Assembly (NCBI RefSeq): GCF_038397735.1
Contig: NZ_CP151635.1
Coordinates: 2,604,001 to 2,668,000 of the forward strand
Origin: Microbacterium sp. LWH13-1.2
Lineage (GTDB): Bacteria > Actinomycetota > Actinomycetes > Actinomycetales > Microbacteriaceae
Direction of reading: 5' to 3'
Length of the DNA stretch: 64,000 nt
The notes under the pieces were generated by a model, which worked only from the letters and a program-made list of their open reading frames with translations, searched no databases and had not been told where the DNA came from. Position 1 is the first letter of the stretch. Every line of letters starts with the position of its first letter. A program made the position numbers and the translations under genes. This document shows, one piece after another, positions 1 to 64,000 of the stretch.

Positions 1-7
1 TCGAGGG

Positions 8-1333
8 TCAGGCGCCGCGCAGTGCCGCGACCGGCTCGATGCGCGCGGCGCGTCGAGCGGGATACCAGCCCGAAGCCCAGCCGACCACTGCGCCCAGCAG
101 GGCGCCGGCGCAGGCGACAAGCGGGTCGGTCACCGGCGCCCATCCCTGCACGACGGCCACGACGATCACGGCGACCACGCCCACGGCGGCCCCCATGATT
201 CCACCGATGAAGCCGATCACGATCGACTCGATCATGAACTGCGCGCCGATCTGCCTCCGCGTCGCACCGAGAGCGCGTCGCAGGCCGATCTCTCCGATCC
301 GCTCCATCACCGACAGCAGGGTGACGTTTGCGATGCCGAGACCGCCGGCGAGCAGGGCGATCACCCCCAGGATCAGGAATACGACGTTGACGTCCGCCTG
401 GACGTTCCGACTGAGGTCCGACGACGACGCCGGAGCGCTCGCCTCGAGGGCATCGGGGTCGTCCGGCTGAAGTGCGAGGATCGACTGCTCCGCGACCTGG
501 GGACCCGCCCCGACGGCGATGTGGATGGCGAGCTCGGTCGGAGCAGCGAGGCCGAAATCCGCCCGGGCCGATTCCTGCGGGATGATCACCGCGTCCAGGA
601 GTTCGGATCGCCCATCCATCCCGTCGACGATGCCGATCACCGCATAGGCGACGCCCGCGACGAAGATCGACGGCTGCGACTCGACACGGTTGATCCCCAT
701 CCGCTCGGCCGCGCCCGCACCGAGCACCGCCACGCGATCGGCGCGCTCGTCGTGTCCGCCGTCGAAGAACCGTCCCGTCGTGAGAGCGCCGTCCACGGCC
801 TGGAGCAGATCCTCCGTGGTCGCGAAAAGTCGCGGAGACGGCGCGACCGGCGCTGACGGATCGTTGACGGGCACCGCGGTGATCGACGCCGCCTCCGCCA
901 GCTGGACCTCGCCGATGAGGGCGGCACCTTCGACCCCGGCCAGCAGAGCCACGCGCTCGGGGGAATCCCAGGGCAGGCGTCCGACCGCGACGGTCGTATC
1001 GTTCGCCCCCGACTGCGCCTTCGCCGCCGTGACGACGACCTGAGTGGCGGCGACACCGTCGAACTGCCGAGCGATCTGTGCGGCAGCCGTCTGCGCGAAT
1101 CCGAGCGTCGCGACCAGCGAGGCGATTCCGAGCACGGTGCCGAGAATGGTCATCACCAGGCGCGCGGGACGTGACCCGATGTCGGCCGTCGCTTCGGCGA
1201 CGAGATCCTGGACTGTGAAGCGATCGGCGTGGGCGACGGCGGGGAGCAGTGGCGCCGCGGACTCCGTCTCCGCGTTCTGCCGTTTCGACCCCGGCGCTTC
1301 TCGCATGCGGCGGTGCCGCGACAAGCGCTTCAC
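8..1333 (-). CDS. MacB/FtsX-type ABC transporter permease
   Basis: This 441-residue integral membrane permease is the last gene of a four-gene export operon. A hydrophilic N-terminal tail of about 40 residues is followed by a first membrane segment (TILGTVLGIASLVATLG), a large extracytoplasmic domain of roughly 220 residues, then three membrane segments at the C-terminus. That is the MacB/FtsX topology. The stretch GEIGLRRALGATRRQI between segments 2 and 3 is the conserved cytoplasmic coupling loop of the family. The start codon overlaps the stop of the upstream ATPase gene by four bases (ATGA), which implies translational coupling. Such permeases pair with a LolD/MacB ATPase and an HlyD-like adaptor to move peptides, lipids or drugs outward. 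The substrate cannot be read from the sequence. Confidence 0.9.
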   Translation of the reverse strand: MKRLSRHRRMREAPGSKRQNAETESAAPLLPAVAHADRFTVQDLVAEATADIGSRPARLVMTILGTVLGIASLVATLGFAQTAAAQIARQFDGVAATQVVVTAAKAQSGANDTTVAVGRLPWDSPERVALLAGVEGAALIGEVQLAEAASITAVPVNDPSAPVAPSPRLFATTEDLLQAVDGALTTGRFFDGGHDERADRVAVLGAGAAERMGINRVESQPSIFVAGVAYAVIGIVDGMDGRSELLDAVIIPQESARADFGLAAPTELAIHIAVGAGPQVAEQSILALQPDDPDALEASAPASSSDLSRNVQADVNVVFLILGVIALLAGGLGIANVTLLSVMERIGEIGLRRALGATRRQIGAQFMIESIVIGFIGGIMGAAVGVVAVIVVAVVQGWAPVTDPLVACAGALLGAVVGWASGWYPARRAARIEPVAALRGA

Positions 1334-2004
1334 AGCTCGCTCAATCTGCCGTCGGCGATCCGGATGCTTCGCCGCGCGCGACGCGCGACGGCATCGTCGT
1401 GGGTGATCACGATCAGCGTGAGACCGTCGTCGTTCAGTTCCTCGAAGAGTTCCATCACCTCGCTCGATGTCTGCTGATCGAGATTTCCGGTGGGCTCGTC
1501 GGCGAGCAGCAGCCGAGGGCCGCTCACGACCGCCCGCGCCACAGCGACCCGCTGGCGTTCACCGCCGGAGAGAGACATCGGGAGAAAGTCGATGCGATGC
1601 TCGAGCCCCACTCGAGTGAGCGCTTCCCGTGCCCGTGATTCGCGTTCTCGGCGGGGGACCCCGCTGTACAGCATCGGCATCAGCACGTTATCGAGGACGC
1701 TGCGCCGGGGCAGCAGATGGAACGACTGAAAGACGAACCCGATGAACCGCGCGCGCACGGCAGCCCGTTCGTCGTCTGTGAGGTCTCCGGTGCGGGATCC
1801 GGCAATACGGTACTCCCCCACGCTCGGCCTATCCAGGAGTCCGAGCAGATTGAGCATCGTCGACTTGCCCGACCCGCTCGGCCCGACGATCGAGATGTAG
1901 TCGCCGGGCTCCACCCTCAGCGTCGCCGCCTTCAGCGCCTGCACCTCGGGTGAGCCGGGGAACGACCTGGTGACGTCGCGGAGCTCGACCAGCGGAGCCG
2001 TCAT
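1330..2004 (-). CDS. MacB/LolD-family ABC transporter ATP-binding protein
   Basis: This is a single-domain ABC ATPase of about 224 residues that would power the permease encoded next to it. All signature motifs are visible: Walker A GPSGSGKST, Q-loop VFQSFHLL, signature LSGGERQRVAVARA, Walker B LLLADEPTG and the switch histidine in VITHDD. The short length and the motif set match the MacB/LolD subfamily. I chose the ATG at 2004, which overlaps the stop of the adaptor gene by one base. A GTG one codon earlier (2007) is an equally possible start. The operon order is lipoprotein, adaptor, ATPase, permease. Confidence 0.93.
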   Translation of the reverse strand: MTAPLVELRDVTRSFPGSPEVQALKAATLRVEPGDYISIVGPSGSGKSTMLNLLGLLDRPSVGEYRIAGSRTGDLTDDERAAVRARFIGFVFQSFHLLPRRSVLDNVLMPMLYSGVPRRERESRAREALTRVGLEHRIDFLPMSLSGGERQRVAVARAVVSGPRLLLADEPTGNLDQQTSSEVMELFEELNDDGLTLIVITHDDAVARRARRSIRIADGRLSEL

Positions 2005-3572
2005 CACCGGCCCACCACCACCAGGGCGCCCTCGACGAGCTCGCCGTCGACCGGCGTCACCTCCACCGCACCCTTCGCGGCGAGGCCCGTCTCCACCTGC
2101 ACGATACGCGTCTCCGCATCCTTCCCGTCCCGTGGGTCAGACTCCACGACCTCGATCCTGGACTCGCCGCCTGGTCCGGCGGTGAGCGCAGCGAGCGGCA
2201 CCGAGAGCACATCGCCCTCGGTGGCCCCGACCGCGATGCGCACCCGCACATTGTTCCCCTGCAGCTGCGTGATCTGCTCAGGAGTGAGCTCGTCGGGTTC
2301 GAGCAGCACATCCCAGCGGGTCGTGTCATCCTCGCCCGGCTTCAACTCAGCGATCACCGCGCGATGCTCAGCTCCGTCCGGAAGGTCGAACACCGCTTCC
2401 GCCCCCACCTGCAGCAGCCTGGCATCCGCTTCCGCCGCCGCACCGGTCAGGCGCACGGTCGCCCCGGAGACCGTCATAGCGGCACCGGAGAGGATCGATC
2501 CGCGCTCCACCGTGACCGCGTCGACGCGTCGGGGCAGCTCGGTCAGATACAGCACCTCGCTCGACGGCAGGTACGGCAGGATGCTCTGTCGCGCCTCCTC
2601 GAGGGCCGTCTTGGCCGATGCGACCTGCGCCTCGGCGGATTCGAGGGCTGCGCGCAGCGCATCGGTGTCCTTCGGCGCCCACAGCTGATCGCGTTCGAGG
2701 CGGGCGGTCTGCACGTCCCACTCCGCCTGCTGTACGTCGCCGCCTTCGGCTATCGCGCTCGCGAGCGCCTGCTCCGCGGCGGCGACCTTGACATCAGCCT
2801 GCCAGCTGTCGACCTTGCTCGGTCCGGCCGACGCGGTGTTCAGGTCCTGCTGCGCCTGCGTGAAGCCGCTCTCCGCCGCGCGAACGAGTTCCTCTGCACC
2901 GCGCACGCCCTCCGTCGCGCCCTCCTCCGGCGACGGCGCGGGGTATCCGATCTGCGCGTAGAGCTGGCCGACCCCGTCGGCCGTGGCGTGATCGAACACG
3001 TGGGAGTTCACATCACCCACGTCGATACCGAGTCCGGCGAGTGCCTGTTTCAGCTGAATGACGTCCGGGCCGGAGACGCCGAATCGCAGAGTGCGGTACG
3101 CGGGCAGCTCGCCAGGCAGGACGATCACGGGTCGGCCGACGACCTCCAGCGCCACAGACAAAGGCGTCAGAGTCGCTCCGACCTCGGGCACCTGCCCGGT
3201 GACGACCGCAGCGCCCGCGATGGCTGAGCTGTCGACCTTCACCTCGACGGCGTCCGCATACCCGACGTCGGAGCGGAGCGTCACATCATTGCTCAGCGGA
3301 CCGAACTCGACGGGTACAGTCACGAGTCCCGCGTCCGGAGCATCCCCGCTGGACGAATCGGGGGCGAGCACGAATCGACCCGTCAGCAGCCCGACGACGA
3401 GACAGATGACGGCGGCGAGCGCCACCATCCACAGTGTGCGATTGCCGCGTACGACGCGTCGCCACCCACTGACACGTGACGTGTCCAGGTCGTCATCGGT
3501 GGGCACCGTGTCGTCACTGTCTCCGGTCAACTCCGCCGGCAGCTCCGCACCGGGCACATCCCCCTCGCGCAT
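2004..3572 (-). CDS. HlyD-like membrane-fusion/adaptor protein with peptidoglycan-binding-like segment
   Basis: This 522-residue single-pass protein links the ABC transporter to the cell envelope. After about 60 acidic N-terminal residues there is one membrane anchor (LWMVALAAVICLVVGLL), then a lipoyl/barrel region, a peptidoglycan-binding-like stretch (DVIQLKQALAGLGIDVG), a long alanine/glutamate-rich coiled coil and C-terminal beta-barrel domains. This is the usual architecture of Gram-positive efflux adaptors. A longer open frame extends upstream to 4058 but runs antisense-like through the lipoprotein gene. The true start is the ATG at 3572, overlapping the lipoprotein stop as ATGA (MREGDVPG). 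The cargo of the pump is unknown. Confidence 0.88.
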   Translation of the reverse strand: MREGDVPGAELPAELTGDSDDTVPTDDDLDTSRVSGWRRVVRGNRTLWMVALAAVICLVVGLLTGRFVLAPDSSSGDAPDAGLVTVPVEFGPLSNDVTLRSDVGYADAVEVKVDSSAIAGAAVVTGQVPEVGATLTPLSVALEVVGRPVIVLPGELPAYRTLRFGVSGPDVIQLKQALAGLGIDVGDVNSHVFDHATADGVGQLYAQIGYPAPSPEEGATEGVRGAEELVRAAESGFTQAQQDLNTASAGPSKVDSWQADVKVAAAEQALASAIAEGGDVQQAEWDVQTARLERDQLWAPKDTDALRAALESAEAQVASAKTALEEARQSILPYLPSSEVLYLTELPRRVDAVTVERGSILSGAAMTVSGATVRLTGAAAEADARLLQVGAEAVFDLPDGAEHRAVIAELKPGEDDTTRWDVLLEPDELTPEQITQLQGNNVRVRIAVGATEGDVLSVPLAALTAGPGGESRIEVVESDPRDGKDAETRIVQVETGLAAKGAVEVTPVDGELVEGALVVVGR

Positions 3573-4591
3573 CACTTGCTCTGCTCGGCGGCGGCCTTGA
3601 ACGCGTCGAGCTCCGCCTTGTTCGCCGCGATGAACTTCTCTTCGCTTGCGAACTGCAGCTTCAGGGATTCCTCGACGTAAGACGTCTCCGTACGGCACTT
3701 CAGATCCACGAGGGCAAGCTCGATCTCCCGCTCGCCGAGCGCCGTCATCTCCGGTGTCTCGCGGGGATCGACGGACTCCGCAGACTCCGTGCCGATCTGC
3801 TCGCCTCCCTCTTCGCCCGCCGCCTGGTACAGCGCGTCGTGCGCATCGACGATCGACTGCGATGCGTCGGTCTGCGCCGAGAAGCCCGGTTCTCCCGCAT
3901 CTGCCATGCAGGCCGCCCATTCCGCATTCAGCTCGGCCATCTCCGGCGACTCCTGTGACTGCGTCCACAGCTCCTCGATCTTGGAGCGCAGGTCCGCGAA
4001 CTCGTCGCTCTGCCAGACGTCGTCGCCGTCGACCTCGTGCTGGGCCCAGCCCTGGCACCCGGCCTCCTGCCAGTCGTATTCATAGCCGCCGTCCTCGACG
4101 AGCTCCTCCTCGGTCGGAGTGGCCCCGTAGAGCGTCTCGTTGAAGGCCGCCCGCTCCGTCTCGGTCAGCGACTCGATGTAGTCCTGGTTCGGATCGACGT
4201 ACGCCTCGCCCAGGACTTCACCTTGCGCGGTGAAGGGGCTGTTCACCACGCCGTAGCCATAGGTCTCGACCCATTCGCGCTTGTCCGGCTCCCAGGCCTC
4301 CACCGCCTCCGACACCGCCACGCCGCCGTTGTCGATGATCGGTGTGTATTCGAACCCCTCATCGGACATGCATTGCGCGACGAGCTCCTCGGTCTGGCGC
4401 TGGCGCTCTTCGACCTGCTTCTGCTGCTCTTCGGGAGAGAGATCGCCGCCGTACGCGGCGCTGACGTACTCCGCCAGGGGGGAATCGTCATAGCTGAGGC
4501 TGTCGTCGCCGGCGCTCGCGGAGCAGCCGGCGAGGACGACAACCATGGCAGTAGCCGCGAAGAAAGCGGCGAGAGGACCGGTGGAACGCAT
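3572..4591 (-). CDS. Acidic lipoprotein of a MacB-type operon, function unknown
   Basis: This is a predicted surface lipoprotein of 339 residues and the first gene of the export operon. The start at 4591 (MRSTGPLAAFF) has an AAGGAG ribosome site five bases upstream and gives a signal peptide ending in the lipobox VLAGC, so Cys at about residue 22 would be lipidated. The longer frame beginning at 4663 is rejected because it puts 24 charged residues before the signal peptide. The mature protein is strongly acidic, rich in Glu/Gln helices, and has repeated Cys-Met-Ser/Ala-Asp elements (QCMSDEGF, ACMADAG). I recognise no domain. Co-transcription with the adaptor suggests a role as a substrate-binding or envelope partner of the pump. 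Confidence 0.8.
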   Translation of the reverse strand: MRSTGPLAAFFAATAMVVVLAGCSASAGDDSLSYDDSPLAEYVSAAYGGDLSPEEQQKQVEERQRQTEELVAQCMSDEGFEYTPIIDNGGVAVSEAVEAWEPDKREWVETYGYGVVNSPFTAQGEVLGEAYVDPNQDYIESLTETERAAFNETLYGATPTEEELVEDGGYEYDWQEAGCQGWAQHEVDGDDVWQSDEFADLRSKIEELWTQSQESPEMAELNAEWAACMADAGEPGFSAQTDASQSIVDAHDALYQAAGEEGGEQIGTESAESVDPRETPEMTALGEREIELALVDLKCRTETSYVEESLKLQFASEEKFIAANKAELDAFKAAAEQSK

Positions 4592-4794
4592 GAGAACTCC
4601 TTGGTGCTGCTGCCGAGGACGGCTGTGTTGCCGAGGACGGCCGGAAGGACCCAGATTAGTCATCCGTGACTAATTCATGCATCATCCGAGGGGATGACAT
4701 CGTGGCGCGCGCAGACGAGACTGCGCTCTTGTCGAGCGCGCGTGTGCGACGTGGCGCACGTCGGCGAAGCCACTCGGCGAGTGCGGCCGCCGAT

Positions 4795-4885
4795 CAGCAG
4801 GGATCGAGCCTGCGGAAGAGCGGCGACGACCCATACAGTGACAGAGCGCTGAAACCTGCACCAACTGCACCACGCCGCACCCCGG
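4795..4885 (-). other. Degenerate tRNA-like sequence
   Basis: On the minus strand this stretch contains a convincing T-arm (GCAGG, loop CTCGATC, CCTGC) and D-loop-like GCAGTTGGT, with an anticodon-loop-like CTGTCAC between them. The total length is about 90-95 bases. The acceptor arms do not pair and the anticodon stem is imperfect. It is therefore either a decayed tRNA or a chance resemblance, sitting just downstream of the tRNA-Ser terminator. Confidence 0.25.
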
Positions 4886-4891
4886 ATACGG

Positions 4892-4917
4892 AAAAACCCC
4901 CGATTTCTCGGGGGTTT
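4892..4917 (-). terminator. Rho-independent terminator of the tRNA-Ser locus
   Basis: A 10-bp perfect stem (AAACCCCCGA with TCGGGGGTTT) around a four-base loop ends in a T-run when read on the minus strand. It follows the tRNA-Ser 3' end directly, so it is the original host terminator of that tRNA gene. Confidence 0.85.
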
Positions 4918-4920
4918 CCA

Positions 4921-4947
4921 TGGCGGTGACGGTGGGATTTGAACCCA
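4921..4947 (-). other. tRNA-Ser 3'-end remnant; integration attachment site (att)
   Basis: Read on the minus strand, these 27 bases are the 3' end of an actinobacterial serine tRNA. They hold the T-loop TTCAAAT with its CCCAC half-stem, acceptor strand CGTCACC, discriminator G and encoded CCA. The sequence diverges immediately upstream (ATA instead of the expected stem), so there is no 5' half. A tyrosine integrase gene begins about 115 bases away. This is the classic footprint of an element inserted in a tRNA 3' end, with this copy being the host-distal att. No second copy or intact tRNA-Ser is present in the window. Confidence 0.8.
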
Positions 4948-5063
4948 TATTGATCAACGCCAGACTAAGCACTCACCGTCAGATTCAGCGGAAACACGGG
5001 GCATTTGGGCACATCTGCACACATCAGTTCACAGCGCATCGCATGCGTTCCGTTACTGCTGCG

Positions 5064-6203
5064 TTACCGCTGGAGCGCGGCAGCACGCTGACGGTGTAGT
5101 GCCGAAGCCACATCATCCAGATCGTCGTCGAGCAGGTCGGCGTATGTGTCGAGGGTCATAGCCGCACTCGCATGCCCGAGCATCCTCTGTATGGCCTTCA
5201 CGTTCGCGCCAGCACTGATCGCCAATGACGCTGCCGTGTGTCGCAGATCATGGGGCGTGACTCGAGGCATGACGGCACGAACGTTCTCGCCGCGCGCCCG
5301 CGCCTCAGCGGCATCCGCCGCATCTTCGCGGCGAGCCCGCTTGCAGGCACCTGCGAACCATCCGGACTGCGCATTGCCCTGCCGAAGATAGCCGCCGGTC
5401 GCGGCGGGGAAGACCAAGTCATCCGGTCGCTTATGCGAGGTCGCTCGCGCCATCGCGTCATCTAGGAAGGCCGGATACACGACGGTTCGCCTCTCGTGGG
5501 TCTTCGGCGTACCGACGACGACGTGTCCATTGACAGTCACCGCATTGGAAGTGATATTCAGTCTGCGACGCGACAGATCGATGTCCGCGACCTTGAGCCC
5601 GGTGGCTTCTCCCCAACGGAGCCCCGTATAGGCCAAGAAGCGCACCAGGTCCGGGTAGAGCGAAGCGTCCGCAAGCCGCTCAACTTGCTGATGGGTGAGA
5701 TAAGCCCTCGCCTTCGGGACCTTTCGAGGCGTCTTCACGTCCCGTGCCGGGTTCGATTGGAGTCGCCGGTCCCGCACTGCACCGTCGAGAATCGCGGCGA
5801 GCACGCCGTGACATCGCTTGACGGTTGTCGCCGACCGTTTCCGGCTCATCTCCGCCACCCACGCGGAGACCTCCGTGTGGCGGATTGTGCCGACTTGGCG
5901 ACCTCCCCAGACCGGCTCGACGTGGACTCTCCACGCGCTCTCATCGCTGTGCAACGTCGACGGCTTGACCGCCGCTCCGTGCGCCACGAGCCACGCTGCA
6001 CCAAGCGTGCCGACCGTGACGCGTGATTCTCCCGGCGCGATGTATGCCCCCTGAAGCTTCGCCGATTCCACCGTGGTAAGGTATGCCTCCGCGTCGCGCT
6101 TCCTCATGAAGCCGCCCTTCCGAGCAGTCTTCCCGTCCGGCTTGCGGTACCGCGCCTCCCACCGCCTGCCTTCTTTGGTCTCGTACGAGTAGGCGCTGCC
6201 CAT
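5064..6203 (-). CDS. int: Tyrosine-type site-specific integrase
   Basis: This 379-residue phage/ICE-type tyrosine recombinase would integrate and excise the element at tRNA-Ser. An N-terminal arm-binding region (SYETKEGRRWEARYRKPDG) is followed by the SAM-like core-binding domain and the catalytic domain. The catalytic residues are visible: Arg in TGLRWGEATGL, His/Arg in PHDLRHTAASL, a second His in MLGHASAAMT and the nucleophile Tyr in LDTYADL near the C-terminus. I chose the start at 6203 because GGAGG lies five bases before it; the frame extends to 6284. The stop lies next to the att remnant, the usual place for such integrases. Confidence 0.94.
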   Translation of the reverse strand: MGSAYSYETKEGRRWEARYRKPDGKTARKGGFMRKRDAEAYLTTVESAKLQGAYIAPGESRVTVGTLGAAWLVAHGAAVKPSTLHSDESAWRVHVEPVWGGRQVGTIRHTEVSAWVAEMSRKRSATTVKRCHGVLAAILDGAVRDRRLQSNPARDVKTPRKVPKARAYLTHQQVERLADASLYPDLVRFLAYTGLRWGEATGLKVADIDLSRRRLNITSNAVTVNGHVVVGTPKTHERRTVVYPAFLDDAMARATSHKRPDDLVFPAATGGYLRQGNAQSGWFAGACKRARREDAADAAEARARGENVRAVMPRVTPHDLRHTAASLAISAGANVKAIQRMLGHASAAMTLDTYADLLDDDLDDVASALHRQRAAALQR

Positions 6204-6548
6204 CGGTCCTCCGCCAGTCTTGCTCTCAGTGTGGGATGCGAGCTTATGGCACACCACTGACATCTGTAGCGACACTGCACCCACGACGCCGACTGCAGCT
6301 TTCTGCTCGCAAACGAATGAAAACGTGTGCTACGGTGTCGACCTACACGATTCTGCAGCCCGAAAGTAAAAGGCTAGTTTCCGAATCCCTTTCAGGTTGA
6401 GCCCCACTCGGGCGGCAGCCCTCCTGGAAGCTTCGGGGATGCAATAGAGACGGTGCATCCGCACCAACCGCTTCACCACCATTGGCCGGTTCACGACGAC
6501 CAGATGGAGCGGATCTCTTGGAGAGAAAACCACCTCCAAGGGATCCGT

Positions 6549-6785
6549 ATGCCTACTCCGACCTCGCTCCCCGCTCCGTCAGTCCTCTCGACGCTCATCA
6601 CGCCGGCGGCGCTCGCAGAGGCACTCGGCACCACTGAGCGCACTCTGAGCGAATGGCGTATTCGCGGCACGGGTCCCGCGTTCATCCGTGCGGGCGGCAG
6701 GGCCGTCCGCTACAGACCCGAAAGCGTGGACGAATGGCTGATCGCGCAAGAGCGCCGCAGCACTGCTGAAGAGCTCAGCGCCTGA
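6549..6785 (+). CDS. Excisionase-like MerR/HTH_17 DNA-binding protein
   Basis: This 78-residue protein has a winged-helix of the excisionase/HTH_17 type: LITPAALAEALGTTERTLSEW is the helix-turn-helix and RYRPESVDEWL the wing and following helix. It is divergent from the integrase gene and is the likely recombination directionality factor. The ATG at 6549 has AAGGGA seven bases upstream, so I prefer it to the longer frame from 6453. The roughly 345 bases between the integrase start and this gene hold both promoters and no other gene that I can see. Confidence 0.8.
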   Translation: MPTPTSLPAPSVLSTLITPAALAEALGTTERTLSEWRIRGTGPAFIRAGGRAVRYRPESVDEWLIAQERRSTAEELSA

Positions 6786-6916
6786 CCGTGGATCCCAGCG
6801 CCCCTTGGACTCACGTCGACCCGCCCGTCAGATCTGCTGCACCCCGCGCCCCGCCGCGCGCGACTGAGGTTCAAACGCCCAGTCGCCAGTTGCCAAGATG
6901 CACCAAAGGATGCCGC

Positions 6917-7237
6917 ATGAGAATGACCACTTCACAGCTTCGAGCGAAGCAGATCGCCGACCTGCAAGCCCAGCAGGCCGCGTACGAGAGGAAGGTTGAA
7001 GAAGCCTTGAAATCCGCGGGCTATGCGCGTTGCGCAGTCGTTGAGGACTTATACGAGCTGATGGGGATTGAAGCTTCCCAGCGCAAGCGAAAGAACCGCA
7101 ACGGAGAGATCATCCAGGTCCTTTCCGACAGGGATGAATCGGATCGCACGGCGCGTCTTATCGAAGCGGTGTCCTCCTTGCTCAACTCGAGCGAGCCCCT
7201 CAGCGCTCCGCTTTTCCCGCCTGCCACCTCGGCCTGA
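6917..7237 (+). CDS. Small helical protein of the mobile element, function unknown
   Basis: This is a 106-residue, mostly helical, charged protein. The N-terminal third (MRMTTSQLRAKQIADLQAQQ onward) is a probable coiled coil, followed by DLYELMGIE and a basic patch QRKRKNRNGE. A ribosome site AAAGGA lies eight bases before the ATG at 6917; the frame is open back to 6788 but that part is proline-rich and unlikely to be coding. I do not recognise the family. Its position between excisionase and cargo suggests an element-maintenance role, which is inference only. Confidence 0.6.
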   Translation: MRMTTSQLRAKQIADLQAQQAAYERKVEEALKSAGYARCAVVEDLYELMGIEASQRKRKNRNGEIIQVLSDRDESDRTARLIEAVSSLLNSSEPLSAPLFPPATSA

Positions 7238-7242
7238 ACACC

Positions 7243-7281
7243 GGTTGGCGGTGCGGAGGCCTCGACTTCGCACCGCCAACC
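7243..7281. terminator. Bidirectional hairpin between convergent genes
   Basis: A perfect 13-bp stem (GGTTGGCGGTGCG with CGCACCGCCAACC) with a 13-base loop sits between two convergent genes and can stop transcription from both sides. Confidence 0.7.
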
Positions 7282-7308
7282 TATCCCGCACTCTTGGGGT
7301 GTCGTCGT

Positions 7309-8472
7309 CTAGCCAGCTACCGAGCGGCAAGACAGGTCGAGACTCGAACAGCAGCATTCGCCAATTGAAGACCCTGCAGGTACAACGTGTGGATGCCACA
7401 CTCCTTGGCTAAGTGCTTGAGTTAGCTCGCTAAGCGTGAGGTAAGGCGCCCCGGTTCCTCGATAGCGGTCGCGAATGGACAACTCGTTCTCGACCACCCA
7501 CTCGTGCAGGCGGCCAAGCTTGGACACATCCCTTGGACGCAAGCCGATCACGCAGTCGCTAAGCACTACGCGTCCGACGTCGATCTGGAGCGGCGCCTGC
7601 CACCGGCCCACCCGCGAAAGACATACGAGGGGCGCGTCGTCACCTAGGTGCGCTGGAGCAGAGTCGCAACGCTCCTTCTCAAATTGACGCATGGATGTCG
7701 TGTGCAGCAGCGGCAGTAGGTCCGAGGCGCTCGCAACCCGGCTGCGATTTTGGTGGACGGGAACTCGACCGCGCACCACTTCAACGCAGCTACACCCGTC
7801 GATAGCTTCCGTGGTCGCTCGTACCTCGTGCGCGATGCGCGGCGGCGGCGCGACGGCGTCTTCAGCTGCTCGTCGCGTCAACTGAATGATCGTTGTCGCG
7901 ACACGAGCGCCAGGAAACGAAGATGTGCCTGGCGATCCCAACCGATCTACGGAGAAGTCCTGTCGGATAGCATCCCAAAGCTCACGGTTACGCTCCGCCT
8001 CAACCGCACCGTTCGGCAGTATCGCGACGAATCCCGCTGCGGGATTGAAGGACTTGAGCGCCGTTATCAGAAACTCGACCGCAGGTGCGACCGCCCCCTC
8101 AAATGATCGGTATGAAGCAGACGTACCACCGTTGCCACGGTATGAGAATGGAGGATTCAACAGCACCGCAGCGAGGCCAGCCCGCGCCGCCCGCGCGGCC
8201 GCGGATGCGGTTCGGGAACGACTGTCGAGGAAGTCGGCGTTGCTCACGACCCATGCCGGGTTCTCTCTGCGCAGCCGACGAGTTGTTTGCGAGTCGACAT
8301 CGATCGCGGCGAGCCTGACGGAACTGCCGAATCGTTTCTCAGCAGCTTGTAGAAGCGCTCCCTCTCCCGCCGCCGGATCCAGCACCAGGCCATTCAGGTC
8401 CAGGGGCAGTGACGAGACCATCTGCTCGGCTAACCACGTGGGGGTGTAGTAGGCGTCCCGTTTTCTAGGCAT
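7309..8472 (-). CDS. N6-adenine DNA methyltransferase of the four-gene cargo operon
   Basis: This 387-residue SAM-dependent DNA methylase is the last gene of the operon. Motif I is VLDPAAGEGALL (residues about 30-41) and the amino-methylase catalytic motif IV is NPPF (about 106-109), so the product should be N6-methyladenine. The C-terminal half (LSRVGRWQAPLQIDVGR and after) looks like a target-recognition region. The ATG at 8472 overlaps the stop of the upstream gene by eight bases; the longer frame to 8541 is rejected. No restriction endonuclease domain is visible in this or adjacent genes, so methylation may mark self DNA for another effector in the operon, or the enzyme may be a solitary methylase. 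Confidence 0.85.
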   Translation of the reverse strand: MPRKRDAYYTPTWLAEQMVSSLPLDLNGLVLDPAAGEGALLQAAEKRFGSSVRLAAIDVDSQTTRRLRRENPAWVVSNADFLDSRSRTASAAARAARAGLAAVLLNPPFSYRGNGGTSASYRSFEGAVAPAVEFLITALKSFNPAAGFVAILPNGAVEAERNRELWDAIRQDFSVDRLGSPGTSSFPGARVATTIIQLTRRAAEDAVAPPPRIAHEVRATTEAIDGCSCVEVVRGRVPVHQNRSRVASASDLLPLLHTTSMRQFEKERCDSAPAHLGDDAPLVCLSRVGRWQAPLQIDVGRVVLSDCVIGLRPRDVSKLGRLHEWVVENELSIRDRYRGTGAPYLTLSELTQALSQGVWHPHVVPAGSSIGECCCSSLDLSCRSVAG

Positions 8473-9418
8473 CCGCACGCCATCGCCGGTGGTGTGCCAT
8501 GAACCCTGAGACGTCATACACATACATTGATCGCGAGCCAACAGTCCGGTTCGCGGTACGCACCGGATGATCGTAGATCAATTCAACAGCGTCCATGTGG
8601 TCGATCGCATACAAGACCGCCCCCAGCGCGTGCGGTTTCGTACCGATAGGAGCCACCCGCAGATAACGACTACCTGCGGAGTGGTGGATTCGCTCAAGCG
8701 CTTGATAAGCCTCGAAGGGACAATGTGCGGCAGCGAACTCCACTCTGTCCTCCATCCTGTCCCGATCTAGCGTTTCCTTGTTCGCGATGTAGGACTGCAT
8801 CGAGTACTCGAGTCGGAACGCAGGGATGCCAACCACGGGGGACGTCACTCGAGAATCCACCTCCTCCTGATCGAAGATGTGCTGCAGGCGAGCGCCTTCA
8901 AACCCGAGGAGCGGCGCGAACGTCCCCCGGTCGTCTGCTCTGCGACCGATTCGCGCAAACCCTGGCAAGGGTTCGATTCCGCGATTCGAGCTCAGGTCGT
9001 AGAGCGAACCCGGCTCTTGATCGTGCTTTCGATAGTCCTGCGGCTCCGCATACAGCGCGACCAGTGCACGTCCGGCGCGCAGCAACGTCCTCACGAGTGG
9101 CGCCCACACACGATGCTCCAAACTCGTCAAATCGATAGCGACCACCCCGGTCATACGAGCGACGAGCGATTCAAGATCGGCAGTCTCGTGCAGATTGAAC
9201 GAATCAGTCCACGGAACGACATGCAGTATCGCTTCATCGACCAGCGTCACACAGTGGAGATCGACGCCAATCGTCGACAACTGCGATGCTGCCGTCCGAG
9301 CTCGATCCTCATCGATCGTCTCCCCGTAGATCAGATGTCTGATGGCGAACCGCCCCAGCTCGTGACTCGCAACCTTGAACGTGTACGACACCTCGTCGAG
9401 ATGGAGCATGTCATACAC
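8465..9418 (-). CDS. Unrecognised 317-residue protein in conflict-type operon
   Basis: I do not recognise this family. The gene starts at a GTG (9418) overlapping the ATPase stop by eight bases and ends overlapping the methylase start by eight bases, so it is tightly coupled to both. Alternating hydrophobic strands and helices suggest an alpha/beta (Rossmann-like) fold: VVAIDLTSL, ALVALYAEP, and the C-terminal stretch RVAPIGTKPHALGAVLYAI followed by AVELIYDHP. The GTKPHALG loop is glycine-rich and could bind a nucleotide or be part of a sensor. No membrane segment or signal peptide is evident. It may be the effector or sensor of the system; this is inference from position. Confidence 0.75.
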   Translation of the reverse strand: MYDMLHLDEVSYTFKVASHELGRFAIRHLIYGETIDEDRARTAASQLSTIGVDLHCVTLVDEAILHVVPWTDSFNLHETADLESLVARMTGVVAIDLTSLEHRVWAPLVRTLLRAGRALVALYAEPQDYRKHDQEPGSLYDLSSNRGIEPLPGFARIGRRADDRGTFAPLLGFEGARLQHIFDQEEVDSRVTSPVVGIPAFRLEYSMQSYIANKETLDRDRMEDRVEFAAAHCPFEAYQALERIHHSAGSRYLRVAPIGTKPHALGAVLYAIDHMDAVELIYDHPVRTANRTVGSRSMYVYDVSGFMAHHRRWRADA

Positions 9419-11282
9419 CTAGCCCGGCGAAGAGATCCAATTGGTCCGGGGGAGCGCCTCCGTCATCATTGCTCGAGGACAAGATGCGCTTGAACGCCGC
9501 GGTCGCGGTCTCACGCTGCGTCAACGCGATTAGGTCATCCGCAGGAATTGTGAGTCGACGCTTACTTCGATGGCTATAGACGAACGCGGGAGCCAGCACA
9601 GGGTGGAGTTGATAGTCAAGCTCCGGCGGCCGCCCTCGTTCCGCAGCCTCTTTATTGCCGACGAAATCTACGAGAACACCCTGACCAACCGCCTCAGCCA
9701 GTAGCGCGTCAACACTTGCCTCGGGGACGGTCGCGCCAGAATAGCGAACTCGGAACTGCACGACTTCCGGCGTAGTCAAGGCACTTGAACGAGCGAGCGA
9801 CCCAAACAGTCCTCCGAGCCCGACCGTGAGTCGAGTCAGTGCAACCCCTCTCGTCGACCAGCCCTGAAGATCGCGAACGGTGATCTCCCCGACACGCTTT
9901 GCCGCGAGCGTCTGACTCAAGGGTGACACGGGCTCTTCGAGCCCTGCACCTTCCTCAACGTGGCGGCGCAACGCCTCTTGGACAAGCCTAAGAAGATAAC
10001 GAATGTTCCCATCTGCGAGTTGGCGGTAGGTGCGCCATCCCGTGTAGTACTTACGTTCCCCAACACTGCGCTGTCGAACGGTGAACAACACCGCGTGATT
10101 GTAGTTGCCGACACGCGTCTTCCACTTAGACGGCCATCGGAGAGCGAACCGTACGACGTCAATCACCTGTTCGCTGTGAAGCTCCGCCCATCGAACGATC
10201 AACGCAGCCTCAACGAGGTTCCGATCGGCCGCGAAGGCCACTTCTTCTTCCGACCCACCGTCAGACCGGACCTCGTGAAGCAGAGTCTCCTTGAGTGCCT
10301 CTGCGCCCAGAAGCTCCGCTTCCGCATCCAGCGTTAGCCCCGGCAGCAGCTGGTCGAGCGGCAAATGCGCCAGCCCCTCGGAACTGAGGCGGCGGGTGAT
10401 TACGGATTCGGCAAACTTCTTGAATCCAGCGTCCTTCAGCCGAGTCACGATGTCGATTGTGGCGAAGTCAGCGGTGTCCTGAAGCGGCTGGCCCTCGATC
10501 ATGGTCGCTCGCTCGATCGCGACCTTATTACGGACCCCAATCTTGAAAGTGAAGGGCGCTCCTCCAACCTGCTTCACGAGCGTATTGAGAAGCCGCTGTT
10601 GGTCTGCCGAGAGGTTTTCGTACTCATCCACGCAGAAGACGAACGGCTTGGAGAGAGAAACCTGGAGGCCGCCGAGTGCCGCAAAGAGGTACTCGATCGG
10701 CTTGCCGAGGATGGACGTTGGCAACGTGGCGAGTTCAGACACACGCCCGTTGACCTTCGATTCAATCTCGACAATGGCCATGTCGATGTTGGCCTGTAGC
10801 GACTGAAGGCTAGCGGCGTTCTTCAGTCCGCAAGACCCCGAGAACATCGACATGTGATGAGTGTCGATGTCGACAGCCTGCCCATTGGATGCCAGCCACA
10901 CGGCGTACTCAACGACGAGCGAGCTCAAACGAAGATTCAAGTAGTGAGCAAAGACGCGTTCCCATGTCGTCGAGTCGATCCCCTTGCCACGAAAAACCGA
11001 CACGACCGTAGGCTCAGCCTTCCAGTAGCCACCAATTGATTCCCAATCGCGCGGGTCAACGCTTCCCGAGAGTTGATGTTGCCCGCGGAAGCCGAGAGCG
11101 CGCAAGGTCGTCGTCTTCCCCGTGCCTCGACCTCCGACGAGGAATGTAGGCGTGATGCCGGCGAGCTGATGCACGTAGACAGGCAGAGCAAGTCGACCAT
11201 ACAGTTCGTCGTCGTCTGAGTATTCCGCGCGTACAGAGCCCAACGCCCGGTTCAACTTCTCCAGAACGTTGCTATCAGTCAT
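9411..11282 (-). CDS. ORC/CDC6-type AAA+ ATPase of conflict-type operon
   Basis: This 623-residue P-loop ATPase has Walker A GGRGTGKTTT (residues about 50-59) and Walker B FVFCVDEYEN (about 214-223), in the arrangement of ORC/CDC6-like AAA+ or STAND-like regulators. After the ATPase core come a long helical middle region and a C-terminal segment with a likely winged helix (PEASVDALLAEAVGQGVLV) before a hydrophilic tail ending DQLDLFAGLGV. The start overlaps the stop of the PRTase-like gene by eight bases. Such ATPases act as NTP-dependent switches in several bacterial conflict systems; a role as DNA-loading or damage-sensing switch is inference. It is not a replication initiator of the element as far as I can tell. 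Confidence 0.85.
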   Translation of the reverse strand: MTDSNVLEKLNRALGSVRAEYSDDDELYGRLALPVYVHQLAGITPTFLVGGRGTGKTTTLRALGFRGQHQLSGSVDPRDWESIGGYWKAEPTVVSVFRGKGIDSTTWERVFAHYLNLRLSSLVVEYAVWLASNGQAVDIDTHHMSMFSGSCGLKNAASLQSLQANIDMAIVEIESKVNGRVSELATLPTSILGKPIEYLFAALGGLQVSLSKPFVFCVDEYENLSADQQRLLNTLVKQVGGAPFTFKIGVRNKVAIERATMIEGQPLQDTADFATIDIVTRLKDAGFKKFAESVITRRLSSEGLAHLPLDQLLPGLTLDAEAELLGAEALKETLLHEVRSDGGSEEEVAFAADRNLVEAALIVRWAELHSEQVIDVVRFALRWPSKWKTRVGNYNHAVLFTVRQRSVGERKYYTGWRTYRQLADGNIRYLLRLVQEALRRHVEEGAGLEEPVSPLSQTLAAKRVGEITVRDLQGWSTRGVALTRLTVGLGGLFGSLARSSALTTPEVVQFRVRYSGATVPEASVDALLAEAVGQGVLVDFVGNKEAAERGRPPELDYQLHPVLAPAFVYSHRSKRRLTIPADDLIALTQRETATAAFKRILSSSNDDGGAPPDQLDLFAGLGV

Positions 11283-12159
11283 CGCTGATCAAAGGCTTCC
11301 ATGTTGGCGAGGGGCGGGCTGGTTGAAGGATGGGCAGAGTGTTATTCGGGGCCTTGTCCTGAAAACTCACGGCAAGACCTTGCGCTTTGTAACCCAACGG
11401 GCCATCTGCGTCGAGGCCGGTCGAGGGAGCGTGGCGCGTCGCGACCTCAATGAGATGCTCACGAAGGCTGTCTGGGACAAGTCTCGTATCAGGAGAGTTT
11501 GCGGAGTAATCCTCGCCAAGGAGGTACGCGGGATGCACGACCGCTTCTGTTCGAGCCTCTATCTGAGCCTTGGCGAGTTCGGTCGCGACGATCGGAACAA
11601 AGTACACAGCCCCAAGGCGCTGCTCAGCGGCAAGCTTCCTCAGAGAGGATCTCCCAGCCTGAGTCGAGTAGACGCGCTCCCAGTTCGCAATAAACTGTCC
11701 CCCGGTTCCGCTGATGTCGTCCAGGAAAACGATCGGTCGAAGCGTCTTGGCGCTCAGCAACTCGTGGATCAAGCGCTCGCTGTCGATGCACCTGGCGAAG
11801 CCCAACGCGCGAGCTGTTCGCAGGTATTGATATCCCGAGGCCGCGCCATCGCCCGCGAATGAAAGCGGGATCGAGGCGATCGCCTCCCCAAGGAATCTCT
11901 CCCACGCCTCGACCCGAGCGGACGCATCCCCGAACTCGGGTCGCGTCGATAGCGATCGGATGGTTGAACTGAGTGCGGCGATCCGGTGATCATCGTTGAT
12001 GAAGACGAAGGAGTCAAGAAGCGCGTGCGCAACCTCACGGTCAATCCCGTGCTCAAAGTTCTCGACCCAAGCCTCGACATGGAGGTTTCGAGCCTTGGGC
12101 CAGACGCGGATACGCGAGAGGTAACGCCGAGCTTCGACGATGTCCCTCTCGTGGGTCAT
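11275..12159 (-). CDS. Phosphoribosyltransferase-like protein (PRTase-CE type) of conflict operon
   Basis: This is a 294-residue protein and the first gene of the operon. The central IVFLDDISGTGGQF (residues about 143-156) matches the PRTase PRPP-binding loop (two acidic residues then a Thr/Gly-rich turn). The C-terminal PNNTLPIL followed by a Trp-Lys-Pro-Leu element resembles uncharacterised PRTase-like proteins that, from memory, are found beside ORC/CDC6-family ATPases in conflict-system operons. The helical N-terminal 100 residues have no recognised motif. It overlaps the ATPase gene by eight bases. The biochemical activity is unproven: it could transfer phosphoribosyl groups or use the fold for nucleotide sensing. 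Confidence 0.75.
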   Translation of the reverse strand: MTHERDIVEARRYLSRIRVWPKARNLHVEAWVENFEHGIDREVAHALLDSFVFINDDHRIAALSSTIRSLSTRPEFGDASARVEAWERFLGEAIASIPLSFAGDGAASGYQYLRTARALGFARCIDSERLIHELLSAKTLRPIVFLDDISGTGGQFIANWERVYSTQAGRSSLRKLAAEQRLGAVYFVPIVATELAKAQIEARTEAVVHPAYLLGEDYSANSPDTRLVPDSLREHLIEVATRHAPSTGLDADGPLGYKAQGLAVSFQDKAPNNTLPILQPARPSPTWKPLISDD

Positions 12160-12459
12160 GAGTGCTCCTGGATGTCAGCGCGACACGGCCGACTTCCTGG
12201 CGATCGAGCCTGCGTCGGCGACGGGTGGCCGCTAGGAACTCGCCGTCAGCTAGAACCTAGCAGAGACGCGGACGGCCCCTGCGAGGCGTGCGCTCCGGAC
12301 TCTTTAGCGAACCCATTACCGGCCGGCTCCGGATAGGTCACTTGATAGAGCGTCATACAGATAAACTGCTTGCCGTCTATGCGATAGGGTGATGAAACGC
12401 TCATATACGAGCAAGCAGTGGGCCGGTCTGCTAGGAACTCGATCGAGGTGGACCGACAG
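12160..12459. promoter_or_regulatory. Divergent control region; candidate oriT
   Basis: These 300 bases separate the minus-strand cargo operon from the plus-strand mobC-relaxase pair and must hold both promoters. A 12-base direct repeat, GCTAGGAACTCG, occurs at 12231-12242 and 12430-12441, the second copy just before the mobC ribosome site. An inverted CTAG-AAC-CTAG lies between them near 12251. Position upstream of mobC and relaxase makes it the natural place for an origin of transfer, but I cannot point to a nic site. Confidence 0.4.
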
Positions 12460-12978
12460 ATGGCAGCGACCGGAAACGCGAAGAAGCAGACGACGAGTCA
12501 CACGCGCCGAAAGAAGACGACCTTCGGTGAACGCCGCAGCATCCGCTTCAGCGAAGAGGAGGAGCGCAGCGTTCAGGACCTGCGCGAAGCGATCGCGGTG
12601 CGGTCAGGACGCGCGTTTGAGGACGTCACATTCAGCGAGGCCGTTCGACTCCTAGTGCGCGACAAGAAGAGCGCTGCAGAGATCGAGGCCCGCGCTCTCG
12701 CCATTCAGCGCGGCGGCGGGAACGCATCCGAGTGGGGCCTCTGGGCGATCTCGGAGCGACTCGGATACGAGCTCGCGCCGATGCGGCGGTACATCGCACG
12801 CATCGGCGGCGACCTCAATCGAATCGCTGGTCGGCTTGCCAAAGAGGAGAAGATTCCCTACGAGGAACTCGCAGATGCTCTGCAGGCCGCGGCTGACCTG
12901 CGGCATGTCCCCGATGACATCGAACGGCGCATCGCTCACCTAGTGCAACGCGGTCTTCCCGAGCGAGGCGTGAAGTAG
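12460..12978 (+). CDS. mobC: MobC-like relaxosome accessory protein
   Basis: This 172-residue basic protein has an N-terminal lysine-rich tail, a ribbon-helix-helix-like segment (RRSIRFSEEEERSVQDLREA), and a C-terminal helical region with LNRIAGRLAKEEKIPY. The LN-RIAG signature is characteristic of MobC proteins that open oriT for the relaxase. The chosen ATG has GAGGTGG about eight bases upstream; a GTG at 12418 is possible but less likely. The relaxase starts two bases after its stop, so the two are co-transcribed. Confidence 0.82.
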   Translation: MAATGNAKKQTTSHTRRKKTTFGERRSIRFSEEEERSVQDLREAIAVRSGRAFEDVTFSEAVRLLVRDKKSAAEIEARALAIQRGGGNASEWGLWAISERLGYELAPMRRYIARIGGDLNRIAGRLAKEEKIPYEELADALQAAADLRHVPDDIERRIAHLVQRGLPERGVK

Positions 12979-12980
12979 AT

Positions 12981-14444
12981 ATGGCTGTCGTGATGGCGAG
13001 CTCCACACGCTCCGCCGACGACCTCATTCGTTACGTCCTCGAGCCCAAGAGCGATCAGCGCGGCGAGCGCTACGTGATGGCATCCGGGACGGGTGGGCTG
13101 CTCGTGTCGCTGGCCCGGGACCAGATGCGAGATGTCCGCGAGAGGTGGGGTAAGAACGAGCCCGGGGCGTACGTGCAGGCCTATCACGTCATCCAGAGTT
13201 TCTCAGCAAGAGATGAGCTCGACCCGGCCGATCCGAGCGATTGGATGACCGCACAGGACCTCGGGATTGCACTCGCCGAAGAGGTGTTCGCAGGACGGCA
13301 AGTGCTCGTCGTTACACAGCGGGATGGCGCCGGCGGTTGCCTCCACAACCACTTGGTCGCCTCGAGCGTGAACACTGAGACGGGCGACAGCTTGAATAGT
13401 TCGGTGGTCATGCATGCGCGTCTGGTCGAGACGCACGAGGCGGTTCTGGAGCGCGAGGGATTCCATCAGCCCGACGATTTGAGACAGGCATACACCGACG
13501 CGCTGGATCGCCGCGATCGTGGCGAGTCCAGCAGGCTCCGCCGCGCGCCAACGAAGGAGCAGCGCGCACTGATCGAGGCAACGCGCCACGCACAGTGGCA
13601 AGCCTTGCGCGCGACTGCCGAGTCGGGCACAGCACGTCGGCTCGAGCCATTCAGCTTGCTCGTTCTGAAGCACCGCATCGACAGTGCAGTGACGGCCCGA
13701 AGCACGACAGACTGAGTCACGTTTGTCACAAACGCGCGGACCGAAGGGGTGAGCGTGGAACGCGCGGAGGGAGATGATCTCGTGTCGTTTGGCATGATGC
13801 GTCGAATGCACGACGGATCCTTCCGCGCGCCTACGGCCAGCGATCGCCGCCGCGGTTCCACGATTGGCGAGGGTTACACCGTAACTGCCCTCGAACAACG
13901 GATCACCAGCCAGCTCGACGCGATCGCGAGGTCTGCGCGCACGATGACATTCGTCTTGACCGCGGAGGACGAAAGAGAAGTCGAGGCCCGCATGGCCATC
14001 TACTGGGCCGAGTTCGAGAATGAGCGCGCAAAACCGTTCCGCGCGCGGGGGTCGCTTGAACAGCAGCCTCCGCGAGACATCCCGTCAGCGGCGACAGGCG
14101 ATGCGGATCCGAGCGACTCTGCGACTGGCGCACCGACGAGCGACCTGCAGAGAGAACGCGACTTGGACGACCTCCGCGTAGAGCTTGAAGGCAGCTCTCC
14201 CGGAAGTCTCCCAGCGCCGGTCTCTGCCGGCGCCAACGATAGCCTCAATCTGTCTGATCCCAGCACCGAGATCTGCGCTGACTACGAAGCTCCGCGGTCA
14301 ACTCCGACGTCACCCGCACCCGAGAACCGCGATGCTAACTCGATCGCGGAGGCGAGACGACGTCGACCAAGACGACAGGCGATGTTCGACTTCGATTTGC
14401 AGGACGACACCTCGCCGCGTGTTGAGGGCGAGCTGGAACTATAG
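12981..14444 (+). pseudogene. MobP-type relaxase interrupted by an in-frame TGA
   Basis: The first 244 codons encode a relaxase/mobilization nuclease domain with the family's metal-binding histidines (HNHLV, residues about 122-126, and an upstream histidine in QAYHVIQSF). The frame then hits TGA at 13713-13715, but the same frame continues open to 14444 and still reads like a relaxase C-terminus (SVERAEGDDLVSFGMMRR, then SDRRRGSTIGEGYTVTALE). Reading the TGA as Trp gives TTDWVTFVTNA, a plausible family sequence. The whole frame would be 487 residues, the normal size for this class. A single G-to-A change (TGG to TGA) therefore explains the break without any frameshift. The truncated N-terminal nuclease might still fold; otherwise the element is immobile unless helped in trans. 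Confidence 0.8.
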
Positions 14445-14451
14445 TCGACGG

Positions 14452-14838
14452 CTATCGACTGCGGAGATCCGGTACCGGCTTCGGAAGAAGATCCTCAATG
14501 GGCACCTGAAGGACCTGAGCGATCGAAAGGACTGAACGAAGCGCGGGGTTGGCTGCTGTGCCCCGCCGGGATTCACCGCTCTCGTACTGGCGGTAGATGA
14601 AGCGGCTCAGGCCAGCGCGAGAAGCCACTTCCTCCTGGCTCAGTCCCGCCTCGAGGCGAAGCCTGCGCAATTGCACCGAGAGCCCCAGGACGAACCTCTG
14701 CCACTCTGCATCCGCTGCGCTCGCGCCGTCCGTCACATCTTCAAGCGTTGCGAGAATGGCAGCCTTGTATGGGCTTACGCGTAAGCCATAGTGTTGTGCG
14801 CGGGGAGGCGGATCCGCAACGCATGCGAGATCGGCCAC
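14452..14838 (-). CDS. XRE-family helix-turn-helix regulator
   Basis: This is a 128-residue repressor-type protein. The HTH spans about residues 54-90 (LRRLRLEAGLSQEEVASRAG, then SRFIYRQYESGES), followed by a short C-terminal helix typical of XRE regulators (LRSVLSIAQVLQVPIEDLL). It is convergent with the relaxase gene and its 5' end overlaps the control region of the next plus-strand genes, so it probably controls them and itself. The true start may be a later codon, since residues 1-33 carry no recognisable domain. Confidence 0.8.
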   Translation of the reverse strand: MADLACVADPPPRAQHYGLRVSPYKAAILATLEDVTDGASAADAEWQRFVLGLSVQLRRLRLEAGLSQEEVASRAGLSRFIYRQYESGESRRGTAANPALRSVLSIAQVLQVPIEDLLPKPVPDLRSR

Positions 14839-14913
14839 GCCCCCCCCTTTCGGCCGAGCGACGTGCGCAGGCTGTCGGGACGACGGAGTAAGAGCGAAAG
14901 GACGATAGCGGCG

Positions 14914-15735
14914 ATGCCCAATCCGCGATCAAAACGCAAGTCCGCCACCTGGTGGGGCGGTAAAGGCTGCCCGCCGGCCGCATGGATCGCAGCATTCGAC
15001 GACTTCACCCAGGGAGCTTCCGGCCGCGAATGGGGCCTGGCAGCCTCGCTATTCGTCATGCACCATCATCGCAAACACTCTGAGGGGCCGACCTTCCGCG
15101 AAGTGTTCGAGCACCTTTTACCCGAGACAAACGGAGCGCCTTCGCTTCTTGCCGGGTGGGAGCCATCCGAGCGGTTGCAAACCGTCCACCGCTTCAGGTA
15201 CTTCGTTCTGTCGAAGTGGAGCCAGCGAGGGTTCGTCGAGTTTGACAAGGGTGTCAGCCGAAGCCTCCGCACGGGGCCACAGTTCCGAGAGATCGCGATC
15301 CGGGAACGCCGCATCCAAGACCTGGTTCGCAAAAAGCCCCCGCGATCTGGGCGCGGGCCGAGCGACGCCGTGGCGGCTGCGACGCTCGCCCCGGAGGGCG
15401 CGGCGGCTCGACTTCGCATCACCGAGACCGCGTTGAGGCGCCTTACAAAGGCGGGATACCTCCGCCGGGTCACACACGAAGGTCAAGCGCTCTATCCGTC
15501 CTGGCAGTTCTCACCCCAGCCGGATAAGCCTGTCGTCGCCGGCATAGAGGTCGTCGCCCCCGCCATCCCGGAGCACTGGCCGTTGGCCGCAGAACACTAC
15601 TTCATGGCCGCCCCGCGTATGGAACTTGCAGTCGACGGTCGGCACCGCTCCCCCAGCGACTGGCTCGACCTGGGCATGAATCCACACGTCGTCGCCGGCA
15701 TTCTCGAGAAGTACTCCTATGACATCGGCCGTTGA
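14914..15735 (+). CDS. HTH protein with ParS/MbcA-like C-terminus, first of a stack of three
   Basis: This is a 273-residue cytoplasmic protein. The N-terminal half is unrecognised, with FREVFEHLLPET and a Trp-rich helix. Residues around AARLRITETALRRLTKAGY form a helix-turn-helix. The C-terminal 70 residues (EHYFMAAPRMELA, then SPSDWLDLGMNPHVVAGIL) resemble the toxin-binding domain of Xre/MbcA/ParS antitoxins. The ATG at 14914 (MPNPRSKRK) has GAAAGGA upstream; an in-frame extension to 14791 would overlap the XRE promoter. It overlaps the next gene by 17 bases, and that gene is a shorter paralogue of its C-terminal half. Confidence 0.68.
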   Translation: MPNPRSKRKSATWWGGKGCPPAAWIAAFDDFTQGASGREWGLAASLFVMHHHRKHSEGPTFREVFEHLLPETNGAPSLLAGWEPSERLQTVHRFRYFVLSKWSQRGFVEFDKGVSRSLRTGPQFREIAIRERRIQDLVRKKPPRSGRGPSDAVAAATLAPEGAAARLRITETALRRLTKAGYLRRVTHEGQALYPSWQFSPQPDKPVVAGIEVVAPAIPEHWPLAAEHYFMAAPRMELAVDGRHRSPSDWLDLGMNPHVVAGILEKYSYDIGR

Positions 15736-16330
15736 GCACGCGGCGGGCGCGGGATCGGAGCCATGGACTCAAGCCGACGCTGACACAGTTTCGGAGTCCT
15801 TGAATCTGCTCATTGAGACGGCTGCGCAGCAGGGGCGCGACGGAAAGCTGGTGAGCGCTCTGTTGACCACTATGACGGCGTTCATCGCAGACCGGGGTGC
15901 GGACGTCCTCGCCCCGCCAGATCCGGAGGATCCGGGGCGCCGGCTCCGCCCTGAGTTCAGAGCGCGAATCGACGCAATTGTCGACTCTCTGAGTGACGAC
16001 GAGACCGCCGCCTTCCTCGGGATCGGCGTGCGACAGGTGCGGCGACGCGCGCATCAAGGAGCGCTCTACTTCTTCACCGTGGGAAAGCGACGCCGCTACC
16101 CCGCATGGCAGTTCGATGAACTGCTCGGTGTGCTCCCCGGTATTCGCGACATCTTGCGGGCTATCCCGGAGGACTGGACTCCCGAGCGAGCACAGCTGTT
16201 CATGTCTGGGGTAGGTGCCGAGCTCACGATCGCCGACAAGCCGATTTCGCCGCGGACCTGGCTGATTGTCGGCTTAGACCCGATGGAAATCGTCAACCTG
16301 ATCCGGGAGGGCACGGAAGAGAATGGATAA
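15719..16330 (+). CDS. Excisionase-type HTH protein with ParS/MbcA-like C-terminus
   Basis: This 203-residue protein is homologous to the last half of the upstream gene: HTH AAFLGIGVRQVRRRAHQGAL, the shared YPAWQF element, an IPEDW turn and a C-terminal SPRTWLIVGLDPMEIVNLI that aligns with the upstream DWLDLGMNPHVVAGIL. The tandem pair therefore looks like a duplication followed by divergence. Start and stop overlap both neighbours (17 and 8 bases). The likely role is a DNA-binding antitoxin or regulator of the downstream kinase pair; this is inference. Confidence 0.68.
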   Translation: MTSAVEHAAGAGSEPWTQADADTVSESLNLLIETAAQQGRDGKLVSALLTTMTAFIADRGADVLAPPDPEDPGRRLRPEFRARIDAIVDSLSDDETAAFLGIGVRQVRRRAHQGALYFFTVGKRRRYPAWQFDELLGVLPGIRDILRAIPEDWTPERAQLFMSGVGAELTIADKPISPRTWLIVGLDPMEIVNLIREGTEENG

Positions 16331-16889
16331 GCGATCATCGACGCCCGAAGAGGCGAAGCGCGCACTCGCTGCCATCGACAAGGGCCACCAACTCGAGGGT
16401 AAGCAGCTGAACGCGCGCGATCTCGACCGCGCTCAGCGCATTCTGACGGGAGAGCTCAGCCCGGAGGAGGCTCGGACCGAGCTGCGGGAAGCGCTGGACC
16501 TGGTCATCGACACCGAACGAAGGCACGTGGAGGCCATTGGCTGGACGGACGCGGCGCCCACTGGGGCTCTCGCCCGCCGCCTGACGGCGGTCCTAGGGCC
16601 GACGCTCGTGTCCACTCTCGCCGGCTCGAAGGACCTCCGCACCGCCACAGGGTGGGGCTCTCCGGATGGGCCGCTGCCGAGTGCTTACGCCTCGCTTCGG
16701 CTGGAATGCGCCTACGACGCCTGGCAGAAGATCAGCACCGCTGAAGGCGACGACGTCGCTAGAGCGTGGTTCGTCGGCAGCAATCCCTGGTTAGGAAACG
16801 ACTCACCCATCACGGCAATCCGCGAGGGCCGGTTCGTGGACGTAGCCAACGCGGCTGAGGCGTGCGCGAACGATTCATTCAGCGGGTAA
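16323..16889 (+). CDS. VbhA-like N-terminus joined to ParS/MbcA-like C-terminus, putative antitoxin
   Basis: This is a 188-residue protein. Residues 1-60 resemble VbhA-type antitoxin helices (LDRAQRILTGELSPEEARTEL). The middle is unassigned. The C-terminus (ARAWFVGSNPWLGNDSPITAI, then VDVANAAEA) is the clearest ParS/MbcA toxin-binding-like domain of the three stacked genes. The combination of two antitoxin-like parts in one chain is unusual. It overlaps the upstream gene by eight bases and ends 114 bases before the HipA-like kinase gene. Confidence 0.65.
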   Translation: MDKRSSTPEEAKRALAAIDKGHQLEGKQLNARDLDRAQRILTGELSPEEARTELREALDLVIDTERRHVEAIGWTDAAPTGALARRLTAVLGPTLVSTLAGSKDLRTATGWGSPDGPLPSAYASLRLECAYDAWQKISTAEGDDVARAWFVGSNPWLGNDSPITAIREGRFVDVANAAEACANDSFSG

Positions 16890-17003
16890 GCAAGTACGTC
16901 ACGGCTGTCCAGCATTCCTGTGTTCGGAGCTTCGCGGCCGTGGACTCTATCCGGTCGCGGCACAATGCGTCGGTTGGCCGTGAGCGTTCGATAGGTTCAA
17001 GGC

Positions 17004-17834
17004 ATGTCCCGGCACTTCGACGATCCCGGCCTTTGGGCCGGGCAGCTTGAGGCGTACGAGCCCGCCGTCGCGAGCATCATCCTCCGCGCGCCCCTTCAGC
17101 GCGCAAGATCCTCGGGCGCCGGTGCGTTCTTGGGCATCGCGGACGATGGTCTGCAGTACTGGTTCAAAGTGCCTGGCAACCCCCAGGGAAACTACGTTCT
17201 CGCGAATGAAGTGATCGTGGAGGGCGTCGGCGCGCTCATCGGCGCTCCGGTATGCAAGAGGGCTCTTGCCACAATCACCACCGCATCGATGACGTGGGAC
17301 ATGTATCCCGGACCGCCCGTCCCGAACGCCGTGACCGCGCACGCGTCCCGACACGTTGGTGGCGCCATCGACGACGATGCTCTCGGCTACACCCGGCGAG
17401 ACGACAACGCGCGTAGGCAAGCGGCGCTCGTCGCGTTGTGGGACTGGTGTCTCGGCGACGACGAGCAATGGTTGTATGAGGCTGCCGCGCAGTCCTCCGT
17501 CTGGTCGTACGATCACGGGTTGTGGTTCACCACTGGGGAGGGCGACTGGGACTCCGAGGTCCTGCGCAGTCTCGAGGGCATCGATGGATCCTTCCGGCAA
17601 CCACCGTCAGGCCTGAACGAGCAGCGGCTCTTGGAGGTCGCCGATCGCATCGAAGCAGTCACCCCAGAGGAGCTTCTGCGGGTGATGTCCCAGGTGCCCG
17701 TAGAATGGGGTATCCCCAGCGGCGACCTGGAAACGATGGGGTGGCTTCTGTATCGACGGGCACCGGCAGTCGCCCAGCGAGTACGAGGACTCGCCTCGCT
17801 CCCCACAGCTACCCAGACAGGAAATCCACGATGA
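17004..17834 (+). CDS. HipA_2-family kinase-like toxin
   Basis: This 276-residue protein is of the compact HipA-like kinase family. The N-terminal YWFKVPGNPQGNYVLANEV is the nucleotide-binding/lysine region; in this family the Asn-Pro-Gln-Gly and Leu-Ala-Asn-Glu blocks are diagnostic. SYDHGLWF (about residues 168-176) is the catalytic-loop counterpart. Full HipA toxins phosphorylate glutamyl-tRNA synthetase; the target of HipA_2 proteins is not established as far as I know. The gene overlaps the following DUF3037 gene by four bases (ATGA), the standard pairing of this family. Confidence 0.85.
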   Translation: MSRHFDDPGLWAGQLEAYEPAVASIILRAPLQRARSSGAGAFLGIADDGLQYWFKVPGNPQGNYVLANEVIVEGVGALIGAPVCKRALATITTASMTWDMYPGPPVPNAVTAHASRHVGGAIDDDALGYTRRDDNARRQAALVALWDWCLGDDEQWLYEAAAQSSVWSYDHGLWFTTGEGDWDSEVLRSLEGIDGSFRQPPSGLNEQRLLEVADRIEAVTPEELLRVMSQVPVEWGIPSGDLETMGWLLYRRAPAVAQRVRGLASLPTATQTGNPR

Positions 17835-18706
17835 ACGAGCCATACCTTTATTGGCTCGTTCGCTATGTGCCAGACGTCGCCCGAGGCGAGAGGGTCAACG
17901 TGGCCGTCATCGTCGGGCGCGACGGTGGCGACTGGGCTATTCGATCTGCACCAAATCTTCGTCGCGCCAGTCGTATCGGCGGCGACGCGCAAGCGATCCG
18001 GCCCTGGCTCGAAAGTCTCGAGCGCTCCGTGCGCGACTACGAGCATCCCCCGCTTGCATTGTTCGCATCGCTGGAACCTCAAACGGTGAGCCGAGCGTGG
18101 CTCTCGCTGCTCTCTCACCGCTTCAACAACACACTTCAGCTCAGCAGCCCTGCGCCCGTGGAAGCGGTGTCTGCAGAGGACGCGGCAGGCTTCCTCTATT
18201 CCGTTCTCGTAGCTACCCCCGACATCAGCCCGCGTTCGAAGACTCGAACCCGGCTCGTCCAGCACCTGAGCGACCTGTATCTGCGCACGAGCAGCCTCGA
18301 GCTCGGAGAATCATTACTGAGACGACCTCGAGCCCTGGTCGGCAAGCAGCGCGGTCGTTTTGATTTCGCCGTCGTCGATGATCACGTCGATCAGCTGTCG
18401 CATGCGTTCGCGTTCGACGTGAAGGACACCGATTCACTGGAGCAGGAACTGCAGTCGTGGAACTTCGTTGTCACGCGGCTGCGGGATAGCGGCGCGATCG
18501 TCGCGGCCGGTCAGGAGGAGCGCACGGCCGAATCCGACGTGCCGGTCTCGGTGGTATTCCAAGAACCTCCTCGCAGCGCGGACTCTCGGACGTGGGACGT
18601 CTTCGATGCCGCCCTCGAGGCCTGGCGCACCCTGGGCGTCGACGCCGTGCCGGGATCCGAGATGGACCGTATCGCGGTCGAAGCCCGGGATCTTTTCCAC
18701 GCCTAG
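17831..18706 (+). CDS. DUF3037 protein paired with HipA_2 kinase
   Basis: This 291-residue protein starts MNEPYLYWLVRYVPDVARGE, the hallmark N-terminus of DUF3037, in which GERVNVAVIV marks the first strand-helix unit. The frame is open upstream to 17522 but that part lies inside the kinase gene; the ATG at 17831 overlaps the kinase stop as ATGA. Family members are encoded directly after HipA_2 kinases and are presumed partners (antitoxin or accessory). Length is within the family range. It is the last intact gene of the mobile element. Confidence 0.85.
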   Translation: MNEPYLYWLVRYVPDVARGERVNVAVIVGRDGGDWAIRSAPNLRRASRIGGDAQAIRPWLESLERSVRDYEHPPLALFASLEPQTVSRAWLSLLSHRFNNTLQLSSPAPVEAVSAEDAAGFLYSVLVATPDISPRSKTRTRLVQHLSDLYLRTSSLELGESLLRRPRALVGKQRGRFDFAVVDDHVDQLSHAFAFDVKDTDSLEQELQSWNFVVTRLRDSGAIVAAGQEERTAESDVPVSVVFQEPPRSADSRTWDVFDAALEAWRTLGVDAVPGSEMDRIAVEARDLFHA

Positions 18707-18930
18707 AGCTCGCACATCACTCACGACCGGCTGTCCATGCGTTGAGCGACGGGCCCGCTTCAGGACGGTGCCCCACCCTCGGCAAGGCTGAGTTCGGCGC
18801 CTTCGATTCGGCGAGCCCGCCCCCGGGCCTGATCTGCTCACCGACGACCAGACCCCCGCGATCCCGTTCGGCGACAGCTCAAACGCCGCACACCGGCTCG
18901 GCCCTATCTCACTTCAACGTCTAGCCCATT

Positions 18931-18970
18931 GCCGACGATAACAACAGTTATCCAGATTATCGGCGCGAAC
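18931..18970. repeat. Dyad-containing 40-bp repeat, copy 1
   Basis: This copy begins GCCGACGATAAC and ends GGCGCGAAC. It contains the perfect inverted repeat GATAAC-AACA-GTTATC (18937-18952). It aligns over its whole length with copy 2, 68 bases downstream. It could be a recombination site, regulator site or replication iteron. Confidence 0.6.
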
Positions 18971-18998
18971 CCCTTCTCAGTTCTCCGCCCGGCCGTTT

Positions 18999-19038
18999 AC
19001 CGACGATAAGACCACTCATCGCAACTATCCGGCGCAAC
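18999..19038. repeat. 40-bp repeat, copy 2
   Basis: This copy begins ACCGACGATAAG and ends CCGGCGCAAC. It matches copy 1 at both ends and at most inner positions, but its internal dyad is broken (GATAAG against CTCATC). Confidence 0.6.
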
Positions 19039-19149
19039 TCTTGCCATCTTGCGAGCCCCTGTGCCAGCTTGTTGTACGTTCGCGAGCGGGCTGCGCAGCT
19101 CGGGGGCGGGTTCACAGGTTTTCCGGTTTACGCCATACCTACTTCAGCG

Positions 19150-19440
19150 ACCGCGTAGCCACGGTGTTCTGGCCGCGGAGTAACATCTGTATCGGTAGGT
19201 TCGGCACGGTCTCTCGGAGCGCGGCGAGCCTCTCCCACGGGCCCTCCCCGAGAAAGCGGAGCGCGACATCAAAGGTCGCACCGCCCCACGCCTCAACAGC
19301 GAGCAACTCCGGTGTGACGCGGACCCCGTACGGTGCGATCCTGACGAGGTCTTTCGTGCGAACTCATGTCGCGAATAGAGACTGATGCGCGTCACAGTAG
19401 GTCGTCTCCGTGACGCCCAAGGCCTCTTGCGCGCAGAGCG
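19150..19440 (-). pseudogene. pyc: Pyruvate carboxylase (carboxyltransferase domain) fragment
   Basis: On the minus strand an open stretch reads [17 protein letters not shown], then [19 protein letters not shown], then [14 protein letters not shown] and MLLRGQNTV, which is unmistakably the start of the carboxyltransferase domain of pyruvate carboxylase. Just upstream the same frame reads GVTETTYCDAHQSLFAT followed by TGA where the family has Arg, so there is an in-frame stop. Further upstream the biotin-carboxylase part is lost or frameshifted, and downstream the match ends near 19150. Only about 95 of over 1,100 codons survive. It is a decayed fragment at the edge of the element, probably left by a recombination event. 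Confidence 0.85.
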
Positions 19441-19676
19441 GTCGCGAAGCCTCGCGGTCCAAGTTCGAGTAGCCGCGCACGGTGCCCGGCAATTACGGGC
19501 TGTGAGTGGGTCGAGTTCAGGCAACTTCATTCTGGGCTCCCCGAACCCGGGACGACCGCTCCTCATTCTCACCCGCCTGCTTACGCAGCTTCGGCCAGCG
19601 ACGGCCAGCTGGGTCGGGCGAGCCGCGCCCTGACGGGGTAACCGATACATGAGAGTCCCGGTCAAACGCGCCCCAG
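19441..19676. other. Gene-free stretch between pyc fragment and MarR gene
   Basis: I see no gene here. Parts may be further decayed pyruvate carboxylase sequence in shifted frames, but I cannot support it beyond isolated words. Confidence 0.4.
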
Positions 19677-19710
19677 CCGGACGCGCCTCAGTCGAGTGAG
19701 GCGCGTCCGG
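19677..19710 (-). terminator. Hairpin overlapping the end of the MarR gene
   Basis: A perfect 14-bp stem (CCGGACGCGCCTCA with TGAGGCGCGTCCGG) and six-base loop include the stop codon of the MarR gene, so the hairpin overlaps the last codons. Confidence 0.7.
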
Positions 19711-20191
19711 CAGCGGTGAAGCCGACCCGTCGGTGTGGGTCGAGCCGGTCAACGAGGGGTTCCAGGATGCGGGCGAGAGAGCCGAGATCCTCCTCCGACA
19801 GCTGGTCCATCACAAGCTCCTTCGCGAGCGCGATGTGGTCAGGAACCGCCCGGACGAGCGCCCGCCGCCCCGTCGTGGTGAGACGAACGTTCACGACCCT
19901 AGCGTCCGTCGTTCCCCCGGCGCGTTCGACGAGGCCTCGAGCCTCCAGCTTACTCAGAACGCGTGACAGACGAGGAGGCGTCGCATTCACCGCCGCAGCG
20001 AGATCCTTCGTCCGAAGAGCGCTCTTCGAGGCCTGCCTCAGGGTGCCGAGGACCATGAACTCGAAGTGGGTCAAATCCGCGTTGGACTGCAGCTGCGCAT
20101 CAAGCACTGCAGGAAGGAGCTCCGCCATCCAGACCAGCGCAAGCCAGGCGCGCGACTGCTCCTCCGTCATCCGCGGCACCGTGTAAGTCAT
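19688..20191 (-). CDS. MarR-family transcriptional regulator
   Basis: This is a 167-residue winged-helix regulator. The recognition region is ALRTKDLAAAVNATPPRLSRVLSKLEARGLV and the wing follows at RAGGTTDARVVNVRLTTTG, the conserved MarR pattern (Asp-Ala/Gly-Arg). Dimerisation helices lie at both ends. The gene is divergent from an NAD(P)-binding oxidoreductase with a 91-base gap holding a near-palindrome, so it most likely represses that gene and itself in response to a small aromatic or oxidant. Confidence 0.9.
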   Translation of the reverse strand: MTYTVPRMTEEQSRAWLALVWMAELLPAVLDAQLQSNADLTHFEFMVLGTLRQASKSALRTKDLAAAVNATPPRLSRVLSKLEARGLVERAGGTTDARVVNVRLTTTGRRALVRAVPDHIALAKELVMDQLSEEDLGSLARILEPLVDRLDPHRRVGFTAAGRASLD

Positions 20192-20243
20192 GATTTCGTC
20201 AGCCTACGGGAATAGATGCACCTGCAACCAGGTTCACCTTGAT

Positions 20244-20259
20244 AGTTGTATATGCAACT
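20244..20259. promoter_or_regulatory. Candidate MarR operator
   Basis: The 16-base near-palindrome AGTTGTATATGCAACT lies in the divergent gap between the MarR gene and the oxidoreductase, about 24 bases before the oxidoreductase start. The size and AT-rich centre suit MarR dimers. Confidence 0.55.
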
Positions 20260-20282
20260 GAAACTGATCAGGAGGAAAGAAC

Positions 20283-20906
20283 ATGGCAAGCATCTCCGTC
20301 ATCGGAACGGGAAACATGGGGTCGGCCATCGCCAGCATCGCAGCGAAGGGCGGCGCATCCGTGCAGGTCATCGCACGCGACGCCGCCAAGGCAAACACTC
20401 TCGCAGCCCAGTTCGACGGCACTGCCACCGCGTTCGGAGAGACCCTTGCCGGCGACATCGTCGTGCTCGCCCTTCCCTACCCCGCGCTCGAAGACGTCAT
20501 CACGGCCTACGGGGAGCAGCTGAACGGCAAGATCGTCGTCGACGTCACCAACCCCGTCGACTTCGACAGCTTTGACGCACTCACCGTCCCCGCCGATTCC
20601 TCCGCCGCCGCGCAACTCCAGAGCGCACTCCCCCACGCGAAGGTCATCAAGGCCTTTAACACCAACTTCGCCGCCACCCTCGGCAGTGGCGAAGTCGGAG
20701 GCGTCCCCACCACCGTCATCATCGCCGGGGACGACGAGCAGGCCAAGACTTATCTCACCGAACTCATCTCGTCGGGCGGCGTCTCCGTCACCGACGCCGG
20801 TTCGCTCAAGCGCGCACGCGAATTGGAAGCCGTCGGCTTCCTCCAGCTCGTCCTTGCTGTCCGCGAAGAGATCGCATGGACCGGAGGTTTCGCGGTCCGA
20901 TCCTGA
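20283..20906 (+). CDS. NADP(F420)-binding oxidoreductase, ProC/FNO-like
   Basis: This 207-residue single-domain Rossmann protein has the dinucleotide motif VIGTGNMGSAIA at residues about 6-17. DIVVLALPYPALEDV and VDVTNPVDF match the NADPH-dependent F420 reductase-like family. A very strong ribosome site AGGAGG precedes the ATG. Many members are stress-induced oxidoreductases without known substrate. Regulation by the divergent MarR protein is inferred from the operator between them. Confidence 0.85.
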   Translation: MASISVIGTGNMGSAIASIAAKGGASVQVIARDAAKANTLAAQFDGTATAFGETLAGDIVVLALPYPALEDVITAYGEQLNGKIVVDVTNPVDFDSFDALTVPADSSAAAQLQSALPHAKVIKAFNTNFAATLGSGEVGGVPTTVIIAGDDEQAKTYLTELISSGGVSVTDAGSLKRARELEAVGFLQLVLAVREEIAWTGGFAVRS

Positions 20907-21270
20907 CGCTGTGACCGGCGGGCGCAGCCTTGCGTCACAGCTCGCCCGCCGTCCGCCGTCCGCCGTTAGAGATACGACACCCGCTCAATAATCAGCTGCG
21001 GGCAAGGCGGTCTTCTGGATTACACGATCGGCATCGCGTTGCGCCCGTCGAGACGGTGCCGCGTATCGACGTAACACGTCGATGGACGCGTTCGCACCCT
21101 CGCACTCGTCGAGATCACGACCACCCAGGCGCTCGGACGTCAACCTACGAGCGGGCATTCGCCCTTGGCTAAGCGCGTCGAGCGATAGGTCATTGTCACT
21201 CGGCGAAAGTCACTGCACTGAGCGAGAACGTGCCAGCCGCCGATGGCGGGCCTGGATTCGACAATCCCGC
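20907..21270. other. Gene-free stretch
   Basis: These 364 bases lie between convergent genes. I see no coding frame with a family match and no strong terminator; there is only a short run of GTCCGCC repeats near 20945. Confidence 0.5.
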
Positions 21271-22137
21271 TCAGGACTGGCGGCGCGTGATCTCTGCCAT
21301 GGCCGACCAGTCGAGAGAAGCCAGCTCCTCATCGCGCAAGGTCTGTTCAAAGATCTCGGTGAGCACCGGTGCGGTCGGCAATGCTGCTCGATATTCTCCT
21401 GCGGCGGCTCGAGCCAGCATCAGGTCTTTGAGCCCTAGCTCCGCGGAGAACCCCACGGGCTTGTAACCGCGCTCCGCGATCATCTTTCCGTATCCCGTGT
21501 AAGCACTTCCGGTGTAGGCGGCATCCGTCAGAATCTCGACGAAGGTGGGCCCGTCGACACCTCCCCGCTCGATCAGATTAACGGACTCCGCCAGAGCCTG
21601 TAGCGTGTGGATCAGGTTGTAGTTGACGCCGATCTTGACCAGATTCGCACGCTCGGGCTGATCTCCCAGGCGCCAGGTGCGCTTGCCGAGAACGCTCAGG
21701 AACTCCTCGGCGCGATCCAGGGCCGCCTCGGGGCCGGCGGCGACGATGTTCAGACCGCCGCTGGCCGCCAGGTGCGGACGTCCCAACACGGGGGCCGCGA
21801 CGTAGTCGACCCCGGCCGCATTGTGCCGCTCGACCAGCTTGCGCACGGTGTCAAGGCTCAGCGTCGACATGTTCACGTGCACCGAGCCGGCCGCAGCGCG
21901 GAGCGACTCATCCGTGAAGACCGCGTTGGCGGCCGCATCGTTCGCGAGCATGGAGATCGCGACCCCGGCGCGAAGGGCCTCGGCTGGTGTCTCCGCCGCG
22001 CGAGCCCCGGCGGCGACGAGTGGCTCCAGTGGACCGCTCGAGCGGTTCCACACGAGCACGTCATGCCCGGCATCGATGAGCCGGTGAGCCATGCCTGCAC
22101 CCATGGTGCCGAGGCCGAGGAAACCAACAGTGGTCAC
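21271..22137 (-). CDS. 3-hydroxyisobutyrate-dehydrogenase-like NAD(P) oxidoreductase
   Basis: This is a 288-residue beta-hydroxyacid dehydrogenase. The N-terminal GFLGLGTMGAGMAHRL binds the dinucleotide; the substrate loop appears as VDYVAAPVLGRPHLAASGG, and the catalytic lysine lies in LVKIGVNYN (family GxxGxGxxxKxxxN variant). The start is a GTG at 22137. It is the distal member of the LacI-flanked catabolic cluster and could reduce or oxidise a hydroxyacid or semialdehyde produced by the pathway. The exact substrate is not assignable. The LacI gene lies 39 bases upstream in the same direction. Confidence 0.87.
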   Translation of the reverse strand: MTTVGFLGLGTMGAGMAHRLIDAGHDVLVWNRSSGPLEPLVAAGARAAETPAEALRAGVAISMLANDAAANAVFTDESLRAAAGSVHVNMSTLSLDTVRKLVERHNAAGVDYVAAPVLGRPHLAASGGLNIVAAGPEAALDRAEEFLSVLGKRTWRLGDQPERANLVKIGVNYNLIHTLQALAESVNLIERGGVDGPTFVEILTDAAYTGSAYTGYGKMIAERGYKPVGFSAELGLKDLMLARAAAGEYRAALPTAPVLTEIFEQTLRDEELASLDWSAMAEITRRQS

Positions 22138-22176
22138 GAGAAACTCCGTTCGGTGGTGAGGGGAGAGAGAACAAGC

Positions 22177-23232
22177 TCAGGGTGAGTATGCGGTCGTCGA
22201 GCCGCGCTCGATGAACTCGGGGTCAAGCGTCTGACGGACTTCGGTCGGCCGCACTCCTTCTAGGAGATCGAATGCGATGCGCGCACTGCGACGCCCCAGC
22301 TCGAAACCGGGCATACGCACCGTCGTGAGCGGCGGGTTGAGATGGTCGACGAGCGGCGCGTCGTTGTAGCCGACCACCGAGATGTCCTCAGGACAACGCA
22401 ATCTAGCGGCTCGAATCGCATCGATGGCGCCGATCGCCATCAGGTCGTTGTGCGCGAAGATCGCCGTCGGCCGCCTATCGGGCGGCTGCCGAAGAAGCAT
22501 CTCGGCCTGACGTCGCCCTTCCTCGACGTTGCTGTCCGGCGCGTGGGCACCGGTCGACACGTCCGCAGCTTCTGGATGCTCACGGAGAGCCTCCTCGAAC
22601 CCCCGCGCGCGCTCGACGAACGAAGAGATCTGGAACGTACCGGGAATCTGGGCGATGCGCCGGTGGCCCAGGGACAGGAGATGGTCGACCGCCACCCTGG
22701 CACCGACGAAGTCATCAGGCAACACTTCGAGATGGCGTCGTTCGATGCCGGACTGCGCCGAGGAACTGAATCCTCGCACCGCCAGCACCACCGGAACACG
22801 CCGCTCGAGGTCTGCGACGAAGTCCTCATCGTCGACCTGCGCGGCGCTCAGGATGATGCAGTCCACCTGATTGCGCAGCAGCCGTGTCACGACGCTGCGG
22901 AGTATCGCCGGGTCATCGTGGGTTTCGGCGACGAGCGGCGTGTATGTGCCAGTGCGGGCTTCGTGCTCGATCCCCCGCAGCAGGGAGACCACGAAGGAGT
23001 TGGCCAAGTCGGCGACGACGACACCGATGGTGCCCGTCCTTCCCCGGCGAAGACTCTGTGCGACCGCGTTGGTGCGGTAGCCGAGCCCCTCGGCGATGGC
23101 GACCACCCTCGCCTTGGTCGCATCGCTCACGAGGTGGGACTGGTCATCGCTCAGTGCTCGCGACGCAGTGGCGACATGGACGCCGGCCTCACGGGCGACG
23201 TCCTTCAGATTCGGTACTCGAGATTCGGCCAT
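22177..23232 (-). CDS. LacI-family regulator of the catabolic cluster
   Basis: This 351-residue repressor has the HTH/hinge in NLKDVAREAGVHVATASRAL at the N-terminus, followed by a periplasmic-binding-protein-like effector domain (IGVVVADLANSFVVSLLRG to the end). The start at 23232 (MAESRVPNLK) is chosen because LacI proteins begin a few residues before the HTH; the frame extends to 23349. The five TGCAATCGTTTG sites in front of nearby operons have the central CG and TGCAA arms expected of LacI operators, so this protein is their likely binder. The inducer is presumably the pathway substrate or an intermediate. Confidence 0.93.
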   Translation of the reverse strand: MAESRVPNLKDVAREAGVHVATASRALSDDQSHLVSDATKARVVAIAEGLGYRTNAVAQSLRRGRTGTIGVVVADLANSFVVSLLRGIEHEARTGTYTPLVAETHDDPAILRSVVTRLLRNQVDCIILSAAQVDDEDFVADLERRVPVVLAVRGFSSSAQSGIERRHLEVLPDDFVGARVAVDHLLSLGHRRIAQIPGTFQISSFVERARGFEEALREHPEAADVSTGAHAPDSNVEEGRRQAEMLLRQPPDRRPTAIFAHNDLMAIGAIDAIRAARLRCPEDISVVGYNDAPLVDHLNPPLTTVRMPGFELGRRSARIAFDLLEGVRPTEVRQTLDPEFIERGSTTAYSP

Positions 23233-23374
23233 CTTCGCACTGTAACGCCCGTTGATTCGTCCCCGGCGCAGGGAGTCCGCGCTCCGCGTCATGCGGACCG
23301 ATCCCCTGGGGTCTCGGTCCGCACGATCGACGCCGTCACTCTGACCCACGCTCTCGTGAGATGTTTTCCCTCGC

Positions 23375-24631
23375 TCAGTACGGGTTGGCGACCATGAGTT
23401 CTTCGGCAGGGTACTTCGTGAGGATCACCGGGCCGTCCTCCGTGACGACGACCTCTTCTTCGATGCGCGCGGCAGAGTAACCGTCGCTCGCAGGGCAGTA
23501 GGTCTCGACCGCGAACACCATTCCGGTCTTGATCTCGACGGGTTCGCGGTAGCTGTTCAGTCTCGAGATGACCGGTCGTTCGTGGAGTCCGAGCCCGAGG
23601 CCGTGGCAGAACTGCAGCCCGAAGGCCGACAACTCGTCATCGAAACCGAGGGACTCCGCCGTGGGGAACAAGGACGCGATCTCGTCCGAGCCCACGCCCG
23701 GCTTGATGGCGGCGATGGCGTTGTCCATCCACTCCCTCGCGCGGGAGTAGGCGCTCTTCTGCGCGCCCGTGGCGCGGCCCACGCTGAACGTGCGGTAGTA
23801 GCACGTGCGATAGCCGTTGAACGAGTGGATGATGTCGAAGAACGCCTGGTCTCCCGGACGGATGATCCGATCGGTGAAGTTGTGCGGGTGCGGGTTGCAT
23901 CGCTCGCCGGAGATCGCGTTGATCGCTTCCACCTGGTCAGACCCGTACTCGTAGAGCTTCTTCGCGGCCATGGCGACGATGTCGCTCTCGCGCACGCCAG
24001 GTTTCAGCGCCTCGACGATGTCGGTGTACACACCGTCGACCATCGCCGCCGCCTGGTTCAGCAACATGATCTCGTCGGAGCTCTTGATCTCGCGAGCATC
24101 GAGCATGTGCTGCTGGGCATCGACCACCGTGAGACCCTGGCGCTGCATCTCGAACAGGAAGGGAGGCTCGACGATGTCGATCCCGACGGGTGCATTGTGC
24201 AGACCCATGTCCTTCAAGATGCCCTTGATCTCGGTCACCGCGTCGACCATGAGACCCGCCGTGGGAGCTACCGCGCCTCGGAAGCCGAGGAAACCGGGGT
24301 GGTTGTGATCCTGCTTCAACCACGGCGAATAGAGCTGGTGGTGCTTCACCGCGGAACCGAAGTCCCACAGGTGCGGCTCGCCACCTCGTGTGAGCAGGGC
24401 GTACCGGATCATCTTGTCGCCCAGAGCGCCGCCCACCCAGGACGACGTGGTGTAGCGGATGTTGTAGAAGTCGAACAACAGGAACGCCCCGCATTCGCTC
24501 GCTTCCAGGGCCGCTTGCGCGCGCTGGAGGCGGTAATCCCGCAGGCGGGAGAAGTCGACCCGCATCTCGTAGTCGACACCCATCTGCCCGGGCGTCAGGA
24601 GCGGTCGGGGAGTGTTGGCGGCTTCGGCCAT
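23375..24631 (-). CDS. M24 (Xaa-Pro peptidase/creatinase/DddP-like) hydrolase
   Basis: This 418-residue pita-bread-fold protein resembles DddP-type M24 members: GERCNPHPHNFTDRIIRPGD, then FFDIIHSFNGYRTCYYRTF, LQFCHGLGLGLHERPV and VFAVETYCPASDGYSAAR with RIEEEVVV. In canonical M24 enzymes a second metal-binding Asp stands 11-12 residues after the first; here that place is Cys (GYRTCYY), while the late His and Glu ligands are kept. It is therefore probably not a standard peptidase but a hydrolase or lyase specialised for this pathway. A LacI-type operator lies 54 bases upstream of the ATG at 24631; the frame extends to 24697 through that site. Confidence 0.82.
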   Translation of the reverse strand: MAEAANTPRPLLTPGQMGVDYEMRVDFSRLRDYRLQRAQAALEASECGAFLLFDFYNIRYTTSSWVGGALGDKMIRYALLTRGGEPHLWDFGSAVKHHQLYSPWLKQDHNHPGFLGFRGAVAPTAGLMVDAVTEIKGILKDMGLHNAPVGIDIVEPPFLFEMQRQGLTVVDAQQHMLDAREIKSSDEIMLLNQAAAMVDGVYTDIVEALKPGVRESDIVAMAAKKLYEYGSDQVEAINAISGERCNPHPHNFTDRIIRPGDQAFFDIIHSFNGYRTCYYRTFSVGRATGAQKSAYSRAREWMDNAIAAIKPGVGSDEIASLFPTAESLGFDDELSAFGLQFCHGLGLGLHERPVISRLNSYREPVEIKTGMVFAVETYCPASDGYSAARIEEEVVVTEDGPVILTKYPAEELMVANPY

Positions 24632-24684
24632 CAGTGGCGGCCTCTCTGTCGGGACGGTTGTCGTAATTGACGTTACCGCAAATT

Positions 24685-24696
24685 CAAACGATTGCA
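24685..24696. promoter_or_regulatory. LacI-type operator, site 1
   Basis: CAAACGATTGCA (TGCAATCGTTTG on the minus strand) stands 54 bases before the M24 gene. It is identical to the other four sites of the cluster. Confidence 0.75.
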
Positions 24697-24847
24697 TTCA
24701 TGTGTGGAAGCCGATTCCGGAGGGGGGATCGCCACCGCTTCCTCACGGAGATCACGGGGAAGCCATCTGGCGTCCGACTCGCCACCCGACCGCCGAACGA
24801 GGTGGGCTGGACAATGCTGTGACGCGTGGAGCGCAGACAGCGAGCCG

Positions 24848-24890
24848 CAGGGTGGGCTTCCTTGCTCATGGAGCGAGGAAGCCCACCCTG
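24848..24890 (-). terminator. Terminator downstream of ridA
   Basis: A 15-bp perfect stem (CAGGGTGGGCTTCCT with AGGAAGCCCACCCTG) around a 13-base loop lies directly after the stop of the first RidA gene and ends the monooxygenase/flavin reductase/RidA operon. Confidence 0.75.
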
Positions 24891-24897
24891 TCGGCCG

Positions 24898-25293
24898 TCA
24901 GCGCACCGCGGCGATGCCGTCGATCTCGATCGTGGCACCGTTGTAGAGCGAGTGGACACCGATGACGGTGCTCGCGGACGGCGTCGTTGTGTTGATGATA
25001 CGGTTGCGCGTCTCGCGCCAGGTGTAGAGCTTCTCCTGGTCCAGCTCCGTGATGTACACGTTCACGCGAACCAGGTCGTCGTACGTCACGCCGGCGGCGT
25101 TCAGAGCGCGCTCGAACTCGCCGTACGTGAGCTCGATGGCACGGACGAAGTCGGTGGGAACGGACCCGTCCTCTTCGAAGCCGACCTGGCCCGAGATGAA
25201 GACCAGCTCGCCCGCGGTGACGCGAGTGCTGTCCGAGATACCGGGAACCACGGGCGCCGGGATGCGGGAGATGCGTTCGTTGGTCATATTCAT
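24898..25293 (-). CDS. RidA/YjgF family enamine-imine deaminase (first copy)
   Basis: This is a 131-residue RidA-like protein: PAPVVPGISDSTRV at the start, FISGQVGFEEDG, then VRVNVYITELDQ and GVHSLYNGATIEIDGIAAV at the end. The Arg of FVRVN-type (here VRVNVYI) and the terminal Glu-Ile-Asp-Gly strand are family hallmarks. RidA-like proteins include 2-aminomuconate deaminase of aminophenol catabolism, which fits the surrounding ring-cleavage genes. It is co-directional with the flavin reductase and the monooxygenase. A paralogue at 35373 shares the same opening and closing segments. Confidence 0.9.
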   Translation of the reverse strand: MNMTNERISRIPAPVVPGISDSTRVTAGELVFISGQVGFEEDGSVPTDFVRAIELTYGEFERALNAAGVTYDDLVRVNVYITELDQEKLYTWRETRNRIINTTTPSASTVIGVHSLYNGATIEIDGIAAVR

Positions 25294-25326
25294 TGCTCCT
25301 TTATATTGCGGATGGCCTGACGGGCT

Positions 25327-25902
25327 TTACTCGTCGCGTCCGTAGACGACGCAGAACGGGACGGAGGACGCAGGAAGCGAGGATCGATCCGAGAGTGTGT
25401 GCCACCGGCGATTGTGATAAACGAGCGGCACGGGCTCCTTGTCGACATCGTCGCCATGCTTCTTGGACTCGATCGCCTCGACGAGGATCAGGGTCGAGCC
25501 GTTCGCATCCACACGCTGCACGACCCGGCCGCGCAGCCAGTGCGCCCCCGGATAGTACGGCTCACCGGTGGGGAGCCGCCCCCACTCGACGTCTGGGCTG
25601 AATCGGTCGACACCGCGCTGCGCCCCCAGCTTGGCCAGCGCGACCTGATCCGCGGCGAGCATGTGCACGACGACCGTCTCAGCTTTGAGGATCGTCGGCG
25701 TGCTCGACGAGAGGGCCGACGCGGAAAACACGAGAGTCGGCGGATCGATGGACACGGACGCGACAGAGCTGACGGTCATCGCGACCGGCCCGTCGCCGGC
25801 GTCGGCGGTGACGATCGCGACGCCGGCCGGATGCGACCGGAAGGCGAAGCGGAAGTCGTCGGCGGAGATGGCGGAAGGCGTCTCAGTCATGGTCATTTTC
25901 AT
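25327..25902 (-). CDS. Flavin reductase (FMN-binding split-barrel) partner of monooxygenase
   Basis: This is a 191-residue protein of the HpaC/DIM6-NTAB flavin reductase family: FRFAFRSHPAGVAIVTADAG opens the barrel, and MTVSSVASVSIDPPTLVFS is the diagnostic flavin-binding stretch. It would supply reduced FMN/FAD to the acyl-CoA-dehydrogenase-fold monooxygenase encoded 43 bases upstream. The frame is open to 25983 but overlaps the monooxygenase; I prefer the cluster of ATG codons at 25902-25890. Confidence 0.9.
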   Translation of the reverse strand: MKMTMTETPSAISADDFRFAFRSHPAGVAIVTADAGDGPVAMTVSSVASVSIDPPTLVFSASALSSSTPTILKAETVVVHMLAADQVALAKLGAQRGVDRFSPDVEWGRLPTGEPYYPGAHWLRGRVVQRVDANGSTLILVEAIESKKHGDDVDKEPVPLVYHNRRWHTLSDRSSLPASSVPFCVVYGRDE

Positions 25903-25945
25903 ACCGTTCACTTGGTTGGTTTCGAAGTCGGGTACAGATGGGGAC

Positions 25946-27148
25946 TCATACGACGGGCAAGACGAAACGGGCATCGCCTTCACGGCCCACCATGACCCTG
26001 CCCAGAGCCTCGTAGCCGCTCGCAGAGAGGGTGTGCCCGTGTCGGGCCGCCGCTGCCTGGTCGCGCCAGATCCGCTGAAGAACCGACGAATCGGCGAACC
26101 CTGCGGAACCGTGCGCCGTCACGAGGTCGCTGATGAGCTGAGTGATCGTATCGATGACCCAGCCCACCTTCGCGCGCAGGGCGATCCGGTCGGCATACGG
26201 CGCATAGTCTCCCCGCTCTGCCGTGCGGTAGATCTCGTCGGCGACCTGTTCTGCCAGCGCTTCGGCCGCGGCAAGCTGCACGGCGGCCTTCGCGAGCGTG
26301 TACTGGAAGATCGTGGAATCCGCCTGACGGTCATACCCCGTGAAGGCGATCGACTTCGTTTCCGCCGCCGCTACGACGAAGTCCAATGCCGCGCGTCCCA
26401 TTCCGAGGTGTGGCCCCACCAGGTTCATGAAGAGAGAGGGCACGAACATCGTCCGGTACGAGGTCCCGTGGTTGCTGCTGATGTACTCGCCCTCGATCGC
26501 GGCAGTCAACCGGAAGATGCGATGACTCGGCACGAAGACATCGGTCGCGAGCTGAGTCACGCTCGCGGTCGACTTCATTCCGGCGACGAACCAGTCATCT
26601 TCGAACGTGAGGTCCTCGCGCGGGATCAACGCGACACCGGCGTCGACGATCTCGCCCGCACCGTTCTTGAGTGGCACACCGAGGAGCGACCAATCCGCCT
26701 CGCGGCTACCCGTGCCGTACGTCCATCGACCGGTGATACGGAATCCCCCGTCGACGGCGACGGCTTCCGACGTGGTGGCCAGCACGATGGAGACGAGGGC
26801 GCCCACCTTCCCGCGCTCACCCCAGACGTCTTCCTGTGCCTGATCGCTCATGAGGCTCAGCACCCACGCGCCGGTGTTGTAGATGCCGGCCATCCAGGCG
26901 AGACTGCCGTCGCCTGCGCCGATCGCGCTGGTCACAGCCTGCACGTCGCGGGTACTGGCTGCGAGCCCGCCGAACTTCTCCGGTGCAGACACATTGAAGG
27001 CACCCGTGGCGCGCACGGCTTCGAAGACACGCTCCGGAACGCGTCGAGAGAGATCTCCTTCACGCCCGCCTTCCGCGAGCTCCGGGCGGAGCCTCGTAAC
27101 CTGGTCGACGATGTCGGCGGTCGATGGTCGAACAAGTGTGTCAGACAT
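25946..27148 (-). CDS. Group D flavin monooxygenase (acyl-CoA dehydrogenase fold), copy 1
   Basis: This is a 400-residue flavoprotein. GSLAWMAGIYNTGAWVL and GRWTYGTGSREADWSL match HsaA/HpaB-C2-type oxygenases rather than true acyl-CoA dehydrogenases; the catalytic Glu of dehydrogenases is not evident. The C-terminal helical domain carries the HGSAGFADSSVLQRIWRD element. With the adjacent flavin reductase it forms a two-component aromatic hydroxylase. GAGGAGG precedes the ATG and a LacI-type site lies 48 bases upstream. A second member (33736) is only distantly similar, so two different hydroxylations are likely. Confidence 0.88.
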   Translation of the reverse strand: MSDTLVRPSTADIVDQVTRLRPELAEGGREGDLSRRVPERVFEAVRATGAFNVSAPEKFGGLAASTRDVQAVTSAIGAGDGSLAWMAGIYNTGAWVLSLMSDQAQEDVWGERGKVGALVSIVLATTSEAVAVDGGFRITGRWTYGTGSREADWSLLGVPLKNGAGEIVDAGVALIPREDLTFEDDWFVAGMKSTASVTQLATDVFVPSHRIFRLTAAIEGEYISSNHGTSYRTMFVPSLFMNLVGPHLGMGRAALDFVVAAAETKSIAFTGYDRQADSTIFQYTLAKAAVQLAAAEALAEQVADEIYRTAERGDYAPYADRIALRAKVGWVIDTITQLISDLVTAHGSAGFADSSVLQRIWRDQAAAARHGHTLSASGYEALGRVMVGREGDARFVLPVV

Positions 27149-27195
27149 GGGTGTTCCTCCTCGGGGCGGTTGATCGTTTGGAGCGAATGGCGGAG

Positions 27196-27208
27196 TGCAA
27201 ACGATTGC
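27196..27208. promoter_or_regulatory. LacI-type operator, site 2
   Basis: TGCAAACGATTGC, the most symmetric of the five sites, lies 48 bases before the monooxygenase start. Confidence 0.75.
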
Positions 27209-27303
27209 TATCGCCTGATGGTAAGCCGAGATTGTTGCGGTGATGTTTCGCGGTCATGGGTGGTCGGCGGCGTCGCTCGCGTTGGGATGCCGCCTTCTGC
27301 GCG

Positions 27304-27972
27304 CTATGCATCGAAGACCTCCGGGTGTCGAGCAAGTTCCAATCGACTGCGGCGGATGTGCCGTCGGAGCACCTGCTCAGCCTCTTCGACATCTCGCCGA
27401 CGAAGAGCCGTGACGAGCAGATGATGGTCGTGGTGGACCGCATCGTCGCCCTCACGATAGAAGAGACGTGTCGCGGTCCGCCGATAGTGCTGTGTCCGAT
27501 TCCACAGCCGGAAGACCGTCTCGCCGAGCACGGTGGTCTGCACCGCCTGCAGGCTCGAGTGATGGAACTCGCGGTCCAGGAGCAGGAAGCGCTCGACATC
27601 CGACGTGCTCGCCATCGCATCAGCGAGGGCATCCATGCTGTCGATCACCGAGTCCGGGAGGAGGGGGACGTTCAAGCCCAGAAGCAGCGGCTCCAGGCTC
27701 TCCCTCATGCGATACATCTCTTCACAGTCCGACACCGTGAGCCTCGACACCCAGGCCCCGGTGTTCGCGACGATCGTCACGAGGCCCTCTGCCTCCAGCA
27801 TCCGCAACGCCTCGCGGACGGGCAGCCGACTGGCGCCGAGCTGATCGGCGAGTTGGCCCTGACGGATACGCTCGCCCGGCGCGTACTCGCCCAGCAGGAT
27901 GGCATCGCGCAACGTCGCCGCGATGCGAGCGCCGGTCGCGCCATGAATGAGAGTGCTGTTCGCTATCGACAT
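27304..27972 (-). CDS. GntR-family (FCD) regulator
   Basis: This is a 222-residue regulator with an N-terminal winged helix (GERIRQGQLADQLGASRLPVREALRML) and a C-terminal FCD helical ligand domain with metal-ligand histidines (FHHSSLQAV, DHHLLVTAL, LRRHIRRS). It follows the VOC gene by seven bases and is co-transcribed with it. The GTATCC/GGATAC elements between the VOC gene and the divergent E1 gene are candidate binding sites, so the cluster appears to have both LacI and GntR control. Confidence 0.9.
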   Translation of the reverse strand: MSIANSTLIHGATGARIAATLRDAILLGEYAPGERIRQGQLADQLGASRLPVREALRMLEAEGLVTIVANTGAWVSRLTVSDCEEMYRMRESLEPLLLGLNVPLLPDSVIDSMDALADAMASTSDVERFLLLDREFHHSSLQAVQTTVLGETVFRLWNRTQHYRRTATRLFYREGDDAVHHDHHLLVTALRRRDVEEAEQVLRRHIRRSRLELARHPEVFDA

Positions 27973-27979
27973 GCGGGGC

Positions 27980-28522
27980 TCATCGTTCGGGGTGGGCCGG
28001 GTGCCAGAGCAGCCGGTCGGATGACTGTTCGTATGCCTTGCCTTCAGGGAAGCTCACGAGCTCGAACTGCAGACCCCACGGGCTGGTGAAGTAGACCCAG
28101 CGCTGGCCTTCCGCGGCCTGGGCGCTGGATGTCGGCGAACCCATGACGTCGACGCCGTTGTCCTTCAGGTAGCGCACCGCCTCGTCGAGCTCATCGACGT
28201 AGAACGCGATGTGATATCCGCCGAGGTCACTGTTGCGCGGGTGGGGGGCCTGACCATCGGCAGCCTCGTACAGGAACACCTCGAAGTTGGCCCCGTTGCC
28301 CAGGCGGAAGAAGCGGATCTCGCTGATGACGGTGCGCGGATGCACTCCCAGATGGGTGTGCATCCAGTCATCGTCGGACTGCTTCGACCCGAGGGTGTAG
28401 ACGCGGTCGCAACCGAGGATGTCGACAAGGAAGCGCTCGGCTTCTTCCAGATCCGGGACGGTGAATCCGATGTGATCGGTCCCGCGGATGCCGGGGATAC
28501 CCCGACGCACGGCCTCAGCCAT
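27980..28522 (-). CDS. VOC-family extradiol-type dioxygenase
   Basis: This is a 180-residue vicinal-oxygen-chelate protein with two beta-alpha-beta-beta-beta modules. The metal triad is visible as His in GTDHIGFTVPD, His in GGYHIAFYVDE and Glu in WGLQFELVSF, spaced as in type I extradiol dioxygenases and related enzymes. The short length means one two-module domain. I set the start at the ATG (28522) with GAGGAG six bases upstream; a GTG at 28540 is possible. It would cleave the ring of a catechol or aminophenol-type intermediate made by the monooxygenases. Isomerase or lyase activity of other VOC members is the alternative. Confidence 0.82.
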   Translation of the reverse strand: MAEAVRRGIPGIRGTDHIGFTVPDLEEAERFLVDILGCDRVYTLGSKQSDDDWMHTHLGVHPRTVISEIRFFRLGNGANFEVFLYEAADGQAPHPRNSDLGGYHIAFYVDELDEAVRYLKDNGVDVMGSPTSSAQAAEGQRWVYFTSPWGLQFELVSFPEGKAYEQSSDRLLWHPAHPER

Positions 28523-28582
28523 AGTGGACTCCTCTGTCACTGCAAAATTGGATACACCGTACCCACATCCGGAGTCTACGAC

Positions 28583-28626
28583 GGAGTATCCACTTATGCA
28601 ATCGTTTGTATTGTATCCGATACTCC
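28583..28626. promoter_or_regulatory. Divergent operator block: LacI-type site 3 inside GGAGTATC/GATACTCC arms
   Basis: TGCAATCGTTTG (28597-28608) sits between the inverted arms GGAGTATC (28583-28590) and GATACTCC (28619-28626). The right arm also forms the palindrome GTATC-C-GATAC (28613-28623). A further ATTGGATACA lies at 28547. The block separates the VOC-gntR operon from the E1 operon and could integrate LacI and GntR inputs. Confidence 0.6.
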
Positions 28627-28677
28627 GCTACCGTCGACTCAGCGGTCTAGGTGATCGCGCGAGAGGAATGGGCGAAG

Positions 28678-30855
28678 ATGCCGAAGATGAAGCGACTCCA
28701 GACCGGCGTCGACTGGTTCCAGCTGACCACCACCGACGCGGATTGGAATGCAGCCGATCCCGCACTTCTGGGGACCATGCTGAGTGAGCTGCATCTGATC
28801 CGCGCCTTCGAGGAGACCGTCCTCGAGATCGCCGGCGAGGGTCTCGTCCATGGCCCCGCGCACTCGAGCATCGGACAGGAAGGCGGCGCCGTCGGCTCGA
28901 TCGTCGGGCTGCGCTCGACGGACGGCGTCAACGGCTCTCACCGCGGGCACCATCAGTTCCTCGCCAAGGCCCTCACTCACGTCAGTGCCGGCACGATCGA
29001 TCCCGCCGAGCCGGTGAACGATGCCATCCAGACCGTCCTCCAGCGCACACTCGCCGAGATCCTCGGCCTCGCACAGGGGTACTGCCGCGGCCGCGGCGGG
29101 TCGATGCACCTGCAGTGGTTCGAAGCCGGCGCACTCGGCACCAACGCGATCGTCGGCGGTGGCGCACCGATGGCCACCGGCAATGCCTGGGCGCAGAAGC
29201 ACTCGGGCACGACGGATCTCTCCATCAACTACTTCGGTGACGGAGCCGCACAGATCGGTTCCGTCCTGGAGTCGATGAACCTCGCTGCCGCATGGAAGCT
29301 GCCCGTCTGCTTCTTCGTCGAGAACAACCTGTATGCCGTGTCGACCCGCGCGGACGAGATCACCGCGGACCCCCGGTTCTCTGTCCGCGGCCAGGGCTTC
29401 GGCATTCCCTCGTGGCGCGTCGACGGCATGGACCCGCTCGCGGTGCACCTGGCAACTCTTGAGGCATCCGAGCGGATGCGCTCGGGCGAAGGTCCGACCG
29501 TCATCGAGGCCGAGGTCTACCGGTTCTTCCACCAGAACGGCGCGTACCCCGGCAGTGCTTTCGGGTATCGCACAAAGGAAGAGGAGGCGCACTGGCTTGC
29601 CCGTGACCCTCTGGACCTCGTTGCCCGGCACATGATCCGCCGTGGACTCATCGACGATGCCGGTGTCACAGCCCTTCGCGAGCGTGTTCAGGCCGCGATG
29701 ACCGAGGCCACCGCTCAGCTTCTCGAGCCGGACCCGGACCGTCCCGGAAAGCGCCGCATCCGACCGGAGCTGTGGCCGGAGACGAGCTTCGTCAACGTGG
29801 GCGTCCGCGGCGACGGCACCGAGTTGCAGGGTCTCCCCGCGCTCGACGAGTCCACTCCCCTACGCCCGGTGAAGTTCATCGACGCCGTCTCCCAGGTGAT
29901 GGACCGCCGCATGGAGACGGACCCGCGCATCGTCGTGATGGGCGAGGACGTGCACCGCCTCAACGGAGGCACCAACGGCGCCACCAAGGGGCTGCCGAAG
30001 AAGTACGGCGAGGAGCGCATCCTGGGCACCCCGATCAGCGAGAACGCGTTCGTCGGCCTCGCCGGTGGCCTCGCCCTGGACGGTCGCTTCCGCCCGGTCG
30101 TCGAGTTCATGTACCCCGACTTCATGTGGGTGGCCGCCGACCAGGTCTTCAACCAGATCGGTAAGGCGCGTCACATGTTCGGCGGGGACAATGATGTACC
30201 CCTGGTGCTGCGCACCAAGGTCGCGATGGGGTCCGGCTACGGGTCGCAGCACCTGATGGACCCCGCGGGCATCTTCGCGACCAGCCCCGGCTGGCGCATC
30301 GTCGCCCCCTCGAACGCGAGGGACTACGTCGGTCTGATGAATGCGGCTCTCGCACTGCAGGACCCCGTGCTCGTGATCGAGCACGTCGACCTCTACGGCA
30401 CCGCCGACGAGATCCCGGAGGGCGATCTCGACTACATCATCGAGCCAGGCTCGGCCGCGGTGCTTCGCGAAGGCTCCGACGTCACGGTCCTCACCTACCT
30501 GTCCATGGTCGCCCACTCCAAGGAGGCCATCGAGCAGACCGGGATCGATGCCGAACTCATCGACCTGCGTTGGCTCGACCGGGCATCCATCGACTGGGAC
30601 ACGATCGGTGAGAGCATCCGCAAGACGAATGCCGTGCTGATCGTCGAACAGGGTTCGCAGGGCACGTCCTACGGCGCATGGCTGGCCGACGAGATCCAGC
30701 GGCGGTTCTTCGACTGGCTCGATCAGCCGATCGCCCGCGTCACCGGCGAAGAGGCATCGCCCAGCATCTCTCGCGTGTTGGAGCGGGCAGCCATCGCCCG
30801 CACGGAAGAAGTGGTCGCGGGGCTCGAAGCCGTCCGCGCCGGATTCGGATCCTGA
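28678..30855 (+). CDS. Fused 2-oxoacid dehydrogenase E1 (alpha+beta)
   Basis: This 725-residue thiamine-diphosphate enzyme carries E1-alpha and E1-beta in one chain. The alpha half has the TPP motif GDGAAQIGSVLESMN followed by FFVENN, and SHRGHHQFLAKA near the start. The beta half starts about residue 390 (KFIDAVSQVMDRRME), with VVMGEDVHRLNGG and GTPISENAFVGLAGGLA. It should decarboxylate a branched or dicarboxylic 2-oxoacid. The gene is followed two bases later by the E2 gene; no E3 is encoded nearby, so the housekeeping lipoamide dehydrogenase must be used. I prefer the ATG at 28678 to the GTG at 28651. Confidence 0.9.
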   Translation: MPKMKRLQTGVDWFQLTTTDADWNAADPALLGTMLSELHLIRAFEETVLEIAGEGLVHGPAHSSIGQEGGAVGSIVGLRSTDGVNGSHRGHHQFLAKALTHVSAGTIDPAEPVNDAIQTVLQRTLAEILGLAQGYCRGRGGSMHLQWFEAGALGTNAIVGGGAPMATGNAWAQKHSGTTDLSINYFGDGAAQIGSVLESMNLAAAWKLPVCFFVENNLYAVSTRADEITADPRFSVRGQGFGIPSWRVDGMDPLAVHLATLEASERMRSGEGPTVIEAEVYRFFHQNGAYPGSAFGYRTKEEEAHWLARDPLDLVARHMIRRGLIDDAGVTALRERVQAAMTEATAQLLEPDPDRPGKRRIRPELWPETSFVNVGVRGDGTELQGLPALDESTPLRPVKFIDAVSQVMDRRMETDPRIVVMGEDVHRLNGGTNGATKGLPKKYGEERILGTPISENAFVGLAGGLALDGRFRPVVEFMYPDFMWVAADQVFNQIGKARHMFGGDNDVPLVLRTKVAMGSGYGSQHLMDPAGIFATSPGWRIVAPSNARDYVGLMNAALALQDPVLVIEHVDLYGTADEIPEGDLDYIIEPGSAAVLREGSDVTVLTYLSMVAHSKEAIEQTGIDAELIDLRWLDRASIDWDTIGESIRKTNAVLIVEQGSQGTSYGAWLADEIQRRFFDWLDQPIARVTGEEASPSISRVLERAAIARTEEVVAGLEAVRAGFGS

Positions 30856-30857
30856 TC

Positions 30858-32159
30858 ATGGTGGAAATCATCCGTATGCCCGCGATCCTCGCCGGCGCCG
30901 AGGAAGCGGCCGTTCAGGCGTGGCTCGTCGCCGCGGGCGAGACCATCGCACAGAATCAGCCGATCGCCGAGATCGAGACCGACAAGGCGAGCGTGGAGAT
31001 GCTCTCGGAAGTCGCCGGAGTGGTCGGACGACTCCTCGTGCCCCAGGGCGACAGCGTCGCGGTGGGCGATCCGATCTTCGTGATGCTCGCCCCCGGCGAC
31101 ACCGAGAAGGACATCGACACCGCGCTCGCCGCGATCGGGCTGGGGGCGCCGGCATCGCCCCCGCCATCAGAGCCGGAACCGGCGAGCGCCGTCCCGACGG
31201 TTGCATCGACGGCATCGTCGGATAAGACGAGCGCGCTCGCCGAGGAGCGGAGCGACGAGCTCGAGACACGCCGGCTCTTCGCAACCCCCATCGTTCGCCG
31301 GCTCGCCGCTCAGCACGGCGTGGCGTTGAGCGATGTGCGGGGAACCGGCCCGCACGGCCGGATCGTGCGTCGCGACTTCGAGGCTCATCTTGCACAGCTG
31401 ACGGCGGCTCCCTCCGCCGCTCCAGCACAGGAACTCTCCGACGCGAACCCCGTAGCGGCAGCGCCGAGCAGTGGAGCGGCTTACGAGGATATCCCCCTCG
31501 ATCGGATGCGCAAGGCGATCGCCCGCCGCCTCACCGAGAGCAAGTCCACGGTGCCGCACTTCTACCTCGTGGCCGACTGCCGCGTGGACGCGTTGATGGC
31601 CCTGCGTGCGACGGTGAATGAGACGGCGAGCCGCAAGATCTCCGTCAACGACTTCGTGGTGAAGGCCGTCGGTGCGGCTCTCATGGAGGTCACGCAGGCG
31701 AACGCGACGTGGAACGGCGACAGCATCCGCCAGTTCTCGTCCGCTGATGTGTCGGTCGCGGTCGCCACGGAAGGCGGCCTGACGACCCCGGTCCTGCGCG
31801 GCATCGAACGCATGTCCCTGACGGAGGTGAGCGCGACCATCGCCGAGATGGCCGAGCGCGCACGCGCAGGGCGGCTCAAGCAGCACGAGCTTGAAGGAGG
31901 CAGCTTCTCCGTCTCCAACCTCGGGATGTACGGCACGTCGCAGTTCACCGCCATCCTCAACCCGCCGCAGGCGGGAATCCTCGCGGTCGGGGCCGCGCGG
32001 TCGGTGCCGGTGATCGACGCGGACGGGGCGCTCGCGACCGGGAAGGTCATGACCGTGACCCTCTCGGCTGACCATCGCGTGCTCGACGGGGCGGTCGCGG
32101 CCCAGTGGCTCGCCGCCTTCCAGCGACGCATCGAGAACCCTCTCACCATCCTGATCTGA
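30858..32159 (+). CDS. Dihydrolipoamide acyltransferase (E2)
   Basis: This is a 433-residue E2 with one N-terminal lipoyl domain (lipoyl-lysine in EIETDKASVEM, about residue 43), an Ala/Pro/Glu linker, a peripheral-subunit-binding domain (FATPIVRRLAAQHGVALSDV, then GTGPHGRIVRRD) and the catalytic domain ending with the HxxxDG motif SADHRVLDGAVAA. The start ATG lies two bases after the E1 stop. It transfers the acyl group made by E1 to CoA, so the pathway would end in an acyl-CoA such as acetyl- or succinyl-CoA. Confidence 0.93.
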   Translation: MVEIIRMPAILAGAEEAAVQAWLVAAGETIAQNQPIAEIETDKASVEMLSEVAGVVGRLLVPQGDSVAVGDPIFVMLAPGDTEKDIDTALAAIGLGAPASPPPSEPEPASAVPTVASTASSDKTSALAEERSDELETRRLFATPIVRRLAAQHGVALSDVRGTGPHGRIVRRDFEAHLAQLTAAPSAAPAQELSDANPVAAAPSSGAAYEDIPLDRMRKAIARRLTESKSTVPHFYLVADCRVDALMALRATVNETASRKISVNDFVVKAVGAALMEVTQANATWNGDSIRQFSSADVSVAVATEGGLTTPVLRGIERMSLTEVSATIAEMAERARAGRLKQHELEGGSFSVSNLGMYGTSQFTAILNPPQAGILAVGAARSVPVIDADGALATGKVMTVTLSADHRVLDGAVAAQWLAAFQRRIENPLTILI

Positions 32160-32179
32160 TCTGAGGAAAGAAGACAACC

Positions 32180-33562
32180 ATGGCAATCATGCGAAGTGTC
32201 AACCCCACCACCGGGGAGGAGCTGGCGACGTTCGAGCACGACAGCGACGATGTCGTCGAGCAGAAGCTGGCCGCCGCCAGCGCCGCCGTGCCCCAGCTCA
32301 AAGCGGCAGGGTGGGCACGACGAGCCGAACTCATGAACGCCGCCGCCGATCTACTGGAAGCAGACCTCGAGCAGGTCGCGGCGATGATCACCGACGAGAT
32401 GGGCAAGCCCATCGCACAATCGCGTGGGGAGGTGACGAAGTCCGTCTACGCCATGCGCTACTACGCGGAGAATGCCGAAGCCTTCCTCAGCGGACGCACC
32501 CTCGACGACCCCTCCGCCGTCGGGGCGACCCGGGCCGGAACGCGCTTCGACCCGCTCGGCGTCGTCCTCGCTGTCATGCCGTGGAACTACCCCATCTGGC
32601 AGGTCGTCCGCTTCGCCGCACCGGCTCTGATGGCGGGGAACGCCGGCGTCCTGAAGCACGCCTCGAATGTGCCGCAGGCCGCGGTATACCTCGGCCGCCT
32701 CTTCACCCGGGCGGGGTTCCCCGAAGGATCCTTCTCGACCCTGCTCATCGGCGCCGGACGGGTTGAGGGCGTGATACGGGACCCGCGCGTGTCCGCCGTC
32801 ACCCTGACCGGTTCGGAGCCGGCAGGGCGTTCGGTCGCGTCGATCGCGGGAGACGTGTTGAAGAAGGTCGTGCTCGAACTCGGCGGATCCGACCCATTCA
32901 TCGTGATGCCCTCCGCCGACCTCGATGCCGCCGCGGAGATGGCCGTGAAGGCCCGCACCACCAACAACGGCCAGGCCTGTATCAACGCGAAGCGCTTCAT
33001 CGTGCACACCGACGCATACGCCGGGTTCTCCGAGAAGTTCGCCCAGAAGATGGCACAGCTGCGGATCGGCGACCCGCAGGACGAGAGCACGGACATTGGC
33101 CCCCTGGCCACTTCCTCGGGCCGCAACGACATCGTCGAGCTCGTCGACGATGCCCGGAAGAAGGGCGCGAGCATCATCGTGGGCGGCTCCTTCGACGACA
33201 GCGCCGACGGCTGGTTCTACCCGCCGACGGTGATCGCGGGGATCACCCCCGAGATGCGCCTGTTCGAGGAGGAGGCCTTCGGACCGGTCGCGAGCCTGTA
33301 TGAGGCGGCTTCGCTCGAAGACGCCCTGGCGATCGCCAACAGTCTGGACTTCGGCCTGGGTTCGGCGTTCTGGAGTTCGGACGAAGCGGAGATCGACCAC
33401 GCCATCAAGACGATCGAGTCCGGCGCCGTCTTCGTCAACGGCATGACGATCTCCTATCCCGAGCTGCCCTTCGGAGGCATCAAGCGCTCCGGGTACGGCC
33501 GCGAGCTGTCCGCCGAGGGTATCCGGGAGTTCTGCAATCTCAAGACCGTCTGGGTCGCTTGA
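32180..33562 (+). CDS. NAD(P)-dependent semialdehyde dehydrogenase (SSADH-like)
   Basis: This is a 460-residue aldehyde dehydrogenase: PWNYPIWQVVRF, LELGGSDPF, and the catalytic cysteine in NNGQACINAKRF. The C-terminal LPFGGIKRSGYGRELSAEG is typical of succinate-semialdehyde dehydrogenases of this subfamily. In this context it could instead oxidise a ring-cleavage semialdehyde such as 2-aminomuconate semialdehyde. It ends the E1-E2-ALDH operon; a perfect 19-bp terminator follows. GAGGAAAGAAG precedes the start. The second SSADH-like gene at 41159 is related but belongs to a different cluster. Confidence 0.9.
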   Translation: MAIMRSVNPTTGEELATFEHDSDDVVEQKLAAASAAVPQLKAAGWARRAELMNAAADLLEADLEQVAAMITDEMGKPIAQSRGEVTKSVYAMRYYAENAEAFLSGRTLDDPSAVGATRAGTRFDPLGVVLAVMPWNYPIWQVVRFAAPALMAGNAGVLKHASNVPQAAVYLGRLFTRAGFPEGSFSTLLIGAGRVEGVIRDPRVSAVTLTGSEPAGRSVASIAGDVLKKVVLELGGSDPFIVMPSADLDAAAEMAVKARTTNNGQACINAKRFIVHTDAYAGFSEKFAQKMAQLRIGDPQDESTDIGPLATSSGRNDIVELVDDARKKGASIIVGGSFDDSADGWFYPPTVIAGITPEMRLFEEEAFGPVASLYEAASLEDALAIANSLDFGLGSAFWSSDEAEIDHAIKTIESGAVFVNGMTISYPELPFGGIKRSGYGRELSAEGIREFCNLKTVWVA

Positions 33563-33604
33563 CCCACCACGCGGCGTAAGGAGCTCACCAGCGAGCGCCC
33601 ACGC

Positions 33605-33646
33605 CGCAAGACGGCCCCGTGGAGAAATCCACGGGGCCGTCTTGCG
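33605..33646. terminator. Strong terminator with GAAA tetraloop
   Basis: A perfect 19-bp stem (CGCAAGACGGCCCCGTGGA and its complement) is closed by a GAAA tetraloop after the aldehyde dehydrogenase gene. Confidence 0.85.
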
Positions 33647-33676
33647 TGTCCCGGACGAAGCATCTCGGCGACACGA

Positions 33677-33726
33677 GAAGGGCCCTCGCGGCGGTCGACG
33701 TCTCCGTCACCGCCCCGAGGGCCTTC
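33677..33726 (-). terminator. Terminator of the second monooxygenase gene
   Basis: Arms GAAGGGCCCTCG..GGCGG and CCGCC..CGAGGGCCTTC form a long, slightly bulged hairpin directly after the monooxygenase stop on the minus strand. Confidence 0.6.
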
Positions 33727-33735
33727 CCCTGACGA

Positions 33736-34980
33736 TCAGAAGGGCTGGACGTTGTCCTCGATGCCGAAGAGGAACTTGCCGTAGACCTCGGCGCCGATCT
33801 CCGGGTGCACCAGAGCGTGACGGCTCGCCGTCTCGCTGTTGCGCCAGAAACGCTGCAGAGGGTTGATCTCGGCGAAGCTGAAAGCCCCGGCGATGCTGAG
33901 GCAGCGGTTGATCGACTTGCGCACGAGCGCTGCCGCCTGGCCGTTGTCCATGCGAGTCCTGGCACGCTCCTCCACCGTCATCGGACGACGGTCGCGGGCG
34001 GCGGAATCGATGGTCGCGACACTGCGAGTGACGAGCAGGTACGCCTGGTCGGCCTCGGACTGTGCCTTGGCCAGCTCGATCTGGTGCACGACCGAGTTCT
34101 TCGCGTGCTGGTACACGGAGTACGTGATCGGCTTCTCACCGACGCCGCGGGCGATCTCGATGGCTCCGCGCGCCATGCCGATCTGCGCAGCGCTCAGCAC
34201 GATCTCCGCGACGGGAACGAAGGAGGCGTTGTAGTTGTCCTCCTCGGCCCACTCCCGCGGGTACTGCTCGGTTGCCAGGTCGCCGATCGGCACGATCCGG
34301 TGCTCGGGGATGAAGATGTCCTCGACGAAGACAGTGTTCGAGCCCGTTGCGCGCATGCCCGCCACGTACCAGGTGTCCCTGATGTTCGAGTCCGCCCGCG
34401 GGATCAGGACGAGCGAGTTCACGGGGAGCCCGTTCTCGTCCTCGCTGGTGCGTACCGGAACGATCGACCAGTCCGCGTGCAGCGAACCGGTGGAGTAGCC
34501 CCACTCACCCGTGAGGCGGATGCCGCCTTCGACGTGCTCGACCTTCTTGGTGGAGTTCGCCTGCATGAAGGGGCCGCCGGGCGAGAGGACTGCGGCGACG
34601 GATGCGCGGGGGTTCGAACCGAAGACGTCTTCCTGAGCCTGTTCGGGGAAAAGAGTGGCGAACCACGTGGACGAGTTCAGCAGCGCTGAAACCCAACCAG
34701 TCGCTCCGTCCGCCTGCCCGACAGCCGCGACGGTGTCGATGAAGGTGCGGAAGTTTCCGCCGAGACCGCCCCAGCGCTTCGGGATCGAGATGTGCAGAAG
34801 CCCTGCATCCCGCATCGCCGTGATGACCTCATCCGAGACACGACGGTTCTCCTCACCCTGCTGGGCGTACTCGCGGATCAGAGGCTGCAGTGTCTGCGCC
34901 TTCGCGATAATCTCGTAGTCGGGGCCGGGGGCGCCGAAAAAGGCGTCCATGACTGGCGCTTCTTGAACTGAACTGCTCAC
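33736..34980 (-). CDS. Group D flavin monooxygenase (acyl-CoA dehydrogenase fold), copy 2
   Basis: This is a 414-residue flavoprotein of the same superfamily as the gene at 25946: DGATGWVSALLNSSTWFATL, GEWGYSTGSLHADWSIV, GMRATGSNTVFVEDIFIP. The C-terminal part FAEINPLQRFWRNSETASRH matches HsaA-like oxygenases. The start is a GTG at 34980, set by AAGGAGAG five bases upstream. It has no reductase next to it and presumably shares the one at 25327. A LacI-type operator is 45 bases upstream. Likely an aromatic or N-heterocycle hydroxylase. Confidence 0.86.
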   Translation of the reverse strand: MSSSVQEAPVMDAFFGAPGPDYEIIAKAQTLQPLIREYAQQGEENRRVSDEVITAMRDAGLLHISIPKRWGGLGGNFRTFIDTVAAVGQADGATGWVSALLNSSTWFATLFPEQAQEDVFGSNPRASVAAVLSPGGPFMQANSTKKVEHVEGGIRLTGEWGYSTGSLHADWSIVPVRTSEDENGLPVNSLVLIPRADSNIRDTWYVAGMRATGSNTVFVEDIFIPEHRIVPIGDLATEQYPREWAEEDNYNASFVPVAEIVLSAAQIGMARGAIEIARGVGEKPITYSVYQHAKNSVVHQIELAKAQSEADQAYLLVTRSVATIDSAARDRRPMTVEERARTRMDNGQAAALVRKSINRCLSIAGAFSFAEINPLQRFWRNSETASRHALVHPEIGAEVYGKFLFGIEDNVQPF

Positions 34981-35372
34981 TGTCGCTCTCCTTCGATGAC
35001 TCTGGCCTGAAGCCTGCACGTTACTGCAATCGTTTGCTTCTGAAGATGATGCTATACGGCGGACGAGGACTTTTGTGTTTCAGTTTTGAAAACTTCAGGC
35101 TCGCGGACGCACAGCGAGGAGCCGAGCGGGACCACCGGGCTGCCGGACGTCGACCTGCACCGGCACGCAGAGGAAAGCATCCGATTGGGCGATGCTACCG
35201 ACGTTGCGCCACGATACAACGTCCATTGCACCGGCGGTGCCCCACCAGGCCAGAGCCGCGCCGACGTCGCCGATCGGAGCCCGCCTCGGAGTCGCTATCG
35301 GGTTCTCCCGAAGATGCTCCCGCGGCACCACCACAAGGATTCACCCGGGTGCGGGAGGGGACCAGACCTAGC
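34981..35372. promoter_or_regulatory. Intergenic region with LacI-type operator, site 4
   Basis: The only strong signal in these 392 bases is TGCAATCGTTTGC at 35025-35037, serving the minus-strand monooxygenase. The rest holds no gene or terminator that I can support. Confidence 0.6.
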
Positions 35373-35759
35373 TCAGACTGCGGCGATCGCGTCAATCTCG
35401 ATCACGGCTCCGTTGTACAGTGAGTGCACTCCGACAGCGGTGCTTGCCGGAAGTCGATCAGGATCGAGAATCGAATCGCGCACTCGGCGGTACGCCTGCA
35501 GCTTGGCCTCGTCGAGATGCTTGATGTAGACGTTCACCCTCACGAGGTCATCGAATGTCGCACCACCTCGATGCAAAGCTTCTCTCAGTGCTTCGAAGGT
35601 CAGTTTGATGGATTCCTCGTCGTTTCCTGGGTGCGGCGCGTAGACCCCCGACACGTAGAGGAGCCCGGTGGTCGTGTCCAGGACACTGTCGGAGATCCCG
35701 GGGACCACCGGAGCAGGAATGCGTATTAGCCGATCAGAAGGCAAGCTCTCTCCACTCAC
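35373..35759 (-). CDS. RidA/YjgF family deaminase (second copy)
   Basis: This 128-residue RidA-like protein is paralogous to the gene at 24898: RIPAPVVPGISDSVLD opening, LLYVSGVYAPHPG, VRVNVYIKHLDE, and the ending GVHSLYNGAVIEIDAIAAV. Two RidA-type deaminases in one regulon imply that enamine/imine or aminomuconate intermediates are central. It is divergent from the lactonase gene with a shared LacI-type site between them (35847). Confidence 0.9.
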   Translation of the reverse strand: MSGESLPSDRLIRIPAPVVPGISDSVLDTTTGLLYVSGVYAPHPGNDEESIKLTFEALREALHRGGATFDDLVRVNVYIKHLDEAKLQAYRRVRDSILDPDRLPASTAVGVHSLYNGAVIEIDAIAAV

Positions 35760-35846
35760 TCAGGACGACGGTGCTGCCGGAAACGCTCAAGAGTGCGGCT
35801 TCACGCTGCAGCCCCTTCGATGACGTTACCGTCTCATTAAGACTAT

Positions 35847-35858
35847 TGCAATCGTTTG
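35847..35858. promoter_or_regulatory. LacI-type operator, site 5
   Basis: TGCAATCGTTTG lies in the divergent gap between the second RidA gene and the lactonase gene, 88 bases before each start. Confidence 0.75.
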
Positions 35859-35945
35859 TAGATGTGGGTACACCTGGGTTAACTGCACAAGCGCGCAGCA
35901 TCGACAGCTCTCACACGAAGCCCGAACCCGAGAAGGACACCACGA

Positions 35946-36845
35946 ATGAGCGAACGCAAGACCGACTACTCTATTTACTCCCTTGAGTTCTGCCAGGGCA
36001 CGATGCCCCATGACTTCTTCGGAGGTTCAGGCCTCTACAGCAACGCAGGGACGGTGCGCATCCCGATGCTGTACACCCTCCTCATCGGCGGGGAGGTCGG
36101 GGGCAAGCAGCACGTCGCCCTCGTGGACTGCGGCTTCCGCGATGACTACTGGCTCGACCGCTACCCGTTCCAGAGCTGGGAGAGCCCCGCCGAGGTCCTC
36201 GCCAAGGTCGACCTAACCCCCGAGGACATCGACATCATCCTCGTCTCTCACATGCACTTCGACCACATGGGCAACTTCGAAGCATTCCCCAATGCGCAGC
36301 TCTATGTGCAATTCGACGAGTACGTGGGCTGGTCCGAAGCGGTGAACCTCGCGAATCAGATGCCGAGCGACGCCGACCGCGCATGGATCTTCTCCTCATT
36401 CGACCCCACCGATCTGACTCGCGCAGCCAAAGGCATCGCGGACGGCCGCATCCGCTTCGTCAACGGCGATGAGGAACTCCTCCCCGGAGTCACCGCACGC
36501 CTGGCACGAGACTCCCACACCTTCGGATCCCAGTGGTTCAAAGTCGAGACCCAGAGCGGCCCCTTCGTCGTCGCCGGAGACACCGTCTACTGGTACTCCA
36601 ACGTCGAGAAGATGTGGACCCCCGGCTACGGCCAAGGTAACGACTTCAACCTCATCCGGCTATACAAGACCCTCAAAGAAGAACTCAAAGAGGAAACCAG
36701 CCGCATCATCCCCGGCCATGATGTCGACATTGTCAATCGCTACAAGTCCTGGACCACTGACAGCGGCAACTACGTCATCGAGGTCAACACACGCGAGAAC
36801 GAGGCCTCCCGCGCCCCCGCCGACGCAGGCATCCTCCTGACCTGA
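35946..36845 (+). CDS. N-acyl-homoserine-lactonase-family metallo-hydrolase (BxdA-like candidate)
   Basis: This is a 299-residue metallo-beta-lactamase-fold hydrolase. The zinc ligands are SHMHFDHMGN (His102, His104, Asp106, His107), His191 in RDSHTFGS, Asp212 in VAGDTVYWY and His258 in IIPGHDVDI, the full dinuclear set. Family annotation would be AHL lactonase, but it sits in a LacI-regulated catabolic cluster, so a pathway lactone is the likelier substrate. From memory, the Microbacterium enzyme BxdA of this family opens the benzoxazolinone MBOA to an aminophenol, which would feed the oxygenases encoded here. No signal peptide. Confidence 0.85.
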   Translation: MSERKTDYSIYSLEFCQGTMPHDFFGGSGLYSNAGTVRIPMLYTLLIGGEVGGKQHVALVDCGFRDDYWLDRYPFQSWESPAEVLAKVDLTPEDIDIILVSHMHFDHMGNFEAFPNAQLYVQFDEYVGWSEAVNLANQMPSDADRAWIFSSFDPTDLTRAAKGIADGRIRFVNGDEELLPGVTARLARDSHTFGSQWFKVETQSGPFVVAGDTVYWYSNVEKMWTPGYGQGNDFNLIRLYKTLKEELKEETSRIIPGHDVDIVNRYKSWTTDSGNYVIEVNTRENEASRAPADAGILLT

Positions 36846-36862
36846 TCCGACAGACGAGGTAG

Positions 36863-36898
36863 ACCGCGCTTGCACCCGACAACGAGTGCAAGCGCGGT
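36863..36898. terminator. Hairpin after the lactonase gene
   Basis: A perfect 13-bp stem (ACCGCGCTTGCAC with GTGCAAGCGCGGT) and a 10-base loop close the regulon. No T-run follows. Confidence 0.7.
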
Positions 36899-37032
36899 TC
36901 CGTCGTCAGCGTCGAGAGCGTTTCGGAACGCGCGACGCCGCTTTCAATCCGACGTTTCGGATCAGGTATCCGGAAGAACTTCTCGGAGACATCGATGCGA
37001 TCCACCCGACGCTCGCCAGGCTCGACCGCGCC

Positions 37033-38049
37033 TCAGTCCGACGTGAAGTTCGCGACCTCGTCAGTGAGGCGGTGTCCGCGCTTGGCTGCGTCACGTCGAG
37101 CCTTGATAACGCTCGCCACGGTCGATACTGCCATGGCTGCAACGATGACGCCGAGCGACGTCCAGGTGTTGATCTCGGGCGCCCAGTCGATGTGCTCGCC
37201 GCCGTTGAGGAACGGGAGCTCGTTGACGTGCATGGCGTGGAAGACGAGCTTGACGCCGATGAAGGCGAGGATGAACGCGATGCCGTACTTGAGGTACTCG
37301 AGCCGTTCGAGCAGACCTCCGAGGAGGAAGTACAGCTGGCGCAGACCCATGAGCGCGAAGACGTTGGCGGTGAAGACGATGAACGGGCTCTGGGTGATTC
37401 CGAAGATCGCGGGGATGGAGTCGAGCGCGAAGAGGAGGTCGGTGGTGCCGATGGCGATGAGGACGATGAGCATCGGTGTGAAGTGCTTGTGGCCGTTCTC
37501 GGTCACCTTCAGCTTGATGCCGTTGTACGTGTCGGTGATCCGGATGCGCTTGCGCAGCGCGCGGACGATGAAGCTGTCCAAGTCGTCATCTTCGTGGTCA
37601 CGCAACTGCTGGATAGCGGTCCAGACGAGCCACGCTCCGAAGATGTAGAAGATCCAGGAGAAGTTATCGATGAGTTGTGCGCCCAGGAGGATGAAGATGC
37701 CTCGCAGGAGCAGCGCGATGATGATGCCAATCATCAGCACTTCCTGCTGATTCTTCTTCGGCACGGAGAAGCGAGCCATGATGATGACGAACACGAACAG
37801 GTTGTCGATGGACAGGCTGTACTCGGTCAACCATCCTGCGAGGAACTGCCCTGCCCATTCACCGCCCGCGAAGTTGAGCATCAGCAGGGCGAACACGAGG
37901 GCAAGACCGACGTACAGGCTCACCCACAGCGTGGCTTCCTTCATGGATGGTACGTGCGGGCGTCGAACGACGATGAGCAGGTCGATGATGAGGATCGCGA
38001 CGAGCGCGACCATCGAACCAATCTCGAAGAGAGGGGGCAGTTCAGGCAT
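37033..38049 (-). CDS. TerC-family integral membrane protein
   Basis: This 338-residue protein has eight or nine hydrophobic segments and the TerC/Alx acidic motifs in the membrane: TEYSLSIDNLFVFVIIM and TTDLLFALDSIPAIFG. These proteins export manganese or support metal loading of secreted proteins. AAGGAG lies just upstream of the ATG. It is 27 bases downstream of the GAPDH gene on the same strand, leaving no room for a Mn riboswitch. No link to the neighbouring catabolic genes is obvious. Confidence 0.92.
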   Translation of the reverse strand: MPELPPLFEIGSMVALVAILIIDLLIVVRRPHVPSMKEATLWVSLYVGLALVFALLMLNFAGGEWAGQFLAGWLTEYSLSIDNLFVFVIIMARFSVPKKNQQEVLMIGIIIALLLRGIFILLGAQLIDNFSWIFYIFGAWLVWTAIQQLRDHEDDDLDSFIVRALRKRIRITDTYNGIKLKVTENGHKHFTPMLIVLIAIGTTDLLFALDSIPAIFGITQSPFIVFTANVFALMGLRQLYFLLGGLLERLEYLKYGIAFILAFIGVKLVFHAMHVNELPFLNGGEHIDWAPEINTWTSLGVIVAAMAVSTVASVIKARRDAAKRGHRLTDEVANFTSD

Positions 38050-38076
38050 CGGAATGCTCCTTGTGGTGGCACGCGA

Positions 38077-39528
38077 CTATGCGGGGAGGGTCTCGGCCAG
38101 CACGCGCTCGCGCGCGGGGATCACGATGGGATGGATGCCGGCCATACGTTCGAGGACGCGCACGACCTGGCAGCTGTAGCCGTATTCGTTGTCGTACCAG
38201 ACGTAGAGGGTGAGGTTGACTCCGTCAGCGACGGTCGCGAGCCCGTCGACGATGCCGGCGCGGTGGGAGCCGACGAAGTCGGTCGACACGATCTCCGGCG
38301 ATTCGACGTAGTCGATCTGCTGGCGCAGGGGCGAGTGCAATGACACTCGGCGCAGGTAGTCGTTGACCTCGTCGCGAGTGACCGCACGCTGCAGCGTGAG
38401 GTTGAGGATGGCGAGGGACACATCTGGAGTGGGCACACGGATGCTGGAGCCGGTGAGCTTTCCTTCCAGCTGAGGAAGTGCTTTCGCGACAGCCTTCGCG
38501 GCGCCCGTCTCGGTGATGACCATGTTCAGCACCGCGGAACGTCCTCGTCGGTCGCCCTTGTGGAAGTTGTCGATGAGGTTCTGGTCGTTCGTGAACGAGT
38601 GGACGGTCTCGACGTGGCCACGCGCGACACCGTAGGCATCGTCGAGCGCTTTCAGCACAGGGGTGATGGCGTTCGTCGTGCAGGACGCTGCGGACAGGAT
38701 CCGGTCGGTGGAGTGGATCGTGTCGTCGTTGATGCCGTGGACGATGTTCTTCAACGGGGTCTTGCCGGGCGCAGTGAGCAGAACCCGGGATACGCCGGGA
38801 CTGCGGAGATGCTGCATCAGGCCCTCTTCGTCACGCCAGCGGCCGGTGTTATCCACGACGACCGCGTCGTGGATGCCGTAGCTGGTGTAGTCGGTGGCGG
38901 CGGGGTCGTCGGAGTAGATGACCTGCACGCGCACACCATTGGCGATGAGGACGTTGGCCTCGTGGTCTACGGAGACGGACCCGGAGAACGGGCCGTGGAC
39001 GGAGTCGCGCAAGAGGAGGCTGGCGCGCTTGTCGAGGTCGTTGCCCGATCCGCGGCGCACGACGATGGCGCGAAGCCGCAGTCCGTGTCCGTTGCCGGCC
39101 TGGGCGATGAGGATGCGGGCGAGCAGTCTGCCGATTCGGCCGAATCCGTAGAGGACAACGTCCGTGCTTCCGGCTTCGGTGTCAGGGATCTCAGCGAACA
39201 GCGCACTGAGGACGTCAGCCTCAGACGCCGCGACTGCGGCGGCGACACGGGCGATGTCTATCGAGGACGGCGCCGGTGCTGCGGCGAGGAGAGCCTCGAG
39301 GACGGAGGCAGTCTGCTCCAGAGCGATGGCGGGGTGGCCCATGTCGGCCGCTCGGTCGTGCGCGGCGATGACCCCGGTGGCGGAGAGGTTGATGAGGTGG
39401 TGACCGTGGATGGATGTCACCACTCCGTGGTCCCGGTACAGCTTCCCGATGAGGGGAATGAGGTTCTCGGCGAGCTCTTCGCGACGCACCCAGCTGTCGC
39501 GGTGGGAGTCGAAGGCGGATTCGGTCAC
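38077..39528 (-). CDS. gap: Long-form glyceraldehyde-3-phosphate dehydrogenase (GapB-like)
   Basis: This is a 483-residue GAPDH, longer than the usual 335 because of an N-terminal extension of about 125 residues, like the second GAPDH (GapB) of corynebacteria. The NAD domain starts at YGFGRIGRLLARI; the catalytic cysteine is in SAASCTTNAITPVL; NDQNLIDNFHKGDRRGRSA and YDNEYGYSCQVVR complete the family pattern. In corynebacteria GapB works in the gluconeogenic direction, which would suit growth on the C4 acids handled by the adjacent genes (inference). Confidence 0.92.
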   Translation of the reverse strand: MTESAFDSHRDSWVRREELAENLIPLIGKLYRDHGVVTSIHGHHLINLSATGVIAAHDRAADMGHPAIALEQTASVLEALLAAAPAPSSIDIARVAAAVAASEADVLSALFAEIPDTEAGSTDVVLYGFGRIGRLLARILIAQAGNGHGLRLRAIVVRRGSGNDLDKRASLLLRDSVHGPFSGSVSVDHEANVLIANGVRVQVIYSDDPAATDYTSYGIHDAVVVDNTGRWRDEEGLMQHLRSPGVSRVLLTAPGKTPLKNIVHGINDDTIHSTDRILSAASCTTNAITPVLKALDDAYGVARGHVETVHSFTNDQNLIDNFHKGDRRGRSAVLNMVITETGAAKAVAKALPQLEGKLTGSSIRVPTPDVSLAILNLTLQRAVTRDEVNDYLRRVSLHSPLRQQIDYVESPEIVSTDFVGSHRAGIVDGLATVADGVNLTLYVWYDNEYGYSCQVVRVLERMAGIHPIVIPARERVLAETLPA

Positions 39529-39549
39529 GGCTGTTCTCTCGGTTTGGCG

Positions 39550-40389
39550 TCAGTCGATGCTGAGGCGGAAGGCGTGTGCGAGTTCTCTGATGCGTTGCGC
39601 GCGTCCGAGGCGCGGAAGGTCGCTGCCGTCGCGGACGACACCTCCCCGGTCATCGAAGTCGGCGAGAAAGTCGCGGGCCCAGATCACGTCGGAGCGCGAG
39701 GGGCTGAAGGCCTCGTTGACGACGGTGGGCTGCGCATCAGAGAGGCAGAGCTTGCCCGTCATCCCGAGTGCCACTCCGACCGCGGATTGCTCGCGCAGGG
39801 GCGCGTGTCCCGGGGTGACAGTGGGACCGTCGATGGGGCCTGGTAGCCCACCGATGCGGGATGCGATGACCAGGCGAGACCGCGGATAGGCCATGGCGAG
39901 GTCGTCGGCGCTGGCTCCCGTGTCGCGGCGGTAGTCGCCGCTGCCGAAGGCGAGTCGGGCCGCGCCTTCGGCCCGTGCGATGCCGACTGCCTCTTCGATG
40001 CCGAGTGCGGACTCGATGAGGGCGATGACGGGCGTCTCCCCGCCGAGACCTATGAATGTCTCCGTCACAGCCGTGGCCGACTCGACTTTCGCGAGGACGA
40101 CGCCGCGGAGCCCTCGGAAACCTTTCAGCTCCGCGACGTCGTCGGCCCAGAACGGGCTCTCGTGATTGTTGATGCGCACCCAGGCGCTGTTGTCCGAGAG
40201 CCAGCTGGCGACATCCTGACGCGCGTCGTCCTTGAACGACTCATCGACGGCGTCCTCGATGTCGAGGACGATCTCGTCAGCGTCGCCCTCGGCAGCGACC
40301 TGGAACCTGCCAGTGTCCCGCGCGGAGACAAGGAGCCAGGATCGGGCGAGGTCGCTGCCGAGAGAGGTGCTGTCGAGAATGTCAGTCAT
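39550..40389 (-). CDS. HpcH/HpaI aldolase / citrate lyase beta-like protein
   Basis: This is a 279-residue CitE-like TIM barrel: EIVLDIEDAVDESFKDDARQ holds the catalytic acidic cluster, VRINNHESPFWADDV the substrate Arg, and VIALIESALGIEEAVGI the conserved Glu-Ser strand. Family members cleave or condense malyl-, citramalyl- or related CoA thioesters. It lies in a minus-strand run with the cupin-ABM fusion, semialdehyde dehydrogenase and CitMHS transporter. The precise substrate is not assignable. Confidence 0.87.
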   Translation of the reverse strand: MTDILDSTSLGSDLARSWLLVSARDTGRFQVAAEGDADEIVLDIEDAVDESFKDDARQDVASWLSDNSAWVRINNHESPFWADDVAELKGFRGLRGVVLAKVESATAVTETFIGLGGETPVIALIESALGIEEAVGIARAEGAARLAFGSGDYRRDTGASADDLAMAYPRSRLVIASRIGGLPGPIDGPTVTPGHAPLREQSAVGVALGMTGKLCLSDAQPTVVNEAFSPSRSDVIWARDFLADFDDRGGVVRDGSDLPRLGRAQRIRELAHAFRLSID

Positions 40390-40410
40390 GAGCGTCGTCA
40401 GAGGTCGGGA

Positions 40411-41154
40411 TCAGAAGGCGGCGAGGACGTTGCGAAGGTGCTCGACCTGCGGGGTGCCATCGACGTGCGGGCCGATGAGTTCGCGCCACGCCAGGAACGC
40501 ACCCGATTCGCGGAAGGTGACCATGTGGTCGTCGATGGACTCCCAGCCGACGAAGAGGCGGTACACGGTCGGCTTCTCCTCGGACGATTCGAGCCGGAAC
40601 GTGCGGGCTCCGTGCGCCCGCTGGAACAGCGGCGCCGCCTGCGCGACGGCCTCCTCGAACTGCTGCTGGTGCCCGTCGATGACGGTGATGGTGGCCATCT
40701 CCGTCACGATTCGCACTGCGCCCGCTGCGGCGTCTGCCGACTCGGCGTCGACACGTCCGTACTCTCCGGACTCCGTGAGCGTGCGGGTCGCGTCGAGCGA
40801 TCCATAGGTCCACAGGATCCGCATCTCCTCCGTTTCCGAGGAGTTCTCGAAGTGGTGGGGAATGTTCGCGGGCACGAAGGTGGTGTCGTACGTGTTCAGG
40901 GCGGTGCGTTCGCCGTTGATGTCGACGACGGCGGTGCCCTTGATGACCATGACGGACTCGGCCACGTTGTGGATGTGGTGTCCGATGGCCGCGCCGGGCT
41001 CGAATATGGTCACGCCGTTGAGGTAGGTCGTGCCGCCCCGGGAGGCGGTGACCAGTGGAACCGTCTTCGCCCCTCCTCCACGGTTCTTCGAGGGGAGCTC
41101 GTCCGGGCGGAAGACGTGCGTGGGCTGGGAGGTGATGTCGTTCGTAGCGGTCAT
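40411..41154 (-). CDS. Cupin-ABM fusion protein
   Basis: This is a 247-residue two-domain protein. Residues about 45-115 form a cupin barrel (GVTIFEPGAAIGHHIHNVAE with its His pair, then IPHHFENSSETEEM). Residues about 150-245 form an antibiotic-biosynthesis-monooxygenase (ABM) ferredoxin-like domain (ATITVIDGHQQQFEEAVAQA). The cupin may sense or transform a metabolite while the ABM domain may be a cofactor-free oxygenase. It lies 4 bases after the stop of the semialdehyde dehydrogenase gene, so it is co-transcribed. A stand-alone ABM protein is encoded at 44812. Confidence 0.82.
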   Translation of the reverse strand: MTATNDITSQPTHVFRPDELPSKNRGGGAKTVPLVTASRGGTTYLNGVTIFEPGAAIGHHIHNVAESVMVIKGTAVVDINGERTALNTYDTTFVPANIPHHFENSSETEEMRILWTYGSLDATRTLTESGEYGRVDAESADAAAGAVRIVTEMATITVIDGHQQQFEEAVAQAAPLFQRAHGARTFRLESSEEKPTVYRLFVGWESIDDHMVTFRESGAFLAWRELIGPHVDGTPQVEHLRNVLAAF

Positions 41155-41158
41155 CGGG

Positions 41159-42571
41159 TCACTCGCCGATCTTCTCGGCGACCGTCGGAGCCGGGGTCTT
41201 CGCCGGTCCGATCCACACCGTCTTGATGTTCACGAACTCGCGCAGCCCGTAGTCGCCGAGCTCGCGGCCGTATCCCGATGCCTTGATGCCACCGAAAGGC
41301 AGGCGGGCGTCGGAGGCCACCATGCCGTTGACGAACACGGCGCCGGCGTCGATCTGTCGCGTCAGCTTACGAGCAAGGTCGAGGTCCTGGGTCCACAGCG
41401 CCGCGCCCAGACCAAACTCGGTGTCGTTTGCCAGTTCGACGGCGTGGTCCGCGTTCTTCGCGCGGATGATGGCGGCGACGGGGCCGAAGGTCTCCTCTTC
41501 GAACGCGGTGTCCCCCGGCTCAACGTAGTCGATGACGGTCGGCGGGTAGAAGTAGCCGGGGCCGTCAAGCGGTGCGCCACCGAGCTTGAGGACGGTGCGT
41601 CCGTGCTCGAGTGTGCGCAGAACCTGGTCGTGGAGCTCGTCGCGGAGGTTGCCGCGGGCCATCGGCCCGATGTTGGTGTCATCCTCGAACGGGTCACCGA
41701 TCTTCAGCGCTGCGGCGTGCTCGACGAATGCTGCCACGAACTCGTCGGCAACAGCGTCCTCGACGATGAAGCGCTTGGCGTTCACGCAGCTCTGTCCGAC
41801 GTTGGTGAAGCGCGCCTTGACCGCAACCTTCGCAGCCTCGGCGATGTCGGCGCCTTCGAGAACGATGAACGGGTCGGACCCGCCGAGCTCGAGCACCTGC
41901 TTCTTCAGGGCCTTGCCCGCCTGGGAGGCGACGATGCGACCGACCTCGGTCGAACCGGTGAGGGTCACGGCGGCGATGCGGTCGTCTTCAATGAGGGCGG
42001 CGACGCGGTTCGACTCGATGAGCACCGTGGTGCAGAGGCCCTCAGGCGCGCCGGCTTTGCGCACGATCTCTTCCACGGCGACAGCGGCCGCCGGCACGTT
42101 GTTCGCGTGTTTCAGGAACGGTGCGTTACCGGCAGCGAGGGCGGGAGCGGCGAACCGGAAGAACTGCCAGAACGGGTAGTTCCACGGCATGATGGCGAGG
42201 ACCACACCGAGCGGGTCGAAGACGACCGCGCTCTCAGTGGCGTTCGAGGCGATGCGCTCGTTCGCGAGGAACTTCGGCGCCTGCTCGGCGTAGTAGTCGA
42301 GGGTGACGGCGCACTTCTCGACCTCGGCGCGGGCCTCGACGATGGGCTTGCCCATCTCCCGGGTGATGATCTGCGCGTACTCTTCCTTGCCTTCGCGCAG
42401 CACCTCTGCGATGCGACGGAGCAGCGCGGTGCGGTCCTCGATGGACGTGCGACGCCAGCTCTTCTGCGCGGCGACGGCCGCGTCGAGCTTCTGCTCGAGC
42501 TGCTCGGGCGTGTGAAGCTCGAACGTGGCGACAGTCTCTTCCGTTGCCGGGTTGACCGAACTGATGACCAT
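41159..42571 (-). CDS. NAD(P)-dependent succinate-semialdehyde-type dehydrogenase
   Basis: This is a 470-residue aldehyde dehydrogenase with PWNYPFWQFFRF, LELGGSDPFIVLEG, the catalytic cysteine in NVGQSCVNAKRF, and LPFGGIKASGYGRELG near the end. It is related to the enzyme at 32180. It precedes the cupin-ABM gene and follows CitMHS in the same operon, so it probably oxidises a C4 semialdehyde made from the imported acid. Confidence 0.9.
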   Translation of the reverse strand: MVISSVNPATEETVATFELHTPEQLEQKLDAAVAAQKSWRRTSIEDRTALLRRIAEVLREGKEEYAQIITREMGKPIVEARAEVEKCAVTLDYYAEQAPKFLANERIASNATESAVVFDPLGVVLAIMPWNYPFWQFFRFAAPALAAGNAPFLKHANNVPAAAVAVEEIVRKAGAPEGLCTTVLIESNRVAALIEDDRIAAVTLTGSTEVGRIVASQAGKALKKQVLELGGSDPFIVLEGADIAEAAKVAVKARFTNVGQSCVNAKRFIVEDAVADEFVAAFVEHAAALKIGDPFEDDTNIGPMARGNLRDELHDQVLRTLEHGRTVLKLGGAPLDGPGYFYPPTVIDYVEPGDTAFEEETFGPVAAIIRAKNADHAVELANDTEFGLGAALWTQDLDLARKLTRQIDAGAVFVNGMVASDARLPFGGIKASGYGRELGDYGLREFVNIKTVWIGPAKTPAPTVAEKIGE

Positions 42572-42596
42572 GATTGTGCCTTTCTTAGAACGAGCG

Positions 42597-44021
42597 TCAG
42601 AACAGGGGGTAAGCGAACAGGCCGCCGACGACGAGCATCACCAGGGCGACGATGGTGCCGCGCCAGATGACCTTCTTGAAGTGCTCGCCGAGGTTGACGT
42701 TGGCCAGACCGATGAGAAGAAGGAACGACGCCACCAGGGGGCTCGACTGGTGCAGTGCCTGACCCACCAGAGATGCGCGTGCCATCTCGACCGGCTCAAT
42801 GCCGAAGTGGGTCGCCGTCTCAGCGAGAATCGGCAGAACACCGAAGTAGTACGCGTCGTTGGTCATGATGAAGGTCAGTGGAATACTGAGGATTCCAGCG
42901 ATAGTCGCCATGAACGGCCCCAGCGCCGGCGGGATGATGTCAACGAGCCAACCGGCCATCGCCTCGACCATTCCGGTGCCGCTCATGATGCCGGTGAGGA
43001 CCGAGGCCGCGAACACCATGCCGACGACGGAGATGACCGACGAGGCGTGCGCCTTGAGCTGTGCGGACTGCTCCTGCACACGGGGGAAGTTCACGACCAG
43101 CGCGGTTGCCGCGGCAATCATGAAGATGACGACGGGCTCGGTGACATCCATCACGAGGACGGTCATGACTGCAAGGGTGAGGATCAGGTTGAACCAGATC
43201 AGACGCGGACGTGCGTTCGGTCGGTCAAGCAGCTGCGTCCCGTCCTCGTTGGTCGGAACGGCGAAGTTGTTGGTCAGCACGACGGACGAGTCCCAGTCGC
43301 CACCGTTCGCCGCGGCCTTGCGCGTTGCGCGGTCGGCCGAGGAGTGCTTCAGCTCCACCCCGATATCCGCCTTCTTGAGGAAGCCGGGCGACTCGGTCAG
43401 CACGAGCTCGCCGATGCGCTTCGTCTCACGCCGTCCGAGGAAGTAGGCGATGATGATCACCGTTGCGAGACCCGCGATGATGGACGGGATCATCGGAACG
43501 AAGATGTCGATGGGCGACACGTTCAGTGCTGCTGCGGCGCGCGCGGTGGATCCACCCCACGGGACGGTGTTGAGGACACCATTGGACATCGCCGCCACCA
43601 CTGTGAGGATCACCGGGCTCATACCGAGTCGCAGGTAGATCGGCAAGAACGCCGAGGTCACGATGATGAAGGTCGTCGAACCGTCCCCGTCCAGCGACAC
43701 GATGGAAGTCAGCAGCGCCGTGCCCACAACGAGGCGGGTGGGGTGATTGCCGACGAACTTCAGAATCAGTTTGATGAGCGGGTCGAACAGCCCGACGTCA
43801 ATCATTGTGCCGAAGAAGATGATGGCGAAGAACAGAAGCCCTGCGGTCGGTGCGAGCTTGAGGAACGACTCGACGATCATGTCGCTGAGGCCGAGGCCAG
43901 CTCCCGTGAAGAGGCCAAAGATGATGGGAACCAGGATCAGGGTTGCAACCGGCGTGGCCTTCTTGGCCATCACCAGGTACATGAACACGGCGATCATCAG
44001 GAAGCCGAGTATCACGAGCAT
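42597..44021 (-). CDS. CitMHS-family citrate/C4-dicarboxylate:cation symporter
   Basis: This is a 474-residue membrane transporter with about 12 hydrophobic helices. DGDGSTTFIIVTSAFLPIY and MTNDAYYFGVLPIL are characteristic of CitM/CitH metal-citrate symporters. It is the first gene of the operon running through the semialdehyde dehydrogenase, cupin-ABM and CitE genes. A GntR gene is divergent with a 12-bp palindrome between, which suggests substrate-induced expression. Confidence 0.92.
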   Translation of the reverse strand: MLVILGFLMIAVFMYLVMAKKATPVATLILVPIIFGLFTGAGLGLSDMIVESFLKLAPTAGLLFFAIIFFGTMIDVGLFDPLIKLILKFVGNHPTRLVVGTALLTSIVSLDGDGSTTFIIVTSAFLPIYLRLGMSPVILTVVAAMSNGVLNTVPWGGSTARAAAALNVSPIDIFVPMIPSIIAGLATVIIIAYFLGRRETKRIGELVLTESPGFLKKADIGVELKHSSADRATRKAAANGGDWDSSVVLTNNFAVPTNEDGTQLLDRPNARPRLIWFNLILTLAVMTVLVMDVTEPVVIFMIAAATALVVNFPRVQEQSAQLKAHASSVISVVGMVFAASVLTGIMSGTGMVEAMAGWLVDIIPPALGPFMATIAGILSIPLTFIMTNDAYYFGVLPILAETATHFGIEPVEMARASLVGQALHQSSPLVASFLLLIGLANVNLGEHFKKVIWRGTIVALVMLVVGGLFAYPLF

Positions 44022-44084
44022 CGTCGCTCCTTTTGCATAGAGGGGAACCTTGCGCAGTCGAGCGCGTCCATACAGTTATACATG

Positions 44085-44096
44085 CAGGTATACCTG
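44085..44096. promoter_or_regulatory. GntR operator candidate, site A
   Basis: The perfect palindrome CAGGTATACCTG lies 64 bases before the CitMHS start and 22 bases before the divergent GntR start. A related site lies before the Ldh2 gene. Confidence 0.7.
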
Positions 44097-44117
44097 TTTG
44101 TAAACTAGGATGGATTC

Positions 44118-44819
44118 ATGAGCTCCGAGGACAGCGTCTGGCGCGGCAAAGCAGAGCGCGCGTATGCGCAGTTGCGCTCCGACATCGAGACCGGCGTGCT
44201 CGCGCCAGGTCAGACGCTGTCGGAGATCGAACTGGTCGCGTACACCGGAGCGTCTCGCACGCCTGTCCGCGAGGCGATCCGGCGCCTCGCCGCTGAGGGG
44301 CTCGTGGACCTCGCTCCCCGTCGAGCACCTACGGTGTCCCGCATTTCCCTGCGGAGCGCACGGGCGCTTTTCGACTTCCGTCGCATCGTCGAGCCCATCG
44401 CGGTGCGGATGGTCACTCAGAAGGCTGCGGATAACCCCTCGCTCCGAGAGGCCTTCCTCCGCGTGCTCGATGCGTTCGCTTCCATCCGAGGCGTCGAGTA
44501 CTCCCCCGAGTTCGCGGCGCGTTTCCGCGACGCTGCGGCGGAGTTCGACCGGCTCATCGCGGTGAATACGCCGAACGAGTACCTCGGACGCTCCATCGTG
44601 GACCTGCGGCCTCATAGCGCGAGACTGCGATATATCGCGCATGGAGACCTCTCGCGCCTGCAGGAATCCGTCGCCGAGCACATGAATATGTGCCATGCCA
44701 TCGTCGACGGCAACGCCGACGCCGCGGCTGAGGCGATGACCACTCACCTCAACCACGTCGACCAGGCAATCTTCCGTCAGCTGATGACCGGCGACGCCGG
44801 CGAGCTCCTCGTCACCTAG
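44118..44819 (+). CDS. GntR-family (FCD) regulator of the CitMHS cluster
   Basis: This is a 233-residue FCD-type GntR protein: winged helix with LSEIELVAYTGASRTPVREAI and a helical ligand domain ending VDGNADAAAEAMTTHLNHV. It is divergent from CitMHS. The palindromes CAGGTATACCTG at its own promoter and GTGTATACCT/AGGTGTACAC before the Ldh2 gene suggest it controls both flanking units. Its last eight bases overlap the convergent ABM gene. Confidence 0.9.
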   Translation: MSSEDSVWRGKAERAYAQLRSDIETGVLAPGQTLSEIELVAYTGASRTPVREAIRRLAAEGLVDLAPRRAPTVSRISLRSARALFDFRRIVEPIAVRMVTQKAADNPSLREAFLRVLDAFASIRGVEYSPEFAARFRDAAAEFDRLIAVNTPNEYLGRSIVDLRPHSARLRYIAHGDLSRLQESVAEHMNMCHAIVDGNADAAAEAMTTHLNHVDQAIFRQLMTGDAGELLVT

Positions 44820-45135
44820 ACGGAACAGTCTCCGAGGCGCCGAACAAACGTCGCCCTTCAGTGATGGTCTGAGACCCAGGAACGATGGTCTCAGCGACCG
44901 CCTGCTTCCACGCCGCGTAGTGCGCCGCGGACCGGTGCTCGACGACGAACGCGTCCCTGTCGCGGTAGATCTCATAGAAGGCGAACCGCTGCTCGGCTGC
45001 GTCGAGCTCGATGACGTCGAAGTAGTAGCAGCCCGGCTCATCGCGGACGGTGGCATCCGCGTTCGCAGCGATTGCAGCACGGAACTCATCGAGCTTCCCC
45101 TCGATGACCTGTACTTCCACCCAAACCGAGTGCAT
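44812..45135 (-). CDS. Stand-alone ABM-domain (putative quinol monooxygenase) protein
   Basis: This 107-residue protein of the antibiotic-biosynthesis monooxygenase family begins MHSVWVEVQVIEGKLDEFRA; RFAFYEIYRDRDAFVVEHR is the conserved middle strand-helix. Similar YgiN/LsrG-type proteins are small cofactor-free oxygenases or isomerases. It is encoded divergently from the Ldh2 gene and shares the palindromic control region with it. Confidence 0.85.
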   Translation of the reverse strand: MHSVWVEVQVIEGKLDEFRAAIAANADATVRDEPGCYYFDVIELDAAEQRFAFYEIYRDRDAFVVEHRSAAHYAAWKQAVAETIVPGSQTITEGRRLFGASETVPSR

Positions 45136-45176
45136 GGCAACTCCTCAAACCTCGTGATGCGAACTTTCCGTAGGTA

Positions 45177-45198
45177 GTGTATACCTGTAGGTGTACAC
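45177..45198. promoter_or_regulatory. GntR operator candidate, site B
   Basis: GTGTATACCT-GT-AGGTGTACAC is an inverted repeat with one mismatch, and its core matches site A (44085). It lies between the ABM gene and the Ldh2 gene. Confidence 0.65.
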
Positions 45199-45230
45199 AT
45201 CTCATCCTGACTGATCGGACGGGCAGACCA

Positions 45231-46304
45231 ATGGACGCTCAGCCTTCCCTCGACGCGGCACCCACTCAGTTGGTGTCCCCGTCTTCGCTTCGGACCTTCG
45301 CAACGCGAATCCTCACGTCGCAGGGCGTACCCGATGCCGATGCCGCTTTGGTCGCAGATAGCTTGGTCGCGGCCGACGAGTGGGGCCATCAGTCGCACGG
45401 CGTGCTGCGTCTGCCCTGGTATCTCGAGCGATTGCGCACCGGAGCGATGAAGACGGTGACCGCACCGTCCACCGTTATTGACACCGGAGCCCTCGCCATC
45501 TACGACGGCCACGACGGCATCGGACAGGTGCTGACCGAGCACGCGCGGATCGAAGCGGTGCGCCGCGCTCGAGAGCACGGCATCGGTGCGGTCGGCGTGC
45601 GAAACTCCAACCACTTCGGCACCGCGATGTACTTCACCCGCCGCGCCGCCGCCGACGGCTGCGCAGCGATCCTCACGACGAACGCCTCGCCTGCCATGGC
45701 CCCATGGGGCGGTCGCGAGAAGCGTCTGGGCACCAACCCCTGGTCTATCGCAGCGCCCTACGGTGACCGCGTCGTCGCCGTAGACATCGCCAACACCGCT
45801 GTGGCGCGCGGGAAGATCTACCTCGCCCGCCAGAAGGGCGAACTCATCCCCGACAGTTGGGCACTCACCGAGGACGGCGCACGGACCACCGATGCGGCCG
45901 AGGCAGTCCACGGTGTCATCTTGCCGATGGCCGCGCACAAGGGTTACGCCATCACCTTCATGATGGATGTGCTGTCGGGCGCCCTGACGGGCAGCGCCGT
46001 CGGCACCGGAGTGCACGGCCCGTACGAGGCGGACAAGGCCAGCGGCGCCGGCCACCTCTTCCTCGCCATCGACGTGAACGCTACCGGTGACCCCGAGGGA
46101 TATGCAGAGCGCGTCTCCCACCTCGTCGACGAGGTGAAGAGCACTCCGCTCGCGCAGGACGCGAACGAGATCTTCTACCCCGGCGAAGTGGAGGACCGCT
46201 CTGCTGCTCGGGTGGCAGAGGCCGGCGGTCTGCAGCTTCCGGAGCAGACGATCCTGGACCTGCAGCTCATTGCGGACGAGCAGGGAGTGGAGTTCACCCT
46301 GTAG
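45231..46304 (+). CDS. Malate/L-lactate (Ldh2-family) dehydrogenase
   Basis: This is a 357-residue Ldh2/MDH2-family NAD(P) dehydrogenase. ADEWGHQSHGVLRLPWYLER carries the catalytic histidine, SNHFGTAMYFTRRA and LTTNASPAMAPWGG bind cofactor, and LPMAAHKGYAITFMMDVLSG is the C-terminal hallmark. Substrates in the family include malate, sulfolactate, ureidoglycolate and other 2-hydroxyacids. The start at 45231 (MDAQPSLDAA) is chosen over 45177, which runs through the operator. A 13-bp terminator follows. Confidence 0.9.
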   Translation: MDAQPSLDAAPTQLVSPSSLRTFATRILTSQGVPDADAALVADSLVAADEWGHQSHGVLRLPWYLERLRTGAMKTVTAPSTVIDTGALAIYDGHDGIGQVLTEHARIEAVRRAREHGIGAVGVRNSNHFGTAMYFTRRAAADGCAAILTTNASPAMAPWGGREKRLGTNPWSIAAPYGDRVVAVDIANTAVARGKIYLARQKGELIPDSWALTEDGARTTDAAEAVHGVILPMAAHKGYAITFMMDVLSGALTGSAVGTGVHGPYEADKASGAGHLFLAIDVNATGDPEGYAERVSHLVDEVKSTPLAQDANEIFYPGEVEDRSAARVAEAGGLQLPEQTILDLQLIADEQGVEFTL

Positions 46305-46322
46305 TTCTCCGCACCCACACTC

Positions 46323-46356
46323 GTGGGCCCCTCGCACTCCCTGGCGAGGGGCCCAC
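46323..46356. terminator. Bidirectional terminator
   Basis: A perfect 13-bp stem (GTGGGCCCCTCGC with GCGAGGGGCCCAC) sits between convergent dehydrogenase genes. Confidence 0.8.
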
Positions 46357-46372
46357 GTTATGTTCGGAGTGG

Positions 46373-47437
46373 TCAACGGTGCGACAACGCCTCGACGACA
46401 TGGCGGGTGAACTCCGCAGTACCGAGTGCTCCGCCGATGTCGCCCGTACGCGTCTGCGGGTTGCTGAGCACACGATCCACAGCGGCCTCAATGGCCCCCG
46501 CGGCATCCTGCAGTGCAACCGAGCCGTCCTGTCTGCCGCGCCAGTCCAGAAGCATCGCCGCGGACAGGATGAGCGAAGTCGGGTTGGCGATTCCGCGACC
46601 CGCGATATCGGGCGCGGAGCCGTGCTGCGCCTGCGCGACGGCGATGTCGTCGCCCACGTTCAGGGAACCACCCAGGCCCAGGCTGCCGGACAGTTCGGAC
46701 GCTTCATCCGAGAGAATGTCGCCGAACATGTTCGTCGTCACGATGACGTCGAAGTGGTCGGGCCGCTTGATGAGCGCCGCGGCCGCCGCATCGACGATGA
46801 GTTCAGTGAGCTCGACGTCCGGGTACTCCTCAGCGACCTTGCGAACCTCGCGGAGGAACAGCCCGTCGGAGAGCTTCACGACGTTGGCCTTGTGGACGGC
46901 CGTGACCTTGTTGTTGCGGCGTTGAGCGATCTCGAACGCCGCACGTGCAACGCGTGACGATGCACGCGCCGTCACCTTCCGGATGCTGAAGGCGCTGTCG
47001 GGATCGGGCATGAATTCGCCGGATCCGGCGAACATGTTCCTGTCGGAGTAGAACCCCTCGGTGTTCTCGCGCACGAGGACTAGGTCCATCGGCGTCCGCA
47101 GAATGCTCATGTCCGCTCGCGACCGGCACGGCCGGACATTGGCGAACAGATCGAACTGCACGCGGAGTTCCGCCGAGGGGTTGAATCCGCCCTCGTGCTT
47201 GGCCGGGTACTCGTAGTGCGATACCGGGCCGAGGATGACTCCGTCCGCTTGGGGAACTCGCTTGAGGACGTCGGCCGGCAACGTCGTGCCGACCTCCGCG
47301 AGGCTCTTCAGGCCGATGTCGGCGCTTTCGATCTCGAAGGTCACGTCGTGGGTGCGCTCGACGGCGCGGAGCACTTCGAGGGTGGACTCGGTGATCTCTG
47401 GCCCGATGCCGTCTCCGGGCAGTACAAGGATGTGCAT
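46373..47437 (-). CDS. Isocitrate/isopropylmalate-type (tartrate/D-malate) dehydrogenase
   Basis: This is a 354-residue beta-decarboxylating dehydrogenase: LPGDGIGPEITE at the N-terminus, VRENTEGFYSD for substrate selectivity, VTAVHKANVVKLSDGLF, and VTTNMFGDILSDEASELSG binding the metal. The chain shows neither the leucine-specific nor the citrate-specific pattern strongly; the location after TctABC suggests tartrate, D-malate or a related hydroxyacid. It is the last gene of the tctC-B-A-dehydrogenase operon, starting nine bases after the TctA stop. Confidence 0.88.
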   Translation of the reverse strand: MHILVLPGDGIGPEITESTLEVLRAVERTHDVTFEIESADIGLKSLAEVGTTLPADVLKRVPQADGVILGPVSHYEYPAKHEGGFNPSAELRVQFDLFANVRPCRSRADMSILRTPMDLVLVRENTEGFYSDRNMFAGSGEFMPDPDSAFSIRKVTARASSRVARAAFEIAQRRNNKVTAVHKANVVKLSDGLFLREVRKVAEEYPDVELTELIVDAAAAALIKRPDHFDVIVTTNMFGDILSDEASELSGSLGLGGSLNVGDDIAVAQAQHGSAPDIAGRGIANPTSLILSAAMLLDWRGRQDGSVALQDAAGAIEAAVDRVLSNPQTRTGDIGGALGTAEFTRHVVEALSHR

Positions 47438-47446
47438 GGGGTCCTC

Positions 47447-49069
47447 TCAGGGGGTGGTCTTGTCGCCGGCGGACGCCTTGGCAGCCACCTTCGCCTCGCG
47501 GCGGGCGGTGCGCTTGTCGACGGTGCGAAGCGTGGAGGTGGCGAAGCCCGCGTCGACCTCATCCAGACCGACCTCGGCCGCGGTGCGGCGCTCCCAGCGC
47601 TTCAGGAAGAAGGGAACGATGGCGACGAGGATGACGAGCACGTAGCAGGCGATGGAGAACGGCGAGTGGATGAGCGCGAGTGCGTCGCCGTCCGAGATCG
47701 CCAATGCACGTCGAAGCTGCTGCTCAGCGACCGGGCCGAGGATCACACCGATGATGAGTGGTGCGATGGGGAAGCCATACTGCCGCATGAAGTAGCCCAG
47801 GATGCCGACGACCAAGAGGACGAAGACGTCGAACACGGACCCTTTGAGGCTGTACGCACCGAGCAGGGCGAAGATGATGATCCCCGCGTAGAGGTACGGA
47901 GTCGGGATCCGGAGCACCTTCACCCAGAGCCCGACGAGCGGGAGGTTGATGATGAGGAGCATCAGGTTTCCGATGAGGAGCGCTGCGACAAGACCCCAGA
48001 CGAGCTCGGGCTGCGTCTCCAGCAGTCGCGGCCCCGGCTGGATGCCGTACTGCTGGAACGCAACGAGGATCACCGCGGCCGTGGCTGTTGTCGGCAGCCC
48101 GAGCGCGAGCAGCGGCATGAGAGCACCTGCGGCATTGGCATTGTTGGCCGCCTCGGGGCCGGCGACACCCTCGATGGCACCGTGTCCGAACTCCTCCTTG
48201 TGCCGGGAAAGGCGCTTCTCTGCCGCGTACGACAGGAAGGTCGGGACCTCGGACCCTCCGACCGGGACTGCGCCGAGGGGCCAGCCGATGAGCGTGCCGC
48301 GGAGCCACGCAGGCCAGGAGCGCTTCCAGTCTTCGCGGGTCATCCAGTGCTTGCCCTTGTTGATGGCCATGATCTGCGGCTTGCCCTTGCGCATCTTGGC
48401 CGCGAGGTAGACCGCTTCACCGAGCGCGAAGAGTCCGACGATGATGACGATGGAGCTGACGCCATCGAGTAGGCGAGGGATCCCGAAGGTGAACCGTGCG
48501 ACGCCGCTCTGAGCGTCGAAGCCGATGAGGCCGATGACCAGACCGATGCTGACACTGACAAATCCGCGGGCGGGCGAGGCTCCCAGGAGCGCTCCGACCG
48601 TCATGAACGCGACCACGATGAGGGCGAGATAGTCCGCTGGGCCGAGGAGGATCGCGACATCGACGACGTAGGGGGCGACGAACGCGAGCAAAACGGTGGC
48701 GATGGTTCCAGCGACGAACGATCCGATGGCGGCAGTCGCGAGGGCTGCTGCCGCGCGCCCGGTCCTTGCCATCTTGTTGCCTTCGACGGCTGTCATCATC
48801 GACCCGGACTCGCCTGGAGTGTTCAGGAGGATGGATGTGGTTGAGCCACCGTACATCGCGCCGTAATAGATGCCAGCGAACATGATGAACGCCGCTTCCG
48901 GGGCGACCGTATAGGTCAGGGGCAGGAGCAGAGCGATGGTGAGCGCGGGTCCGATGCCGGGGAGAACACCGACGAAGGTTCCCGCGAGGACGCCGAGGAA
49001 TGCGAAGAGCAGGTTCCCCGGAGTCAGCGCGACGGCGAAGCCGTCGATGAGTCCTTGCAAGCCTTCCAT
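47447..49069 (-). CDS. tctA: Tripartite tricarboxylate transporter, large membrane subunit
   Basis: This is a 540-residue, about 12-helix permease. [20 protein letters not shown] and [20 protein letters not shown] are signatures of the TctA family, and [18 protein letters not shown] recurs in the inverted half. It forms the channel with TctB and receives substrate from TctC. The C-terminal tail of about 45 residues is charged. Confidence 0.95.
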
Positions 49070-49079
49070 GATGGGACTT

Positions 49080-49571
49080 TCAGAAGAGGCCTTCGAACGG
49101 TCCGAGGGGTAGGTAGATACCCAGCACCTCGGTGAACAGAAGGAAGATGAGCACGGGGAGAACGACGGAGACGACGGTCATGAGCCACCAGCGCCGAGCA
49201 CCGAAGGTCAGCAGCAGGCCGAACATGCACAGCGGCGCAGCGATGAGGTAGCCGAGCGGGTCCAGCAGGACGCCGAAGGCGATGACCGAGGCGACCAGGA
49301 GCGCGACGCGACCGAAGTGGAACTTCTGCGTCGGGTCGGCGAGCTCGGACTCTTCCGGGGACGCGGAGCGGCCACGCAGGATCCCGAGCAGAGTCCAGGC
49401 TGCAGCGACCGTGAGCAGGCCGCCGGCGAAGTACGGCATGAACCGGGGGCCGACGTTGCTCGCGGCAACAGGGATCGGAATCGCCGCCGTCTCGATGAGA
49501 ACGAAGATGCCGAGGACAAGGAGGAGCCCGGCGAACGCGAGCTCCCCCTTGCTCTGAATCGAGAGCTTCAT
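49080..49571 (-). CDS. tctB: Tripartite tricarboxylate transporter, small membrane subunit
   Basis: This is a 163-residue TctB-family protein with four hydrophobic helices ([19 protein letters not shown] first). Its ATG overlaps the tctC stop as ATGA, and tctA starts ten bases after its stop. It is the accessory subunit of the same transporter. Confidence 0.92.
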
Positions 49572-50587
49572 ACCAGCCCGAGGTCCGCCAGCAGCTGCTG
49601 TGTCTGCTCCTGGACGGACGTCAGCTCGGTACCGAAGTCGTCACTGCCCAGCCACTCGTCGCTCCAGCCGTTGGTCTCGAGGACCTCTTTCCAGCTGTCG
49701 GACTTCACGACGTCTTCGAACAGCGCCTCGAGCGTCGCGCGGTCCTCGTCGCTGATCCCAGGAGGGGCGAAGACTCCACGCCAGTTCACAAGGGCGGAGT
49801 CGGGGTAACCGGCGTCAGCGATGGTGGGAGCGTCAGGTGCGATCTCCAGCGGCTCGGCGGACGCCGTCGCGAGGATGCGAAGGTCGCCATTCTCGATGGC
49901 GTCGGCGAACTCGCCGTAACCGGAGATGCCCGCCGCGACCTGGTTCCCGAGAAGAGCGATGAGCGCTTCCCCGCCACCGGAGAACGTGACGAAGTTCACG
50001 TCCGTGGCCTCGAGGCCTGCGTCCTGAGCGAGCATGCCGCCCCACATGTGGTCATACCCGCCCTGGTTGCCGATGGCGATGGGGTTCTTGCCCGGGTCGT
50101 CCGCCAGCGCGTCGAAGAAGTCTTGAAGCGTCTCGTGCGGGCTTGCGGCCGGCACGACGATGACGTCGTACTCGCCGATGAGGCGGGCGATGGGCGTCAG
50201 CTCTTCGAGCGTGTTCGGGGCGTTGTTCGTGATGGTGGCGCCGACGAGCGACAGTCCGCCGATCATCAGTTCATCCGGATCGGTCTTGGTCACGAACTCC
50301 GCCAGTGCCACGGTGCCGCCGGCGCCTTCCGTGTTGGAGACCTGGACGCGGGAGACGAGGTCTTCGCCCTTGAGCGTGGCCTCGATGGCGCGGGCGGTCT
50401 GGTCGTAGCCGCTGCCAGGACCGGACGGCGCGTCGATGGATACGCCTTGGCGCAGGATGTCGGGGGCTCCCCCGCCTCCCGCGCCGCCGCTGTTGCTGGC
50501 CGAGCAGGCGGTTGCGCCAAGGACGGCGGTAAGGGCGACTGCCGCGAGGGCGAGACGGACACTTCTCTTTCGGGTGAGCATCATCAT
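49568..50587 (-). CDS. tctC: Tripartite tricarboxylate transporter, substrate-binding lipoprotein
   Basis: This is a 339-residue Bug/TctC-type binding protein. The N-terminal signal ends LGATACSAS with the lipobox cysteine at about residue 28. Family elements include GSGYDQTARAIEATLKGE, VSNTEGAGGTVALAEF and ADAGYPDSALVNWRGVFAP, the last around the carboxylate-binding loop. It delivers a di- or tricarboxylate to TctAB. It is divergent from a GntR gene. Confidence 0.92.
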   Translation of the reverse strand: MMMLTRKRSVRLALAAVALTAVLGATACSASNSGGAGGGGAPDILRQGVSIDAPSGPGSGYDQTARAIEATLKGEDLVSRVQVSNTEGAGGTVALAEFVTKTDPDELMIGGLSLVGATITNNAPNTLEELTPIARLIGEYDVIVVPAASPHETLQDFFDALADDPGKNPIAIGNQGGYDHMWGGMLAQDAGLEATDVNFVTFSGGGEALIALLGNQVAAGISGYGEFADAIENGDLRILATASAEPLEIAPDAPTIADAGYPDSALVNWRGVFAPPGISDEDRATLEALFEDVVKSDSWKEVLETNGWSDEWLGSDDFGTELTSVQEQTQQLLADLGLV

Positions 50588-50722
50588 TGATCTCCGCTGT
50601 GTGCGCAGTGCGTGCCGCTACTTTGCGGCGCCGACGCGATCTGCGTTGTCGGAAACGTAGCACTTCGTACATCTGTATACAACTATGCAACTGGTACAAG
50701 TATGCTGACGGCGGAGGTGGAC

Positions 50723-51379
50723 ATGGCGAACGCAACGATGCGGGGCTCGGGTAGTCATCTGGCGTACTCGGAGCTTCGTCGCAAGGTGCTCACACTCGAA
50801 TTGCAGCCCGGCTCCCGACTCTCGGAGGAGAGCCTGGCGACGTCTTTGGGGGTGAGTCGCACGCCGCTGCGTGAGGCCGTGAGGCAACTCGTGTCGGAGA
50901 GCCTGCTCGAACGCCTCCCCACTGGCGGGCTCGTGGTGCCGCAGCTGAACCAGACCGAGATCTCAGAGCTGTATGACGTTCGCGCATCCCTCGAGTTGTT
51001 GATGGCTGGCGAAGCAGCGTCCCGTGCGACGGCTGCCGATATCGAAGAGTTGGAAGGGATCGTTGCCCGTAACGCCGCGATGGTCGATTTTCCGGACGAC
51101 GCCATGCGATACGGCCAGGCGCTGCACAGTGCCCTTGCCGACATCGCCGGCAATGACTGGGCGGTGCGCCTTCACGCCCAGGTCTCCAGCCAGATGGAGC
51201 GTTATCGCCGGTTCACCAACCACAGCGCAGCCCGACGGCAGTCCGCTCTTGAACAGCATCGTGCACTGGTACGGCTTGTAGCTGACGGCGATGTCGAAGG
51301 CGCCCGCCGAATGGCCTTCCAGCACGTGATTGACGCGCGGGACGAGGCGCTGCGCGCTATCGGCGCGAATCTGGATTGA
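50723..51379 (+). CDS. GntR-family (FCD) regulator of the tct operon
   Basis: This is a 218-residue FCD GntR regulator with HTH SRLSEESLATSLGVSRTPLREAV and C-terminal histidine ligands (QALHSALADIAG, ALEQHRALVRL, AFQHVIDARD). The ATG at 50723 has GGAGG five bases upstream; the frame is open to 50612 through the AT-rich divergent promoter region. It is followed by an MFS gene whose ATG overlaps its stop by one base. Confidence 0.9.
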   Translation: MANATMRGSGSHLAYSELRRKVLTLELQPGSRLSEESLATSLGVSRTPLREAVRQLVSESLLERLPTGGLVVPQLNQTEISELYDVRASLELLMAGEAASRATAADIEELEGIVARNAAMVDFPDDAMRYGQALHSALADIAGNDWAVRLHAQVSSQMERYRRFTNHSAARRQSALEQHRALVRLVADGDVEGARRMAFQHVIDARDEALRAIGANLD

Positions 51380-52548
51380 TGAAGCCGTTCGGGCGTCTGT
51401 CGCTCGCGTCGCTTCTGCTGCATTCGGCGCTGATCCAGGCCGCCATCTTCCTCATCCGTCCTACCGCGTCGTATCGAGCGCTGGAGCTGGGGGCGCCGCC
51501 AGCGGCGCTCGGCGCGATCGGGGCAGCGTTCGCCGTGCTCCCTCTCCTCTTGGCCGTACCCGCGGGCCTTCTCGCTGACCGCATCGGCTCTCGGCCGATG
51601 ATCCTCATGGGATCCGTCATCACACTTGGTGCGGCAGTGACATTCCTCTTCTGGGGCGGCGACCTCGTTGGCCTGATAGTCGCGACAGCGGTCCTCGGCG
51701 CCGGCCACCTGGCGTGTATCGTCGGCCAGCAGAGCGCGGTTGCCCACACCTCGCGAGGTGGGCGACTGGACTCGATGTTCGGCTACTACACGTTCATGGC
51801 TTCGCTTGGTCAGGCCGCCGGACCGTTGCTGATCCCGCTTGTCGGGGGCCACGGGCTTACGCCTTCGACGAACGCCCTGTTCAGCGCGGGAGTGTGCATC
51901 GCGGGTGCGCTCGTCGTCTTCGGTGCGCTGATGCGTAACGCGAAGTCCGAGAAGCCCTTGAACCGTGCCACCGACGGCAACACGTGGTCGATCCTCCGAA
52001 CCCCAGGCGTCGCCCGTGCTATTGGCACGAGCGCGCTCATCGTCGCAGCCGTGGACCTCACCCTGGTCTACATCCCGGCGCTGGGCGTCGAACGGGAGAT
52101 GACCGCCGCATCCGTCGGCGCGTTGCTCACCATCCGGGCGGTCGCGTCGATGGCGTCCAGACTGTTCCTCGGTCGTGCGGCCGCGCGCATCGGGCGAGCC
52201 CGGCTGATGGGGGTAAGCATCGCCATGGCCGCCATCTCGTTCCTGATCCTCGCCACCCCCGTGCCCGAGTGGGCGATCTTCGCCACGATGGTCACCCTCG
52301 GCCTCGGCCTCGGGGTCGGACAGCCGCTGACCATGTCCTGGGTGACGGAGCAGGTCCCACCCGGGCGTCGGGGAACAGCCCTTGCGGTGCGCCTCGCCGG
52401 GAACCGGTTGAGCCAGGTCGTGCTCCCGTCCGCAGTCGGATCTCTCGGCAGCATCGCGAGCGCCGGCGCCGTGCTGGGAGTGACGGGCTTGCTGTTGGTC
52501 GGCACTTTGGTGCTGATCGGGACCGTGCGTTTCGATGAAGACCCCTAG
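51379..52548 (+). CDS. MFS transporter
   Basis: This is a 389-residue major facilitator with 12 hydrophobic helices. The loop 2-3 motif reads LLADRIGSRPMILMGS, the standard MFS-A motif, and LFLGRAAARIGRARLMG is its repeat in the second half. Substrate unknown. The stop-start overlap TGATG with the GntR gene implies coupled expression, so it may export or import the same acid that the GntR protein senses. Confidence 0.9.
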   Translation: MKPFGRLSLASLLLHSALIQAAIFLIRPTASYRALELGAPPAALGAIGAAFAVLPLLLAVPAGLLADRIGSRPMILMGSVITLGAAVTFLFWGGDLVGLIVATAVLGAGHLACIVGQQSAVAHTSRGGRLDSMFGYYTFMASLGQAAGPLLIPLVGGHGLTPSTNALFSAGVCIAGALVVFGALMRNAKSEKPLNRATDGNTWSILRTPGVARAIGTSALIVAAVDLTLVYIPALGVEREMTAASVGALLTIRAVASMASRLFLGRAAARIGRARLMGVSIAMAAISFLILATPVPEWAIFATMVTLGLGLGVGQPLTMSWVTEQVPPGRRGTALAVRLAGNRLSQVVLPSAVGSLGSIASAGAVLGVTGLLLVGTLVLIGTVRFDEDP

Positions 52549-52577
52549 CTCCGCCAGCGTGATGCGTATGCCGCCGG

Positions 52578-53519
52578 TCAGGGGACGAGGTTGGCCCTCA
52601 CCCACTCGCGGAGCGTTGTCGTCCTGATTTCCTGACGGGCATTGTAGGTAGTTGCCTTATCCCAGGCAACACCGCGCCCCTGCGCGAAGGCGGCACGATA
52701 CTTCCGCGTCATATCATGAGGGTCGTCGGCGAGTTCCTCCATGAGCTGAGATTCCGACCACACCCTCAGCGCGAACGGATGTCCGAGCGCGTCCCCGAGC
52801 GTCTCGGCGACCTCTCCGTAGGTTACGGTGTCGCCGGCGACGTAGACGATCTCATTCTGAATTCGAGGTTCAGCGAAGAGGATCTCTGCGGTGAGCGCAC
52901 CGATATCCTCCGGCGTCGTCACGGTGACGGCGGTCTCTGCTGACCCGAGCGCGTTGACGGTACGACTGGGTAGATCAACCATCCCCGAGCCGGGCTCAAA
53001 GAGGTAGTTCATGAACATGCCGGTCGAAATGATCACCCACTCGGTCTCTTCCTGCGACCGCAGGAGGTCTCGGACATCGAGCTGCGAGTCGAAGATATCC
53101 TGTGGGCTGCCGCGACCGATGACATCGAAGTCCACGCCGAACTGCCAAGGGAAGTACCGGGGTACTTTCGCCGCCAGTGCCGCGCGGGCGACCTTCATGG
53201 GAGCGTCAAGGCCCGCGGTGATCCCCGTGCATCCGATGACGGTGTCGTACCGGGTGAAGATGCTCACAAGCTCGTCGATCGTGTTCTGCACGAGGTCGCC
53301 GGGAACAATGCCTATCCCCAGATCGCGAATCTCGGCGAGATCGCGCTGCTTCGCCGGTGCCCCGGAATCGATGGTGGCGGAGCGGAGCAGAACGTCCACC
53401 GAGGAGCCTGGGACACCCATGGCGCGGCGCATGACGTTCCGCAGCACGGGCATGCCTAGCTCTCCTGCTCCGATTACGAGAATTTTCCTGGACTGGCCGT
53501 CCCACTCATGTCCTGACAT
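52578..53519 (-). CDS. NmrA/isoflavone-reductase-like NAD(P) oxidoreductase
   Basis: This is a 313-residue atypical short-chain dehydrogenase: KILVIGAGELGMPVLRNVMR binds NADP, and the later TEWVIISTGMFMNYLFEPGS resembles NmrA/phenylcoumaran-reductase-like enzymes. AAGGAG precedes the ATG at 53519; the frame extends to 53600 across the MerR operator. Likely an aromatic aldehyde/alcohol or quinone reductase under MerR control. Confidence 0.85.
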   Translation of the reverse strand: MSGHEWDGQSRKILVIGAGELGMPVLRNVMRRAMGVPGSSVDVLLRSATIDSGAPAKQRDLAEIRDLGIGIVPGDLVQNTIDELVSIFTRYDTVIGCTGITAGLDAPMKVARAALAAKVPRYFPWQFGVDFDVIGRGSPQDIFDSQLDVRDLLRSQEETEWVIISTGMFMNYLFEPGSGMVDLPSRTVNALGSAETAVTVTTPEDIGALTAEILFAEPRIQNEIVYVAGDTVTYGEVAETLGDALGHPFALRVWSESQLMEELADDPHDMTRKYRAAFAQGRGVAWDKATTYNARQEIRTTTLREWVRANLVP

Positions 53520-53578
53520 CAATGCTCCTTTCCTTGCGTCTCGTGTGTCGAGGCGCCTGCATCCACAGAGCGTAAACT

Positions 53579-53594
53579 TTGACACTAGTGTCAA
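53579..53594. promoter_or_regulatory. MerR operator candidate
   Basis: TTGACACTAGTGTCAA is a perfect 16-base palindrome in the 107-base divergent region between the NmrA-like gene and the MerR gene. Confidence 0.8.
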
Positions 53595-53626
53595 GGTCAA
53601 ATCGGGATCGGTAGAGGAGAGTGAGC

Positions 53627-54010
53627 ATGAAGATCAGCGAAGCCGCGGCCAAGGTCGGGGCACCTGCAAGGATGCTCCGGTACTACGAGCAGCAAGGCCT
53701 CATCGCGGCCTCGCGCTCAGGGAATGGATATCGCGACTACTCGGAGGAGCAGGTCGAGCATGCCCGCCACGTCCGGGCTCTGGTTGAAGCCGGTCTTTCG
53801 ACACGCATGATCAAGATCGTCCTGGATATCGAGGCACCGCTCGAACGACAGCAGGCGGTTTCGTGCAGCCGTGCGTCAGCCGAGGACCTGGCCCGGGAGT
53901 TGCGTGTGGTCGAGAACCGCATCTCGTGCTTGGAGAAGAGCCGCGATGCCGTGATCCGCTACCTTCGAAGCTCGGAACATTCTGACGTGCTAGCCTCCTT
54001 CGCGCGATGA
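53627..54010 (+). CDS. MerR-family regulator
   Basis: This is a 127-residue MerR protein: KISEAAAKVGAPARMLRYYE is the HTH/wing start, GLIAASRSGNGYRDYSEEQV the conserved wing, then a dimerisation helix. Only one cysteine (VSCSRAS) lies at the metal/thiol region, so heavy-metal sensing is unlikely; SoxR-like redox or small-molecule sensing is possible. GAGGAGA stands six bases before the ATG. Confidence 0.92.
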   Translation: MKISEAAAKVGAPARMLRYYEQQGLIAASRSGNGYRDYSEEQVEHARHVRALVEAGLSTRMIKIVLDIEAPLERQQAVSCSRASAEDLARELRVVENRISCLEKSRDAVIRYLRSSEHSDVLASFAR

Positions 54011-54047
54011 AGGAGATCATCCTGCAGATGCGAGCCGCATGATGCTC

Positions 54048-54395
54048 TCAGCAGATGTACACCTTGCGCAGGGTCTCGGTGACCGTCCACACGGTGCGTT
54101 GCCCTTCGGTCAGATACACGATCGATCCAGGACCGACTTCGATCGCGGTGAGCGGAGGCTCGACGAAGTCGATGCGCGCATGACCGGCCAGCACGACGAA
54201 AACTTCGTCGACCTCGATGTCCGATGCCGTGCCGGGCGTCATCTCCCAGATGCCGACCTCGATCTCACCGAGGGCAGCCAGCGCACGCGTGGCGGTCGTC
54301 GGCTGACCGAGCACTACCTCGTCGACAGGCAGCGGCTCGTGCACGAGCGGTAGTGCCGCGGCATCCACTCCCGCCCCGGCGGCGAGCAGGCTCAC
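54048..54395 (-). CDS. Small cupin protein of the amine-oxidase operon
   Basis: This is a 115-residue cupin (EVDEVFVVLAGHARIDF strand with Glu-His). The gene starts at a GTG overlapping the stop of the FAD oxidase gene by four bases (GTGA), hence VSLLAAGAGV. Longer frames that run into the oxidase gene are antisense-like artefacts. Similar cupins accompany PuuB-type oxidases and may be metabolite sensors or small metal enzymes. Confidence 0.78.
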   Translation of the reverse strand: MSLLAAGAGVDAAALPLVHEPLPVDEVVLGQPTTATRALAALGEIEVGIWEMTPGTASDIEVDEVFVVLAGHARIDFVEPPLTAIEVGPGSIVYLTEGQRTVWTVTETLRKVYIC

Positions 54396-55798
54396 GAGTC
54401 GAATCCCATGCCGACGGCGTCGAGCGTCCGGAGGAAGAGGTTGCGCTTTCCCTCGTTGTGATCGGCGCGGTCCATCGCGGCGCGCACGAGGTTGATGCCG
54501 ATCGCGGCGGCGGGCTCCGGAGGGAACGGGATGGGCTTCTCGCGCACCATCGCCAGCTCCGTGCGTTCGGTCTGCTCTCCCGAGAGTTCGTCGAGCATGA
54601 CGTCGGCGGCGAACCGGGCGGCGCCGACGCCGAGCCCCGTGAAGCCGGTCGCGTAGGCGACCCGTCCCCGGCGGGCGGTGCCGAAGAAAGCGCAGAACCG
54701 GCTCGACGAGTCGATGGCGCCCGCCCAGCGGTGCGTGAAGCGCAGCCCTTCGAGCTGCGGGAACGTCGTGAAGAAGTGCGAGGCGAGTCTGCGGTGGCTC
54801 TCCATCCGGTCCTCGTACTCGGGGCGCACCTTGCCGCCGAAGTGGTACACGGCGTCGTAGCCGCCGAAGAGGATCCGGTTGTCGGCGGTGAGGCGGTAGT
54901 AGTGGAACTGGTTGGCGCTGTCTGCGAGGCCCTGGCGGTTCGACCAGCCGATCGACGTGAGCTGTTCGTCGCTCAGCGGTTCGCTCATCAGCACGTAGTC
55001 GTACACGGGGACGGTCATGAGCCGATTGCGCCTGAGGAGCGACGGGAAGACGTTCGTGGCGAGCGCGACGTCGTCGGCGATCACGCGTCCGCCGTCGCGG
55101 GTGACGACGGTCATCGGTCCCGTGCCGTCGCCCTCGATGCCTCGCACGAGCGAGTGCTCGAAGATCTCGACGCCCAGGTCGGCGGCGACCCGCGCGAGCT
55201 CGAGGCCGAGCTTCGCGGGATGCACGAGCGCCGTGGCATCGCGGTCCCACGCGCCGGCGAGGAAGGTCGGCGAATGCACTTCGGCCTGCACGGCCTCGCG
55301 GTCGAGGAAGCCGTCCTCCTCGCGGAGCCAGTCGACCTGATGAGGTTCGACGGCGAGCGTGATCGCGCCGGTGCGTTCGAAGTCGGCATCCATCCCGTAT
55401 CGCTCCACGGTCCGGGCGATGCCGTCGAGGTTCTCGAGTCCGAGCTCCTCGAGTCGGTCAATCTCCTGCGGCCAGCGGGTCAGTCCGTTCTCGTGGCCGT
55501 GCGTGAGGCTCGCCTCGCAGAAGCCGCCGTTGCGGCCGGAGGCCGCCCACGCGATGCGCGACGCCTCGAGCAGCACGACCCGGCGCTGCGGGTCGCGCTC
55601 CTTCGCACGCACCGCGGTCCACAGTCCTGCGTACCCGCCGCCGACGATCACGAGATCGGCGGACACCGGGCCGGTGAGCGCCGGATGCGTCGGCCGCTCG
55701 ACGTCGTCGAGCCAGAAGACGCTCAGCGCCGTCCCCTGCAGAGACGCGTCGATGACGGCATCCGAGGGGCGCTGGCGTTCGAAGACGGTGGTTCCCAT
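54392..55798 (-). CDS. FAD-dependent amine oxidase, PuuB/gamma-glutamylputrescine oxidase-like
   Basis: This is a 468-residue DAO-family flavoprotein: DLVIVGGGYAGLWTAVRAKE binds FAD, ASGRNGGFCEASLTHG is a family hallmark, and FCAFFGTARRGRVAYATGFTG lies near the C-terminus. AAGGAG precedes the ATG at 55798. With the adjacent aminobutyraldehyde-type dehydrogenase it suggests oxidation of a (glutamylated) polyamine to aldehyde then acid. The Lrp gene immediately upstream likely regulates both sides. Confidence 0.88.
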   Translation of the reverse strand: MGTTVFERQRPSDAVIDASLQGTALSVFWLDDVERPTHPALTGPVSADLVIVGGGYAGLWTAVRAKERDPQRRVVLLEASRIAWAASGRNGGFCEASLTHGHENGLTRWPQEIDRLEELGLENLDGIARTVERYGMDADFERTGAITLAVEPHQVDWLREEDGFLDREAVQAEVHSPTFLAGAWDRDATALVHPAKLGLELARVAADLGVEIFEHSLVRGIEGDGTGPMTVVTRDGGRVIADDVALATNVFPSLLRRNRLMTVPVYDYVLMSEPLSDEQLTSIGWSNRQGLADSANQFHYYRLTADNRILFGGYDAVYHFGGKVRPEYEDRMESHRRLASHFFTTFPQLEGLRFTHRWAGAIDSSSRFCAFFGTARRGRVAYATGFTGLGVGAARFAADVMLDELSGEQTERTELAMVREKPIPFPPEPAAAIGINLVRAAMDRADHNEGKRNLFLRTLDAVGMGFDS

Positions 55799-55827
55799 GA
55801 ATCTCTCCTTGTTTCCGGGCCGCGCGG

Positions 55828-56295
55828 TCAGCGCGTACCCCAGTTGTAGAGGTCTTTGTAGAGGCCGGCGTAGAGCAGGCTCTCGGTGTGGATGACGCCG
55901 GGGATGGTGCGGATGCGGGTGGCGATGAGGTCGAGCAGATGGGCGTCGCTCTCGCACACCGCTTCGACGAGGATGTCGTAGGTGCCGAGGGTCACGACCA
56001 CGTAGGCGAGTTCGGTGATCTCCGTCAGCTGCTCTGCGACCGCACGGGGGTCGCCGGTGACGCGGATGCCGATCATCGACATGCGCTTGAAGCCGAGCTG
56101 CATCGGGTCGGTGACGGCGACGATCTGGATGATGCCCGCCTCCGTCATCCGCTGCACGCGCTGCCGGGCCGCGGCCTCGCTGAGCCCGACCTCGCGGCCG
56201 ATCTCGGCGTAGGGGCGCCGGCCGTCCTCCTGCAGCAGCTCGACGATCCGCTTCGAGATGTCATCAAGGACTGGCTGTTTCGTTGCGGCACTCAT
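55828..56295 (-). CDS. Lrp/AsnC-family regulator
   Basis: This is a 155-residue Lrp-type protein: HTH RRPYAEIGREVGLSEAAARQRVQRM and a RAM ligand-binding domain (MSMIGIRVTGDPRAV, YDILVEAVCESDAHLLDLI). It is divergent from the aldehyde dehydrogenase gene and co-directional with the oxidase. Two ATTCGCAA words in the divergent gap are candidate operators. Confidence 0.93.
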   Translation of the reverse strand: MSAATKQPVLDDISKRIVELLQEDGRRPYAEIGREVGLSEAAARQRVQRMTEAGIIQIVAVTDPMQLGFKRMSMIGIRVTGDPRAVAEQLTEITELAYVVVTLGTYDILVEAVCESDAHLLDLIATRIRTIPGVIHTESLLYAGLYKDLYNWGTR

Positions 56296-56322
56296 GTGAT
56301 GATATTGACAGCATCATCCAAC

Positions 56323-56373
56323 ATTCGCAACTGATTCCATTGCGTAGCCCCTGTAGAACTTCCGTATTCGCAA
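56323..56373. promoter_or_regulatory. Paired ATTCGCAA words, candidate Lrp sites
   Basis: ATTCGCAA occurs at 56323-56330 and 56366-56373, in the same orientation and 43 bases (about four helical turns) apart, between the Lrp gene and the aldehyde dehydrogenase gene. Confidence 0.5.
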
Positions 56374-56386
56374 TATTGTGGCTACT

Positions 56387-57829
56387 ATGACCGTCATGGC
56401 CACAGAATCCCTGCAGAACTTCATCGGCGGTCGACGCGTTCCCGTGAACGGCGCAGGGCGGATGCCGCTGATCGACCCGGCGACGGAGGAGACGTACGGC
56501 GAGCTGCCCGTGTCGGACGCCTCCGACGTCGACGCCGCGTACGCCGCGGCCGCCGCCGCGTTTCCCGTCTGGCGCGACACGACCCCGGCCGACCGGCAGC
56601 TGGCCCTGTTCCGCATCGCCGACGAGATGCAGGCCCGCGCCGAGGAGTTCGCCGACCTGGAGTCGAAGGACACCGGCAAGCCGCGGGCCAGCCTCGTCGC
56701 CGACGAGATCCTGCAGTCCATCGACCAGCTGCGGTTCTTCGCCGGCGCCGCCCGCAGCCTCGAGGGCCGCGCCGCCGCCGAGTACCTCGCCGGCCACACC
56801 TCGTTCGTGCGCCGCGAGCCCATCGGCGTCATCGGCCAGGTCACGCCGTGGAACTACCCGCTCAACATGGCGGTGTGGAAGATCGCGCCAGCGCTCGCCG
56901 CCGGCAACACCGTGGTGCTGAAGCCCGCCGAATCGACCCCGCTGACCACGCTGTTGCTCGCCGAGATCGTGGCCGTGCACACGCCCGTCGGCACTCTGAA
57001 CGTCGTGCTCGGCGACCGCGACACCGGGGTGGCGCTCGTCGAGCATCCGACGCCGCAGATGGTCGCGATCACCGGGTCGGTGCGGGCGGGCATGGCAGTG
57101 GCCCGCTCGGCCGCCGCCGACGTGAAGCGCGTGCACCTCGAACTCGGCGGCAAAGCGCCGGCGATCGTCTTCCCCGACGCCGACCTCGACAGGGCGGCCT
57201 CGGGCATCGTCACCGGCGCGTTCTTCAACGCCGGGCAGGACTGCACAGCCGCCACCCGCGTGCTCGTGCACTCCTCTGTGCACGACGAGTTCGTCGCGGC
57301 GCTGGTCGAGAAGACGAAAACGGATGCCCGCACCGGTGCACCGCATGAGGAGGGAGTCCTGTACGGGCCCCTCAGCAGCGCGGCCCAGCTCGCCCAGGTG
57401 CAGGGCTTCGTCGACCGGCTGCCGCCTCACGCCACGATCGAGACCGGCGGGCGTCACCAGGGAGACGCGGGCTACTTCTTCGAGGCCACCATCGTCTCGG
57501 GTCTGCACCAGGACGACGAGGCCGTGCAGAGCGAGATCTTCGGACCGGTGCTCACCGTGCAGGCCTTCGACACCGACGAGGAGGCGCTGGCGATGGCGAA
57601 CGACGTCCCCTACGCTCTGGCCTCGTCGGTGTGGACGCGTGACCACACCAGGGCGATGCGCTTCTCCCGCGACCTCGACTTCGGGTGCGTGTGGATCAAC
57701 ACCCACATCCCGTTCGTGTCCGACATGCCGCACGGCGGCTTCAAGCACTCGGGCTACGGCAAGGACCTCTCGCAATACGGCTTCGACGACTACACCCGCA
57801 TCAAGCACGTCATGACCGCGCTCGACTGA
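56387..57829 (+). CDS. Aminobutyraldehyde/aldehyde dehydrogenase family protein
   Basis: This is a 480-residue aldehyde dehydrogenase: TPWNYPLNMAVWKIAPALAA, LELGGKAPAIVFPDADLD, and the catalytic cysteine in FNAGQDCTAATRVLV. The C-terminal DMPHGGFKHSGYGKDLSQYG is typical of gamma-aminobutyraldehyde dehydrogenases (PatD/PuuC). ATG codons at 56387 and 56396 are both possible starts. It pairs functionally with the PuuB-like oxidase across the Lrp control region. Confidence 0.9.
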   Translation: MTVMATESLQNFIGGRRVPVNGAGRMPLIDPATEETYGELPVSDASDVDAAYAAAAAAFPVWRDTTPADRQLALFRIADEMQARAEEFADLESKDTGKPRASLVADEILQSIDQLRFFAGAARSLEGRAAAEYLAGHTSFVRREPIGVIGQVTPWNYPLNMAVWKIAPALAAGNTVVLKPAESTPLTTLLLAEIVAVHTPVGTLNVVLGDRDTGVALVEHPTPQMVAITGSVRAGMAVARSAAADVKRVHLELGGKAPAIVFPDADLDRAASGIVTGAFFNAGQDCTAATRVLVHSSVHDEFVAALVEKTKTDARTGAPHEEGVLYGPLSSAAQLAQVQGFVDRLPPHATIETGGRHQGDAGYFFEATIVSGLHQDDEAVQSEIFGPVLTVQAFDTDEEALAMANDVPYALASSVWTRDHTRAMRFSRDLDFGCVWINTHIPFVSDMPHGGFKHSGYGKDLSQYGFDDYTRIKHVMTALD

Positions 57830-57852
57830 GCGCGACCCGCCGCCAGACGATC

Positions 57853-58741
57853 ATGATTCGTTACGAGCCAGCCATCGACCTCGAGACGATCTCCGCGATC
57901 GACGTGCATGTGCACATCGAGGTCGACAGACACGGACGCACCTCGCTGCCTGATGACCTCTCGAGTGCCGCATCGGAGTACTTCTCTATTGACGGCCCGC
58001 GCCCGGACCTCGACTCGGTTGCGAAGTATTATCGGGAGCGCCGAATGGCAGCGGTCGTGTTCACGGTCGGCGCGACGACGCAGTTGGGACACACAGGCAT
58101 CTTCAGCGAGGAAATCGCCGAGGGCGCAGCGCACAACAACGACGTCCTCATCCCTTTCGGATCGGTCGATCCACGCCTCGGCGCCGCGGCTGTGGATCGC
58201 GCACGCCGTTTGATCGACGACTACGGTGTGCGCGGCTTCAAGTTCCACCCCACTCTGCAGGGATTCGATCCGAGCGACGAAACGCATCACGCGCTTTACA
58301 GGCTCCTTGAGGGTGCCGGAGTGATCGCCCTCTTCCACACGGGACAAACCGGCATCGGCGCCGGACTCCGAGGAGGGCGCGGTCTGCGCCTGGGGCTCTC
58401 GAACCCGATGCTGCTCGACCCGGTGGCTGCGGACTTCCCCCGACCTACAGATCATCATGGCCCACCCGTCCGTGCCCTGGCAGGACGAGGCGCTGTCTGT
58501 AGCGACCCACAAGCCCAACACCTGGATCGACCTGTCCGGTTGGAGCCCCAAGTACTTCCCCGAGAACCTCGTGAGTCATGCCAACTCGCTTCTCCGTTCC
58601 CGCATCCTGTTCGGATCGGACTTCCCGCTCCTCACCCCCGAACGCTGGATGAGGGACGCCGAGAAGACCTCGCTCAAGCCCGAGGTGATGCCGGGGATCC
58701 TCAAGGACAACGCGGCGCGACTACTCGGTCTCGCAGACTGA
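57853..58741 (+). pseudogene. Amidohydrolase (CouO/amidohydrolase_2-like) with a single-base frameshift
   Basis: Frame 1 (57853 to about 58437) encodes the N-terminal two thirds: SAIDVHVHIEVDRHG with the metal-binding HxH, AAVVFTVGATTQLGH, GVRGFKFHPTLQGF and ALFHTGQTGIGAGL. After a run of five C (58437-58441) the protein continues in another frame: IIMAHPSVPWQDEALS, IDLSGWSPKYFPENL and the metal-ligand LFGSDFPLLTPERW, ending LLGLAD. Removing one C restores a single chain of about 295 residues. The family includes aromatic-acid decarboxylases and a 4-hydroxyphenyl-beta-ketoacyl-CoA hydrolase. Either a genuine slip or a base-calling error in the homopolymer. Confidence 0.85.
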
Positions 58742-58822
58742 CACCGTCGGAAGGAGCACCATGACCACCACCGTCGCCTCCTGCTCTCCCTCGTCATCGG
58801 ATTCCAGGCCTTCATCAAGCTG

Positions 58823-59626
58823 ATGGCGAATTCTTCGACTGGCGATTCCGTCGTCGCCCGCGTACTCCGTGTCTTGGACACGTTCACACCCACTCGCACG
58901 GTCCAGACGCGCAGTGAGATCGGCCGTCGAGCGGGCCTCCCGAGCTCGACCGCCCATCGCATCGTGAACGACCTGGTCGAGAGCGGTGTGCTGGAACGCG
59001 ACGAGCACAACGGCATGCGGGTGGGTGTGCGCCTGTGGGAGCTGGCGACTCGGTCGTCCGACGCGCTCCGTCTGCGTCAAGCTGCGTTGCCCTCGATGGA
59101 GCGGGTGCAGGCGCGGATCGGGGAGCACACCCAACTCGCCGTCAGGGAGGCCGACGAGGCGCTGTTCCTGGAACGCCTCAGTAGCCCCGAGTCCGGAGCG
59201 AACATCACCAAGATCGCCGGCCGCCTTCCCCTGCACGCATCATCCTCGGGATTGGTTCTGCTCGCGTTTGCAGATCGCGCGACTCGGGAGCGGGTTCTGA
59301 GCCTACCGATGAAGCGTCTGACGAAAAGCACGATCACGGAGAGTTCCGACCTGCGGAGGAAGCTCAATGAGGTCCGCAGTGTCGGGTTCAGCATCGCTCC
59401 CGGTTACGTCGAAGAGGTCTCCACAGGTGTCGCAGTGCCCATCCGCGGCGAGCGCGGTGTCATCGCTGCGCTTTCGGTGGTCCTGCCCCGCGACTCCCCT
59501 ACGGAAGGCCCGTTGGTGGCGATCATTCAAGCCGCGCGAGACATCGAACGCGCGCTCGGCGCTCATCGGCAGCGATCGATCGGATCCCCATTGAATGGGA
59601 ATCTCGGTGGTGTAGCGCCCCGCTGA
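58823..59626 (+). CDS. IclR-family regulator
   Basis: This is a 267-residue IclR regulator: winged helix QTRSEIGRRAGLPSSTAHRIV and effector domain (EHTQLAVREADEALFLERL, AGRLPLHASSSGLVLLAFA, VAVPIRGERGVIAALSVVLP). It stands just before pobA on the same strand, so PobR-like control of 4-hydroxybenzoate catabolism is likely. No convincing ribosome site precedes the ATG at 58823, so the exact start is uncertain. Confidence 0.9.
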   Translation: MANSSTGDSVVARVLRVLDTFTPTRTVQTRSEIGRRAGLPSSTAHRIVNDLVESGVLERDEHNGMRVGVRLWELATRSSDALRLRQAALPSMERVQARIGEHTQLAVREADEALFLERLSSPESGANITKIAGRLPLHASSSGLVLLAFADRATRERVLSLPMKRLTKSTITESSDLRRKLNEVRSVGFSIAPGYVEEVSTGVAVPIRGERGVIAALSVVLPRDSPTEGPLVAIIQAARDIERALGAHRQRSIGSPLNGNLGGVAPR

Positions 59627-59679
59627 TTGGAGACTGAGACGGGCCCGCAGGCCTCGAGAATCACGTCAGAGGAGACGAC

Positions 59680-60864
59680 ATGCCCGCTCCCAGCCGCACC
59701 CGGGTCGCCATCATCGGCGCAGGCCCCGCAGGCCTCCTTCTCTCGCACCTGCTCTCGAGCGCCGGGATCGAGTCGATCGTCATCGATTCCCGCACCCGCG
59801 AGGAGATCGAGTCGACCATTCGCGCGGGGATCCTCGAGCAGGGCACTGTCGAGCTTTTCGAGCAGACCGGCGCCTCGACGCGGGCGCGCGCCGAGGGGCA
59901 CCGTCACGAGGGCATCGAGCTCCGCTTCGCGGGCGAAGGACACCGCATCGACTTCGCGGGGCTGACCGGACGTGCCGTATGGCTGTATCCGCAGCACGAG
60001 GCACTGAAGGACCTCATCGCCGCGCGCCTCGCCGACGGTCAGGACCTCCGCTTCGGGGTCACGGCGAAGTCGGTGGAGGATGCCGAGGGCGACCGCCCTC
60101 GTGTCGTCGCCACGGACGCGGCCGGCGAGCGGTTCGAGATCGAGGCCGATTTCGTCGTGGGCGCGGATGGCTCGCGCAGCGTCGCACGCGCAGCCGTCAC
60201 CGGCTCGCGCTCGGGCGGATACTTCCGCGAGTACCCGTTCGCCTGGTTCGGCATTCTCTGCGAGGCACCGCCGAGCGCGGACGAGCTGATCTACTCCAAC
60301 TCCCCCGACGGCTTCGCGCTCATCAGCCAGCGCAGCGACACGGTGCAGCGCATGTACTTCCAGTGCGATCCCGACGACGACCCCATGGCCTACAGCGAAG
60401 CGCAGCTGTGGGAGGAGCTGCAGAAGCGGGTGCCCGGCACCACCCTCATCGAGGGCCGCATCTTCCAGCGCGACATCCTGCGGTTCCGCAGCTTCGTGGC
60501 ACACCACCTGCTGAGGGGGCGCGTCGCCCTCATCGGCGACGCCGCCCACACCGTGCCGCCCAGCGGGGCGAAGGGCATGAACCTCGCGGTCGCCGACGTG
60601 GTCATCCTCGCGAAGGCGCTCCGCGCCCTGCTTCTCGAGAACGACTCCCGTCTCATCGAGGCGTTCCCCGAGACCGCGCGACAGCGCATCTGGAAAGCGC
60701 AGCAGTTCTCGTGGTGGATGACGAGCCTGCTGCATGTCGCCCCGGACGCGACCGACTTCGACCGCCTGCGCCAACTCGGCGAACTGCGCACGGTCGTGGA
60801 GTCCGAGGCCGGACGCACCTACCTCGCCGAGGCGTATACGGGATGGCCGCTCGCCGGTCTCTGA
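59680..60864 (+). CDS. pobA: 4-hydroxybenzoate 3-monooxygenase
   Basis: This is a 394-residue class A flavoprotein hydroxylase. VAIIGAGPAGLLLSHLL binds FAD, IRAGILEQGTVELF and the later GADGSRSVAR match PobA, and LIGDAAHTVPPSGAKGMN is the second FAD/NADPH motif. It converts 4-hydroxybenzoate to protocatechuate, the substrate of the LigB-type dioxygenase at the window end. GAGGAG lies just before the ATG. A perfect hairpin ends the gene. Confidence 0.95.
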   Translation: MPAPSRTRVAIIGAGPAGLLLSHLLSSAGIESIVIDSRTREEIESTIRAGILEQGTVELFEQTGASTRARAEGHRHEGIELRFAGEGHRIDFAGLTGRAVWLYPQHEALKDLIAARLADGQDLRFGVTAKSVEDAEGDRPRVVATDAAGERFEIEADFVVGADGSRSVARAAVTGSRSGGYFREYPFAWFGILCEAPPSADELIYSNSPDGFALISQRSDTVQRMYFQCDPDDDPMAYSEAQLWEELQKRVPGTTLIEGRIFQRDILRFRSFVAHHLLRGRVALIGDAAHTVPPSGAKGMNLAVADVVILAKALRALLLENDSRLIEAFPETARQRIWKAQQFSWWMTSLLHVAPDATDFDRLRQLGELRTVVESEAGRTYLAEAYTGWPLAGL

Positions 60865-60874
60865 GCGGGTGCCT

Positions 60875-60904
60875 CTGCTGCGCCGGCCTCGGCCGGCGCA
60901 GCAG
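60875..60904. terminator. Terminator after pobA
   Basis: A perfect 14-bp stem (CTGCTGCGCCGGCC and its complement) with a two-base centre sits between convergent operons. Confidence 0.75.
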
Positions 60905-60913
60905 GCGGCGTCG

Positions 60914-61621
60914 TCACGAGGCGGATGCCGCGTGGAAGCTGTGCGCGATCGCGATCGCCGAGGCCTCCGGCGAGGCGAAGAACTCGAGGACCGCACGGGC
61001 CGCCCCCGGATCATTAGAGCTCCGCGAGACGGCACCCGAGAACACGGTGTCGATCGCGCAGTCGTCGGGGAGCACCCCGGTCACCCGGATGCCCGGCTGG
61101 CCCACGAGCTCGCTGAGCTGCTGGAAGCCCAGATCGACAGATCCCTGCGCCAGCAGCTGCGCCACCGGCACGCCGGGGTGGGCCTGCAGGAGCTTGGGGC
61201 CGACGGCATCCGTGAGACCCCATGCCCGGATCATCTCGAGCAGCGCCGTACCGCTCGGCCCTGTCGAGTACCCGACCCTCGCCGCTGAGCGCAGCGCGTC
61301 GCGCACGCCGGCCGCATCCGCGAAGGCGGCTTCGTCCGGCCGCTCGGCTCGACCGGCGCCGCCTGCGGTCACGGCGACCGCCACCTGCGAGATCACGAGC
61401 GGTGTGAGCGAGTCGTCGTCGACATGCCCCTGGGCGGCGAGGGCGGAAAGGGCTCCGGCGGCGAGGAAGACGAGGTCGAATCCCTCGCCCTCGGCGACGC
61501 GTCGGGCGGCCTCGACCCCTCCCGTCGACTCGATGTGCACGCGCGGGAGACCCACCTCGGCCGCGGCGACCGTGAGATCGGCGAGCAGATGCCGGGTGGC
61601 CATCGACGACACGGCTCTCAT
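60914..61621 (-). CDS. ModA-like substrate-binding-domain protein without signal peptide
   Basis: This is a 235-residue periplasmic-binding-protein-fold chain (FDLVFLAAGALSALAAQG, GYSTGPSGTALLEMI, VDLGFQQLSELV, VLPDDCAIDTVFSGA), related to molybdate-type binding domains. It begins MRAVSSMATRHLL and has no signal or lipobox, so it is probably cytosolic. Its ATG overlaps the stop of the aldo/keto reductase gene by four bases. A role as ligand sensor or as an isomerase-like enzyme of the protocatechuate pathway is speculative. Confidence 0.75.
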   Translation of the reverse strand: MRAVSSMATRHLLADLTVAAAEVGLPRVHIESTGGVEAARRVAEGEGFDLVFLAAGALSALAAQGHVDDDSLTPLVISQVAVAVTAGGAGRAERPDEAAFADAAGVRDALRSAARVGYSTGPSGTALLEMIRAWGLTDAVGPKLLQAHPGVPVAQLLAQGSVDLGFQQLSELVGQPGIRVTGVLPDDCAIDTVFSGAVSRSSNDPGAARAVLEFFASPEASAIAIAHSFHAASAS

Positions 61622-62589
61622 GCGGCCTCGAAGGTCTCGGTGTCGACGTCCGCAGCGGGACCCGGCGCGTACCGCGGTCCGGAGACGGTGTCGGTGCCGA
61701 TGAGCCGTCCCGCCCTGCGCAGGATCTCCGGCGGCACCTCGACGTCGACGGCGGCGAGATCCTCGCGCAGATGCGTCGGATCCGTCGTGCCGGGGATCGC
61801 GACGACGTGCTCTCCGCGCGAGAGCACCCACGCGAGGGCGAGCTGCGCGGGAGTGCACCCGGCCTCGTCGGCGAGCGCGTGCCAGTCCGGAAGCAGCGCG
61901 GCGTTGATGGGCCAGTGCTCGGGCTGGAAGCGGGGCATGGAGCGACGGATGTCGTTCGACGCCAGGTGCGCCGGGTCCGACACCCCGCGGCTCAGGAAGC
62001 CGCGGGCGACGGGCGAGAAGGCGACGAACGCCACGCCGGACTCGCGGGTGGCGTCGAGCATGCCGAGTTCGGGGTTCCGACTCCAGAGCGAGTACTCGTT
62101 CTGCACGGCGGCGATCGGAGCAGTCCGCTGCGCCTCTCGAAGACGCGCGACCGACACCTCCGAGAGCCCGATCGCGCCGATCCTGCCGTCATCGACGAGC
62201 TCCGCCAGCGCGCCGACGCTCTCGCCGATCGGCACCGAGCGGTCCCAGCGGTGCAGATAGTAGAGGTCGATGCGGTCCACGCCGAGGCGACGCAGCGATT
62301 CGTCGACCTGGGTGCGCAGGGTGTCGGGGCGTCCGTCGATCGTGCGCACGCCGTCAACGAGCGCCATCCCGCCCTTGCTCGCGAGCAGCACCTCGTCGCG
62401 CCGACCGGCGACCGCCCTCCCGACGAGCTCCTCGTTGCGACCGCCGCCGTACAGGGTCGCGGTGTCGAGCATCCCCACTCCCGCGTCGAGCGCCGCACAC
62501 AGCAGAGCCAGGCCGTCCGCGTCCGACGGGGGCACTCCGTAGGCGTGGCTCAGCGACATGCAGCCGAGGCCGATGCGGGGCAGGATCAC
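61618..62589 (-). CDS. Aldo/keto reductase of the lig operon
   Basis: This is a 323-residue AKR: LPRIGLGCMSLSHAYG, DTATLYGGGRNEELVGRA with the catalytic Asp/Tyr, a lysine in LLASKGGMAL, and IDLYYLHRWDRS with the catalytic His. The start is a GTG at 62589 overlapping the ligC stop as GTGA; longer frames run through ligC and are rejected. It might reduce an aldehyde intermediate of aromatic catabolism. Substrate unknown. Confidence 0.87.
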   Translation of the reverse strand: MILPRIGLGCMSLSHAYGVPPSDADGLALLCAALDAGVGMLDTATLYGGGRNEELVGRAVAGRRDEVLLASKGGMALVDGVRTIDGRPDTLRTQVDESLRRLGVDRIDLYYLHRWDRSVPIGESVGALAELVDDGRIGAIGLSEVSVARLREAQRTAPIAAVQNEYSLWSRNPELGMLDATRESGVAFVAFSPVARGFLSRGVSDPAHLASNDIRRSMPRFQPEHWPINAALLPDWHALADEAGCTPAQLALAWVLSRGEHVVAIPGTTDPTHLREDLAAVDVEVPPEILRRAGRLIGTDTVSGPRYAPGPAADVDTETFEAA

Positions 62590-63539
62590 GCGAGCTGCTC
62601 CTCCAGCGCGCCGAGCACGCGGTAGCAGTCGATGACCTGACGCAGCGACGAGTTCGGCTCGCGTCCTTCGCGGATCGCGGCGACGAACTCGCGGTCCTGC
62701 AGCTCGATGCCGTTGAAGCTCACGGCCACCTGCGACACGTCGATCTGCTGATCCCTGCCGTCGTAGAGGTCGTCGTAGCGGGCGACGTACGTGGCGGTGT
62801 CTCCGATGTAGCGGAAGAACGTGCCGAAGGGCCCGTCGTTGTTGAACGACAGCGACAGCGTGCAGATTGCCCCGGTCTCGCTCTTCAGCTGGATCGACAT
62901 GTCCATCGCGATGCCGAGCTCGGGGTGGATCGGGCCCTGGATCGCGTGCGCCTGCACGATGCGCCCCGCCTGGTAAGCGAAGAGGTCGACGGTGTGGGCC
63001 GCGTGATGCCAGAGGAGGTGGTCGGTCCACGAGCGCGCCTCGCCCTTGGCGTTCGTGTTCGTGCGGCGGAAGAAGTACGTCTGCACGTCCATCTGCTGCA
63101 CGGCGAACTCGCCGGCGGCGATGCGCTCGTGCACCAGCTGGTGGGAGGGGTTGAACCGCCGCGTGTGGCCGACCATTGCGACGCGGTCCGAGGCCTCGGC
63201 CACGGCGAGGGTGGCCTCGGCGTCGGCCAGCGAGTCCGCGAGCGGGATCTCGACCTGCACGTGCTTGCCGGCCGCGAGCACCGCCTGGGTCTGTGCGGCG
63301 TGCAGTCCGGTGGGAGTCGCGAGGATCACGGCGTCCACGTCGTCGCGCTCGAACACGGCATCCAGCCCCACGACGGCGGTCGCGACGCCGTACTGCGCGG
63401 CGACGGCATCCGCCTTCTCCTGCGAAGTCGCGCTGACGACCGTCACCTCCGCGTCCTCGATGTTCGCGAGGCCGTCGAGGTGCTTCATGCCGAAGGCGCC
63501 GTTGGCGCCGACAACCGCGATTCGGATCTTGTCTGTCAT
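62586..63539 (-). CDS. ligC: 4-carboxy-2-hydroxymuconate-6-semialdehyde dehydrogenase
   Basis: This is a 317-residue Gfo/Idh/MocA-fold NADP dehydrogenase: RIAVVGANGAFGMKHLDGL binds NADP, and VQVEIPLADSLADAEATL, MVGHTRRFNPSHQLVH, MDVQTYFFRRTNTNAKGE and LLWHHAAHTVDLFAYQAG follow the Sphingobium LigC sequence very closely. It oxidises the ring-cleavage product of protocatechuate 4,5-dioxygenase to 2-pyrone-4,6-dicarboxylate. GGGAGG precedes the ATG. It is downstream of ligB. Confidence 0.95.
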   Translation of the reverse strand: MTDKIRIAVVGANGAFGMKHLDGLANIEDAEVTVVSATSQEKADAVAAQYGVATAVVGLDAVFERDDVDAVILATPTGLHAAQTQAVLAAGKHVQVEIPLADSLADAEATLAVAEASDRVAMVGHTRRFNPSHQLVHERIAAGEFAVQQMDVQTYFFRRTNTNAKGEARSWTDHLLWHHAAHTVDLFAYQAGRIVQAHAIQGPIHPELGIAMDMSIQLKSETGAICTLSLSFNNDGPFGTFFRYIGDTATYVARYDDLYDGRDQQIDVSQVAVSFNGIELQDREFVAAIREGREPNSSLRQVIDCYRVLGALEEQLA

Positions 63540-63572
63540 GCGGGTTTCCTCCCGGGGCTCCGGTTCAGGACG

Positions 63573-64000
<428 letters not shown>

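Follow-up and report, generated by a model that had tools for sequence, protein, structure and literature searches.

CARF/SAVED proteins are mainly familiar for receiving the cyclic oligonucleotides that Cas10 or CD-NTases produce. A different arrangement, kinase-AAA-CARF, was described by Makarova et al. in 2014, and the available part of that paper (PMC4012209) places, upstream of CARF, an AAA+ domain whose P-loop contains an arginine. BREX systems combine a methylase with an ATPase of the ORC/Cdc6 clade and have no obvious nuclease, according to the accessible portion of PMC12839542. Among type III-A retrons, PRTase/WH genes are given as the effectors of III-A1 in the excerpt available to us (PMC12548924). 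Here we describe an operon that appears to connect a CARF family with a DNA methylase, an ATPase and a PRTase; the genome that carries it gives no match to Cas10 or SMODS.

The operon lies in a window (the whole stretch of DNA analysed) of 64,000 nucleotides, and its features are collected in Table 1. A sequence-only reading had reported four minus-strand genes whose ends overlap by eight bases at every junction, and we verified the coordinates and all three overlaps. The motifs described for genes 1, 2 and 4 are also present and near-invariant across 63-65 aligned homologues. For gene 4, the list of open reading frames gives an upstream TTG start at 8541; the ATG at 8472 matches the conserved N-terminus. 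Because Pfam, PADLOC and NCBIfam profiles detect no nuclease, membrane or NADase domain in the four proteins, killing would fall to the predicted PRTase activity.

Table 1. Genes, gene overlaps and mobile-element features of the operon and its surroundings in the window.
Feature	Position	Strand	Size or match
Gene 1, PRTase-CE, predicted nucleotide-directed effector	11275-12159	minus	294 aa
Gene 2, ORC-CDC6-like ATPase, predicted switch	9411-11282	minus	623 aa
Gene 3, CARF6-type tandem CARF/SAVED-fold protein, predicted ligand sensor	8465-9418	minus	317 aa
Gene 4, adenine-N6-type DNA methyltransferase	7309-8472	minus	387 aa
Overlap of genes 1 and 2	11275-11282	minus	exactly 8 bases, ATGACTGA
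Overlap of genes 2 and 3	9411-9418	minus	exactly 8 bases, GTGTATGA
Overlap of genes 3 and 4	8465-8472	minus	exactly 8 bases, ATGCCTAG
Tyrosine integrase	5064-6284	minus	PF00589 E 1.6e-20
HTH_17 protein	6453-6785		Pfam
MobA/VirD2-type relaxase	12981-13715	plus	PF03432 E 4.6e-16
tRNA-Ser(CGA) 3' end copy, probable attachment site	4921-4947		27/27 bases identical to intact gene 88 kb away

The PRTase-like character first suggested for gene 1 is borne out by its score against the Pfam family PRTase-CE (PF24390, 114.3 bits, cut-off 27) and by a confident AlphaFold model (pLDDT 95.5) whose structural matches are type-I PRTases. The predicted structure combines this fold with the DD of a PRPP loop, DDISGTGGQ, in which D147, D148 and Q155 are found in all 63 aligned sequences. 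The nearest PADLOC family is PRTase_III-A (E 4e-18). Eight of the best 11 VIA-align rows for the model are labelled uracil PRTase, and the remaining three (Fur1p, TT0130 and AQ2163) we take to be uracil PRTases as well; HGXPRT and OPRT fall within 1 Z of these, which amounts to a tie, and the top Foldseek match is an OPRT. Sequence searches returned no solved relative for genes 1, 2 or 3. We predict that gene 1 is a PRPP-using, pyrimidine-PRTase-like enzyme.

Gene 2 scores 330.3 bits against the ORC-CDC6-like family PF24389 (Pfam cut-off 27). Walker A (GGRGTGKT) and Walker B (DE) occur in each of 65 aligned sequences, as does the arginine inside the P-loop, R52. These matches agree with the earlier proposal of an ORC/CDC6-type ATPase.

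Gene 4 carries motif I followed by NPPF, wherein NPP is present in all 65 aligned sequences and F in 60. Its family profile matches the solved N6A methylases EcoR124II HsdM (1.5e-21), BseCI (1.4e-16) and TaqI (1e-13). Gene 4 does not reach the Pfam N6_Mtase model (PF02384), falling narrowly below the cut-off (19.7 versus 20.4 bits); a Klebsiella plasmid homologue scores 59.6 bits. The C-terminal part is conserved and resembles a target-recognition region. Judged by its motifs and solved relatives, the protein is probably an adenine-N6 methylase that could mark self DNA, as the sequence-only reading had it.

The 317-residue product of gene 3 had been called unrecognised, a description that no longer holds. 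It matches the PADLOC CARF6 profile PDLC01913 over residues 29-307 (E 1e-82) and is recognisable as a tandem CARF/SAVED-fold protein. The model has a Rossmann-type fold of the CARF kind, but Foldseek ranks CobK reductases highest (E 4.6e-5 to 2.6e-4) and CARF proteins (Cam1) begin only at E 4.5e-3; VIA-align alone ranks Csm6 and Cam1 first. We predict that gene 3 is a CARF-type ligand sensor with no output domain of its own.

The four-gene set occurs at 66 loci in 11 phyla. The ATPase gene adjoins the CARF6 gene at every one of these; the PRTase gene is found at 64, and the contigs of the other two end inside the ATPase gene. A methylase gene is present at 65 loci. The exception, L011, has no recognisable methylase, and at three of the 66 loci the methylase is on the other strand, so this component is not strictly obligatory. 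Because the gene order is kept across phyla, the arrangement of the operon is not due to chance. The four genes also co-diverge (pairwise r 0.84-0.93, Mantel p 0.001, 59 rows). Conserved order, adjacency and co-divergence support the single-system interpretation offered previously, in which the four genes form one unit; co-occurrence beyond close relatives, on which that interpretation had been staked, is plain. The combination had seemed unfamiliar, but it is not rare, and its parts already have Pfam and PADLOC models. The literature searched, from which the 2020 CARF classification and the 2020 Burroughs and Aravind survey fall outside, yielded neither a paper describing the four-gene set nor an experiment on it.

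The operon resides within a mobile element, as had been noticed, which is marked by the integrase, the relaxase, the HTH_17 protein and the 27-bp tRNA-Ser copy. G+C content is 0.59-0.62 across blocks 6001-12000, whereas the window's left edge has 0.69. Spread of the operon is sporadic, with one occurrence among 58 relatives, and 148 plasmid records carry it. One plasmid copy, in Moraxella, sits amid NACHT and TIR genes. The link to phages is weak. Two of 50,697 phage records match, both from one assembly that looks chromosomal because the contig also carries cstA and efp, and viral contigs gave one match with one profile and none with another. The mobile setting, the plasmid records and the toxin-antitoxin-type AbiEii neighbours (two of 65 scanned genes, among the matches listed) would suit an operon with no antiviral role, be it an addiction module of the element or the operon of an ordinary orphan or maintenance methylase. 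We consider this very unlikely, since a fixed four-part core with a sensor, an ATPase and exchangeable outputs exceeds what addiction needs, and the CARF protein implies gating by a ligand.

Relatives of the operon differ in their output genes. Searching from the ATPase, we fetched 20 loci, all of which keep the CARF6 sensor. The output position is occupied by a PRTase, a calcineurin-like phosphoesterase, an HD-CE protein or a fused protein kinase, and at two loci (L151 and L152) the kinase, the ORC-CDC6-like ATPase and CARF are fused in one protein. The class of methylase changes as well, with four Pfam classes among the variants. Because the output gene is swapped while CARF6 stays, the PRTase is placed in the effector position, and we infer from this gene arrangement that it is the effector of the module. 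The proposal that either the PRTase-like or the 317-residue protein acts can be narrowed to the former, given that a CARF-type sensor is an unlikely actor.

The swaps also bear on a signalling scheme, in which the PRTase makes a nucleotide signal that CARF6 senses and passes to the ATPase, and killing is left to a host pathway or to the complex formed by the ATPase. PRTases accompanied by HAD phosphoesterases have been proposed as signal makers in the Ter system (in the available parts of PMC7824862 and PMC5512222), and a HAD-domain gene lies near a weak PRTase at two divergent loci (L146 by Pfam; L147 by a similar start only). The fold of gene 3 is of a ligand-binding type, the operon has no cyclase, and neither Cas10 nor the SMODS-type nucleotidyltransferase PF18144 has a match in the genome carrying the window, all of which would fit a signal made by the PRTase. 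However, hydrolases should not be able to stand in for a signal maker that the system requires, and HD-CE, calcineurin-like or kinase genes do replace the PRTase while the CARF protein remains. We therefore regard the signalling scheme as unlikely.

Genes related to uracil adjoin the core in relatives, a pattern that is new in this analysis. They encode ThyX, a uracil-glycosylase-like protein and dUTPases; the dUTPases belong to two unrelated folds, and the motifs look intact in each. Using home-made profiles and Pfam (among the matches listed), we found a dUTPase, dCTP-deaminase-like, MazG/PRA-PH-like, ThyX or UDG-like gene beside the core at 13 of 64 distinct loci (one locus, L158, being identical to L038). 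Such neighbours also occur in two of four named records examined (L099 and L101), and ThyX is found at two variant loci. For the neighbour sample we took the genes that encode 100-450 aa and lie no more than 500 bp from the core at the 64 distinct loci, 74 in all. Pfam was run on 65 neighbours, 63 from this sample, after 11 spurious-looking genes were dropped, and two from named records, and the families considered are the best 25 of 38. In a strict Fisher table, which excludes the dUTPases of L005 and L030 as lying outside the 74 genes, uracil-related genes make up 8 of the 74 adjacent genes and 0 of 450 that lie farther away (p 1.1e-7), where the zero depends on home-made profiles whose training set was the adjacent copies. 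When 100 of these 450 were put to Pfam as a control, the best 25 of 90 families included no dUTPase, Thy1 or UDG, though weaker single matches are possible. The uracil-neighbour label needs at least nine changes on the ATPase tree, whose search was a quick one and whose branches are long, and it is weakly clustered (26 of 500 shuffles are as low).

These neighbours raise the possibility that the module detects uracil-DNA or a raised dUTP:dTTP ratio, arising from some phages or from phage takeover of thymidylate synthesis, while dUTPase, ThyX or glycosylase neighbours keep the carrier below the trigger. Repeated change on the tree, the two dUTPase folds and the additional ThyX loci favour this surveillance reading, as does the PRTase model, which is nearest to uracil PRTases despite the tie with others. 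Missing dUTPase and Thy1 are named as determinants of uracil in phage DNA in the available part of PMC7824862. Nevertheless, about four in five loci (51 of 64) and the window itself have no such neighbour, and the Pfam control on farther genes covers the best 25 of 90 families. dUTPases and ThyX are, moreover, frequent cargo on phages and mobile elements. We judge uracil surveillance improbable.

Our preferred reading, to which we assign about an even chance, is a nuclease-less, modification-linked abortive defence module that is gated by a sensor and has a nucleotide-directed effector. The gene 4 methylase would modify adenines of the carrier's own DNA, and the gene 2 ATPase together with the gene 3 sensor might form a switch that judges the state of DNA or nucleotides. 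Sensing of an unmarked replicating invader, or of a nucleotide change that it causes, would release gene 1, which might alter the nucleotide pool, arrest the cell and so stop phages. In relatives the output of the same switch might instead be a protein kinase, a phosphoesterase or an HD enzyme. Where dUTPases, ThyX or glycosylases are encoded next to the core, they could keep uracil out of carrier DNA, and we propose that this leads to fewer false alarms or less collateral damage. Besides the co-occurrence, co-divergence and exchanged outputs, this reading is favoured by the mobile setting and sporadic spread, by the Moraxella plasmid copy amid NACHT and TIR genes, and by the match of gene 1 to PRTase_III-A; narrowly missing the N6_Mtase cut-off, the lack of a nuclease and the occasional missing or displaced methylase count against it.

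A broader and rather doubtful proposal is that a whole defence superfamily has gone unrecognised and that this module is its most common form. The switch of the superfamily, an ORC/Cdc6-ATPase with CARF6, would be combined with exchangeable methylases and with exchangeable outputs directed at nucleotides or at proteins, and would read whether DNA or the dNTP pool is in a thymine or a uracil state. Phages routinely rewire thymidylate metabolism. If the proposal is true and the link to dUTPase, ThyX or uracil glycosylase is functional, innate immunity would here be geared to thymidylate metabolism, and these enzymes would serve as its built-in safety devices. Since one switch occurs with different outputs, the relatives also offer a natural experiment on which part does the killing.

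Several known systems share parts with the operon. Type II restriction-modification was rejected because the four proteins match no nuclease family, and MADS because the MAD2 methylase model gives 15.8 bits against an NCBIfam cut-off of 720. CBASS and type III CRISPR signalling have the CARF/SAVED fold in common with gene 3, whereas gene 3 has no fused effector; CBASS was set aside for want of a PF18144 match in the window's genome, and a type III CRISPR accessory role for want of a Cas10 match. BREX, as its available description has it, resembles the operon in pairing a methylase with an ORC/Cdc6-type ATPase but no nuclease. However, the four proteins have no PglZ or BrxC match, the ATPase has 623 aa and not the 1200-1300 aa of BrxC, and the operon adds a CARF sensor and a PRTase. 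The PADLOC name PRTase_III-A refers, as we read the available source, to the type III-A retron, whose effector gene 1 resembles; a retron was rejected because Pfam detects no reverse transcriptase among the four proteins.

The Pfam set PRTase-CE/ORC-CDC6-like/HD-CE (PF24390, PF24389, PF24391 and PF24408) comprises the very families concerned here, and their neighbouring accessions and names suggest that one published survey lies behind them. In that set gene 3 is without a model and no system is described, and the methylase classes and uracil-related neighbours are added here. Another close relative is kinase-AAA-CARF (PADLOC CARF6--CARF_STK_AAA), which shares the ATPase and CARF6 families, is fused in the same way as L151 and L152, and has a P-loop arginine, in the part of the paper available, that is matched by R52 of gene 2. 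That part makes no mention of a PRTase. The operon in the window differs in having separate genes, a PRTase output and a linked adenine methylase.

The four-gene operon is carried by a genome assembled as a single 3.77 Mb contig. It is flanked by a tyrosine integrase and an HTH_17 gene on one side and by a MobA/VirD2-type relaxase on the other. Consecutive genes share 8 bases at each junction (ATGACTGA, GTGTATGA and ATGCCTAG), as translational coupling would give. Because the intact tRNA-Ser(CGA) gene lies 88 kb from its 27-bp copy and in the identical orientation, the mobile element may be up to 88 kb long, reaching far past the window. Gene 3 had no match in 57 of the 58 genomes in a search of relatives and was matched in the window's genome alone, and thus the module was probably acquired horizontally.

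Features of the operon and its mobile setting (window positions)
Feature	Position	Strand	Remark
gene 1 (PRTase-CE)	12159-11275	minus	
gene 2 (ORC-CDC6-like ATPase)	11282-9411	minus	
gene 3 (CARF6-type sensor)	9418-8465	minus	
gene 4 (adenine-N6-type DNA methylase)	8472-7309	minus	
copy of tRNA-Ser(CGA) 3' end, 27 bp	4921-4947		beside integrase

Scanning one genome per species with a gene 3 profile gave 66 relatives (L-numbered loci), 64 of them distinct given the near-copy pairs L048/L050 and L064/L065. By record labels they span 11 phyla, and the sole Bacillota MAG groups inside Bacteroidota in the ATPase tree. The ATPase adjoins the CARF6 sensor in all 66 loci, and the PRTase is seen in 64; in the other two (L049 and L061) the contig starts within the ATPase. 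A methylase of the gene 4 family is present in 65 loci, L011 having none. In 62 loci it lies within 300 bp: 53 have it downstream on the same strand, 4 have it upstream, 2 have it on both sides, and in 3 it is downstream but on the opposite strand. In L055, L056 and L063 it is two genes further off. There, the additional genes between CARF6 and methylase code for a second ATPase, which has a zinc ribbon and matches ORC-CDC6-like weakly, and for a 282-286 aa protein with no Pfam match. Over 59 rows, pairwise distances of the four proteins correlate at r 0.84-0.93, each of the six pairs giving a Mantel p of 0.001. Co-occurrence is thus not confined to close relatives, and the refuting condition set with the sequence-only reading of a single system does not apply. 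A joint four-gene system is well supported by folds and gene order.

Gene 3 also matches in 148 plasmid records, 129 of them from Klebsiella, where the module resides on conjugative plasmids. One plasmid copy is upstream of a drug-resistance cassette. Among 5426 E. coli genomes, four carry the module, on plasmids, all of them laboratory recipient strains, C600 and J53. An ordinary maintenance operon might be imagined in such settings, and we consider this very unlikely. A Klebsiella plasmid (L100, OW966975.1, 4846-9897) has the order methylase-PRTase-ATPase-CARF6, with the methylase upstream. In the plasmid or contig records L099 and L101, as in L100, PRTase-CE and ORC-CDC6-like genes (Pfam) adjoin CARF6 (PADLOC). 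L101 (CAKLQF020000018.1) is named phage, yet its stretch, with cstA, efp, kamA and tRNA-Val, resembles bacterial chromosome.

ATPase-family searches of 394, 395, 398 and 392 genomes yielded 28 genomes at E <=1e-15. Wider stretches were examined at 20, the remainder being the window or known loci, one duplicate and short contigs. CARF6 is present in all 20 of these ATPase-first loci, detected by a home-made profile in 14, by PADLOC in L145, L146, L147 and L148, and within the ATPase protein in L151 and L152. The output is a PRTase in seven (L139, L140, L141, L149 and L158, which is identical to L038; weakly, at 27-30 bits, in L146 and L147), a calcineurin-like or wHTH-Calcineurin_assc protein in four (L142, L143, L145, L148) and HD-CE in three (L144, L155, L156). 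The ATPase is broken in L157 and long in five loci (L150-L154), with a fused kinase domain in the three scanned (L150, L151, L152). The 1239-aa protein of L152 (6494-10213) matches PADLOC CARF6--CARF_STK_AAA over its full length (1471 bits), uniting kinase, ATPase and CARF in a single chain. Kinase-AAA-CARF fusions, described in 2014 (PMC4012209), show that ATPase and CARF go together, with a separate output joined to the two.

Twelve of the 20 loci have a recognisable DNA methylase nearby, of Pfam class N6_N4 (L141, L149, L150, L151, L153; L140 marginal), D12 (L142, L148) or C5 (L144, L155), or of the window's own class (L139, L158). In L155 (3973-5769), the C5 methylase is fused with an HhH-GPD base-excision glycosylase and adjoins ThyX and CARF6.

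We give roughly even chances to a modification-linked switch in which the methylase would mark self DNA and the PRTase would be a nucleotide-directed effector with a presumed substrate and trigger. An effector role is supported by the output swaps and by retron effectors. That the PRTase instead makes the signal seems unlikely, and so does thymine/uracil surveillance. Cas10 (PF22335) and SMODS (PF18144) have no match in the window's genome. In a set of 31 (30 genomes behind the 66 loci plus the window's), the Cas10 model exceeds its cut-off in three, at 27-33 bits, and SMODS in six; E. coli, one of the controls, also passes for Cas10. Canonical ligand makers are thus not generally present.

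The genes directly adjoining the core are often enzymes excluding uracil from DNA. Pfam scans of 65 neighbour genes found dUTPase_2 in six, trimeric dUTPase in four and Thy1 in one. L016 has a UDG-superfamily neighbour. Home-made profiles added L005 and L030 as carriers of a dUTPase, as well as L022, where a dCTP-deaminase/dUTPase-like pair matches weakly. Counting the PRA-PH-like gene of L014, 13 of 64 distinct loci have a uracil-related gene. L027 has dUTPase and ThyX together, and ThyX lies near the ATPase-first loci L155 and L157. Catalytic motifs appear intact in the three ThyX proteins and in the six clear trimeric dUTPases. On the 76-row ATPase tree the uracil-neighbour label requires 11 changes, and starred branches force no fewer than 9 of these. 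Under strict adjacency, 8 of 74 near genes qualify versus 0 of 450 farther genes (p 1.1e-7), the latter count resting on home-made profiles trained on adjacent copies. One paper (PMC7824862) counts the absence of dUTPase and Thy1 among the determinants of whether phage DNA contains uracil.

The literature searched gave no description of methylase-class and output exchange on one ATPase-CARF6 switch, nor of repeated uracil-related neighbours. Family models already exist for three of the four components, the kinase-fused relative was published in 2014, and the PRTase-methylase form may already be listed in surveys. In L146 (9032-10975) and L147 (10083-11993), a 636-647 aa protein, with a HAD hydrolase domain in L146, precedes a divergent PRTase. 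This arrangement resembles the pairing of PRTase with HAD that has been suggested for the Ter system (PMC7824862).
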